Source of the DNA: Verrucomicrobiales bacterium
Lineage (GTDB): Bacteria; Verrucomicrobiota; Verrucomicrobiia; Verrucomicrobiales; DEV007
Assembly (NCBI GenBank): GCA_024641425.1
Contig: JAHEDC010000004.1
Location: 1-42,339 of the forward strand
Direction of reading: 5' to 3'
Length of the DNA stretch: 42,339 nucleotides
This document shows, one piece after another, positions 1-42,339 of this stretch. The notes below the pieces were generated by a model, which was not told where the DNA came from, ran no database searches, and was given only the letters and a program-made list of their open reading frames with translations. A program made the translations under genes and the position numbers. Each line of letters begins with the position of its first letter. Within the stretch, counting starts at the first letter, position 1.

Positions 1-1332
1 GCCGCCCATCAGGACCGCCTCCTTGAACGAAGTCCCCGCATTGGAGACGCTGAGGATTCCCTCCGGGAGATTGACGACGACGCCGGCCTGGCCTTGGCCG
101 AGGCCGGGCATGACGGTATCGACCACGCCCATCAGCGGCCCCATGATCATGGCCTCCTGCGCGCCCATCCCACCGGGCATGCTCTTCATCATTTCGGTGA
201 AAAGGCGGCGGTATTCCTTCGTGAAGCGCTCCGACATGTAGGACAGCGCGTTCCCTTCCGTGGGCAAGCCCGCGGCGGCCTTCTTGTAGGCGTCGGAGTC
301 GAGGAGATTCGCGGTATTCGCGAGGCATTCGTCGATGAAGGCCTGACTGCTGCCGATGAGAACGCGCTTGCTGGCGAAATCGTGGTAAATGACCGGCTGC
401 GCGATGACCATGTCCGGGGACGGCATCGGCGGCCCCATCACCTTCTCGAAGCCGTCGCCGCTGGCGAACATCTGCGCCTGCTGGTCCTCGGGCACTTCCT
501 TCTTCACGCTGGCCACAATCTTGTCGAAGAGCCAGCCGGTATCGTCGAGCGCGACGAGGAGATCGAAGGACGGAAAGGAAACCGGCGCATCGGGGATCTC
601 GAGCGGCTTGTCGGGATGGAGGCGACCGATGACAGTGACGCGGGTATTCAGCTTCGTCAGAATGTCGTTCATCGAGAGCCCGAGCTGCGGGATCATCTCG
701 CCGACGGCACGCTGGAATTCCTGGTCGGCATCGGGTCCGCCCACCTGGCGCACCATGGTGGATACGACCTCGTAGCCGGCCTGGACATCAAGGGTCATCT
801 CCCAGGCGAGGTCGGTATCGGCGGGGGCGAGGGACTTCGACGCGAAGGGCTCGGCCCCGCCGCCGAGGATCTTCAAGAGGCCCTTTCGCCCGTTAGGGAT
901 GTGAACGTAGGCCTTGTTGTGGTAGATCGCCCCGTCCTTCGCGGAGCTGCCGCCCATGGCTTCGATTCCGGAAAGCCCAAGTTCCTCGAGCACCTTCGCG
1001 ACATCGAGGTTCTTCAGGTGAGGCGGCATGTCGTCGCCGGCTTCCTTCTTCGCGGTGTCCAGGAAGCCCTGCACCATCCCGGCGATTTTCTCGACATCGC
1101 CGTCGACATCCATGTAGGCGTAAAGCATGCCGCCGAGGTCGAGGTGGCCGTTGACGGCGGCGAAGTGGGCCGATTGCGCGGAGGCTGGGACCGCGTTCTC
1201 CCCGCTTGCGGCAACGGGTTTCGCATCGATTCCTCCGTGGCCCGAGGCAGGTTCCTTTTTGCAGGCGGTCAGGAAAACCGGAACGAGGGCGGCGCACGCG
1301 GCCCCGGCCAGTAGATACTTCTTCGTGGTCAT
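1..1332 (-). CDS. Large secreted lipoprotein, unknown function (3' end beyond window)
   Basis: This reading frame is open from an ATG at 1332-1330 to the left edge, giving 444 residues without a stop, so the protein is truncated only by the window. A strong Shine-Dalgarno (AAGGAGG) lies about 5 bases before the ATG and fixes the start. The N-terminus is a lipoprotein signal: charged MTTKKY, a hydrophobic stretch, then the lipobox LTAC with Cys24 as the lipidated residue, followed by KKEP. The mature part is mixed alpha/beta, with alternating segments such as GHLDLGGMLYAYMDVDGD and helices rich in Lys/Glu. It carries no catalytic motif I recognise. It resembles large uncharacterised lipoproteins of PVC bacteria; attachment to a membrane facing the periplasm is inferred from the lipobox alone. 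Upstream it is separated by about 317 bases from the VOC gene on the same strand, with a terminator between, so it is probably transcribed on its own. Confidence 0.85.
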   Translation of the reverse strand, partial: MTTKKYLLAGAACAALVPVFLTACKKEPASGHGGIDAKPVAASGENAVPASAQSAHFAAVNGHLDLGGMLYAYMDVDGDVEKIAGMVQGFLDTAKKEAGDDMPPHLKNLDVAKVLEELGLSGIEAMGGSSAKDGAIYHNKAYVHIPNGRKGLLKILGGGAEPFASKSLAPADTDLAWEMTLDVQAGYEVVSTMVRQVGGPDADQEFQRAVGEMIPQLGLSMNDILTKLNTRVTVIGRLHPDKPLEIPDAPVSFPSFDLLVALDDTGWLFDKIVASVKKEVPEDQQAQMFASGDGFEKVMGPPMPSPDMVIAQPVIYHDFASKRVLIGSSQAFIDECLANTANLLDSDAYKKAAAGLPTEGNALSYMSERFTKEYRRLFTEMMKSMPGGMGAQEAMIMGPLMGVVDTVMPGLGQGQAGVVVNLPEGILSVSNAGTSFKEAVLMGG

Positions 1333-1428
1333 GATTCCTCCTTGGTTAAGGGTTCGAGAGATACTTATCGACGAAGGACGGGCTCTAGGAAAGTGAAATC
1401 GACAAGGGAATGGGCAACGCGATGCTGC

Positions 1429-1454
1429 AACCACCGCGTCGCGGAGCGGTGGTT
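1429..1454. other. Perfect 9-bp inverted repeat in the lipoprotein upstream region
   Basis: AACCACCGC and GCGGTGGTT form a perfect 9-base-pair hairpin with an 8-base loop that itself contains CGCG-type complementarity. It lies about 100 bases upstream of the lipoprotein start. No T-run follows on either strand, so it is unlikely to be an intrinsic terminator. An operator, a leader structure or a REP-like dispersed element are all possible. The rest of the stretch 1333-1590 shows nothing else I can name. Confidence 0.35.
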
Positions 1455-1586
1455 TTGCCGGCTCCCGGTCGGAACGCCCCGTAGCTTGTTTCGCTAGGAC
1501 GACCTGGAAAATACCCGCGCGCTTGGTTCCCGACGCGTCCCTGACGTTTTCCAACCGGCAGGAAACATGGGGCCGGGAAGGCGGCG

Positions 1587-1628
1587 GAAACAAAAGCGCC
1601 GCATCGGTCGCGGGGACGGATGCGGCGC
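1587..1628 (-). terminator. Rho-independent terminator of the VOC gene
   Basis: Read on the minus strand, 21 bases after the VOC stop codon, GCGCCGCATC pairs perfectly with GATGCGGCGC (10 bp, 13-base loop) and is followed directly by TTTTGTTT. This is a textbook intrinsic terminator. It separates the VOC transcript from the lipoprotein gene. Confidence 0.85.
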
Positions 1629-1649
1629 GAAGGGATTTCTGGATTTTTG

Positions 1650-2060
1650 CTAGCTTTCCCCGCACTCGCCGGTGCCCTTGGCCTGCCAGAAGGCGAGACC
1701 GGCGCCCTGGGGGTCGCGGAAAATGGCGAGTTTCCCCATCGGCAGATCCGTCACGTCCTTCAGGATGCTCGCGCCGAGGGATTTCGCTTTCGCCACCGAG
1801 GCCTCGATGTCCTCGACGAGCACGTAGGATAGCCAGTGAGGGGGGCAGCCCTCCATTTCGGGCGTGATCTGAAACATTCCGCCCGCCGCGTCGGTTGGAG
1901 CTGCTCCGGCCGTGCGGAACATGGTGTAGGTTGCGCCTCCGCCCATGTCCATCGAGCTGGTTTCCCAGCCAAAGAGGTCTCCGTAGAATTTCTTGGAGGC
2001 CTCGACGTCGGGGGTCGTCAATTCGTTCCAGCAAAACTTGCCGGGTGTCATGTCACTCAT
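1650..2060 (-). CDS. VOC family (glyoxalase/bleomycin-resistance fold) protein
   Basis: A 136-residue cytoplasmic protein of the vicinal-oxygen-chelate superfamily. The N-terminus (PGKFCWNELTTPDVEASKKF, then YGDLFGW) is the classic first beta-alpha-beta unit, and the C-terminal half ends with the usual FRDPQGAGLAFWQ signature (in place of xxDPdGnxiel). Length fits a single-module VOC protein, which normally forms a dimer with metal or substrate bound between modules. It resembles the CFP30/27-kDa-antigen-like subgroup, for which substrates are generally not known; I make no claim for glyoxalase activity. It is monocistronic: a terminator follows it and the next gene upstream (2403 onward) is divergent. 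Confidence 0.85.
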   Translation of the reverse strand: MSDMTPGKFCWNELTTPDVEASKKFYGDLFGWETSSMDMGGGATYTMFRTAGAAPTDAAGGMFQITPEMEGCPPHWLSYVLVEDIEASVAKAKSLGASILKDVTDLPMGKLAIFRDPQGAGLAFWQAKGTGECGES

Positions 2061-2402
2061 GGTATGCGTAGGTTTCGGGTTGGGTTCGATTCCTAGGGGG
2101 AGAAGCGATTATGGATCATTTTCGAAATGATTGGCAAGAGCCAAACCCTTTCTCCTCGGGGGTTCGGCTTGCGGAAGGCGCTGCTGGAACCTTGACGGAA
2201 CGGGGCCCGCGGGATTTCGAGGGACGAGTCGGCTGCGGTCTGCGCTTCGCCTGCATCCGTTGTCTTGTCTCTCTTCCCGCGGAAACTGCGTTCGATCCAC
2301 GCCCGGTCAGACGGTGTTTATCGGGGCCGCGTGATTCCTGCTGGCGGAATCGGTTTCTGAAGCCGACGTGGAGGAACTTGCCTACGCGGGATATTATCGG
2401 GC
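2061..2402. promoter_or_regulatory. Divergent promoter region between VOC and CxxCH genes
   Basis: About 340 bases with no credible gene on either strand: short open frames here have Arg/Pro-rich composition typical of noise in high-G+C DNA. The one structured element is an inverted repeat, ATCATTT-TCG-AAATGAT (2115-2131), about 55 bases upstream of the VOC start, which is AT-rich against its surroundings and could be an operator. I see no convincing -35/-10 pair. Confidence 0.35.
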
Positions 2403-2417
2403 ATGCTTGCGGAACTT

Positions 2418-5400
2418 ATGCGACTCCTGAACGCCACGCTTCTCTTCTGCGCCTTCGCCACCCTCGTCCGCGCCGACTGGACGACGGTGGAAGTTCCACC
2501 CTCCCGCAGTTTGTCGGAGTCGACGCGCGTCTGGTACCGGTGTCACCTCCAGGTCGATGACCGTCTGGTGGTGCCGGAAGCCAACAATCCCCGCGATCTC
2601 TGGCGGAACTCGACGATGCTCGTCCTGGGCGATCTTCCGGGGCCGTTTGAAGTTTTCCTCAACGGGACGCGCATTATCGCTTCGACCGGGATTCGGGCGG
2701 GAGAAAGCCAACGCTTCAAGGTGCCCAAGGATATCCTCCGTTCGAAGGTCTTCAATTCCCTGCTCATCCGCCTGGACGGTGAGGCCGCGAAACAGGGACT
2801 GACCCGCGCGCCGATGCTCATCGACTATTTCAACGAGGTCGTCCTCGATGCGCCCTGGGAGGTTTCGTTCGAGGAGGCGGATGCGGCGGATGCCGGGCCC
2901 CGCGAGGTCCGTCCGGAGGTCGCATCCTACGTGCCCGGGGACTGGCGGCTTTCCTCGACGCCGCTCGACCGCCCGGCGGAGCCGATTCCCGGCAAGCGCG
3001 TGCCTCCGGCGGAAGCGCTCGCTCTGCTGGAAACCGACGAGGATCTCGTGGTCGAGGAGCTCGTCCACGAACCCGAGGTCGCCCAGCCCACGCACGTGAG
3101 TTTCGACGCGCGGGGCCGGATGTGGGTCGCGCAATACCGGCAGTATCCGTTTCCGCAGGGCGTGCGGATGATCAGCCGCGACCAGTATTACCGTTCGCGT
3201 TACGACCGCGTGCCGCCAGCGCCGCCTTACCATGATCGGGGAGCCGACATCGTCAGCGTGCACGAGGACACGGACGGCGATGGGAAATACGAAAGCCATA
3301 CCCGGGTGCTCGAAGGGCTGAACATGGCGAATGCCGCGCTCAGCGGCTGGGGCGGCATCTGGGTCATGCATACCCCGTATCTGCTCTTCTACCCGGATGC
3401 CGACGGCGACGACGTGCCGGATGGCCATCCCGAGGTGAGGCTGGCCGGCTTCGGTCTGGAAGACACGCACAGTGTGGCCAACGGTCTGGCCTGGGGTCCG
3501 GACGGCTGGCTCTACGGCGCGCAGGGCAGCACCACGACGAGCCGGATCACCCGCCCGGGCCTCGATCCAGAGGACAGCGAGGGCATCTACAATGAGGGCT
3601 GCCTTGTCTGGCGCTACCACCCGAAGACGCGCGTCGTCGAGATCTTCGCCGACGGCGGGGGGAATACCTTCGGGCTATCCTTCGATGCCGAGGGCCGGCT
3701 CTTCAGCGGGCACAACGGCGGGGAAACACGCGGCTGGCATCACCTCCAGGACGGGCTCTTCTTGAAGCAGGGAAAAGACCCGGGCAAATTCGGACCACCG
3801 CCGAATCCCTTCGCTTTCGGCGAACTCCCGATGATGCGGAGCACCAATCCGGTGCCGCGCTTCTCGCACATGTCGGTCGTGGTCGGCGGCAGCGCCCTGC
3901 CCGCGCGGCTCCGGGAGAAATTCCTCTGCGTCGACCCGCTTCACCATAACCTTGTCGCCGCCGAAAGGAAGCCCGTCGGTAGCACCTTCGAGACCACCGA
4001 TATTGGATTCCCACTCCGCAGCGAGGATGGAACGTTTCGCCCGGTCTACCTCGCCAACGCCCCCGACGGCAGCATGGTGGTGGCCGACTTCCGCGAGGAT
4101 ACCATCGCCCACGGCCAGAACTACCAGGGACAGATCGATCCCGAAAGCGGGCGGATCTACCGGCTGCGCGGGAAAGCGGAACCACTGGAAATGGACGTGA
4201 ACCTGGAGGCGAAATCCTCCGCCGAGCTTGTCGGCGTGCTCGAACATCCGAACCTCTGGCACCGTCAGACCGCGGTGCGCCTGTTAGGACAACGGGCCGA
4301 CGCGGAAACCGTGCCCGCACTCCGGAATCTGCTCGATCGCAAGGAGCCCCACCCCGCGCTGGAGGCACTCTGGGCGCTCCACCAGATGGGTCAACTCGAC
4401 GAGGCGACCGCCTTGAAGCTCCTCGAGCATCCCGCCCCGCCGGTTCGTGCCTGGACGATCCGCCTCCTGGGCGACGCCCGCTTCTTGCCCGACGCGTTCA
4501 TGGCGAAGCTGGCCTCGATGGCGGCCTCGGAACCGGATGCCGAGGTGCGCTGCCAGATCCTTTCAACCGCGCGGCGGCTACCGGCCGGACCCGCGCTGGC
4601 TCTCGTTGTGGCGACCCTCCGCGAGGATGCCGACGACGCCTTTATTCCGCTCATGGCCTGGTTCGTCATCGAGTCCCACTGCGGGTCGGAGCGCGAAGCC
4701 GTGCTCGCGTCTTTCGAAGCCGACGAGATCTGGTCGCGCCCGGTTGTCGTGCAACAGATCGTTCCCCGCCTCATGCGTCGCTTCGCCGAAGCCGGTTCAC
4801 GCGCTGATTTCCTCACCTGCGCCCGCCTTCTCGACATGGCACCGACCCCGGAGGCGCGCGCCGCCTTGCTCTCGGGCTTCGAGCAGGCCTTCGAGGGCCG
4901 CGTCCCGCCTCCTCTGCCGGACGAACTTGTCGCCGCCACCGGCAAGGGATCGCTTTCGCTCCGTATCCGGCAGGGCGAGCCCGAGGCCGTCGCGGAGGGT
5001 CTCGCCCTGCTCGGCGACGCGAACGCCGACCAGCAGGAACGCCTCGCGGCCATCCGGGCCTTCGGCACCGCCCCGCATCCCGATGCTCTCGCGAGCTTGC
5101 TCCATCTGGCGGTCAAGGAAGAAGACACGTCACTCCGCCAGACCGTGCTGATTTCCCTTCAGGTCTACGACGATCCGAACATCGGCGAGACCCTCGCGGC
5201 GAGCTTTGCGTCCCAGCCGACGGCGATCCAGCCGGTCGTGCTCAATCTCCTCGCCTCCCGTTCCGCGTGGTCGCTTGCCTTGCTCCGAGGTTGTGCCAGT
5301 GGCGCGATCCCGAGACCCGCGGTCGGGCCCGACCTCATTGCCCGCATGGGACTCCACGGCGGCGACGAGCTTGGTAAAGTGTTAGCCGAGCAGTTTCCCG

Positions 5401-5882
5401 GAACCGAGGGGCCGAAACCGGCGGAGCGCATCGAGGCGCTCAAGGCGATTCTGGCAGCGAAGCCCGGCGATCCCTACCGTGGGGAGTCGATCTTCGCCGC
5501 GCGTTGTTTTTCCTGTCACACCCTCTTTTTCAAAGGGGGCAAGGTCGGCCCCGACCTCACCCGCTACCAGCGCGACGACCTCTCGACGATGCTCGTCAGC
5601 ATCCTCGATCCCAATGCCGAGATCCGCGAGGGCTTCGAGAACCATGTGGTCGCCACCAAGGACGGTCGCGTCCTCGGCGGCTTTCTCGTCGACTCCGACA
5701 CCAACGCGATCGTCCTGCGCGGATTCGACGGCTCCGACACGACCGTTCCGCGGGAAGCCATCGCCAGCCTGACTCCGGTTGGCCGCAGCCTCATGCCCGA
5801 TGGCCTGCTCGACGGACTCGACGACCAGCAGTTGCGTGACTTCTTCGCCTACCTCAAAATCTCCCAACCCATTTCCCGCTGA
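2418..5882 (+). CDS. PVC-type heme-binding CxxCH protein / membrane-bound dehydrogenase-like, with HEAT repeats
   Basis: A large exported electron-transfer protein typical of Planctomycetes and Verrucomicrobia. An upstream in-frame ATG at 2403 would give 1159 residues, but the signal peptide (MRLLNATLLFCAFATLVRA) begins at the ATG at 2418, which I prefer. Order of parts, numbered from 2403: signal peptide; a jelly-roll-like domain (about 40-150); a six-bladed beta-propeller of the Piru_Ver_Nterm/dehydrogenase type (about 215-590, starting QPTHVSFDARGRMWVAQY); HEAT-like helical repeats (about 605-1010); and a C-terminal cytochrome c module with the heme site CFSCH at 1035-1039, ending LRDFFAYLK. 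Known families of this architecture are thought to oxidise sugars or sugar alcohols in the periplasm, but substrates are rarely proven. The Gfo/Idh/MocA-like gene 99 bases downstream on the same strand may act in the same pathway. Confidence 0.92.
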   Translation: MRLLNATLLFCAFATLVRADWTTVEVPPSRSLSESTRVWYRCHLQVDDRLVVPEANNPRDLWRNSTMLVLGDLPGPFEVFLNGTRIIASTGIRAGESQRFKVPKDILRSKVFNSLLIRLDGEAAKQGLTRAPMLIDYFNEVVLDAPWEVSFEEADAADAGPREVRPEVASYVPGDWRLSSTPLDRPAEPIPGKRVPPAEALALLETDEDLVVEELVHEPEVAQPTHVSFDARGRMWVAQYRQYPFPQGVRMISRDQYYRSRYDRVPPAPPYHDRGADIVSVHEDTDGDGKYESHTRVLEGLNMANAALSGWGGIWVMHTPYLLFYPDADGDDVPDGHPEVRLAGFGLEDTHSVANGLAWGPDGWLYGAQGSTTTSRITRPGLDPEDSEGIYNEGCLVWRYHPKTRVVEIFADGGGNTFGLSFDAEGRLFSGHNGGETRGWHHLQDGLFLKQGKDPGKFGPPPNPFAFGELPMMRSTNPVPRFSHMSVVVGGSALPARLREKFLCVDPLHHNLVAAERKPVGSTFETTDIGFPLRSEDGTFRPVYLANAPDGSMVVADFREDTIAHGQNYQGQIDPESGRIYRLRGKAEPLEMDVNLEAKSSAELVGVLEHPNLWHRQTAVRLLGQRADAETVPALRNLLDRKEPHPALEALWALHQMGQLDEATALKLLEHPAPPVRAWTIRLLGDARFLPDAFMAKLASMAASEPDAEVRCQILSTARRLPAGPALALVVATLREDADDAFIPLMAWFVIESHCGSEREAVLASFEADEIWSRPVVVQQIVPRLMRRFAEAGSRADFLTCARLLDMAPTPEARAALLSGFEQAFEGRVPPPLPDELVAATGKGSLSLRIRQGEPEAVAEGLALLGDANADQQERLAAIRAFGTAPHPDALASLLHLAVKEEDTSLRQTVLISLQVYDDPNIGETLAASFASQPTAIQPVVLNLLASRSAWSLALLRGCASGAIPRPAVGPDLIARMGLHGGDELGKVLAEQFPGTEGPKPAERIEALKAILAAKPGDPYRGESIFAARCFSCHTLFFKGGKVGPDLTRYQRDDLSTMLVSILDPNAEIREGFENHVVATKDGRVLGGFLVDSDTNAIVLRGFDGSDTTVPREAIASLTPVGRSLMPDGLLDGLDDQQLRDFFAYLKISQPISR

Positions 5883-5981
5883 GATCCGCGCGGCGTCCCC
5901 TCGCCTTCAGGATGCGAATCCCGGCCCTGCCCCGTCCTCCAGCCTTCCCACCGAGCCGAATCCAATCCACCACCCACTGCC

Positions 5982-6953
5982 ATGAAACTCCCCGTTACCG
6001 CCGCCATGCTCGCCACTGTCTCGTCCCTCGCCGCCGCCGAACCGGAAGTCCTCCGCCTCGGGATCATCGGTCTCGACACCTCGCACGTCACCGCCTTTAC
6101 CGAGACGATCAACAACCCCGACGCGAAAGGGCACGTGCCGGGAGCCAAGGTCGTGGCGGCCTTCAAGGGCGGGAGTCCGGACATCGAATCGAGCATCTCG
6201 CGGGTCGACGAATACACCGCGAACCTGGTCGAAAAACACGGCGTCGAGATCTGCGCGACCATCGAGGAACTTTGCGGCAAGGTCGACGCCGTCATGATCG
6301 AGAGTGTCGATGGCCGCCCGCATCTGGAGCAGGCCCGTCCGGTCATCGCCGCGAAATTGCCGCTCTACATCGACAAGCCGGTCGGCGGCACCCTCCGGGA
6401 CGCCATCGAGATCTTCCGCCTCGCGAAGGAAGCCGGCGTGCCCGTCTTTTCCTCGTCCTCGCTGCGTTTCGCGAAAGCGACCCAGGACGTCCGGAACGGC
6501 TCCATCGGCGAAGTCCGGCACGCCGAGACCTCCAGTCCTGCCCACCTTGAGCCCCACCACCCGGATCTCTACTGGTACGGCGTCCACGGCTGCGAGTCGC
6601 TCTTCACCGTCATGGGCCGGGGCTGCGAGTCGGTCACCCGCGGCACGACCGCCGACGGCAAGATCGAGGTCACCGGCATCTGGAAAGGCGGACGCACCGG
6701 CATTTTCCGCGAAAGCGATGGTTACTCCGGAACCGCGCGCGGGGAGAAGGGCGAGGCCGCTGTCGGCTCGTTCGACGGCTACGAGCCGCTCGTCGCCGAG
6801 ATCGTGAAATTCTTCCAGACGAAGCAGGCCCCGGTCGACGCCGGGGAAACGATCGAGCTCTTCGCCTTCATGGAGGCCGCCGACGAAAGCAAGCGGCGCG
6901 GCGGCGAATCCGTGACCCTCGCGGAAGTGATGGAGAAGGCGAACGACCGCTAG
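5982..6953 (+). CDS. Exported Gfo/Idh/MocA-like oxidoreductase
   Basis: A 323-residue protein with a short signal peptide (MKLPVTAAMLATVSSLAAAE), so it is probably periplasmic. The Rossmann part starts right after it, LRLGIIGLDTSH (residues 25-35), where the usual GxGxxG is altered to GIIGLDTSH, a variant seen in PVC members of the family. The conserved (E/D)KP motif is present as DKPVGG (131-136, Lys132), and the WYGVHGCE segment in the C-terminal domain carries the likely substrate-side histidine. It is shorter than the usual 340-400 residues. Family members oxidise or reduce sugars and cyclitols with a tightly bound NAD(P), and exported forms keep the cofactor bound. It follows the CxxCH gene by 99 bases and may share its transcript. 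The substrate is unknown. Confidence 0.88.
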   Translation: MKLPVTAAMLATVSSLAAAEPEVLRLGIIGLDTSHVTAFTETINNPDAKGHVPGAKVVAAFKGGSPDIESSISRVDEYTANLVEKHGVEICATIEELCGKVDAVMIESVDGRPHLEQARPVIAAKLPLYIDKPVGGTLRDAIEIFRLAKEAGVPVFSSSSLRFAKATQDVRNGSIGEVRHAETSSPAHLEPHHPDLYWYGVHGCESLFTVMGRGCESVTRGTTADGKIEVTGIWKGGRTGIFRESDGYSGTARGEKGEAAVGSFDGYEPLVAEIVKFFQTKQAPVDAGETIELFAFMEAADESKRRGGESVTLAEVMEKANDR

Positions 6954-6963
6954 GAATGGGGGT

Positions 6964-7230
6964 TTGCGTACCCTGAGACCGCGAAGAGCGTTCGAAAACG
7001 ACGGGGTCATCGCTGTCGGCTCTTTCTTGACCCGGGATGGGGTTGCGGAAGGCCTTTGGGAACTTGACCGCTCCATCGCGGAGGTTGTTCCCTCGTTGCC
7101 TCCGGAGCAGGTCTTCTGCGACCACAAGAGTGACCGCTCGACACTGAAGCAGTCGCAGCGCATTTTGCGCGAGCGCGACGCGGGGTTCGGCGACTTGCTC
7201 CCCCCACGCCCTGATCATCCTTTATCTTGA
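6964..7230 (+). pseudogene. Remnant of a phytanoyl-CoA dioxygenase (PhyH)-like gene
   Basis: An 88-codon frame opening with TTG, 10 bases after the oxidoreductase gene. Its translation contains ENDGVIAVGSFLTRDGV, then EVVPSLPPEQVFCDHKSDRS followed by TLKQSQRI and RDAGFGDLL. This matches the N-terminal pattern of PhyH-family Fe(II)/2-oxoglutarate oxygenases (FxxxGyvvvpgfl... VVPxLPpexVFyedK.dpsTLKQiQ), as I know that family. The frame then stops, and nothing resembling the HxD...H iron-binding core follows before the convergent gene at 7259. I therefore read it as a 3'-truncated remnant rather than an intact gene. The alternative, a short functional protein, is unlikely because all catalytic residues would be missing. 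Confidence 0.6.
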
Positions 7231-7255
7231 CTGGGGCAATGTTCCGCTGCCCCGG
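7231..7255 (-). terminator. Hairpin just after the three-gene operon
   Basis: Three bases past the last stop codon of the minus-strand operon, CCGGGGCA pairs with TGCCCCAG (8 bp including one G-U pair, 9-base loop). No T-run follows, so this is a weak or Rho-assisted terminator, or a 3'-end stabilising structure. Confidence 0.4.
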
Positions 7256-7258
7256 CGA

Positions 7259-9322
7259 CTATGGCCGTCTGAGGCGGTAATAACGCATGTTGGGGATTGG
7301 GCCGCCCAGCGGCACGGTATAGACGAACTCGGTGGCGGTGGTGGTGATACCGCCCGTAACATCCGTCCACGCTGTGAGGGCGCTGCTTGTCTGGAGGACA
7401 GCGGTCGTGTCCGCGATCGGCCAACTGAGGCGCAGGGCGAGGGTCGGACCGCTGCCGACAAGATTCGCGTTGAGGACGATCGCGTTTCCGCCGATGAAAG
7501 AGGCCGCGTCGCGGGGGTCGGTACCATTCCGGTACTCGTCGCGGTTGTTCGAGCCGTCGCCATCCTCGTCGCCGTCGGGATCGTAGGCGGCGAAGGCTTC
7601 CTCCCACTGATCCGGCAGGCCGTCGCCGTCAAGATCGACCAGCGCGCCGGTCGTGAGCGGGCTCTCCGCGGCGAAGGTGTAGGCGGCGCTGCGGGTCGGC
7701 GTCCGCTCGACGCCGAATTGGGCGAAGGCCTGCACCGTGGCGGGAGCGCCGATCGAGGGGGGCACGTTCGGATCGTAGGAATTCCACGACGCGCCGGGAG
7801 CGAGGCGGAACCGGATGACGCCCCCGGGCTGGGTCGACGCGAAGGTGACAAGAAATGCCTCGCCGGCCGCGAGTGGCGGATAGTTGCCCGCCGGGGGTGT
7901 GATGAGGACGTCGCCGACATTCGGGCCCGCCGCCGATGTCAGGGTGCGGACGGAGACGTTCGACCGGAACTGGTTGACGAGCGCGTGTCTGGCACCGGGC
8001 ACCGGGTTGTAGTTGACGATGGCCCCGTTGCCGAGACCCGCGGGACTTTGGGTGAGGGAAGTGACGGACCAGCTGGAGCCGCCGCCACTGGCAGCGGTGG
8101 TCCAGTCGTGGACATGGCCGAAGTAGACCGGGGTCGCGTCGGGATTCACATAGGGTTCGCCGCCGGTCACGAAGATGATGTTGGAAACACTCGCCGCGGG
8201 CGAGGGGGGCGGGAAGGTGCCTTGACTGACCGCCGTGAGGGTGGCGCTGCTCGACGAGACATCCCAGCGCTGCCAGGCATTCGCACTGTTCCGGCTCAAG
8301 AGTCCATGCGTCCCGACAGGCGCGAGCATCTCGTAGCCGTTGCCCGGAAGGTTGGATCGCAAGGCCAGCTCCGACCCGTTGAAATCGTAGGTTGCGGCGG
8401 TCGTGTCGGTAAAAAGCACTGCGAGGCGCGCTCCGGCGGAGGAAGGGACGGTGACGATCAGTCGCACGGGCTTCGGGAAGGTCAGGGTCGCGAGCGTCCC
8501 CCAGCCGAAATTTCCCGGCGGCGATTCCGTGACCTTGACCGTGCGGGCGATCGTTTCTCCCGGGGTATAGAGAAGCACCTGGGCGAGGAGCGTGGCATCG
8601 TAGTTCCCGTAAGTCATCCGCATTGCGGGCACGGCAAGGAATCCCGCCAGCGTCCGCGCGTTCGTGAGTCCGCCCGTCCCGACCGTGGCGACGAGGAACT
8701 GGGAGCCGCGAATCGCGGCGACGAGCGGAGGTGTGAGCGCCTTCTGCCGGAAGGTCCAGATCCGCGCCGTTTCCGAGGTGCCGAACTCGCTCCAGAGACT
8801 GGTCGGCGTCGTCTGCGTGTTCGCCGTCACATTCCAATAGTAGTGCGCGCCGCTCCCGCCGACATCGCCGACGCCGAGGAGATCGCTGGCCCCGTCGCCA
8901 TCGGCGTGGAAGGCCGCGATCGACTGTGTCGCGACGAGGGCGGGGAAAACGTGGCGGATTCCCAGCGGGGTCGCCGGATTGCCCGGTGTGAAGACACTGG
9001 CCCGGTTCTCGGTGGGTGCGGTCACCGCGACCTGGCTGGCGGCGACGTTGTTGAACATTCCCACGGCCAGCCCGGTCGGCGAACCGAAACCGGTCGGCTC
9101 GGGCGCGGTCCAGTCGAAGCCGCCGTCGACGCGCTGCAGCCCGATGGTGATCGTGCCGTCCGACTTGTCGACGAGGGCGACGTCGATCCGCCCGTCGGGA
9201 CTGGCGTTGCCGAAGTCGCCGTGCGAATAGATCCAGCGAGGCGTCTCGTAGGTGAAGGGATCCTGCTGGGCGGCGAGCGGCGCGGCGACGAGGGACAGGA
9301 TGAGGGAAATCCGGGCTTTCAT
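7259..9322 (-). CDS. Secreted FG-GAP-like protein with Ca-binding (TSP3-like) segment
   Basis: A 687-residue secreted protein and last gene of a three-gene operon. The signal peptide is MKARISLILSLVAAPLAA. Residues about 20-470 look like a beta-propeller of the FG-GAP/VCBS kind (HGDFGNASPDGRIDVALVDK and similar D-x-D-G blades). A Ser/Ala-rich all-beta stretch follows, then acidic calcium-binding repeats (LVDLDGDGLPDQWEE, DPDGDEDGDGSNNRDEYRNG; about 575-620) as in thrombospondin type-3 or dockerin-like loops. The C-terminus (LALRLSWPIAD ... RYYRLRRP) is a short beta domain that recurs at the ends of verrucomicrobial exported proteins, also seen here at the end of the 33.6 kb protein. The ATG overlaps the stop of the gene before it (ATGA, 4 bases), which suggests translational coupling. 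Such propellers usually bind ligands; no enzyme motif was seen and the function is unknown. Confidence 0.9.
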   Translation of the reverse strand: MKARISLILSLVAAPLAAQQDPFTYETPRWIYSHGDFGNASPDGRIDVALVDKSDGTITIGLQRVDGGFDWTAPEPTGFGSPTGLAVGMFNNVAASQVAVTAPTENRASVFTPGNPATPLGIRHVFPALVATQSIAAFHADGDGASDLLGVGDVGGSGAHYYWNVTANTQTTPTSLWSEFGTSETARIWTFRQKALTPPLVAAIRGSQFLVATVGTGGLTNARTLAGFLAVPAMRMTYGNYDATLLAQVLLYTPGETIARTVKVTESPPGNFGWGTLATLTFPKPVRLIVTVPSSAGARLAVLFTDTTAATYDFNGSELALRSNLPGNGYEMLAPVGTHGLLSRNSANAWQRWDVSSSSATLTAVSQGTFPPPSPAASVSNIIFVTGGEPYVNPDATPVYFGHVHDWTTAASGGGSSWSVTSLTQSPAGLGNGAIVNYNPVPGARHALVNQFRSNVSVRTLTSAAGPNVGDVLITPPAGNYPPLAAGEAFLVTFASTQPGGVIRFRLAPGASWNSYDPNVPPSIGAPATVQAFAQFGVERTPTRSAAYTFAAESPLTTGALVDLDGDGLPDQWEEAFAAYDPDGDEDGDGSNNRDEYRNGTDPRDAASFIGGNAIVLNANLVGSGPTLALRLSWPIADTTAVLQTSSALTAWTDVTGGITTTATEFVYTVPLGGPIPNMRYYRLRRP

Positions 9323-12300
9323 GGGGCTTCCGGGAAGGTCAGGGTTCCCGCGTTGATGATCGACTCCGGTTCGAAGCCGGCGTTGAAATGCACCAGATAG
9401 TATTGGTAGGTGCCGCCCGCGGCGACGGGCGAATTATCGAAAAGGCAGAGGTCCGCGAAGAGCGATTGCGGATTCGGCTCGAGCAGGGCGACGTTGATGA
9501 AAGGATCGATGAAGAGGGCCAGGTCCGGATTCGCGGGTGGAGCCGGATCCGCAACCCAGGAGATCGAATTGATCATCGACGAGGCCTGGATGATGTCGGT
9601 ATCGGGGGTCGGTATCGACACCCCCTCGACAAGCCGCGCGGTCTGGCGCCGGTAAAGGACGATCGGAAAGAGCGACTGCGTCGTGTCGATGGCCCAGATG
9701 TCGCCGTAGAGCTTCAGCTTCGGGGCAAGATAAGCATGAAGAAGTTTCTGATCGGGAGGATTGTTCGTGAAACCAATGGCATTCGACACGCCGAACACGC
9801 CGATGATGGTGGTTTCATTGATCTGCGTTCCACGCACGTCCCAGTTGGACGAAGGGATGGTCGATCTGGGCTGCAGCGAGAGGAGCGGGATGCGTCCGAC
9901 GCGGATGGCGACCGGATATTGATCGGCGTCGATCTGGACGAGGCGCGTCGGCGAGATCGAAAAGTGGGCCTGTTGGACCCGGAACGCCTTGATGAGAGGA
10001 TTCCAGGCTACGAGCTGCGGGATCGGTTTCGCCGGCCAGGCCACGGAATCGCCGGTGAGCGGGGCGCTCCAGGTGAACAACTGCGGCGCGCTCCAGTCGC
10101 CGAGCTTGCCGCCGAGCCCGATGGCACGCACCGAGACCTTGTATTCGACTCCGGCCTTGACCGGAACCGTCGAATCCAGGGTGGTGGGAACAGACGGATC
10201 CTGCGCGGGCATGGAGAGCCCCATCAGCGACACGGTGTAATCCGCGGGCTGCGTCTGGGGCATCCCGGGCTTTTCGTTGAAGAGCTGGCTGCCAAGACGG
10301 GTGGCGGTGGTCATGCCGGCCGGAGTGGACGGCGGGGGCGGATCGACGAGCAATTCGAGGCGTTCGACGCCGGGACTCGGGCAGAGCGCGCGCACGAGCA
10401 TCGTCGGCGCGGTGATGTTGCCCCCCGATCCGGCCGGGTCCATGGTCGGGACCGGCAGTTCCGGCATGGCGGTCACCTTCTCCCCCAACAGGGCCAGTGG
10501 ACTCGGGTTGCCGTTTTCGTCGAAGACCTGGCCGTAATAGCCGATGCGGCCGCCGGGAGGTGGAATCATGGCGTCCGATACCATCACCGCCTGGACGATC
10601 GAGTCGTCCCAGGTTTCGACGTCTTTGCGGAGCAGGGACAAAGGGCCGTTCTCGATGCGCCGGTAGAGCCGGTATTCCTTGGATCCGACGGGGAGGACGA
10701 GCACCACTTTGATCGGCGAGATTTCGCCGGTCTCCTGGGGACGGGCATCGTGCGGACAGGTCCCGACATCGGGAGAACCGGCCGGATCGACGATCTCCCA
10801 TGCCCGCCACGTACTCGCGAGGGAAATCGGCCCGGGGTAGGTGAAGAAGAACTCGGTCGTGTTGGAGGGCAGCCGTGCGGTGTCCCAGTTCGAAAAAGAA
10901 CCGATGACGAAACGGCGTTGGATGAGGAGCGAGCGCGAGGCCGGCGTCGTCGTGGTGCCGAATGCCGCGCGGTAGGTGGTGGGTGTGGAAACCTCCGGGG
11001 TGACCGGCTTCACGGTCTGACTTCCGCTGCCAGTGATGAAGTAAGGGGTCCAATATTCCTCGTTCGGGGTGCCGGGAGGCGCCATCGCGAGGGTGGGCGC
11101 GCTGAGGGCGCGGGCTTTGACGAGGTAGCGGAAGCCGGTGATCACATTCTCCGCGGAGACGCCATAGCTGACGAAATGGCTGATGCGCCCCGAGGCATTG
11201 CCGCCCACCACCGTGACGGCGAATCCGGACGGGCTAGCTTTGGCCAGAAGCTCCGTCCAGACCAGATCGCCGCTTCCGTAAAACAGGAACGGCGAGATAT
11301 TGCTGAAATCGGAGGGATTCGAGAGATCGACGAGCCCGAAGACCACCCACTCGACGTCCTTCCATTCGCCGGTCTCGGTGCCACGCCGCGCCTCGAGCCG
11401 GAAGACGACCCGGTCGGGCGGCACACCGACGGAACCGAGGGAATCGGGGTGCGCGTCCTCCTCGTCGAACTTGATCCCGACGCGGGGACAGTCGCTCGCG
11501 GTGAATCCCGAGGGCGCGGCGGGGCCGACCCGGTCGCGCAGCGTGCCGAACACCGCCGGACTCGGTGAGGAGATGTCGTAACCCAGCGGTCCGAGGTGGG
11601 CGGCGCGGACGCAATAGAAGTAGGTCTGGCCATAATCATTCGCCAGCGGGACGAGCGCGTCGTCGTCGAAGCTGAGGGTCGCCCCGGGTTCCGGCGGATG
11701 GGCCACCGCACCCAGGTAGACGAGGTTGTCATGTTCGTCGGGATGGGCGCTGCGATCGAGGGAAAGGGGTGGGGGCACCGAATTCCTGACGCGGTCGCGG
11801 TAGATCAGGTAATGGGTCGTCGGCACGATCTGGTTCGGCGAAGTGTTCGGTTTCCACACGACCCGCAGGCGCTGACCGCCGTTCTTCATGATGTTATCGA
11901 CCCGCAGGACATCGGGGACGGTCGGCGGCACCGTGAAGGCGGCGACGCCCGCACCGCGTGCGGAGACCGGGCCGAAACGGCCTAGCAGATCCACCGGAGC
12001 AACGACGTATTCGAAGCCCTGCCCTTCGGTGTAGGGGGTGCCGACGATGGTGGGCGGATTGCCCTCCACCTTGTAGCGGTGGTTGTCATCGACGACGAAA
12101 AAGGTCTCGCGGTCGGCGGCGAAATCGTTGACAGCGGGGCCGCTCTCCACCGAGCCCGCCGCGCGGAAGACTTTGGTGGCGGTGGCGGGGTTCCGGGTCA
12201 GTCGGCGCACTTGCGCGGGAGCGGAGGATTCCGCCGCGACAAGGGCGGCTCCGTTCAACCCTCCGGGCGGGGTGTATCCCGTCGCGAGCCGCCAGACGTG

Positions 12301-13134
12301 GAATCCGCGGGTGAGCAGAAGCTGGCGCCGTAGGTCCTCCGGGATCGACCAGCGGAGGGCAACACCGAGATCGAGCTGGTCCGACGCCCCCGCCACCGGA
12401 AACGGCACTTCGTTTGGCACCGGGAGGGCGCCGGGGAAATCCGGCGGCACCTGCACCGGCGGGCCCGGCGGCACCAACGCCTCGACGACACCCGCCGTGA
12501 GGGTGACGCGGCCGACCACGGCACCTTCCGCGCCCGTGGCGCGATCCCTCTCGCGCAATTCGATGAGCACCGCCTCGCCGTTGAGCACCCCGAGCGGCCC
12601 GCCCCACGCGGTGGCGCTGACGAAGCGGTAGAGCGGGTGGGCGTTCCCGAGCTGGCGGAGCGCCGCCGCGGCCTCGGGCTGCTGCGACGCCCGCACCCCG
12701 AGCATCGAAAGACGATCCTCCAGCTTGGCCGGCAGCGGCTCCGGGTTCGTCGCGTCTTTCCACTGCTGGTGCAAGGCGGCCGCGATGTCCGCGCATTCCG
12801 CGAGGTCTTCGCCAAGCGAGACCGCGCGTGCCATCCAGGGCTTGATCGCGTTCGGATCGGTCATCGGCGTCATGACCCCCTGCAGCTGGAAGGTTCCGCC
12901 GACGACCGGCTTCAGGTAGACGGCGACATCGTGGGTCGCGAGCCAGCCTTCGGCGGTCACATTCCAGACCACGTATCCCCAGGGCTGGTCGCCGATGCTG
13001 GCCGTGGTGCCGGCGGCGGTGAGGTGGGGTGGAAGCTCCAGTGTGACCGGCGGATCGACCGCGCGCAACAGGGGCGTGCCCGCCATGGCAAGAGCGGCGA
13101 CGAGGGCAAGGGGGAATGGTGGATTGGATTTCAC
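9319..13134 (-). CDS. Giant secreted protein with fibronectin type III-like domains
   Basis: Middle gene of the three-gene operon. An ATG at 13176 would overlap the preceding gene by 19 bases and add 14 polar residues. I prefer GTG at 13134, which starts a clean signal peptide (MKSNPPFPLALVAALAMAG), has GGGAG about 8 bases upstream and lies 23 bases past the preceding stop. The mature 1246 or so residues are almost wholly beta. The N-terminal module begins ITLELPP-like (VDPPVTLELPPHL) with an Asn/Trp-rich strand (YVVWNVTAEGWLATHDVAVY). At least three FN3-like units follow, for example PPTVPDVLRVDNI ... LRVVWKPN ... THYLIYRDR near 430-490. There is no transmembrane helix, LPXTG or PEP-CTERM sorting signal and no catalytic motif. 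A scaffold or adhesin role is only a guess. Its stop overlaps the next gene's start by 4 bases. Confidence 0.88.
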   Translation of the reverse strand: MKSNPPFPLALVAALAMAGTPLLRAVDPPVTLELPPHLTAAGTTASIGDQPWGYVVWNVTAEGWLATHDVAVYLKPVVGGTFQLQGVMTPMTDPNAIKPWMARAVSLGEDLAECADIAAALHQQWKDATNPEPLPAKLEDRLSMLGVRASQQPEAAAALRQLGNAHPLYRFVSATAWGGPLGVLNGEAVLIELRERDRATGAEGAVVGRVTLTAGVVEALVPPGPPVQVPPDFPGALPVPNEVPFPVAGASDQLDLGVALRWSIPEDLRRQLLLTRGFHVWRLATGYTPPGGLNGAALVAAESSAPAQVRRLTRNPATATKVFRAAGSVESGPAVNDFAADRETFFVVDDNHRYKVEGNPPTIVGTPYTEGQGFEYVVAPVDLLGRFGPVSARGAGVAAFTVPPTVPDVLRVDNIMKNGGQRLRVVWKPNTSPNQIVPTTHYLIYRDRVRNSVPPPLSLDRSAHPDEHDNLVYLGAVAHPPEPGATLSFDDDALVPLANDYGQTYFYCVRAAHLGPLGYDISSPSPAVFGTLRDRVGPAAPSGFTASDCPRVGIKFDEEDAHPDSLGSVGVPPDRVVFRLEARRGTETGEWKDVEWVVFGLVDLSNPSDFSNISPFLFYGSGDLVWTELLAKASPSGFAVTVVGGNASGRISHFVSYGVSAENVITGFRYLVKARALSAPTLAMAPPGTPNEEYWTPYFITGSGSQTVKPVTPEVSTPTTYRAAFGTTTTPASRSLLIQRRFVIGSFSNWDTARLPSNTTEFFFTYPGPISLASTWRAWEIVDPAGSPDVGTCPHDARPQETGEISPIKVVLVLPVGSKEYRLYRRIENGPLSLLRKDVETWDDSIVQAVMVSDAMIPPPGGRIGYYGQVFDENGNPSPLALLGEKVTAMPELPVPTMDPAGSGGNITAPTMLVRALCPSPGVERLELLVDPPPPSTPAGMTTATRLGSQLFNEKPGMPQTQPADYTVSLMGLSMPAQDPSVPTTLDSTVPVKAGVEYKVSVRAIGLGGKLGDWSAPQLFTWSAPLTGDSVAWPAKPIPQLVAWNPLIKAFRVQQAHFSISPTRLVQIDADQYPVAIRVGRIPLLSLQPRSTIPSSNWDVRGTQINETTIIGVFGVSNAIGFTNNPPDQKLLHAYLAPKLKLYGDIWAIDTTQSLFPIVLYRRQTARLVEGVSIPTPDTDIIQASSMINSISWVADPAPPANPDLALFIDPFINVALLEPNPQSLFADLCLFDNSPVAAGGTYQYYLVHFNAGFEPESIINAGTLTFPEAP

Positions 13135-13157
13135 GGAGAGGCTCCCAGGTTTCCCGG

Positions 13158-16100
13158 TTAGTAATCGAGTTTCCATTTCAGCGGTGTGGCCGTGACCCTG
13201 AGACGGATGGTTTTGCTGAAGGTGTAGCTGAACCAGCCGACGCCGACCGTGCCCTTGACCTTGGCCGCCGAGGTGCCGTTGATGCTGGTGATCTCGGGGC
13301 TCCCTCCGAAGATGGTTCCGCTTCCGGCGAGGACGGTGGCGAATTTCCCCGACACATCGACGAGGCAGAGCAGTTCGCCGCTCACGCCTTGGAGGTTTTT
13401 GACTCCGGCGGTCTCAAGCCCCGCGTTGTTCTTGAAATAGAAGTATCCCTGGCCGCCGTGGACGCGCAGATCAAGGACGCACGATGGCGGGACGCCGATG
13501 AGCGGCATCAGGCTCATGCCGCCTTCGGCGTAGACCATCGCGCCGGTTACGGGCAGCGAGGTGGAGTAGCCGGGCAATTGTTTCGCGAGCAGATCCCCGA
13601 TGTCATCGTCGGCGTATTCGATGACCTTGATGTCGCAGGTGCTGCCAACGAAAACACCGGCGGAAACGCTCATGGAGGCGATCTTTCCGGTGCCACGCCC
13701 GTAGAGGTAACCGTTGTTGCCGCCGAAGCCGAAGCCGAGTTTCAGGTCGTTGACCTTGACTTCGCTGAAGTCGAACGAACCGAGAATCGCGAAATCCCCC
13801 GACATCCCGACCGGCGATCCGTTCCCGTCGAGGGCCACTTTCCCCCCGACGCTGATGCCGGTCTTCTTGCCGACCCAGTCGAGCTCGGCCGAAGCACCCA
13901 TCCCGACCTCGGCTTCCGCGCCGCCATCGACGAGACAGGCGCTGGCAGGCGTGGACGAGTCGAGGTCCCGGAGGAGAAACCAGGCGTCGAACTTCATGTC
14001 GTCCGGAACTTTCAGCCGGGCCTGGCCGTCGAGCCGGAGTTCGTGCAGGGCGTCGCCGTTGATGCGGGCGTATCCGCGCAACCGGGCCGCCCCCACGTTC
14101 CCGCCGAGGGAACCGAGCGCCGGGGAAAACGCCGCTCCGGCATTGTTCAGGCTCGCGGCGACCAGTTGCTCCGCCATGCGCAGGGTGTCGTCCACCGCCT
14201 GGCGGGCCAGCGTCTGCGGGTCGCCGGCGTATTGGCGGAGCAGCTGTGTCGCGGTTCCGGCAAAGGTGCTGCCCGCAAGGCGATCCACCAGCGCGCCGGT
14301 GAGGTCGGCCTGGAAGTTCGCGAGGTTGCCCGTCGCGTAGAGCCCGTTGGTCGCATTCGGATTGGCGGGTGCCCACTTCGCCTTCAGGCTGTCGACCGCC
14401 TTCTGCACGGTCGCGGTCGGCCCAGCGGCGATCAAGGCGGCATCCAGGGCGGTATTCAGATCCCCGGACCCCTGCAGGGAGACCTCGACCGCCTGCAGTT
14501 GGGCGATCACCTGGGCGAAGAGCGCCTGCAACCCGCCCAGCGCATTCGTTTCCGGAGCCCCGAGGGGGTCGGAGGCGCCGATCTTGGCGCCGATGGCGGA
14601 GGCGAGTTGCTGCAGGTTCGCCACCGATGAGACGAGCCCCTGCGCGTTCTGCATCCCTACCCGGGCCTTGGTCACCTCGGCGAGGAAGTCACGCCGCCAG
14701 CGCCCGTTGATCCCCGAGGTCGCGGAGCTGAACTGGGCCGTGACGTCGTTGCTGAGCCCGGGTGTCACGCCTCCGCCGACCAGCTCATCGAGTTTCGCCG
14801 CGCGGTCGGCCTCGGATGCCAGCTCGCTGAAGAACGTCCCTCCCCCGCGGCTTGCGGCCATCGCGGCCAATCCCGGCTTCAGCAGTTCCTGCAGGTGGTC
14901 CGCGAGCAAGCCGTCGAGACCCCGCACGCTGTCGAGCGCGCCATCGATCGCCGGCTGCAAGCCCGGCACCGCCAGCAGGCCGCTATCCTGCAAAAGCGAT
15001 CCCACGTTGATCTGCGGAATCATCGATCCGAGCCCCAACGCCCCACTCCCGTCGAAAGTCAGCTCCACGTCGGTGGGCGTCATCGATTTCACCGCCTGGG
15101 TCAGCTTGAAAAGGAGGAGGTCGTCGGTGACCGGTGTGCGCGAGGTGAAGACCTGGTTTGCTCCGAGGTGCACCGGGAAGTCGAACGCGATGAGGTTCTG
15201 CCATTTCCCCGTCGCGATGGGATCGTGGGCGGGATCCGTGCGGTAAATATCAAGGGGGACACCGCCCGGTACGCCGACGTGGCCGGGATCGTAGGGCGCG
15301 GAAGTGAGCGAAGCCCAAGGCTTGCGGACGAATTGCGCGGGCGGGTTCGGGGTGGTGTTGATCGAATTCGTGGACAGGACTACCGGCATGTCCTCGAAAA
15401 AGGGGAGCTGCATCAGCCCGCCGACCGTGAGCGTGCCGGTCTGAGTGCTCATGTGCTTGTTCACCGAAATGCCGGTGACAGGGATGACGTTCCAGTCCGG
15501 TTTGCCCTGCGGTCCATTGACAGTGAGGAGCGCTCCGGGCTGGAATCGGGAGACCGGACCGTTGCCCTTTGCCTTGGCATCGGATTCGACAACGAGGTTT
15601 CCATTGAGCACGCTGATGTTCCCGGCCAGCGGCTGGTCGGTCAGGCCGGTGAGGGTGGCGAGGGCGACGACCTTGATGAACGCGTCGGCCGGGCCGGGCG
15701 GCGGGCAGTCTTTCGGCTGCGGGAACTCCAGCGCGAGGGGGGTGAATTTCAGGCCCCAGTAACCTCCCTGCGGTCCTCCGAGCGTCTTGTCGCCCTGCGG
15801 GGTGGCGATGGCCGCTTCCTGCAATTGTCCCTGACCCCCGAATTTCAGCCCCTTGAAGGCGAGGTTGAAGTCGGCCGGGGCCGGAACGCTGAGCGAGCCG
15901 TTGACGCCGGAGGCCACATTGACGCCGTCGAGGAAGGCGAGGTTGAGGGCAGTGAGGTTGAAGTCCGCTCCCAGGGCGGTGAACTGGATGTTCGGGGCAC
16001 CCTCCGCGGTGAGATGGCGCCCGGTGACCCCGGCCGGACGCAGGACGTATTTCGCCTCCGGGGCCAGCGGATAGGGCGGCACCGGAACTCCGGCGAGTCG

Positions 16101-18338
16101 GCTCAACGCAGAGTAGCTCCCCGGTGTGCAGCGCAGATTGAATCCGGAATAGTCGGCCAGTCCATTGTAATAGGCCGTTGTCCCCGGTCGCTCCGACAAG
16201 GTCGCGTTGGACGGCGCGCTGAAGCCGGTGAGGAAAAGCGCGGAGGGTTTCTCGTGCTCGGCCAGACCGGCCAGCTGATCCGCACGCGCGAACACGCCGG
16301 CGGTGAGGACGCGGCAAGCGGCAAAGCCGGGCTGGATCTGGTGGGCGTAGCGCTGGATCGCACCCTCCTTGTAGGCGCCCCATTCTACGGTGAGGGGGGC
16401 GGTACTCGTGGCGGTGGCCTGCACCGTGCCCTCGGCGCGCAATCCGCCATCGGGAGTAAACCGCCACTCGCCGCTCGCTGGCAGGAAGTGCATTCCCTCG
16501 ACCGGCGGCGGAACGGTGCCCGGCGTCCCTGCGCATTCTGTGGGGACACCTTGCAGGTATCCGCTGCCCGCAATGGTCGCTCCGGCGAGCTTGCTCGTCG
16601 CAAGGTCGATGGCGTCGTTGGCGAAGCGGATCTGGCTGCCCGCGGTCTGGTTCCAGGTGATGGGCAGCAGCGGATAATGCATCCAGACCGTCGAGGAGGG
16701 GCCGCCGAATTTCAGCGGATCGAGCGTGACGGTCACGGCCTGCATCGATGCCGCTCCGCCCGGGCGCACCCCGATGGTCACGCTGCCGACAGCCTGTTTC
16801 GCCGCGATGAAATAGAACTCGTTCGAGGCCGGATTCGCGGCTCCGGGGCGCCCGTTGAGGATCTGGTTCAGGAGAATGGCCAACTGCGGTTGGCGGTGGT
16901 AGACCAGATCCTCGGTCGACGAGAACGTGAATTGTCCGGTGCCGGGATCCCAACTGATGCTGTTCGTGGCGAAGCGCACCGGAATCCGGTCCGCGATCGG
17001 ATACAGGACCGGGGAACTCAGGTCCGTGGTGAAACTCGATCGGGTCAGGGTCGCCGCAAGCACGGGAGCGAGCGATTGGCTTAGGCCGACATTTCCCGCG
17101 TTCGCCCTCACCAGCGTGTTTTTTCCCAACGGTGTGAGGGCGACGCCGAAGCCGGCGGGAAGATAGGCCCGGACGGTGCCCCGCGCGCCGGTGGAGCCAA
17201 GGGTGAGCGCGCTTCGCGCGTAGGAGACGCCCGCGACGTTTCCGAGGTCCGGCCCCGCTCCGAAATAATTCACGGTCACCGTCTGCGTCACCGCGACATC
17301 GCCGCCCGGCTGCACGTGGCCGGTCACCGTCCCGCCAAAGCGATGGTTCGGAAAGCCCGGAATCGTCCCGCCTCCCCCGCCAAGCGCGATCTGCACCTGG
17401 GCGATTGTGCCCGGAATCGTCGGCGCCGAAGCCGTCGCCGCGATGGCATTCTGGTCCGGCGAATAGTTCGCCGAAAACAGGCCGAATTTCATGATCCCGG
17501 TAAGGACGGGCAAAGGCGGGCAGCTCTCGGCAGGGGTGATGTTCGGCCAGTCGATCCCGTCCGCGTCCCAGGCCCCGATGGTGGCGATGTCCGCGTCGGC
17601 GAGTGCCCGTCCCCAGAATCCGACGCTCCCGACGTCGAGGCGTGCCGTCTCGTCGTTGTCATCGGAAAAGAGGGGAACGCGCGAACTGAGGGAATAGCGG
17701 CCGTTCAGGGGGGCGGTCGTCCCATTGCCCGCCGTCTGCGGGGTCACCGTGCCGTTGATGTAGGCGCGCAGGATCTGGGTGTTCGTGCCCGCGTTATACT
17801 CCGCCCGGAAGGCGAGACGGTACCAGGTGTTGAGCCCAAGCGGATCCGTCGCGGGGCCCGGTGCGTTCGCACCGATAAAGTAGAGCTGCCGGTTGCTATT
17901 GAGGAAGATTTCGGCGTCGTCGTCATTGGTCGGCGTGCTTTGCATGAGCGCCGTCCAGCCGGTGATGCTCGGGAAGCGCACGTCCATGACCAGGGTCCAG
18001 GAATGGGTCCCGGTCGCGCCGAGGGGACCGTTCGGCCCCACCGAGTTCAGAATGAGCAGGCGCTCGGTCTGCTTCAAGCCGCCGAAGGGTACCGTCGAAC
18101 TAGCCAGATCCAGCCAGGTGCGGGGCGGATTCGATGGGAGGAACTGCGAGCCCGGTAGCCCGGAAATGGAAAAACCCTGCGTTGCCAGGGACGCCTGGCA
18201 CGACCATCGCGAGGCCAACGAATCGTCCAGCTGCCACAGCCCCTTCACCGAATTCTGCTCGAAAACGCCCGCGCGTACCGAAACGGTGAGCATGGGAGCG
18301 ATCAGAACGGCGGCAAAGATGGGATTTCGCGTATTCAT
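13158..18338 (-). CDS. Giant secreted protein with N-terminal LamG (ConA-like) domain
   Basis: First gene of the operon, about 1726 residues. A TTG at 18344 is in frame, but the ATG at 18338 gives a normal signal peptide (MNTRNPIFAAVLIAPMLTVS) and is preferred. Residues about 25-265 form a LamG/concanavalin A-like domain (GLWQLDDSL, SWTLVMDVRFP, WYRLAFRAEYN, LDVGSVGFWGRALADADIA), a fold that binds sugars or proteins. About 280-1090 is a long beta-rich region I do not recognise, containing a low-complexity Gly/Pro hinge. About 1095-1420 is strikingly helical (LQPAIDGALDSVRGLDGLL; AQLQAVEVSLQGS). The last 300 residues are again beta, with amphipathic alternation (GISVGGKVALDGNG; DLKLGFGFGGNNGYLYGRG) like a lipid-transfer or barrel-type sheet. 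No enzyme motif and no anchor was seen. The order signal-LamG-beta-helical-beta is not one I can name. Confidence 0.88.
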   Translation of the reverse strand: MNTRNPIFAAVLIAPMLTVSVRAGVFEQNSVKGLWQLDDSLASRWSCQASLATQGFSISGLPGSQFLPSNPPRTWLDLASSTVPFGGLKQTERLLILNSVGPNGPLGATGTHSWTLVMDVRFPSITGWTALMQSTPTNDDDAEIFLNSNRQLYFIGANAPGPATDPLGLNTWYRLAFRAEYNAGTNTQILRAYINGTVTPQTAGNGTTAPLNGRYSLSSRVPLFSDDNDETARLDVGSVGFWGRALADADIATIGAWDADGIDWPNITPAESCPPLPVLTGIMKFGLFSANYSPDQNAIAATASAPTIPGTIAQVQIALGGGGGTIPGFPNHRFGGTVTGHVQPGGDVAVTQTVTVNYFGAGPDLGNVAGVSYARSALTLGSTGARGTVRAYLPAGFGVALTPLGKNTLVRANAGNVGLSQSLAPVLAATLTRSSFTTDLSSPVLYPIADRIPVRFATNSISWDPGTGQFTFSSTEDLVYHRQPQLAILLNQILNGRPGAANPASNEFYFIAAKQAVGSVTIGVRPGGAASMQAVTVTLDPLKFGGPSSTVWMHYPLLPITWNQTAGSQIRFANDAIDLATSKLAGATIAGSGYLQGVPTECAGTPGTVPPPVEGMHFLPASGEWRFTPDGGLRAEGTVQATATSTAPLTVEWGAYKEGAIQRYAHQIQPGFAACRVLTAGVFARADQLAGLAEHEKPSALFLTGFSAPSNATLSERPGTTAYYNGLADYSGFNLRCTPGSYSALSRLAGVPVPPYPLAPEAKYVLRPAGVTGRHLTAEGAPNIQFTALGADFNLTALNLAFLDGVNVASGVNGSLSVPAPADFNLAFKGLKFGGQGQLQEAAIATPQGDKTLGGPQGGYWGLKFTPLALEFPQPKDCPPPGPADAFIKVVALATLTGLTDQPLAGNISVLNGNLVVESDAKAKGNGPVSRFQPGALLTVNGPQGKPDWNVIPVTGISVNKHMSTQTGTLTVGGLMQLPFFEDMPVVLSTNSINTTPNPPAQFVRKPWASLTSAPYDPGHVGVPGGVPLDIYRTDPAHDPIATGKWQNLIAFDFPVHLGANQVFTSRTPVTDDLLLFKLTQAVKSMTPTDVELTFDGSGALGLGSMIPQINVGSLLQDSGLLAVPGLQPAIDGALDSVRGLDGLLADHLQELLKPGLAAMAASRGGGTFFSELASEADRAAKLDELVGGGVTPGLSNDVTAQFSSATSGINGRWRRDFLAEVTKARVGMQNAQGLVSSVANLQQLASAIGAKIGASDPLGAPETNALGGLQALFAQVIAQLQAVEVSLQGSGDLNTALDAALIAAGPTATVQKAVDSLKAKWAPANPNATNGLYATGNLANFQADLTGALVDRLAGSTFAGTATQLLRQYAGDPQTLARQAVDDTLRMAEQLVAASLNNAGAAFSPALGSLGGNVGAARLRGYARINGDALHELRLDGQARLKVPDDMKFDAWFLLRDLDSSTPASACLVDGGAEAEVGMGASAELDWVGKKTGISVGGKVALDGNGSPVGMSGDFAILGSFDFSEVKVNDLKLGFGFGGNNGYLYGRGTGKIASMSVSAGVFVGSTCDIKVIEYADDDIGDLLAKQLPGYSTSLPVTGAMVYAEGGMSLMPLIGVPPSCVLDLRVHGGQGYFYFKNNAGLETAGVKNLQGVSGELLCLVDVSGKFATVLAGSGTIFGGSPEITSINGTSAAKVKGTVGVGWFSYTFSKTIRLRVTATPLKWKLDY

Positions 18339-18803
18339 ACGCAAAAACGTGAGAAAGATGCAGAGGCCAGGGAATCCTAGCTATGAGAAACCTTAATTCA
18401 TTGGGATCGGGGAATACCGCGCATTAATTGATAATTATCGGTCAAATCTTGAATTCCGGGTGTCCGCCGCCATCCGAACGGAAGGAACAGTCCTCCCTCG
18501 GGTGCGCTTCGAGCGCCTGTTTCCAGGTTCTCCCAAGAGAGGGGAGATTTAGGGGATGCTTCCACGCTCGCTCCGCAGCGCTGTGCGCCCCCATCCCAGG
18601 CGGACGGGAGCACTTTTCCCGAGGAGTCGACAAGGACGACGACATCCGTCCTGCAGCATCCCTCGAACCCGGAGTGCCTTTAAGAGTGCAGGGGGCGCAT
18701 GGAACCGAAGACGGGTGTTTCTTCAAGGGGAGGCATGCGGCCGTTCCTCTCCTGCTGGCGGTCAAGGATTCCGTCGTCGGGAATGGGGTGAGGGCGTTTC
18801 CGG
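18339..18803. promoter_or_regulatory. Upstream region of the giant-protein operon
   Basis: About 465 bases between two minus-strand genes, without a credible intact gene. The part nearest the operon (18410-18450) is markedly AT-rich and contains a perfect 10-base palindrome GATAATTATC (18430-18439) next to TTGACC (18445-18440 on the minus strand). I could not pair TTGACC with a convincing -10. The remainder contains a minus-strand stretch reading VVVLVDSSGKVLPS, which loosely recalls TonB C-terminal domains but is broken by stops and frame changes. It may be a decayed gene, but the evidence is weak. Confidence 0.3.
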
Positions 18804-19706
18804 CTAGAACCGAAGCTTGATCCCGAAGTTCACGAACCAGGTGTCGTCGAGATCCTCGGAGAAGTCCGCGCTCCCCGCGCCATCGAGTTCGAGCTCCTGC
18901 GCGAATTGCCAACCACCATCGACAGAACCCCAGACCTTGCCGAAGAGGCGGCGTTCCACGCCGAGGCCCGCGCGGACGCTCGAAAAGTTCAGATCCGCGT
19001 TCTTGTCGCCATCCACGCCGCTGATGTTCCAGCCGCCGCCGCTCGGGTAAGCTCGTGCGGCGAGGAGCCAGTCTCGCGTGGGAGCATAGGCGAGTTCGAC
19101 TCTGGGAACGGTCAGGGCCAGCGACCAATGCGGGTCGGGTTTCCAGATGAACCCGGCTGCCGGAAGTAGTCTCTCGTTGCCGAGGTCCCGGGAATAATAG
19201 CCTCCGACGGCCACCGAGAGGGTTTCCGTCCATTGGTAGGAACCCAGCGCCAGGGCGGAGAAGGTGAAGTCATCGCCGCTGATGGAATCGAAATCGGAAT
19301 AGAGGCCTGGCGAGGCACGGAGCCAGAAATTCCATCGGTCGCTATGGTCGATCCAGAGATTGAGGGGAATCTCGAGGCGATGCAGATCGAGTGAATTGGA
19401 AAAGGGCAGGTCGCGTCCCACGAAATCGAGGGTGTTCAGCCGGTAGCGCACGCCTGCCGTCAGTTTCCATTCGTCCTGAAGCGAAAGGGGAGCGAGCAAT
19501 TCCGCATCGAATTGGCCTTGGGAAAGGTTGCCCTCGCCTTCATCGAAATTCGAGTCCCCGATGACCGAGTATCCAAGGTTGCCGATGGTGTAGTTGGGAA
19601 TAAACGATGCCTCGACCTTTTCCTCTTGCTGCGCGAGGAGAGTCGTGTGGAGGAGGGCAAGCAAAGCAAGTCCCCAGGCGGGTGAGAAGGGTGGTGAGGT
19701 CGGCAT
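18804..19706 (-). CDS. Outer-membrane beta-barrel protein, DUF6268-like
   Basis: A 300-residue exported protein: signal peptide MPTSPPFSPAWGLALLALLH ending TTLLAQ, then about 12 amphipathic strands alternating with acidic turns (LTAGVRYRLNTLDF, NFWLRASPGLYSDFD, LSVAVGGYYSRDLG, SSVRAGLGVERRLF). It ends WFVNFGIKLRF with the C-terminal phenylalanine typical of BAM-assembled outer-membrane proteins. Length and strand pattern fit the DUF6268 family found in Verrucomicrobia and Bacteroidota, whose function is not known. It is transcribed alone, away from the acyltransferase gene at 19904. Confidence 0.8.
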   Translation of the reverse strand: MPTSPPFSPAWGLALLALLHTTLLAQQEEKVEASFIPNYTIGNLGYSVIGDSNFDEGEGNLSQGQFDAELLAPLSLQDEWKLTAGVRYRLNTLDFVGRDLPFSNSLDLHRLEIPLNLWIDHSDRWNFWLRASPGLYSDFDSISGDDFTFSALALGSYQWTETLSVAVGGYYSRDLGNERLLPAAGFIWKPDPHWSLALTVPRVELAYAPTRDWLLAARAYPSGGGWNISGVDGDKNADLNFSSVRAGLGVERRLFGKVWGSVDGGWQFAQELELDGAGSADFSEDLDDTWFVNFGIKLRF

Positions 19707-19903
19707 GGCTTCTGAAGGTTCAGTCTGGTCGACGTCTCAAAACGCGAATCGTCGAGGAAGGAACCGTTAACGGCAGCCGTTACGCTTCGCAACACGGGAG
19801 GGATTCGGCCTTCAATGAGAAAAGCGAGCGGCCCAACCGCGGCGATGGGTATTGTCGCCGCTTGAACGAAGACGTAGGATCACATGGCCCGTAATCCCCT
19901 TTC
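19707..19903. promoter_or_regulatory. Divergent promoter region (barrel gene / acyltransferase gene)
   Basis: This 197-base stretch must carry both promoters. It contains a perfect 10-base palindrome CCGTTAACGG (19764-19773) followed 3 bases later by another CCGTTA half-site, a possible operator. No clear -35/-10 pair was recognised. Confidence 0.3.
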
Positions 19904-20977
19904 ATGACTTCGCCCAAGAGTTCCCGCATCGAATCCCTGGATCAGTTCCGCGGCTACACGGTTGTGGGGATGCTCCTCGTGAACTTCGGCGGCGGTTTCG
20001 CGGCGCTGCCGGCGGTCTTGAAACACCACAACACTTACTGCAGCTACGCGGACACGATCATGCCGCAGTTCTTCTTCGCGGTCGGCTTCGCGCTGAGGCT
20101 GGTCTTGTTGCGGAACATGGAATCCCTCGGCGCGCCGGCCGCCTACCGGCGCACGCTGCGGCGCATTGCGATGCTCGTTCTTCTTGGCGTTGTCTTCTAC
20201 AATCTGAACAAGAACTGGCTTGAGGTCGCGGGGTGGCGCGACCCGCGTTTCCGCGAACTCCTTGCCGCGAGTTGGTGGCGGAACTCGTTCCAGACGCTCG
20301 TCCACATCGGGGTGACTTGCCTGTGGTTGCTTCCCTTCATCGCAAGGCCGACGCGGATGCGGCTCGCCGTCGCGGCTTTTTCGGGTCTGCTCCATCTTGG
20401 GCTATCGGCGTGGTTTTGGTACGGGATGCTTCACGAGAAAAGGGTCATCGACGGCGGTCCCCTCGGTTTCCTGACGTGGACGTTGCCCGTCGTAGCGGGC
20501 TCGATCGCCTCTGACTGGGTGCGGAATTCGGGGCCGCGCGGGGCGATCCTCCCACTGGTGGTCTGGGGCTTCGCGGCAATGCTCGGGGGCTATGGTGTCT
20601 CGTGTTTCGGCGTCGGGGGCCCGCTGGCGGCGCTGCCTTTTTTCCCGCCGGTGGGGGACGTCGATCTCTGGACGATGAGCCAGAGGGCGGGAAGTCTTTC
20701 CTACCTGCTTTTCGCATCCGGTTTCTCGATGGCGGTCTACGCGCTCTTCATCGTGGCGTGTGACGTGGGAAGGTGCCGACTCGCCTTGTTTGCCGTCTTC
20801 GGAAAAAACGCGCTGACCGCCTACATCCTTCACGAGCTGATTGGTATCGCTTTTTCCCCGATCCGGCAAAAGGACGCGCCGCTCTGGATCGCGCTGCTTG
20901 TGATAGTGGCCTATGTCGCGGTCAACGCGCTCGTGCTCGCCGGGCTCACCCGGCGGAAATGGGTGCTCCGCCTGTAA
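19904..20977 (+). CDS. Membrane acyltransferase, heparan-alpha-glucosaminide N-acetyltransferase / DUF5009-like
   Basis: A 357-residue polytopic inner-membrane protein with about nine or ten hydrophobic helices. The opening SRIESLDQFRGYTVVGMLLV is the hallmark N-terminus of the HGSNAT/DUF5009 group (R-x-x-S-L-D-x-x-R-G), and a cytoplasmic loop YRRTLRRIAML follows helix three. HYNTYCSYAD-like residues (KHHNTYCSYADT) include a histidine where the human enzyme has its acetylated active-site His, though I cannot align it firmly. Family members move acetyl groups across the membrane onto glucosamine of glycans. Its neighbours are a sulfatase and an O-acetylesterase, so a role in handling an acetylated, sulfated glycan is plausible but inferred. 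It converges with sulfatase 1, leaving only 14 bases between their stops. Confidence 0.85.
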   Translation: MTSPKSSRIESLDQFRGYTVVGMLLVNFGGGFAALPAVLKHHNTYCSYADTIMPQFFFAVGFALRLVLLRNMESLGAPAAYRRTLRRIAMLVLLGVVFYNLNKNWLEVAGWRDPRFRELLAASWWRNSFQTLVHIGVTCLWLLPFIARPTRMRLAVAAFSGLLHLGLSAWFWYGMLHEKRVIDGGPLGFLTWTLPVVAGSIASDWVRNSGPRGAILPLVVWGFAAMLGGYGVSCFGVGGPLAALPFFPPVGDVDLWTMSQRAGSLSYLLFASGFSMAVYALFIVACDVGRCRLALFAVFGKNALTAYILHELIGIAFSPIRQKDAPLWIALLVIVAYVAVNALVLAGLTRRKWVLRL

Positions 20978-20991
20978 GTCTCCTCGCCCAC

Positions 20992-22632
20992 CTATTTGCC
21001 GTCCGGCCGCACGAATTCCTCGCGGGAGAGAAAGCCGTCGCCGCTGGTGTCGAACCGGGGAAAGCGTTTTGGTGCCTCGTCGGGGTCGGGTTGGCCCTTG
21101 AGGAATTCCTCAAGGGTGAGCTTGCCGTCCTTGTCGGCATCGCGGCTGTCGAACATCCTGTTCCGGTCCAGCGGAGGCTTACCGGGCTTCGGCTTCGCCG
21201 CCGCCTTCGCCGAGATCTGGGGCTTCGCTTCGGGATGGATCGCGAGGAGGGCACGCAGTTTGGCCACGGTCGCGGATTGCTCGGCGGCCAGGTTCTTTGT
21301 TTCCAGAGGATCGGTCTTGTAGTCGTAGAGTTCAAATTCCGCGCTCTCGGCGGCTTCGCCGGGGACTTTCCATTCGACGAGGCGGTAGCGGTCGGTGCGG
21401 ATGGCGCGCCCGAGGCGCTGGCCCCGGGGATAGACGTGAATGACATGGTCGCGTGTTGTGTGGCCGGGATCGCCCAGGATGGCGGCGAAACTGCGTCCGT
21501 CGAGTCCCTCCGGTACGGCCACTCCGGCCCGTTCGCAGAGCGTCGGATAGAGGTCGACGGTCTCGACCAGCGAGGCCGATTTCACCCCCTGTTTCGCGCC
21601 GGGAGCCGCGACGAGGAGGGGAATGCGAGCGGCCTGCTCATAGTTCGTGTGCTTGCACCACATGCCGTGGTCGCCGAGATGCCACCCATGATCGCCCCAG
21701 AGGACGACGATCGTGTTTTCCGCCAGTCCGAGCCGGTCCAACTCCGCAAGAACGCGGCCGATCTGGGCGTCGGTGTAACTCGTCGCCGCGTAGTAACCGT
21801 GGACAAGTTTCCGCTGGAGATCATCGGGAAGCGCGCCGCTCTTCGGGATATCCGAATACTGGCGCAATTCGCCTCCGAACTGTGGGGCGTAACTCGGCGC
21901 GCCCTCCGGCACCTCGCGCACTTCGGCCAGCGGAATTGCTTCAGGATCGTAGAGATCCCAGTATTTCTTCGGGGCGATGAACGGGAGGTGCGGCTTGAGG
22001 AAACCGACGGCGAGGAAGAACGGCGTCTCCGGCTTCCGCTTCGCGGCCCGGAGGCGCTGGATGGCCTCGTCGGCGATCTTGCCGTCCCCGTAGGCGGAGT
22101 CGTCAACATCGGCGGCTTCGGTGGCCGCGCCGCGCGCGCCGTTCTTTCCGTCGCGCAGGTCGCTGGTGCTCGCCTTGAGCAGATATTGCGGCCCCTTTGG
22201 TTTCCACGGATCGACGCTCCAGGAGGCGGCGTCCTCGTAATTGCCGTGGCCGACGTGGAGGATCTTTCCGAGCCCTTCCGCGCGATAGCCTTCCTTCATG
22301 AAGGCCTGCGTCACCGTCACGGCATCGGGCCGGGACTTGCGGAAGTTCGTCCCGAGATCGTAGATCCCCAGCGACTGTGGATGGAGCCCGGTGAGCAGGG
22401 CATTGCGGGACGGCGCGCAGACGGCCTGGTTGCAGTAGGCGCTCGTGAATTGGACCGAACGCGCGGCGAGGGCGTCGATGGCCGGCGTCTTCGCCACGGA
22501 ATCGCCGTAGCAGCCGAGCAAGGGTTTCAAGTCGTCGATACAGAGGAGCAGCACGTTCGGCTTCTCGGCGGCGCGGGCGGAAACGGGGCCCAGGAAGCAA
22601 AGGACGGCGACGAGGAGGGATCGGGGATTCAT
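20992..22632 (-). CDS. Secreted sulfatase (iduronate-2-sulfatase-like) with C-terminal EF-hand pair
   Basis: A 546-residue exported type I sulfatase. Signal peptide MNPRSLLVAVLCFLGPVSAR A is followed by KPNVLLLCIDDLKPLLGCYG with the metal-binding Asp pair. The catalytic signature is CAPSR with Cys72, the residue converted to formylglycine, then NALLTG. The metal-site segment VVLWGDHGWHLGDHGMW and the DLR... KGPQYL region place it near iduronate-2-sulfatases (SulfAtlas S1_7-like), though the natural substrate cannot be read from sequence. The last 60 residues (after a Lys/Pro/Ala linker) hold two EF-hand loops: DADKDGKLTLEE and DTSGDGFLSREE, a calcium-binding tail. It is divergent from the esterase gene (106-base gap), which suggests joint control. 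Confidence 0.93.
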   Translation of the reverse strand: MNPRSLLVAVLCFLGPVSARAAEKPNVLLLCIDDLKPLLGCYGDSVAKTPAIDALAARSVQFTSAYCNQAVCAPSRNALLTGLHPQSLGIYDLGTNFRKSRPDAVTVTQAFMKEGYRAEGLGKILHVGHGNYEDAASWSVDPWKPKGPQYLLKASTSDLRDGKNGARGAATEAADVDDSAYGDGKIADEAIQRLRAAKRKPETPFFLAVGFLKPHLPFIAPKKYWDLYDPEAIPLAEVREVPEGAPSYAPQFGGELRQYSDIPKSGALPDDLQRKLVHGYYAATSYTDAQIGRVLAELDRLGLAENTIVVLWGDHGWHLGDHGMWCKHTNYEQAARIPLLVAAPGAKQGVKSASLVETVDLYPTLCERAGVAVPEGLDGRSFAAILGDPGHTTRDHVIHVYPRGQRLGRAIRTDRYRLVEWKVPGEAAESAEFELYDYKTDPLETKNLAAEQSATVAKLRALLAIHPEAKPQISAKAAAKPKPGKPPLDRNRMFDSRDADKDGKLTLEEFLKGQPDPDEAPKRFPRFDTSGDGFLSREEFVRPDGK

Positions 22633-22738
22633 GCGCTACCGATACGGGATCTCGGGCCTGATGACGAGTCCGGATTTCCGAGTTCCCACTGGTCAGGCGC
22701 GCGTGGCGGGAGTAAAAGGGGTAAACGTCTCCCGATTC

Positions 22739-23602
22739 ATGAAAACCCTCCTTTCCGTCCTCCTTCTCCTTCCGCATCTCGCCTTCGCCGAGCCGGAGGG
22801 CTACGATCTTGTTCTCGTCGCCGGTCAGTCGAATGCCGTCGGCTTCGATGCGGATCCCGCCGATCTCCCGGCCGATCCGGCGGACGCGAAGGTCCTTTTT
22901 TGGTGGAAGACGGGCGACCCTCCACCCGACAAGCACGACTCCACCAGTGCCGCTGTCTGGAGCACCCTGAAAACGCAGCCCAAAGGCGATCCGGCCCCGA
23001 AGGATCCCGCGAAGCGCCAGTACGGGAACTTCGCGGGCGAAAACGGCGGCTTCGGCCCCGAGATCGGCTTCGCCCGCCACGTCCTGAAAGTCTCCCCGGA
23101 GCGCAAGCTCGCCATCCTCAAGGTTGCCTTCAGTGGCACCAGCATCCCGAAGGACTGGGATCCTGAAAAGCGCGACCAAGCCGAATCCTGCTACGCCGCG
23201 CTTGTCGCCGAGTTTGGGAAGGCCGAGGAAGCTGCCCGAGAAAGGAACATCCGCCTCCGCCCCACGGCCCTCCTCTGGATCCAGGGCGAAAGTGACGCCA
23301 ACCCGGCCAATGCTCCACGCTACGCAGCCGATCTCACCGTCTTCGTCGCCGCCCTTCGGGAGGATCTCAAGGCTCCCGGACTCCTGGCCCTCCTCGCGGT
23401 GAACACCCGCTTCGGCAACGGCTCCAATCCCCACATGCCCGCCATCGTCGAAGCCCAGAAGGAAGTCGCCGCCGCCGATCCCCGCGCCCGCTATGTCGAC
23501 ACCGCGGAGGCCCCCATCGCCAATGGCGCCCACTATAGCACCGAGGGCACCCTCCTCGTCGGCCGCCTCTTCGCCGACGCCCTCGAAAAGCTCGGTCTAT
23601 AA
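22739..23602 (+). CDS. SGNH/SASA family sialate O-acetylesterase-like protein (CE6-like)
   Basis: A 287-residue exported esterase. An upstream frame is open from 22631, but it would overlap the sulfatase start; the ATG at 22739 begins a clear signal peptide (MKTLLSVLLLLPHLAFA) and is chosen. The mature protein starts YDLVLVAGQSNAVGF with the nucleophile Ser31 in GQSN, the family's block I. The block LLWIQGESDANP supplies the oxyanion-side Gly/Gln/Glu, and NGAHYSTEG near the end provides the catalytic His. These enzymes remove O-acetyl groups from sialic acids or from xylan-like polysaccharides; which one is not decidable here. Divergent pairing with sulfatase 1 suggests that both decorations are removed from one glycan. 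Confidence 0.9.
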   Translation: MKTLLSVLLLLPHLAFAEPEGYDLVLVAGQSNAVGFDADPADLPADPADAKVLFWWKTGDPPPDKHDSTSAAVWSTLKTQPKGDPAPKDPAKRQYGNFAGENGGFGPEIGFARHVLKVSPERKLAILKVAFSGTSIPKDWDPEKRDQAESCYAALVAEFGKAEEAARERNIRLRPTALLWIQGESDANPANAPRYAADLTVFVAALREDLKAPGLLALLAVNTRFGNGSNPHMPAIVEAQKEVAAADPRARYVDTAEAPIANGAHYSTEGTLLVGRLFADALEKLGL

Positions 23603-23673
23603 CCCCCGCTCCCACGTTTGCCTCGAATCCGGCGGAGAACATCCGAGCTTTGAGTGCATCGCTTGGTTCGGCC

Positions 23674-24076
23674 TTATCCGCACCACAAATTGAAACACGC
23701 GTCTATTGTGATTTCCATTGAGCCGGCGTGGAGATAAACGACTCGATCTCTTTCCAATTGGATCCATCGGTTTCGATAGAAAGTCTTCTCGCGAAAATGG
23801 CGTGAAGGAGACTGCGACCGCGTATTCCAGACCATCCGTAGGCTCTCTTTCCGCATACAACCGCGCTGGGATCCCCGGCAAGATGTCTCCGGAGATCGAA
23901 AGTCGGAGCTCGACGCGATAGCTCGGCACAGGCGACGGCGTCTGTCTGCCCTTATTCGTCATCCACAGTGTTAGCGTAGCGAAGATGGGCGGGCGAGCCC
24001 CGCCAACATTCGCCGTCAAAATGAGAGACCGTGCGAACGTGTCGCTGTTCCGAAAGGAGGGGCGACGAACGTACAT
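23674..24076 (-). pseudogene. Small Ig-like domain gene with one frameshift
   Basis: From an ATG at 24076, one minus-strand frame gives a coherent beta-sandwich: SLILTANVGGARPPIFATLT, LWMTNKGRQTPSPVPSYRVE, LRLSISGDILPGIPARLYAE. It loses this character after SREDF. The neighbouring frame takes over with FYRNRWIQLERDRVVYLHAG, SMEITIDACFNLWCG and a stop at 23674. Removing one T from the run at 23780-23782 joins them into about 133 residues. The pattern (xxPIFATLTLxMTNKG, VPxxYRVELRL) recalls Ig-like domains that describe 'forces and gains' in small exported proteins, but no family is assigned. The original frame also stays open to 23597, so a shorter-homology 159-residue product is the alternative. 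No signal peptide is visible. Confidence 0.35.
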
Positions 24077-24077
24077 G

Positions 24078-24132
24078 ACCTCACAGTGAGGTGACAGGTG
24101 AGGTTTCGGAACCGCCGTGCTACGGATCCGTA
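24078..24132. promoter_or_regulatory. Cluster of inverted/direct repeats (possible operator)
   Basis: Just upstream of the ATG at 24076 is a perfect palindrome ACCTCAC-A-GTGAGGT (24078-24092), with a third GTGAGGT half-site 12 bases further on (24098-24104). A separate perfect 12-base palindrome TACGGATCCGTA sits at 24121-24132. Repeated half-sites with about one-turn spacing are typical of repressor binding sites; which regulator would bind is unknown. Confidence 0.4.
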
Positions 24133-24185
24133 TAGCCCTTGGTGTGGGGGACAGGCGTTAAAACCTCCCGCCTACCCGATGAGGT

Positions 24186-24611
24186 TCATTTTTCCGGTGG
24201 GCTTTCGCGGTGTTCCCGCTGAGTGCCGTTAATCGCCACATTCCTGTCCTCGTCGATTACGACTTCGTCTCCCCTCTCAAGGTCACCAAACTTCTTGCCG
24301 TTCAACTGAAAGGCGATCGAGCGGCCACCAGGAATCATTTCGAGTTCTATTTCCACATCATCGGCCAAGGTGATTTCCGCTCGTCCAGATGATTGGGCCG
24401 GCTCCCCGGGTTTCAAGTTTGCGCTCGATATGAGTCGTGCTTCGGAGGCGCCTGCCACTAAAATATCGATTCCAAGCGCTTCTCCGGTTGCGATGCCTGT
24501 GTCTCCGTTCACTTCGAAGGGGGCGACGGAGAAGGTGGCTGTCTTTCTTTCGCAGCCAACCAGTGCAATGACAAGGGTGCAAAATGCAGCGAGTATCGCT
24601 CGATGTTTCAT
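24186..24611 (-). CDS. Small lipoprotein, unknown function
   Basis: A 141-residue protein starting MKHRAILAAFCTLVIALVGC; LVGC is the lipobox and Cys20 the lipidation site, followed by ERK. The mature part is a small acidic beta-rich domain (FSVAPFEVNGDTGIATGEA, EITLADDVEIELEMIPGGRS, FQLNGKKFGDLERGDEVVI) with a charged tail. No family was recognised. Base composition is more AT-rich than in the flanking operons, as throughout 23.6-28 kb. It lies 100 bases downstream of the next minus-strand gene and may be co-transcribed with it. Confidence 0.75.
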   Translation of the reverse strand: MKHRAILAAFCTLVIALVGCERKTATFSVAPFEVNGDTGIATGEALGIDILVAGASEARLISSANLKPGEPAQSSGRAEITLADDVEIELEMIPGGRSIAFQLNGKKFGDLERGDEVVIDEDRNVAINGTQREHRESPPEK

Positions 24612-24711
24612 GGCGCGGACTTGGTTCGGTGGTTCGGGTTTTTCAACAGGACTTCAAAGGATACAGGATCCCTGACCGGGGGCGAGGCTTCGACATTTCA
24701 GTTGATTTCTC

Positions 24712-25341
24712 CTAAATGGACGGGTCCGACTTCGGAATGGTAGCCGGTTGGTCGGAACCGCCTTGTTCTGCCTTCTTGGGGGCACTCTCGGTGTAGTGAT
24801 CAGTGATGTACGCATAGGACTTGCAGAGGGCAATAAATGCCTCCCAAGCCCCGTTGAAAGCCTCTTGGTCTCGGCTGGAAAGAACGACGAAATTGATCGT
24901 TTTCTTATCCTTGAAATAGCAGGCGGCTTCAAAATTTCCGAATTTATCTCCAGTAAACTTGTAGACAATCCCTGTTGTCCCAGATTCTGTTTTGATATCT
25001 TTGTCCTTCGTCGCTTTGTAGTTCGGGCTGCCCTTCGCGTGAAACTCCGCGAGCACGGCATCCACAGCGTCTTTTGCGGTTTTTACTTTCTCGTCGATCG
25101 GCCTCGTTCGCGCATAAGCAACCACTTTGCTTTTCGCCCACGTCGATCCCGTTGGGAAGAAAACGGCAGGGATTCCATTTTTTGCGGCGCTCGAGTTGTC
25201 GAGCGCCCAGTTCTTTGGCGCCTTAAGGGAGAACACATGATCCTTCCCGTAGACAATGCCCGCGCCCTCGGGAATCACGTCGGCGGTCGCAAGGGAGGGA
25301 ACAGCGAGGCAGAGAACGAGAAGGCTACGCATGGGTTTCAT
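24712..25341 (-). CDS. Small secreted protein, unknown function
   Basis: A 209-residue exported protein. The frame is open far upstream into the beta-helix remnant, but a normal signal peptide begins at the ATG at 25341 (MKPMRSLLVLCLAVPSLATA) and this is taken as the start; AAGAAAG before it is a weak ribosome site. The mature part opens DVIPEGAGIVYGKDHVFSLK, then APKNWALDN and a domain with alternating strands and helices: SKVVAYARTRPIDEK, TGIVYKFTGDKFGNFEAACYF, KTINFVVLSSRD, EAFIALCKSYAYIT. This overall pattern resembles small PsbP/DUF1795-like alpha/beta proteins, but I would not assign a name. The tail (APKKAEQGGSDQPATIP) is disordered. Composition matches the AT-rich zone. Confidence 0.75.
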   Translation of the reverse strand: MKPMRSLLVLCLAVPSLATADVIPEGAGIVYGKDHVFSLKAPKNWALDNSSAAKNGIPAVFFPTGSTWAKSKVVAYARTRPIDEKVKTAKDAVDAVLAEFHAKGSPNYKATKDKDIKTESGTTGIVYKFTGDKFGNFEAACYFKDKKTINFVVLSSRDQEAFNGAWEAFIALCKSYAYITDHYTESAPKKAEQGGSDQPATIPKSDPSI

Positions 25342-25427
25342 CTTTCTTGGCAGAACCGTTTTGATCCGTAAGCAGACACTGGATATCAAAGGAGGAATTG
25401 GCAAGGGTAATATCCGGAAGTTTGGGC

Positions 25428-25458
25428 ATGAGTGATTGATAGTGAATGAGTAGTGATT
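25428..25458. repeat. Imperfect short direct repeats at the beta-helix break
   Basis: ATGAGTGATT (25428-25437) recurs as ATGAGTAGTGATT (25446-25458), within an AT- and purine-rich stretch. It lies about 50 bases past the point (near 25510) where beta-helix homology stops, so it could mark the junction of a deletion or insertion. Confidence 0.35.
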
Positions 25459-25499
25459 AAAAGAAAGAACAACAAAAAGACCGGAGGACAATAAAAAGA

Positions 25500-27939
25500 C
25501 AGGGCAGCTATCGCCTCCGGCGCCGAAGCCCGTCGAACCATCGGTGGCACCGATGAGGTTGTATCCCCTGGAATCGAAAGTGCCCCGGACGTCCGAGGCC
25601 AGATTTCCGGCGTGGAGGTTGCCCGCGACGATGCTGTTGTTGACGCTGGATTGGGAATTGGATATGTAGCGGACCGCCCGTCCAATTCCGGAAGGGCTGT
25701 TGTTGGCCGCTTCGCCTGATCCCCCGAAGGAAAAATTTCCGGCGACGGTGCAGAAAAGGAGCACGATCGGGCCGGCACTACCGATCGCGCCGCCTTCCCC
25801 ATTGGGTCCCGCGCCTCCCCCGTGGCCACCGGCGCCGGCGCCAAACGCCGCGTTGTCCAGGAAGGTGCAGTTGGTCATGGTCAAGACTCCGGAGGAACTC
25901 ACATAGATCGCCCCGCCCGACCCTGTCGCTCCCTGGCCGCCAAAGGTGAGGGTTCCGGAATTGTTTCCGCCGCCGCCTCCGAAGGCGCGGTGGCCGTTTA
26001 AGGAGCAGCGTATCAGTTCCGCCAAGGAACCACCGCTCAGCGAAATCGCGCCCCCCCGCGCCACGCCGCCGTTCCCGCCGGGGAAGAGCCCGAGATCACC
26101 GCTGACCTTGTTGTTGACGAAGACGCAGTCGGTGATCTTGAGAAGACTAAAATTCTCGCAAAGGACACCTCCGCCTTCCTTCAAGGAGGCGCTGCCGCTC
26201 TGGTGGGCTCCATCCTGGATCGTCAGGCCGCTCAGGCTACCGGTTAGGTTCAGGCCCGGCACCTTGGAGCATCTAAAAACGCGCCCGTTAGTGCCTCCGC
26301 TGATGGCCAGGGAACGCGCCCCGGACCGCGGATATCGGTGCCGGCCAACACCTCAAGGGGGCCGAGATTACGGTCAAGCGCCAGCGTTCCGGTCAGACCA
26401 GGCGCGAATCTGATATACAAAGAAGCGGGAAGGGCAATCCTGTCTGGCCCGTGGCTTGCCTCCAGGATCAGATTCACCCGGGCAACCGCCTCGCGGAGGT
26501 TATAATCGTTGATGCCCGCCAAGCCATCGTCGTGATCATGGAGGCTATTGACGACGAGGCGAAAACCCACCAGAGGCTCGACCGCCTCACAGGCGCCGAT
26601 GTCGCTGCCGTCGCCGCCCGGTGGGTTAGGGTAAAACGGCAGGTCGATCGGGCGCGGGCTGCCGCGCTGGTCGGTGGTCAGCCCCAAGCTGTGGCCCCGA
26701 TCGACGGCGGGGCTGGTCGAGAGCAGCGCGATGGTGGCGGTGGGTCCGCCGTGGTCTTGCGGTCCAAGCGGGACGAGGTTCGCCGGGATATTGGTCAGGT
26801 CACCCGGTCCAGTCAGGAAACCGCCGGCGTCGCCGTCGCAGAGGTTGAAGCCGTTCGAGATCATATTGGAATTGGAGTCTTGAATCGCAACGGAGGGCCC
26901 GCCACTGGGAATGGTGTCCCCGAGTGTGAATGAGTCGCCACTTGCCGAGATATTTGAGTCATTTGGGGGTGCGTTCGGATTCACTGGAGGCATGTACTTT
27001 TTTTTCTTGGAAAAAGTGCAGCCGAGAACCGAGTGGGCGCGTCCGCTGCCCGAGGAGGCGATTCTCAAACAGGAACCGGTAACCGAGTTCCGCCAGAACG
27101 TGGAATTGGAGACGTTGAGGGAAACCGCAACTGCTTCGACGGCGCTTCCCCTGAAAGTGGCTTCGTTATTCTGGAAAAGACAACCCCGGATCGTCGTAGC
27201 ACCATCTGCAGCGTTGCTTTGAAGAATCTCCACGGCTCCTCCAACAGAAGCCCTGTTTTCGGAAAAGGTGGAGTTTTCGATGTGAGCCCCGGAAAGGCCG
27301 ACGCTATCGAGACCATAGACATTCCGAGCGCTGGCACTGATTGCTCCTCCATTCGAACCCGTGTTGCCAGTGAAGGTGCTGCAAAAGATGCGAAGGTCGG
27401 CCGTCTGATCGACACCAAAGCCATCAAATGCTTCGCTTGCGATCGCCCCACCCGATCCTTGCGCGAGGTTACCACTGAAGGTGCAATGATCGACCTCCAG
27501 AACTCCCGGGTAGTTGAGAATAACCCCCATTTCCAGCCGAGTTGTTGAGGAACAGGCAGTTGGTGATCGTAACGGAACTGTCGGTGCAATAGACGCCTGC
27601 TCCATTCGCGATAGTCAGGTTCGAAAGATGCACCGTGAGAGTGCTCGATTCATTGTGGATTCTGAAAATTCGGAAATTCTCCACCCCCTCCGCGTTGCTG
27701 CGCTGGATGCGTGGCGCAGCAGGACCACCTGGCCCCTCGATGTCCAAGCTCTTGTCTATCACGAGCGAGCCTAGGGTCAGGTTGATCGTCCCGGCGACGG
27801 CGAAACGGATGGTGTCCCCATGCGCGGCTGCGGCGATGGTCTCGGTGAGCGACCCCGTCCCGGTTTCAGCGACGGTGGTGACCGTTCGCACTGCTCCGGC
27901 TCCCTCGCGCGGTTGGGCGGGAAGCTGCCAGGACCGCAT
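25500..27939 (-). pseudogene. Right-handed beta-helix / choice-of-anchor Q protein gene, frameshifted and 3'-truncated
   Basis: Three consecutive reading frames together encode one repeat protein. Part 1 (27939 to about 27526): VRTVTTVAETGTGSLTETI then TITNCLFLNNSAGNG. Part 2 (to about 26322): VILNYPGVLEVDHCTFSGNL, repeated N-C-x-F-x-x-N rungs, a complete anchor-type end (DHGGPTATIALLSTSPAVDR ... TDQRGSPRPIDLP ... GSDIGACEA), then a second LREAVARVN start. Part 3: SLAISGGTNGRVFRCSKVPG, more Gly-rich rungs, ending GYNLIGATDGSTGFGAGGD. Part 1 joins part 2 by deleting one G from G5 (27524-27528), and part 2 joins part 3 by adding one G to G4 (26319-26322). The second module lacks its anchor end. 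No signal peptide is visible. Intact relatives are secreted adhesin-like or polysaccharide-binding proteins. Confidence 0.8.
26998..27005 (-). repeat. A8 homopolymer inside the beta-helix gene
   Basis: On the coding strand a run of eight A (encoding KKKK after CTFS) interrupts an otherwise regular rung sequence. Such tracts are prone to slippage. It is in frame as it stands. Confidence 0.6.
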
Positions 27940-28164
27940 TCGGTAGACCGGCCGGATTCTTTCACGAGGGGCTTATGTTTTTCTTTTTTCTTGGGCGCTG
28001 CGAACGATTCTCTGCCCGTCGAAATCATAAGGCCGGGCATCTACGGGAAACTGCTTTCACCGTCATTTGGAACGCAAGTCGGGCGGGGAAGTGATGGCAC
28101 ACCGCCGATGTGGGGGATTCCGACGGGTTGCGCGGGGGGTGGGAATGGCGGTAGTCTGGACGGG

Positions 28165-30498
28165 TTGAAACTGATCGCCTCCCTACTTCTTGCCGCTGCC
28201 TCCGCCGCCCTTGCCGGGGACGGAGCGCCGGATGCCGCGGCGCTGGAGTTCTTCGAGAACAAGGTGCGACCGTTGCTGGCAGAGCATTGCTATCGTTGCC
28301 ATTCGGCCGGGGCGGAGGCGAAGGGGAAGCTCAAGGCGGGATTTCGGGTCGATTCGCGGGAGGGGTTGATCAGGGGCGGGGATTCCGGTTCCGCGCTCAC
28401 GCCCGGCGACGCGACGGCGAGCCTGATCGTCGAGGCGGTGGGCTATGGAAACGAGGACATGGCGATGCCGCCGAAAGGCAGGCTGTCGGACGCCCAGATT
28501 GCGGCGATCACCGAATGGGTCGCGAGGGGGGCCCCGTGGCCGGGCGGGGATGGGGCGTCGGTCGCAAAGGCCGACGCGGAAGGGGAACCCTACGACTGGG
28601 AAAAGTACCGGCGCGCGCATTGGGCATTCCGGCCGATTGTTCGTCCGGATCCTCCCGAGACGACCGATGCCGACTGGGCGCGCACCGCCATCGACCGCTT
28701 TGTGGCCGCCGGACTCGAAGCGGCCGGACTCCGACCCAATGTCCCGGCCGACAAGCGCACGCTCCTTCGTCGGGCTTCGCTTGATCTCCTCGGGCTGCCA
28801 CCGTCCCCGGAACAGGTCGACGCCTTCCTCGCCGATGCCGCGCCGGACGCCTTCGCGCGAGTGGTCGATGTCTTGCTCGCGTCGCCACATTACGGGGAGC
28901 ACTGGGCGCGGCACTGGCTCGATGTCGCCCGCTACAGCGATGGCTTCGGGGGCTTTGGCGATGGCAACGCGCTGCCGTCGGCGTGGCGCTATCGCGACTG
29001 GGTAGTCCGTGCCCTCAACGAGGACATGGGTTACGATGACTTCGTGAGGCGGCAGATCGCGGGGGATTTGCTTGAGAACGATCCCGATCCCGTTGCGACC
29101 GGATTCTTCGTCGTCGGTCCGACCTACCAGTCCGACGGCGGCGATCCGGAAGCCAAGGCGCAGGCCGAAGGGGAAACGCTTTCCGATCGTGTCGATACCT
29201 TCGCGCGCGCCTTTCTTGGGCTCACGGCGGCCTGTGCCCGGTGCCACCATCACAAATTCGATCCCATCGCGACCGAAGACTACTACGCGCTGGCCGGGAT
29301 TTTCCGGAACACGGGCAACCACGAATTCCCGATCGCTCCCCGGGAGGAAGTCGAGGCCTACGACGCGGGGCAGAAGGCGATCCAGGATCAGAACGGGCGG
29401 ATCAACGCGTTCCTGGATGAGGCTTCGAAACGGTTCGCGGTCGAGCGGAAGGACGTCGAGAGATCGCTGGAAGAAAAGGCGAAGGCGGAGCTGGCCGAAA
29501 TGCGCGCTGAGCTCGAGCGACGGAAGCAGGCGGCACCGCCGAAATTCGCGATCGCGCACACGCTGCGGGATTCCGGAAGCGCCGATATGCCAGTCGCCTT
29601 GCGCGGGGACCTCCGGAAGCAGGGCGAAGTCGTGCCGCGGCGGTTTCTGGAGATCCTCGCCGGTTCCGAGCAGAAGCCGTACTCGCAGGGAAGCGGTCGC
29701 CTTGAACTCGCCCGCGCCGTTGTCGCACCCGACAATCCGCTCACGGCGCGCGTGATCGTGAACCGGGTCTGGGCCTGGCACTTCGGCGAGGGCCTCGTGC
29801 GCACGCCAAGCAACTTCGGCGTCCTCGGCGAAACGCCGACGCATCCGGAACTGCTCGACTGGCTTGCCGCGGACTTCATCGAATCAGGCTGGTCGCTCAA
29901 GCGCCTTCACCGGCAGATTCTTCTTTCCGCGACGTGGCAGATGAGTAGCGGCTACGATGCGGGGAAATTCGCGCGCGACGGCGACAACCGGCTTCTGTGG
30001 CGTATGAATCCGCGCAAGCTCGAAGTGGAGCCCTGGCGCGACACCCTGCTCGCGGTGACCGGAGAACTCGACCCCACGCTCGGTGGACCGCCCGCAGGAG
30101 AGATCCTTGGGAGCAAGCGTCGCACTCTCTATGCGACGATCAGCCGCACTGGCGATCGCTTCGACTCGGACGAGTTTCTGCGGCTCTTCGATTTTCCGGC
30201 CGCTGTTTCCACGAGCGAGAAACGGGTGACGAGCACGGTGCCGCAGCAGTATCTTTTCATGATGAACAGCCGCTTTATGAACGAGCGCGCGCGCGTGTTC
30301 GGCGACCAGCTTCGTGTGCTCAAGGAGCCGCTTTACCAAGTGATTGCCACCGCCTACGAGCGTCTCTATTCCCGTCTCCCCGAGACGGAGGAAATCGATC
30401 TTGCCGTCGAGTGGCTTGGCGGGAATCCGACGCCGGAAGCCTGGCATCAGTACGCGCAGGTTCTCCTCAGCGCCCACGAACTCATTCAAATTCCGTAA
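28165..30498 (+). CDS. PSCyt1-DUF1549-DUF1553 protein (PSD1 family)
   Basis: A 777-residue exported cytochrome-like protein. The frame is open from 27820, but a signal peptide begins at TTG 28165 (MKLIASLLLAAASAALA), which I take as start; no strong ribosome site is visible for either. Residues 27-130 form the planctomycete-type cytochrome c module with CYRCH (42-46) and the distal ligand region DMAMPPKGRLSD. Next comes DUF1549 (about 150-370: IDRFVAAGLEAAGLRPN, RRASLDLLGLPPSPEQV, HWLDVARYSDG). A coiled-coil-like linker (EEKAKAELAEMRAELER) precedes DUF1553 (about 520-775: NPLTARVIVNRVWAWHFGEG, SNFGVLGETPTHPELLDWL, RRTLYATISR). A second CARCHHH motif lies in the DUF1549 part. These proteins are abundant in PVC bacteria and nearly always sit beside DUF1501 genes, as here (9-base gap). 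They are thought to handle sugars with electron transfer; the reaction is unproven. Confidence 0.93.
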   Translation: MKLIASLLLAAASAALAGDGAPDAAALEFFENKVRPLLAEHCYRCHSAGAEAKGKLKAGFRVDSREGLIRGGDSGSALTPGDATASLIVEAVGYGNEDMAMPPKGRLSDAQIAAITEWVARGAPWPGGDGASVAKADAEGEPYDWEKYRRAHWAFRPIVRPDPPETTDADWARTAIDRFVAAGLEAAGLRPNVPADKRTLLRRASLDLLGLPPSPEQVDAFLADAAPDAFARVVDVLLASPHYGEHWARHWLDVARYSDGFGGFGDGNALPSAWRYRDWVVRALNEDMGYDDFVRRQIAGDLLENDPDPVATGFFVVGPTYQSDGGDPEAKAQAEGETLSDRVDTFARAFLGLTAACARCHHHKFDPIATEDYYALAGIFRNTGNHEFPIAPREEVEAYDAGQKAIQDQNGRINAFLDEASKRFAVERKDVERSLEEKAKAELAEMRAELERRKQAAPPKFAIAHTLRDSGSADMPVALRGDLRKQGEVVPRRFLEILAGSEQKPYSQGSGRLELARAVVAPDNPLTARVIVNRVWAWHFGEGLVRTPSNFGVLGETPTHPELLDWLAADFIESGWSLKRLHRQILLSATWQMSSGYDAGKFARDGDNRLLWRMNPRKLEVEPWRDTLLAVTGELDPTLGGPPAGEILGSKRRTLYATISRTGDRFDSDEFLRLFDFPAAVSTSEKRVTSTVPQQYLFMMNSRFMNERARVFGDQLRVLKEPLYQVIATAYERLYSRLPETEEIDLAVEWLGGNPTPEAWHQYAQVLLSAHELIQIP

Positions 30499-30507
30499 TT
30501 CATCGCC

Positions 30508-31941
30508 ATGCAATTCCTCGAACATGAACTCGCCTACCGCCGCGCGACCGCGCGCCAGTTCACGCGTCGCGAGGCCTTGTTGAAGATGGGCGCTGGGATC
30601 GGCGGCATCGGACTGGCGAGCATGCTGGGGACGGCGCAGGCCGCGGGAGCATCGCCGCTCGCTCCGAAACGCCCGCATTTCGCCCCGCGCGCCAAACGCC
30701 TCATCCAGCTCTTCATGCCCGGTGGGCCGTCACAGGTCGATACCTTCGACTACAAGCCGGCGATCGCGCAACACGCGGGCGAGCGTCCGGCCTGCGTGGA
30801 TCGCAAATCGCTGCGCAACACGAAGATGGGCCTCATGCCATCGCCCTTTGGCTTCCAGCAGTATGGCCAATGCGGGAAGTGGGTCAGTGATATTTTTCCG
30901 GAGACCGCACAATGCGTCGACGACATCTGTTTCGTGCATTCCATGCACACCGACATCCCGGAGCACGCGGGCGGCATCCTCATGACCAACGTCGGTGCCC
31001 TGCAGCCGAACCGTCCGAGTCTCGGCGCATGGCTGACGTACGGACTCGGGGCGGAGACCGAGAACCTGCCCGGCTTCGTCGCCCTGTCGCCGCGCGCCCA
31101 GCCGCGGGGCGGGCTGGCCAACTGGGGCAATGCCTTCCTTCCCGGCGCCTACGCGGGGGCCTACGTGAACATTGAGAAAATGACGCCGGACGCAGTCATC
31201 CGCGACTTGAAGAATACAGGGCTTTCCCGGGCCGAGCAGCGGAAGCAGGCCGACTTGCTGGCGAAGATCAACCGGCTCCACCTCCAGCGCCTTGAGCGGG
31301 ACCAGAACCTCGAGGCCGGCATCCAGGCGATGGAAATGGCCTTCCGCATGCAATTCTCGGTGCCGGAAGTCTTCGACGTCTCGAGGGAGAGCGAGGAGAC
31401 GCGCAAGCTTTATGGCGAGAGCGAATTCGCGAAAGGCTGCCTCATCGCCCGGCGCCTGATCGAGGACGGGGTGCGGGTCGTTCAGCTCTCGCATTCCATC
31501 GACGGCTACGATATCGCCTGGGATACCGGCCACGGCGATATCGTCGGCGGCCACGCGAAGCTGGCCCAAGCCTGTGACCAGGGAATCGCCGCGCTCTTGA
31601 AGGATCTCAAGGGCCGCGGTCTGCTTGAGGAAACGCTCGTCGTCTGGGGCGGCGAGTTCGGCCGCGCGCCGACATCCGAGGGAGCCAAGGGCCGCGACCA
31701 CGACCACTACGGCTACACCATCTGGATGGCAGGGGGCGGGGTGAAGCCGGGATTCAGTTACGGGGCCACCGACGAGTTCGGGCTCAGTGCGGTCGAGAAG
31801 CGCGTCCACGTCCACGATTTGAACGCGACCATCCTTCACCTCATGGGGCTCGACCACGAGAAGCTAACCTACCGCTACTCCGGGCGCGACTACCGCCTGA
31901 CCGATGTCCACGGTCATGTCGTGCGGGATGTGATCGCGTAG
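30508..31941 (+). CDS. DUF1501 family protein with Tat-type signal
   Basis: A 477-residue protein following the DUF1553 gene by 9 bases, so very probably one transcript. The N-terminus has FTRREALLKMGAGIGGIGLA, a twin-arginine signal (Arg20-Arg21) implying export in the folded state. The core has the alkaline-phosphatase/sulfatase-like fold markers of DUF1501: RLIQLFMPGGPSQVDTFDYK, ICFVHSMHTDIPEHAGG, WDTGHGDIVGGHAKLAQ, LVVWGGEFGRAP and GRDHDHYGYT, with conserved Asp/His that could bind metal. It ends with the usual HDLNATILHLMGLDHEKLTY segment followed by the RLTDVHG motif. Its function is unproven; the constant pairing with DUF1553 proteins suggests a two-component sugar-processing unit. It converges on sulfatase 2 with only 9 bases between. 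Confidence 0.93.
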   Translation: MQFLEHELAYRRATARQFTRREALLKMGAGIGGIGLASMLGTAQAAGASPLAPKRPHFAPRAKRLIQLFMPGGPSQVDTFDYKPAIAQHAGERPACVDRKSLRNTKMGLMPSPFGFQQYGQCGKWVSDIFPETAQCVDDICFVHSMHTDIPEHAGGILMTNVGALQPNRPSLGAWLTYGLGAETENLPGFVALSPRAQPRGGLANWGNAFLPGAYAGAYVNIEKMTPDAVIRDLKNTGLSRAEQRKQADLLAKINRLHLQRLERDQNLEAGIQAMEMAFRMQFSVPEVFDVSRESEETRKLYGESEFAKGCLIARRLIEDGVRVVQLSHSIDGYDIAWDTGHGDIVGGHAKLAQACDQGIAALLKDLKGRGLLEETLVVWGGEFGRAPTSEGAKGRDHDHYGYTIWMAGGGVKPGFSYGATDEFGLSAVEKRVHVHDLNATILHLMGLDHEKLTYRYSGRDYRLTDVHGHVVRDVIA

Positions 31942-31950
31942 CCCTCGCGA

Positions 31951-33567
31951 TCACGGATTCGTCGGGAGATATTCCTCACGGCTCAGGAAACCGTCGCCAT
32001 TCTTGTCGCGTTGCGAGAACCATCTGTCGGCGTCGGCGGGAGAGCGGCCTTTGCTGAACTCGGCTTTGCCGAGGCGGTCATCCTTGTTGATGTCGAGATT
32101 CCCGAAAGCAGTCGCGCGGTCGCCCTTCTTGGAGGTGGGCAGTTTTTCCATGAGGTCGGGCAGCGGGAGGTAGTCGAAATCGAGGATCATTTTCTCGGCG
32201 AGAGCGCTGCGAAGTCCGCGTTCGATGTCGGCCCATTCGCGTGTGCCGCTAAGGTTTGCGAGTTCGGAGGGGTCGCTCTCGAGATCGTAAAGTTCGTAGA
32301 CGGGACGCGGGGTGGTGAAATAGGTGGCGACCAAACCGGGGGCGAGCGTGCCCATTTCGAGGGCATCCCGCATTTCCCGCCAGGCCGCTCCGCCAGAGGA
32401 ATCGACGGGCGAGTAAGGGAGCCATGGCGTGCAGTTGTAGATGAATTTATAGCGGTCGCTCCGCACGGCACGCCCGAGATCGTAGCCGCTGCTGCTCATG
32501 CCGACCTGCACGGGTGCGGAGCCGTGCGGCCCGCGTTCGATAAAGACGTGTTCGCGAGCCTCGAACGCCTCGCCGAGGAGGAGGGGGAGGAAGTTCACGC
32601 CGCTCATGCGCGGAGGCGCCTCGACGCCGGCCGCCGCGAGCATGGTGGGGGCGAAATCCTCGCCGCTGAGCAGGGCGCGTGACTCGCTTCCGGGCTTGAT
32701 GAAGCCGGGCCATCGGATGACGGCGGGCACGTTCGAGCCGGGATCATAAAGCGAGCCTTTCCCGTGCGGAAGGGCTGCGCCATTGTCGCCGATGAAAGCG
32801 ATAAGGGTCGACTCAAGGAGACCGCGTTTTTCGAGAAGCGCGATGACCTCGCCGACGCGGCTGTCGACACGGTTCACCTCGGCGCAGTAATCGGCGAGCT
32901 GTTCGCGCATACCGGGCAGATCGGGCCAACAGGCGGGGAGCTTCAAGGAAGCGGGGTCGGGCCGGAAGGCGGCGGGCGCGTCCCAGACATGGTGCGGGTC
33001 GCTGTAGTTCGCCCATAGGAAGAATGGTTTGTCGGCGGGCTTCCGGTCGAGGAATTCCTTGACCAGCGATGCGACCTGACCATCCCCGCCGTTCTTCAGG
33101 AAATCGACGCGTTCGGCGAAGGTGCGCAGGGCGTGCTTGGTCAGCAGTCCGGCCATCGCGGTGCCGCCTTTTCCGGTCGAGCCATCGAGGTGGAACGAGC
33201 GCCCGCAGATGCCGGTGAAATACCCGCCTTGAGCGCGGAGCACTTCAGGCAGCGTGATCTCGTCGCGCGCGAGGGGGGAGGAGAAGCGGGTGATCCGTGC
33301 CGCCACCGGCGAGCGACCGGTCATAAAAGCGGCTCGCGAGGGAACGCATTGCGGCGCGGCGGTGAAGAAGCGGTGGAGTTTCATCCCTTCCGCCGCGAGC
33401 CGGTCGACGAACGGCGTCTTCACGTTCGGGTCCCCGTAGCAACTCAGGAACGGATAGCTGTGGTCGTCGCTGAGGAGAAAGAGGATGTTCGGCTTCTCCG
33501 CCGCGCCGAGGGGGCAGAGGATGGCGATCCAGAAGCTTAGCGAGAGGAACCGGGGGAAGTTTGGCAT
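31951..33567 (-). CDS. Secreted sulfatase with C-terminal EF-hand pair
   Basis: A 538-residue exported type I sulfatase (start ATG 33567; an ATG 39 bases upstream would put 13 charged residues before the signal peptide MPNFPRFLSLSFWIAILCPL). Metal site: KPNILFLLSDDHSYPFLSCY. The active-site motif is CVPSR with Cys74 for formylglycine. The second metal segment is LIAFIGDNGAALPHGKGSLY, and ADKPFFLWANYSDPHHVWD is typical of the N-sulfoglucosamine sulfohydrolase/S1_8-like group, though the substrate is not provable. The C-terminus carries two EF-hand-like loops: a degenerate DINKDDRLGKAE and a good DKNGDGFLSREE. It is a distant homologue of sulfatase 1 rather than a recent copy. Neighbours are the DUF1553/DUF1501 pair (convergent) and the CBM96-like pair upstream. 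Confidence 0.92.
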   Translation of the reverse strand: MPNFPRFLSLSFWIAILCPLGAAEKPNILFLLSDDHSYPFLSCYGDPNVKTPFVDRLAAEGMKLHRFFTAAPQCVPSRAAFMTGRSPVAARITRFSSPLARDEITLPEVLRAQGGYFTGICGRSFHLDGSTGKGGTAMAGLLTKHALRTFAERVDFLKNGGDGQVASLVKEFLDRKPADKPFFLWANYSDPHHVWDAPAAFRPDPASLKLPACWPDLPGMREQLADYCAEVNRVDSRVGEVIALLEKRGLLESTLIAFIGDNGAALPHGKGSLYDPGSNVPAVIRWPGFIKPGSESRALLSGEDFAPTMLAAAGVEAPPRMSGVNFLPLLLGEAFEAREHVFIERGPHGSAPVQVGMSSSGYDLGRAVRSDRYKFIYNCTPWLPYSPVDSSGGAAWREMRDALEMGTLAPGLVATYFTTPRPVYELYDLESDPSELANLSGTREWADIERGLRSALAEKMILDFDYLPLPDLMEKLPTSKKGDRATAFGNLDINKDDRLGKAEFSKGRSPADADRWFSQRDKNGDGFLSREEYLPTNP

Positions 33568-33627
33568 ACGAGGATTCCGCACCCGAATGCGGGATTCGGA
33601 CAGCAAATTCCTCCGGCGGTTCGCGCG

Positions 33628-34638
33628 CTATTCCTCCAGCACGCGGTAGTATCTCGCGGGCGTCCCGGGCGGGATCGAGGCATCCTCGTAGGCGGTTGTG
33701 TCCCCGGTGGCGCCGCCGATGGGCCAGCCATCGACGAGTTCATTCGTCCAGTCGGAGAGGTCAACGGAAGATTCCACACGATAAGTGCGTCCCACGCCCG
33801 AACGCCAGGTGATCAGCGCTCCGGAGGCGGGCGTTGGATAGGTGATGGAGAGGATGCGGAAATCGTCGGCCGCGCCCGGCGTGACGGTGAGGGTGGGGGC
33901 GAAGGCGGGATTGGTGCCTTCCTTGCTATGGAAGGTAAGGTTCGAGTTGCCTTGGGTGGTGGTGGGGCTTCCCTGGCCGAGGCTCCAGCCGGTGCGGGTA
34001 ATGATGAAGGTCACGAGTCCGTCGGTATCGGCGTTGAGGAAGTCGACGAGGGTTTGTCCCTCGAGCGCCATGGCGAGAATCCCGGCGCTCTGGACGTCGG
34101 TGACATTGAAGGAGCCGAGGAGGGTGGCCTCGCCGCCGTCGGTGGTAGAGGTACCCTCGCGGACCGCGTTGCCGGCTCCCGCGCCGGAGACGATGTTGGC
34201 CGGGGCGTTGTTCCAGGTCAACGCGGTCTCGGCCCAGTCCTCGCCGAGGAAGCCGTTGCCGGCAGTCGCGCCGTCGTTGAGACCATAAATGGCGAGGGTG
34301 AAGTTCTGCGCGTTGGGCACGGCGGCGGCTCCGGAGCCTCCCCCATTGTTAAGGGCGACGGTGAGGTCGAGTTTCGCGGCTGCGGCGGGTTTCTGAAGAG
34401 AGGCGGTGTCGAAGCGGAGGTAGATCTTCCGGTTCGTGGTCGCGGTGTTGTTGCCGCCGTACTTCACGACAATCGCGGTCTGGGTGCTCAAGTTCGAGTC
34501 GGGCACGCCGAACTGGATGTAGGTGTCGGCGCCATTGGTGCCGGAGGCGGTGGTGAGGACGACGGGATCCTGGGCGCGGAGAAGAGGGGCGGTGGAGGTG
34601 AGGGCGAGGAGCGAGGCGGAAACGACGTGGCGATGCAT
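33628..34638 (-). CDS. CBM96/DNRLRE-like secreted protein with alternative C-terminal domain
   Basis: A 336-residue exported protein starting at ATG 34638 (MHRHVVSASLLALTSTAPLL RA); a frame extends upstream but overlaps the neighbour. Residues about 25-245 form one CBM96/DNRLRE-type beta domain (GADTYIQFG, VVKYGGNNTATTNRKIYLRF, LAIYGLNDGATAGNGFLGED, TLVDFLNADTDGLVTFIITR), usually a carbohydrate-binding or matrix module. It is about 60% identical by eye to the same domain in the next gene. The last 85 residues differ: ITYPTPASGALITWRSGVG, then YRVESSVDLSDWTNEL and ARYYRVLEE, a small beta domain common at the end of verrucomicrobial exported proteins. It lies 40 bases after its paralogue and is probably co-transcribed. 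Confidence 0.85.
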   Translation of the reverse strand: MHRHVVSASLLALTSTAPLLRAQDPVVLTTASGTNGADTYIQFGVPDSNLSTQTAIVVKYGGNNTATTNRKIYLRFDTASLQKPAAAAKLDLTVALNNGGGSGAAAVPNAQNFTLAIYGLNDGATAGNGFLGEDWAETALTWNNAPANIVSGAGAGNAVREGTSTTDGGEATLLGSFNVTDVQSAGILAMALEGQTLVDFLNADTDGLVTFIITRTGWSLGQGSPTTTQGNSNLTFHSKEGTNPAFAPTLTVTPGAADDFRILSITYPTPASGALITWRSGVGRTYRVESSVDLSDWTNELVDGWPIGGATGDTTAYEDASIPPGTPARYYRVLEE

Positions 34639-34678
34639 GGACGGGGGGATGGAGAGGGTTCGGGGATGGAGGGGAATT

Positions 34679-35482
34679 CTAGCGGCGCCGCCTGAAGGCG
34701 AGGAGCGAGGCCCCGGCGGCGAGAAGGAGGGTCGAGCCGGGTTCGGGAACCAGCTCAAGGGTCAGGCTGGGCGCGCCGCTGGCGGCTTCCCGGGAGGAAA
34801 ACGCGAGGTTGGAGTTTCCCTGGGTTGGAGTCGGCGTCCCGCCGCCGGAGGTCCAGCCGGTGCGGGTAATGATGAACGTCACCTGCCCGTCGGTGTCCAG
34901 GTTGAGGAAATCAACGAGACTGCTGCCGCTTGAGGCAAGCACCACGGATCCAGCGGTATCGGTGGCCGTGACGTTGAACACCGCGAGCAGGGCCGCTTCG
35001 CCGCCGTTCGCTGTTCCCGTCCCCGTGCGCACCGCGTTGCCAGCACCCGCGCCCGAGACGATGTTGGCCGGGCCGTTATTCCAGTTGATTGCCGTCTCGT
35101 CCCAGTCTTCTCCGAGGAAACCGCCGCCGGCGGTCGATCCGTCGTTCAGTCCGTAAAGGGCGAGGGTGAAGTTCTGGGGCGTCGTATTGGTGCTCCCCCC
35201 ATTATTCAGGGCCACGGTGAGGTCGAGCTGGGCGGATGTGACGGCGGATCCAAGACTCGACACATCGAAACGAAGGTAAATCTTCCGGTTCGTCGTTCCG
35301 GTGTCGTTGCCGCCGTACTTCGTCACCACCGAAGTCTGGGTGCCGAAATTCGATGTTGCCGCACCAAACTGGACATAGGAATCCGCACCCATGGTGCCCG
35401 TGGCAGTGGTGATGATGGTGGTCGCGCCGGCACCGAGGGGGAAGGTGCCGAGGATGAGGAAAATCGGGATTTTAGGGAGCAT
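34679..35482 (-). CDS. PEP-CTERM-anchored CBM96/DNRLRE-like protein
   Basis: A 267-residue exported protein. ATG 35482 starts a signal peptide (MLPKIPIFLILGTFPLGAGA). The body is one CBM96/DNRLRE-like domain (GADSYVQFG, VVTKYGGNDTGTTNRKIYLR, FTLALYGLNDGSTAGGGFLG, SLVDFLNLDTDGQVTFIITR), closely related to the next gene. The C-terminus is a complete PEP-CTERM tripartite signal: VPEPGS, a hydrophobic helix LLLAAGASLLAF and RRRR. In known systems this is cut by an exosortase, so the genome should encode one elsewhere with exopolysaccharide genes; none is in this window. A run of seven C lies 3-9 bases before the ATG (35486-35492), where the ribosome site would be expected; it could allow slippage-based changes in expression. 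The gene starts 22 bases after bioA. Confidence 0.9.
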   Translation of the reverse strand: MLPKIPIFLILGTFPLGAGATTIITTATGTMGADSYVQFGAATSNFGTQTSVVTKYGGNDTGTTNRKIYLRFDVSSLGSAVTSAQLDLTVALNNGGSTNTTPQNFTLALYGLNDGSTAGGGFLGEDWDETAINWNNGPANIVSGAGAGNAVRTGTGTANGGEAALLAVFNVTATDTAGSVVLASSGSSLVDFLNLDTDGQVTFIITRTGWTSGGGTPTPTQGNSNLAFSSREAASGAPSLTLELVPEPGSTLLLAAGASLLAFRRRR

Positions 35483-35504
35483 GGCGGGGGGGAAATTCCT
35501 TTTT

Positions 35505-36851
35505 TTAGGAAATTGTTGGATGTTGGTCAACAGGTTCCGAACGCGAGGCGCCTACCCCAGAAAGGGTATCCCTCAGGGCGAGACCGAGGGCCGCGACGGC
35601 GCGATCGATCTCCCCGAGGGTGGCGCATAGAGGGAGCATGAGGACGAGGGTGTCCCGCACCGGGCGGGTGAGAAGGCCATGGCGGCGGGCCGCCTGGCAG
35701 ACGCGGGCCCCGGTCTGTTCCTCCCCGGGGAAAGGCTCGCCGCTGGCGGCGTCGCGGACGAGGTCGATGCCGGCGATGAAGCCGCATTGGCGTATGGCTC
35801 CGACATGTGTCGGATGGGCCTCCCGCAGGGCGGCGAGACGCTCGGTGAGGCGGGCGATCTTCGGCGGGAGCGTGGCGAGGGTGTGCTCCTCCTCGAAGAG
35901 CCGGAGGCTGGCCAAGGCGGCGGCGCAGGCGAGGGGATTCCCGCAATAGCTGTGGCCATGGAAGAAAGTCTTCATCTCCGCGTAATCGCCGAGAAAGGCT
36001 TCGAAGACGCGCTCGGTCGTGAGCGTCGCGCCGAGCGGGAGGTAGCCGCCGGTGAGGCCTTTCGCCAGGGCCATCAAGTCGGGAACGACGTCCTCGTGCT
36101 CGCAGGCGAACATTTTCCCCGTCCTTCCGAAACCGGTCATCACCTCGTCGGCGACGAGGAAAACCTCATGCCGGTCACACCAGTCGCGCAGTTCCCGCAG
36201 CATCCCGCGGGGCCACGTCCGCATCCCGGCCGCGCCTTGGATGAGCGGTTCGATGACGACGGCGGCGAGGCGCTTCGGGTCGAGGTCATTGAGCCCGCCC
36301 GCCTCCGCGACGTGGTGGGTCCGGTGCCCGAACCGCGCGAAGCGGGCGTGGAAGACATCGATTCCGCCGAGGCTGGCCGCGCCGAGGGTGTCGCCGTGAT
36401 ACGCCAGGTCGAAGGCGGCGAACTCGCAGCGTTCCGGTTTCCCCGCATGCTGCCAGAACTGGAGGGCCATTTTCAGCGCGCACTCGATGGCGGTCGAGCC
36501 ATCGTCGGAGTAGAAGACGCGGGTGAGCGTGTCGGGCGGAAAAAGACCCGTCAGCCGCGCGGCCAATTCGGCGGCGGGCCCGTTCGTGAGGCCCAGAAAC
36601 GAGGCGTGGGCAATCTTTCCGAGTTGCTCGGTGATGGCGGCGTTGAGTGCGGGATGGTTGTGGCCGTGGATGTTCGTCCAGATCGAGGAATTTCCGTCGA
36701 GGTAGCCGATCCCATCCGCATCGTAGAGCATCGCTCCTTCGCCGCGCGCGATGACGAGCGGCTCGTGCCCCTCCGCGCACCAATCACGCATCTGGGTGAA
36801 GGGATGCCAGACGTGGCGCTTGTCGGCGGCGAGGATCTCGTCAGGGCGCAT
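35505..36851 (-). CDS. bioA: Adenosylmethionine-8-amino-7-oxononanoate aminotransferase
   Basis: Catalyses the transfer of the amino group of S-adenosylmethionine to 7-keto-8-aminopelargonate, giving 7,8-diaminopelargonate in biotin synthesis; cytoplasmic, PLP-dependent. ATG 36851 gives MRPDEILAADKRHVWHPFTQ, exactly the BioA N-terminus (the W-H-P-F/Y-T motif); the open frame upstream is an artefact. Motifs in the 448 residues: DGNSSIWTNIHGHNHP, YSDDGSTAIECALKMAL, FDLAYHGDTLGAAS, VADEVMTGFGRTGKMF and LMALAKGLTGGYLPLG with the PLP lysine at 264. Length is slightly above the usual 420-430. No bioB, bioF or bioD is adjacent, so biotin genes are split in this genome. The start overlaps the stop of the small gene upstream by 11 bases. 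The acceptor of the biotin includes the AccABCD complex, whose accD is 2.1 kb away on the other strand. Confidence 0.93.
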   Translation of the reverse strand: MRPDEILAADKRHVWHPFTQMRDWCAEGHEPLVIARGEGAMLYDADGIGYLDGNSSIWTNIHGHNHPALNAAITEQLGKIAHASFLGLTNGPAAELAARLTGLFPPDTLTRVFYSDDGSTAIECALKMALQFWQHAGKPERCEFAAFDLAYHGDTLGAASLGGIDVFHARFARFGHRTHHVAEAGGLNDLDPKRLAAVVIEPLIQGAAGMRTWPRGMLRELRDWCDRHEVFLVADEVMTGFGRTGKMFACEHEDVVPDLMALAKGLTGGYLPLGATLTTERVFEAFLGDYAEMKTFFHGHSYCGNPLACAAALASLRLFEEEHTLATLPPKIARLTERLAALREAHPTHVGAIRQCGFIAGIDLVRDAASGEPFPGEEQTGARVCQAARRHGLLTRPVRDTLVLMLPLCATLGEIDRAVAALGLALRDTLSGVGASRSEPVDQHPTIS

Positions 36852-37131
36852 CGTCGTTCTCCGGCGGCGTCTCCGCGGCTTCCGCCTCCATGTCCTCGAT
36901 CGTCTTGTCGATGCCCTCGACTTCCTTCCACTGGCCGCGGCGGCGCTGGTACTTGCGGAAGAGGACATCGCGGATCATCCGCCACTCCTCGAGGGTGATC
37001 GGGGAATGCTCGTACCACTCGGGATCGGTCTTGAGGGTGGAGAGGAGCTTCCACTCGCTGCCGAAATGCTCCGCGCGGAAATAGCGGACGTTCCCGTCCT
37101 CGGTGCGTTCGCGCCATTCGTGTCGTTTCAT
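36841..37131 (-). CDS. Small conserved verrucomicrobial protein, unknown function
   Basis: A 96-residue, highly charged, soluble protein. ATG 37131 gives MKRHEWRERTEDGNVRYFRA; a more upstream ATG at 37176 would add an Ala-rich leader overlapping the divergent gene. The rest reads FGSEWKLLSTLKTDPEWYEH then SPITLEEWRMIRDVLFRKYQ RRRGQWKEVEGID. The tryptophan-rich pattern (HEWR, EWKL, EWYEH, EEWR, GQWK) matches a short hypothetical protein I associate with Verrucomicrobia; no function is known. The end overlaps bioA by 11 bases, which indicates co-translation. Confidence 0.75.
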   Translation of the reverse strand: MKRHEWRERTEDGNVRYFRAEHFGSEWKLLSTLKTDPEWYEHSPITLEEWRMIRDVLFRKYQRRRGQWKEVEGIDKTIEDMEAEAAETPPENDDAP

Positions 37132-37160
37132 GGATTTGAGTTTGGGGGCAATCGCGGCTA

Positions 37161-38153
37161 GTGGTGCGCTCGCCATTTACCGACGTTCAGCCCACCGCAC
37201 CTTTGTCCTTGAGAGCCATATTGCAAAAAGACGCTGTGAAAATCGGCATTTATTTCCTCGTCGTCCTGGCACTGGGAGCGATGCTGGCACCGATCCTCTA
37301 CAACCTCGGCAAGGCGGTGGCAGGTTTTCGGATCGTCGATCCGAAGAGCGAAGGCTTGGGGGGCTATCTGCATAAAGTGCTCGCCAGCAGTGGGTTCAAC
37401 CGATACTTCAGCCGTTCGATCCAGATCGCGGCACTCGTTTGCCTCTGGCCCTTGCTGCGCTCGCTGAAGGTGCGCCGGGGTGATTTGGGCTTGGAGCGTA
37501 ATCCCGCCCGGTTCTCCCATTTCGGGATCGGTTTTGCCATCGCCGCCGTCTTTCTGCTCGCCATGGGCGCCAGTTATGTGGCGCTCGATTACTTCCGCTC
37601 CGAGGTCACGCTGAATGCCGGGAGGTTCGCGAGCGTGGTGACCAGCGCTCTCGCGGCCGGGGCCGTCGAGGAATTCTTCTTTCGCGGTATTTTGCTCGGG
37701 ATTGTCCTTCGCACCGCCAGACCGTTCTCCGCCCTCCTTTTTGTCTCGGCCTTTTTCTCCCTCGTCCATTTCCTCAAACCGCCGGTCGGGCTCGAGGTCG
37801 CCAATCCGCAAATGGGCACCGGATTCTGGATGGTCGGCCAGATTTTCGCGCAGTTCGGGAATCCGATCTTCATCGCGGCGGAGTTCACGACGCTCTTCGC
37901 GGTCGGTTGGATCCTTGGGATGGCTCGGCTGCGGACGCGCTCGCTCTGGCTCCCCTTCGGCCTCCACGCCGGTTGGATCTTCAGTCTGAAGCTTTATACC
38001 GAACTCACGAAACTCACACCTAGGCTCCGGCGCGGCGAATTCCTCCCCTGGGTCGGCACGGATCTGAAGGTCGGGATCGTCCCGCTCGTGGTGGTCGCGC
38101 TCACGGGTGTCGTCGCCTTTTTCCTTGTCCGGAAGACGGCCAAGAAAACCTAG
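37161..38153 (+). CDS. CPBP family intramembrane metalloprotease (CAAX-like)
   Basis: Up to 330 residues with about eight transmembrane helices. The start is uncertain: GTG at 37161, TTG at 37209 or TTG at 37221 are all in frame, and none has a strong ribosome site; the first hydrophobic helix begins about residue 26 (VKIGIYFLVVLALGAML), so any would do. The family motifs are intact, numbered from 37161: motif 1 EEFFFRG (E170, E171, R175), motif 2 FSLVH (F199-H203) and motif 3 GLHAGWIF (third metal ligand region). Related proteins cleave prenylated or other membrane peptides, or act as bacteriocin-immunity proteins; the substrate is unknown. It is the first of a plus-strand run: comF-like follows after 2 bases, suggesting one transcript. 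Confidence 0.85.
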   Translation: MVRSPFTDVQPTAPLSLRAILQKDAVKIGIYFLVVLALGAMLAPILYNLGKAVAGFRIVDPKSEGLGGYLHKVLASSGFNRYFSRSIQIAALVCLWPLLRSLKVRRGDLGLERNPARFSHFGIGFAIAAVFLLAMGASYVALDYFRSEVTLNAGRFASVVTSALAAGAVEEFFFRGILLGIVLRTARPFSALLFVSAFFSLVHFLKPPVGLEVANPQMGTGFWMVGQIFAQFGNPIFIAAEFTTLFAVGWILGMARLRTRSLWLPFGLHAGWIFSLKLYTELTKLTPRLRRGEFLPWVGTDLKVGIVPLVVVALTGVVAFFLVRKTAKKT

Positions 38154-38155
38154 CC

Positions 38156-38914
38156 ATGGAAGGAGGCGCGGTGCGACGGCGATTGGCGGCGCTTGGACGA
38201 GGGGCGCTCGACTTGCTTTACCCGCCGCTCTGCGTTCTCTGCGATGCCGATACTGCGAGCGGGGAGCTGGTCTGCGGGTCCTGTTGGGCCACGAACCACC
38301 CGGTGCGTCCGCCCTCATGCGCGATCTGTGGCGAGCCCTACGACGCGCAGATCGAGGGCCTTTTCCGCTGCGCGAACTGCGGGGACCGCGCGTTCGACTT
38401 CGAGTTCGCGACCGCCGGCTGGCTCTTCACCGGCGCGGTGCGCCAGTTGGTTCATCGTTTCAAATACCAGCGCCAGCTCTATCTTCGGCGTTCCTTGGCG
38501 GAACTTTTCCGCGGTGGCCTCGAGAATGAACGGATCGACCTCTCCGAGCCCTGGGTCTTCGTCCCGGTTCCGCTCCACGCGCGGAAGTTGCGCGAGCGGG
38601 GCTTCAACCAGGCCGAGGAAATCGCCCGTCTCGCCGGGGAGCCTTTCCGAATTCCCGTCGTTCCGGCCTTGCGGCGAACCCGCTACACCGAAAGTCAGGC
38701 CGGGCTTACCCGGGCCCAACGGCTGCTCAATCTCGACGGCGCCTTCGCCCTGCGCCGACCCGCGGGGCGGACGAGGAAGGAACTCGCCGATCGGCAAATC
38801 CTGCTTGTCGACGACGTCTTCACGACCGGTTCCACGGTGCAGGAATGCGCGCGAGTGCTTAAAACCGAGGGAGGAGTGAAGAAGGTGATTGTCGTGACGG
38901 TGGCGCGGGGTTAG
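38156..38914 (+). CDS. ComF family phosphoribosyltransferase-like protein
   Basis: A 252-residue cytoplasmic protein. The N-terminal double zinc ribbon is complete (C26-C29, C40-C43, C55-C58, C72-C75). The type I phosphoribosyltransferase domain has PVPLHARKLRERGFNQAEEI, the QAGLTRAQRLLNLDGAF segment and the PRPP loop ILLVDDVFTTGST (about 215-227). In competent bacteria ComF helps single-stranded DNA uptake/processing; elsewhere its role is unclear, and I see no other competence gene here, so I leave the gene symbol blank. It lies 2 bases after the CPBP gene. Confidence 0.9.
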   Translation: MEGGAVRRRLAALGRGALDLLYPPLCVLCDADTASGELVCGSCWATNHPVRPPSCAICGEPYDAQIEGLFRCANCGDRAFDFEFATAGWLFTGAVRQLVHRFKYQRQLYLRRSLAELFRGGLENERIDLSEPWVFVPVPLHARKLRERGFNQAEEIARLAGEPFRIPVVPALRRTRYTESQAGLTRAQRLLNLDGAFALRRPAGRTRKELADRQILLVDDVFTTGSTVQECARVLKTEGGVKKVIVVTVARG

Positions 38915-38947
38915 GATGACGGCCCGAAATTCCATTGATTCCCGAAC

Positions 38948-39796
38948 ATGCCGATCTTCAACAAGCCGACCTTCAAGGGCGACACCGACCGTCGCCGCGA
39001 CATGCCGGAGGGATTGTGGCACAAGTGCCCGTCCTGCGGCGAGGTCATCCACGAGCTCGAACTCCAGCAGAACCTGCGCGTCTGTCCCAAGTGCGGGCAT
39101 CATTTCACGCTCAACGCGTCGGAGCGCCTCGATTCCGTGTGCGATTCCGGATCGTTCCGCGAGATCGACGCCGCCCTCGAGTCCGTGGACGCGCTCGACT
39201 TCCAGTCCTATCGGGAGAAGGTCGAGAAATACCAGAAGATCACCGGCCTGTGTGACGCCGTTGTCACCGGCCACGCTACCATCGCCCGGCACCCCGCGGT
39301 GCTTGCCGTGATGGACTTCCGCTTCCTTGGCGCGAGCATGGGTTCGGTGGTCGGCGAGAAGATCACCCGTGCCATCGAGGCTGCGACCGCCAGCCGCTCG
39401 GCCGTCATTATTTTCTCCGCCTCCGGGGGCGCGCGCATGCACGAGGGCATCCTCAGCCTCATGCAGATGGCGAAGACGAGCGGTGCCCTTGCCCTTCACA
39501 GCCAGCAGGGCCTCCCTTTCATCTCCGTGCTCACCCATCCGACGACCGGAGGCGTCACGGCGAGCTTCGCCACGCTCGGCGATGTCATCGTGGCCGAGCC
39601 TGGCTGCATGATCGGCTTCGCCGGTCCGCGCGTGGTAAAGGAAACCACCCACCAGGATTTGCCGCCCGGCTTCCAGACGGCGGAATTTATGATGAAACAC
39701 GGGCTCGTGGATATGATCGTCGAGCGCAAGGACATGCGCGAGCGACTCGGAGCTTTGCTCGGCTACATGCTCGCCACGCCCACGAAAAAACGATGA
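38948..39796 (+). CDS. accD: Acetyl-CoA carboxylase carboxyltransferase subunit beta
   Basis: A 282-residue subunit that, with AccA, moves the carboxyl group from carboxybiotin to acetyl-CoA to make malonyl-CoA, the first step of fatty-acid synthesis. The N-terminal zinc ribbon is C27-x2-C30 and C46-x2-C49. The crotonase-like core has the usual stretches FRFLGASMGSVVGEKITRAI, IIFSASGGARMHEGILSLMQ, MAKTSGAL and FISVLTHPTTGGVTASFATL followed by GDVIVAEPGCMIGFAGPRV. Length matches the family (about 280-300). The stop overlaps the next gene's start (ATGA), so yicC is translationally coupled. The start lacks a clear ribosome site, and 33 bases separate it from the gene before. Confidence 0.97.
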   Translation: MPIFNKPTFKGDTDRRRDMPEGLWHKCPSCGEVIHELELQQNLRVCPKCGHHFTLNASERLDSVCDSGSFREIDAALESVDALDFQSYREKVEKYQKITGLCDAVVTGHATIARHPAVLAVMDFRFLGASMGSVVGEKITRAIEAATASRSAVIIFSASGGARMHEGILSLMQMAKTSGALALHSQQGLPFISVLTHPTTGGVTASFATLGDVIVAEPGCMIGFAGPRVVKETTHQDLPPGFQTAEFMMKHGLVDMIVERKDMRERLGALLGYMLATPTKKR

Positions 39797-40671
39797 AGAG
39801 TATGACCGGATTCGGCCGAGGCGAGGCCACCACCGGGGGGCTGCTCGTAAGGGTCGAGGCCACCTCCGTGAATCGCAAGCAGACCGACATCGTCGTCGGT
39901 CTCCCGCGGGACCTGAACGAACTCGAGGCCCGCGTGCGGGAGATCGTCCATGCCGCCGTCTCCCGCGGTCGAATCAACGTCTTCATTTCCTGCCAGCCGA
40001 CGGGTGGCAGCGGAACGAGCGTCCTCTCGGTCAACGAGGTGCTCGCCACGCAGTATCACGACGCGATCACGAAACTGAATCGCCAACTCGGCACCGCCGT
40101 CTCGCTGGAAGCCGGCGACCTCCTTCGCGCACCGGGTGTTTTCGGGCTCTCCGAGATCGCCGTCACGCCCGAAATCGTTTGGCCGGCCTTGGAGAAGGCA
40201 CTCGGCAAGGCGCTTGCCGCCATGGTCAAGGAGAGGGCCCGCGAGGGAGCCCAACTCCGGGCCGACCTTGGGGCCCGCGGCACCGCCCTCATGCACGAGG
40301 TCGCCGCCATCACGAAGCTTGCCCCCGAAGTCGTCCGCAACTACCGCGCCGCGCTCGGCAAACGCCTTGCCGAAGCCGGCCTCCCCGTCGATCTCGCCGA
40401 CGAACGCCTTGTCCGCGAGATCGCCCTTTACGCGGATCGCAGCGACCTCAGCGAGGAACTGACCCGTCTGGGTATCCACTTCAGGCAATTCCAGAAATAC
40501 GTGAAGAGCCGCGAACCCGTCGGCCGCGCCATGGATTTCCTTTGTCAGGAACTCAATCGCGAGCTGAACACCATCGGCTCCAAGGCCAACAACGCCGCCA
40601 TCGCCCAGCATGTCGTGAACGCCAAGTCCGAGCTGGAAAAAATCCGCGAGCAGGTGCAGAACGTCGAGTGA
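39793..40671 (+). CDS. yicC: YicC/YloC family endoribonuclease-like protein
   Basis: A 292-residue protein beginning MKSMTGFGRGEATTGGLLVR, the unmistakable YicC N-terminus (M-x-S-M-T-G-[FY]-G). The C-terminal part has the other hallmark, FQKYVKSREPVGRAMDFLCQELNREL and NTIGSKANN (about 230-270), before the coiled end VVNAKSELEKIREQVQNVE. In E. coli YicC is an endoribonuclease linked to RyhB decay; here the reaction is inferred from family. The order accD-yicC-gmk, with a 4-base overlap and then a 10-base gap, indicates one operon; yicC next to gmk is conserved across many bacteria. Confidence 0.95.
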   Translation: MKSMTGFGRGEATTGGLLVRVEATSVNRKQTDIVVGLPRDLNELEARVREIVHAAVSRGRINVFISCQPTGGSGTSVLSVNEVLATQYHDAITKLNRQLGTAVSLEAGDLLRAPGVFGLSEIAVTPEIVWPALEKALGKALAAMVKERAREGAQLRADLGARGTALMHEVAAITKLAPEVVRNYRAALGKRLAEAGLPVDLADERLVREIALYADRSDLSEELTRLGIHFRQFQKYVKSREPVGRAMDFLCQELNRELNTIGSKANNAAIAQHVVNAKSELEKIREQVQNVE

Positions 40672-40681
40672 GGAGTGCCCG

Positions 40682-41308
40682 ATGGACAAGGAATCCATTC
40701 CCCAGCCCGGCGAACGCCTCGGTTTGCTTTGCGTCGTTTCCGGCCCCTCCGGCGCGGGGAAGACCACGCTCTGCCGCCGACTCGGCGATGCCGATCCCCG
40801 AATGACCCACAGTGTGTCCTGCACGACCCGTCCGCTCCGCGAAGGCGAGATCGACGGGCGAGACTACCATTTTCTCGACGAGGCGGAGTTCGAGCGGCGG
40901 ATCGCGGGCGGAGACTTCCTTGAGTATGCGCGCGTTCACGGCCGGCTTTACGGCACCCTCCTCTCCTCCGTCACCGCTCTCCTCCTGGCGGGTGAGGATG
41001 TGGTGATGGACCTCGACGTGCAGGGGGCCGGACAAATCCGCGCCCACACCGATCCGCTCATCCGCCGCTGTGCCTTCGATGTCTTCGTCATGCCGCCTGA
41101 TCCCGACGCGCTCCGTGCCCGGCTCTCCGCCCGCGGCACCGAATCCGACCCCGAACGGGAACTCCGCCTTCACAACGCCCTCGGGGAAATGCGTCACTGG
41201 CCGCAATACGACTACCTCCTCCTCTCCGGCGACCGCGAGGCCGACTTCGCCCGCTTTTCCAGCATCATCGAGGCCGAGCGCCTGCGCGTGTGCCGGATGA
41301 AGCCGTAG
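40682..41308 (+). CDS. gmk: Guanylate kinase
   Basis: A 208-residue cytoplasmic enzyme phosphorylating GMP to GDP with ATP. It has the P-loop GPSGAGKTTL (21-30), then SVSCTTRPLREGEIDGRDYH and FLDEAEFERRIAGGDFLEYA, the GMP-binding part including YGT, and DLDVQGAGQIR. The lid segment is ARLSARGTESDPERELRLHN. Length is standard. GAGGAG about 7 bases before the ATG is a good ribosome site. It is the last recognisable housekeeping gene of the accD-yicC-gmk run. Confidence 0.97.
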   Translation: MDKESIPQPGERLGLLCVVSGPSGAGKTTLCRRLGDADPRMTHSVSCTTRPLREGEIDGRDYHFLDEAEFERRIAGGDFLEYARVHGRLYGTLLSSVTALLLAGEDVVMDLDVQGAGQIRAHTDPLIRRCAFDVFVMPPDPDALRARLSARGTESDPERELRLHNALGEMRHWPQYDYLLLSGDREADFARFSSIIEAERLRVCRMKP

Positions 41309-41321
41309 AAGGCTGCGTTGT

Positions 41322-41380
41322 GAGTCGATAGGTTCTTCGCGAGGGGGGCATTTTCTTCCTTTCGACTCCTATCGCTTTGT
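41322..41380 (+). other. Overlapping inverted repeats after gmk
   Basis: CGATAGG (41326-41332) pairs with CCTATCG (41368-41374), while the overlapping GAGTCG (41322-41327) pairs with CGACTC (41363-41368); the two stems exclude each other. CTTTGTT follows. It may be a weak terminator or a switching leader structure before the small membrane protein gene. Confidence 0.3.
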
Positions 41381-41483
41381 TCCGAAGTTGCGCGGAAGCA
41401 GCCTGCCGCAGGTCCCGGCGGAGTTACAAAACGGGCCGAACTTTACCATCGCCCGTGGCCGCGCCCGGCGCGAGACTGAGGGC

Positions 41484-41696
41484 ATGCAAAACAACCCCGA
41501 CAACAAGGTTTCGCTCGGCTGCGGCACCCTCATCCTCATCGCCCTCATCGTCGCGATCTTCTCCAACGGCGGCACGAAGAGCCAGCTCGAGCGACTTGAG
41601 GCGCGACTCGGAGCGATCGAAGGCCAGCTCCAACGGATCGAAAACAAACTCGCGACATTCCCGGCACCCGCGGTGGAGGCCCCGGTCGCTGAGTGA
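41484..41696 (+). CDS. Small single-pass membrane protein with coiled-coil
   Basis: Seventy residues from ATG 41484; the frame also opens at 41388, but the added 32 residues are Arg/Pro-rich and unlike a gene. Polar MQNNPDNKVSLGCG is followed by one membrane helix (TLILIALIVAIFSNGG) and a heptad-rich coiled coil (LERLEARLGAIEGQLQRIEN), ending in a Pro/Ala tail. The layout resembles small membrane-tethered coiled-coil proteins such as YvlB- or DivIC-like micro-proteins, but no family was recognised. It converges on the gene at the right edge; nothing else was seen in the 152 bases between. Confidence 0.65.
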   Translation: MQNNPDNKVSLGCGTLILIALIVAIFSNGGTKSQLERLEARLGAIEGQLQRIENKLATFPAPAVEAPVAE

Positions 41697-41848
41697 CGGT
41701 TAGGGGGAAAAACCGGGCTACGGACTTATCGCGCCGCGAGGGCGGGGGAGCCGGGACTGAATTCCGCCCGTCTTTCCGATGCGAGGGTGACGTCAATAAC
41801 CGGGAGTCCGCCCATTCCTCTCGCTGGGCTAACTCGGACCTGCTCCCT

Positions 41849-42339
41849 TTACTGTGAGTCAGGTTGCAGGGCGAGTCGGAATCCCAGGTAGTGTTGGTGA
41901 TTGTAAGGGTAGTTACTGTCGCGCGCAGCCGAGCGGCAGGCATTTGCATCGCTGTTCCAACACCCGCCCCGGAGGACCCGTGTCGGGATCGGGCCATTGA
42001 CGTAGGTTTCCGGATCAAACTTTTCGCCTTCCTTGTAACTTTCGAGATACAGATCCTGGCACCACTCCTTGACATTCCCGTGCATGTCATGCAGGCCCCA
42101 CGCGTTAGCCGGTTTCAGCCCGACCTCGTGGGTCTTCCCCCCTGCGTTCTGTGTGTACCACCCCGCTTGGTTCAAGGCCTCGACCCGATGCATCGGCTGA
42201 ATGCCGCCCTGACCAAATTCCACATAGTCCCCTGTGCAATACGCGGTGGTCGTCCCTGCGCGGCATGCGTATTCCCATTGCGCCTCACTCGGGAGGTCAT
42301 AGCGCCAGCCCTTTGGTGCCCGAGCCGCTATCTTCCCGA
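41849..42339 (-). CDS. SUMF1/formylglycine-generating-enzyme-fold protein (5' end beyond window)
   Basis: The C-terminal 163 residues of a larger protein; the frame is open across the right edge (GKIAARAPKGWRYDLPSEAQ WEYACRAGTTTAYCTGDY). Family hallmarks are present: LPSEAQWEYACRAG, NAWGLHDMHGNVKEWCQDLY, RVLRGGCWNSDANACRSAAR and LGFRLAL. In formylglycine-generating enzymes two cysteines follow the GG (at +4 and +9, as in the human enzyme). Here +4 is Ser and +9 is Cys (an additional Cys sits at +1). It is therefore probably not the activator of the sulfatases in this window but one of the many SUMF1-fold proteins of PVC bacteria with other or unknown roles. Whether it is exported cannot be seen. 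Confidence 0.85.
   Translation of the reverse strand, partial: GKIAARAPKGWRYDLPSEAQWEYACRAGTTTAYCTGDYVEFGQGGIQPMHRVEALNQAGWYTQNAGGKTHEVGLKPANAWGLHDMHGNVKEWCQDLYLESYKEGEKFDPETYVNGPIPTRVLRGGCWNSDANACRSAARDSNYPYNHQHYLGFRLALQPDSQ

What the first reader, a model, noticed from the sequence alone, without database searches (positions are those of the whole stretch)
7259..18338. Three-gene operon of giant secreted proteins with no recognisable function
Seen: three consecutive minus-strand genes (about 1726, 1271 and 687 residues), each with its own signal peptide, separated by 23 bases and by a 4-base overlap, with a hairpin after the last stop. Domains differ by gene: LamG plus unknown beta, helical and beta regions; FN3-like repeats; an FG-GAP-like propeller with calcium-binding repeats. 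No enzyme motif, membrane helix or anchor signal was seen. Inference: the three may form one large extracellular or periplasmic assembly, for example a matrix or particle made from unlike components. Over 11 kb in three coupled genes with no housekeeping function argues for a dedicated system.
Basis: partly seen in the sequence, partly recalled or inferred. Interest (0 to 1): 0.75.

Follow-up and report, generated by a model that had tools for sequence, protein, structure and literature searches.

The report
Conserved three-gene giant envelope-protein cassette
Three neighbouring genes for very large exported proteins turn out to be a fixed, previously unnamed cassette carried by many Verrucomicrobiota, probably building one surface structure anchored in the outer membrane, whose job is still unknown.

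Summary
The triplet (A 1726 aa, B 1271/1285 aa, C 687 aa) is a co-inherited cassette. In 80 named GTDB loci found through A alone, every locus with sequence left beside A has B and/or C next to it: 55 A-B-C, 13 A-B cut by the contig end, 3 rotated with B/C upstream. Distance matrices correlate at r = 0.92-0.95. It is patchy across Verrucomicrobiota including Kiritimatiellales, with several paralogous cassettes per genome. A and B match no Pfam, NCBIfam or PDB family convincingly. LamG is not a hallmark: only the window's A has it; 72 relatives share another N-domain. A carries conserved cysteine pairs, two lost pairwise in the window, so it folds outside the cytoplasm. Its last 312 residues form a 16-strand amphipathic sheet ending in an outer-membrane beta-signal-like tail (69% versus 7% of neighbouring ORFs), contrary to 'no anchor signal'. 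Covariation supports all adjacent strand pairs but not barrel closure; fold hits are weak, split between ApoB/lipovitellin and porins. B is a predicted FN3-like chain; C a propeller-CHB_HEX-TSP3 protein. Best reading: one envelope complex, A anchoring, B/C as binding subunits. Function is inferred. The terminator hairpin is not supported.

The parts
13158..18338 (-). Gene A, 1726 aa, member of a family not described in the libraries searched
   Evidence: ORF; no Pfam/NCBIfam match above cut-off full-length and no PDB match; relatives in Verrucomicrobiota
18270..18338 (-). Signal peptide of A (MNTRNPIFAAVLIAPMLTVSVRA)
   Evidence: read from the translation
17583..18011 (-). LamG (Laminin_G_3) domain of A, in place of the N-domain shared by 72 relatives
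   Evidence: Pfam above cut-off; N-domain clustering
15048..17492 (-). Conserved all-beta core of A, with the retained cysteines 602 and 878
   Evidence: family alignment; model pLDDT about 90 over residues 544-1097; cysteine columns
14106..15005 (-). Helical, coiled-coil-like region of A
   Evidence: predicted structure, low to moderate confidence; generic coiled-coil and amphipathic-helix hits
13161..14096 (-). C-terminal 16-strand amphipathic antiparallel sheet of A, ending LKWKLDY; retained cysteines 1468, 1568, 1620, 1658
   Evidence: model; strand covariation; face polarity; C-terminal motif; cysteines
9319..13176 (-). Gene B, 1285 aa (1271 aa if started at GTG 13134), FN3-like chain
   Evidence: ORF; model and Foldseek; family
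12619..12855 (-). Helical insert in the first beta domain of B
   Evidence: model residues 68-146
7259..9322 (-). Gene C, 687 aa, short form of a family usually about 1150 aa: FG-GAP-like region, CHB_HEX-like domain, TSP3/EF-hand-like repeats, conserved C-terminal domain
7493..7636 (-). TSP3/EF-hand-like calcium-binding repeats of C
   Evidence: invariant D/G/E columns; TSP3_bac above cut-off in relatives

Best explanation
A, B and C are the three dedicated subunits of one cell-envelope complex found in Verrucomicrobiota. All three are exported by Sec (shown at the level of signal peptides). A folds with conserved disulfides (strongly indicated), and its C-terminal 16-strand amphipathic sheet with a beta-signal-like tail is inserted by the BAM pathway into, or closely associated with, the outer membrane (inferred). 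Its helical region and large beta domains carry an N-terminal domain that differs between lineages, LamG in this cassette and another shared domain in most relatives (shown). B (FN3-like chain) and C (propeller plus calcium-binding repeats) are encoded in the same presumed operon and dock on A as large soluble binding subunits (inferred). The likely role is recognition or attachment: binding glycans, particles or other cells at the surface (inferred, weakly supported). Paralogous cassettes in one genome would give different specificities (inferred).
For: Order and adjacency: 55 A-B-C, 13 A-B cut by the contig end, 3 rotated B/C-A, none separated (L092 recounted by hand as A-B-C). Tight coupling: B-C gap modally -4 bases. 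Shared history: r = 0.946, 0.917, 0.928, no permutation of 1000 reaching them. Several cassettes per genome, e.g. G056 and G050. Extracytoplasmic folding: cysteine pairs 55-292, 1077-1115 and 1158-1161 present or lost together (p 3e-10 to 2e-16), and the window has lost two of them as pairs; B shows similar pairs. Sheet: 16 strands, all 15 adjacent pairs covary. Tail: [hydrophobic]x[hydrophobic] end in 69% of 121 distinct A C-termini versus 7% of other ORFs, 0% of B and 2% of C; aromatic end 61% versus 7%, close to the published beta-signal (PMC10945584). Porin-like Foldseek hits Omp32 and OmpT, probability 0.92-0.96.
Against: Strands 1 and 16 show no covariation (0.69, against at least 2.0 for every adjacent pair), so a closed barrel is not supported; the test is uncalibrated on known barrels. 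TM-scores to porins are low (0.30-0.39 of target) and their E-values weak (0.0045-0.07), while the best E-values go to ApoB100 and lipovitellin. The full eight-residue beta-signal consensus is met by only 4% of A tails, and some clades end in D/E. Mean amphipathicity of the sheet is close to that of ordinary beta-sandwich strands in the same protein. Related sequences inflate counts of shared features, and shared phylogeny inflates mirror-tree correlations. No complex was modelled and nothing shows binding activity.
Confidence: 0.5

Rival explanations
1. One reading: the three form a fully secreted matrix or particle with no membrane anchor; A's terminal sheet is a soluble or self-assembling beta domain.
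For: No closure covariation in the sheet; B and C have no detected anchor; the domains are typical of extracellular matrix proteins.
Against: Beta-signal-like tail specific to A among the three families; porin-like hits for the sheet.
Confidence: 0.2
2. A is a lipid-binding protein working like the animal large lipid transfer proteins (ApoB, vitellogenin): amphipathic helices and an open amphipathic sheet hold lipid, and B and C are partners of a lipid- or hydrophobic-cargo-carrying assembly.
For: ApoB100 (E 2e-6) and lipovitellin (6e-4) are the top PDB fold hits; beta - helical - sheet order; no barrel-closure covariation.
Against: TM-scores 0.05-0.10 with rmsd above 30 A, so the hits may be pattern matches; helices are coiled-coil-like rather than a superhelix; no Pfam lipoprotein domain above cut-off.
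Confidence: 0.1
3. A secreted weapon or toxin delivery system, such as a three-part toxin complex or a polymorphic toxin.
For: Three large exported proteins with a propeller; a giant extracellular PVC protein has been read as a predation factor (PMC12057145).
Against: No toxin, Rhs or enzyme domain found; C-terminal regions are conserved, not variable; no recurrent immunity-like neighbour.
Confidence: 0.06
4. Three unrelated exported proteins co-transcribed for regulatory convenience, acting separately.
For: Domains are unlike each other; no contact was predicted or tested.
Against: Near-invariant adjacency across classes and paralogues and matched divergence; rotated loci still keep the genes together.
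Confidence: 0.1

Closest known systems
Outer-membrane surface proteins with coiled coil plus C-terminal barrel (e.g. Deinococcus SlpA, PDB 8ae1/7zgx)
   Same: Large exported protein with a helical region followed by a C-terminal amphipathic beta sheet; weak fold hits
   Different: No detected SLH domain or sequence relation; barrel closure unsupported; comes with two fixed giant partners
Autotransporters (type Va)
   Same: N-terminal domains and a C-terminal beta region with aromatic tail
   Different: 16 rather than 12 strands, no autotransporter Pfam hit, two fixed partner genes
BtuB-BtuG type barrel plus propeller complexes
   Same: Outer-membrane-like sheet partnered by a propeller protein; BtuB appears among weak fold hits
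   Different: No TonB plug, C has no lipobox, no sequence relation
ApoB/vitellogenin large lipid transfer proteins
   Same: Best fold E-values; beta - helical - amphipathic sheet order
   Different: TM-scores of 0.05-0.10, no sequence relation, animal family
Giant genes of the PVC superphylum and Omnitrophota (cited in PMC12057145)
   Same: Large proteins, often exported, of uncharacterised role in related bacteria
   Different: Those are single genes for proteins of up to 85,800 aa; here three moderately giant genes in a fixed order

Membership tests
Outer-membrane beta-barrel proteins | Signal peptide and C-terminal beta-signal | tested here: met
   Signal peptide; tail [hyd]x[hyd] in 69%, aromatic end 61%; full eight-residue consensus only 4%, so met in relaxed form only
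Outer-membrane beta-barrel proteins | Even number of antiparallel strands closed into a barrel (first pairs with last) | tested here: inconclusive
   16 strands and all adjacent pairs supported; pair 1-16 scores 0.69, rank 101 of 105; test not calibrated on known barrels
Autotransporter (type Va) | Autotransporter beta-domain | tested here: not met
   No Pfam hit
Large lipid transfer proteins | Vitellogenin/LLTP sequence domain | tested here: not met
   No Pfam hit
Large lipid transfer proteins | Shared overall fold | tested here: inconclusive
   E 2e-6 to ApoB100 but TM-score 0.05-0.10
Tc toxin complexes | TcA plus Rhs-repeat TcB/TcC components | tested here: not met
   No Rhs/YD, SpvB or Tc domain in A, B or C
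Polymorphic toxins | Variable C-terminal toxin domain with adjacent immunity gene | tested here: not met
   C-termini conserved; no recurrent small neighbour
SusCD / TonB-dependent systems | TonB plug and lipoprotein partner | tested here: not met
   No plug domain; no lipobox in B or C

The most novel reading that the evidence does not exclude
A bacterial three-protein assembly in which A works like ApoB/vitellogenin, using amphipathic helices and a large open amphipathic sheet to hold lipid or another hydrophobic cargo outside the inner membrane, with B and C as obligate partners.
Probability: 0.08. Interest if true: 0.9.

Novelty: new variant of a known kind. Interest (0 to 1): 0.6.

Why it matters
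It turns an anonymous stretch of hypothetical genes into a defined, phylum-wide three-component system with clear boundaries, conserved residues and testable parts. Verrucomicrobiota are common in water, soil and sediment, and how they touch polymers and other cells is poorly known; a surface machine carried in several copies per genome is a candidate. If A's sheet is a membrane anchor it adds a new outer-membrane protein family; if it is an open lipid-holding sheet it would be a bacterial counterpart of a fold known from animals.

Tried and rejected
Single-protein genome-contig scan with A found nothing; the full alignment was too diverse. LamG-FN3-FG-GAP as the definition of the system: rejected, LamG is unique to the window among those tested. 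Viral, phage or plasmid origin: no relatives found. Terminator hairpin: not supported. Toxin readings: no domain, no variable end. Barrel closure by covariation: no signal, alternative closures not convincing. Whole-protein reduced-alphabet covariation was too noisy to read. Kinase/sigma neighbours as part of the system: not clearly enriched in named loci (5 against 3.4 expected) and absent from the window's cassette. Literature searches found no description; most subscription journals and preprints are not held.

Full report
The three genes are there as described. A runs 18338-13158, B 13134 or 13176-9319 and C 9322-7259, all on the minus strand. Each starts with a readable Sec signal peptide. 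C starts inside the stop of B (ATGA). The hairpin after C is no better than shuffled sequence and has no T tract.

The window lies in a Verrucomicrobiota genome (G000, contig C118), judged from its gene content: DUF7133, PSD1/PSCyt, DUF1501, sulfatases, and from its relatives. Searches with A found matches in 16 of 57 genomes of its family and order (some through the LamG region only) and with B in 12. C matches 42 genomes, but many only through the common TSP3-like stretch and C-terminal domain. On the fetched contigs the three lie together, in the same order except for a few rotated cases.

A profile-guided scan of one genome per GTDB species then gave 116 loci encoding A relatives, 80 kept; those titled with a lineage are all Verrucomicrobiota in the broad sense, including Kiritimatiellales and Pontiellaceae. 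This scan used A only, so B and C were free to be absent. Counting by script, 54 loci have A-B-C, 13 have A-B and then the contig ends, 9 end at A, 3 have B and/or C immediately upstream (rotated order), and one (L092) was miscounted because its B and C frames were extended upstream by the ORF caller; it is A-B-C. No locus with room beside A lacks a partner. B-C spacing is most often the same 4-base overlap as in the window. Distances in A, B and C correlate at 0.92-0.95 with no permutation of 1000 reaching this; part of this is shared species history. Profile searches found A in 67 of 387 genomes of the order, 37 of 384 of the class and 21 of 289 of the phylum, so it is patchy. Some genomes hold several diverged cassettes.

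A and B match no Pfam or NCBIfam family above cut-off at full length and no PDB sequence by single-protein search for A; profile hits to the PDB are generic coiled coils for A and marginal for B. The LamG domain in the window's A is real but not typical: 72 of the relatives tested share a different N-domain, four Kiritimatiellales another, and the window alone has LamG. C is usually about 1150 residues; the window has the short form. In relatives C shows CHB_HEX_C_1 and TSP3_bac above cut-off.

The predicted structure of A residues 544-1726 (mean pLDDT 78.6, pTM 0.59, 59 sequences) shows a confident beta region, a helical region of lower confidence and a final run of about 16 long strands. Covariation from 112 non-redundant sequences (effective number 73) supports every one of the 15 adjacent strand pairs, including 15-16, but not the 1-16 pair that would close a barrel. 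Foldseek against the PDB ranks ApoB100 and lipovitellin first by E-value, with TM-scores of 0.05-0.10, then a run of outer-membrane barrels (Omp32, LptD, OmpT, FimD, BtuB) with probabilities up to 0.96 but low TM-scores; viral predicted structures again include porin-like hits. The alternation of hydrophobic and polar faces is strong, but similar to that of ordinary beta strands in the same protein, so it does not decide.

The C-terminus of A helps. Over 121 distinct complete ends, position -1 is F, Y or L in 78%, -3 hydrophobic in 74% and -5 aromatic in 72%. The pattern hydrophobic-x-hydrophobic at the end occurs in 69% of A, 0% of B, 2% of C and 7% of 659 other ORFs in the same loci. The published beta-signal recognised by BAM ends in this way (PMC10945584), though its full eight-residue form is met by only 4%. 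Related sequences are not independent, so the percentages overstate the number of independent cases.

Cysteines give evidence for the compartment. Ten columns of A are cysteine in 87-97% of 116 sequences. Three pairs are present or absent together (55-292: 102 with both, 11 with neither, 3 with one; 1077-1115: 110 and 6; 1158-1161: 104 and 12; model numbering, add 543 for the protein). The window itself has lost 55-292 and 1158-1161, each as a pair. B shows the same behaviour at 413-531 and 596-655. These look like disulfides, hence folding outside the cytoplasm.

B's model (mean pLDDT 70.2) is a chain of FN3-like domains with a helical bundle inserted in the first beta domain; its structural neighbours are cytokine receptors, contactins and other FN3/Ig chains, which indicates fold type only.

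Putting this together, I read the cassette as one envelope complex: A the anchor, B and C the large soluble partners, with recognition or attachment as the likely role. Shown: the cassette, its conservation, export signals, paired cysteines, the 16-strand sheet as predicted and supported by covariation, and the tail. Inferred: membrane insertion, complex formation, function. The main alternatives within the evidence are a fully secreted assembly, and a sheet that stays open and holds lipid.

In a subset of loci an ECF-like sigma factor and a Ser/Thr kinase lie next to the cassette. Kinases are common in these genomes (20-56 each in six genomes), the named loci show no clear overall enrichment, and the window's cassette has none, so this is recorded only as a side observation.

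Noticed in passing
L063, L067, L073, L113, L125/L060, L130, L158: An ECF-like sigma factor and a Ser/Thr kinase (with WD40-type repeats in those scanned) lie next to the ABC cassette, suggesting regulation in some lineages; in the named loci the kinases are all within about 1.6 kb.
   Followed up: partly
window 13161-18338 (A) and 9319-13176 (B): The window's A and B have lost several cysteine pairs that most relatives keep, both partners of each pair, and A has a replaced N-domain: a strongly diverged branch of the family.
   Followed up: partly
window 5982-6953 (+): The gene downstream of and convergent to C is probably a GFO_IDH_MocA-type oxidoreductase (Pfam E 4e-7), not the 418-aa minus-strand ORF that overlaps it.
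   Followed up: no
window 18804-19706 (-): DUF6268 protein upstream of A on the same strand, about 460 bases away.
   Followed up: no
window 26250-27605 (-): 451-aa protein with a Chlamydia PMP-type repeat match (Pfam PF02415, E 9e-9).
   Followed up: no
G000, whole genome: 93 LamG (PF13385) matches in one genome, many in ORFs of 1000-3100 aa: a very large LamG repertoire.
   Followed up: no
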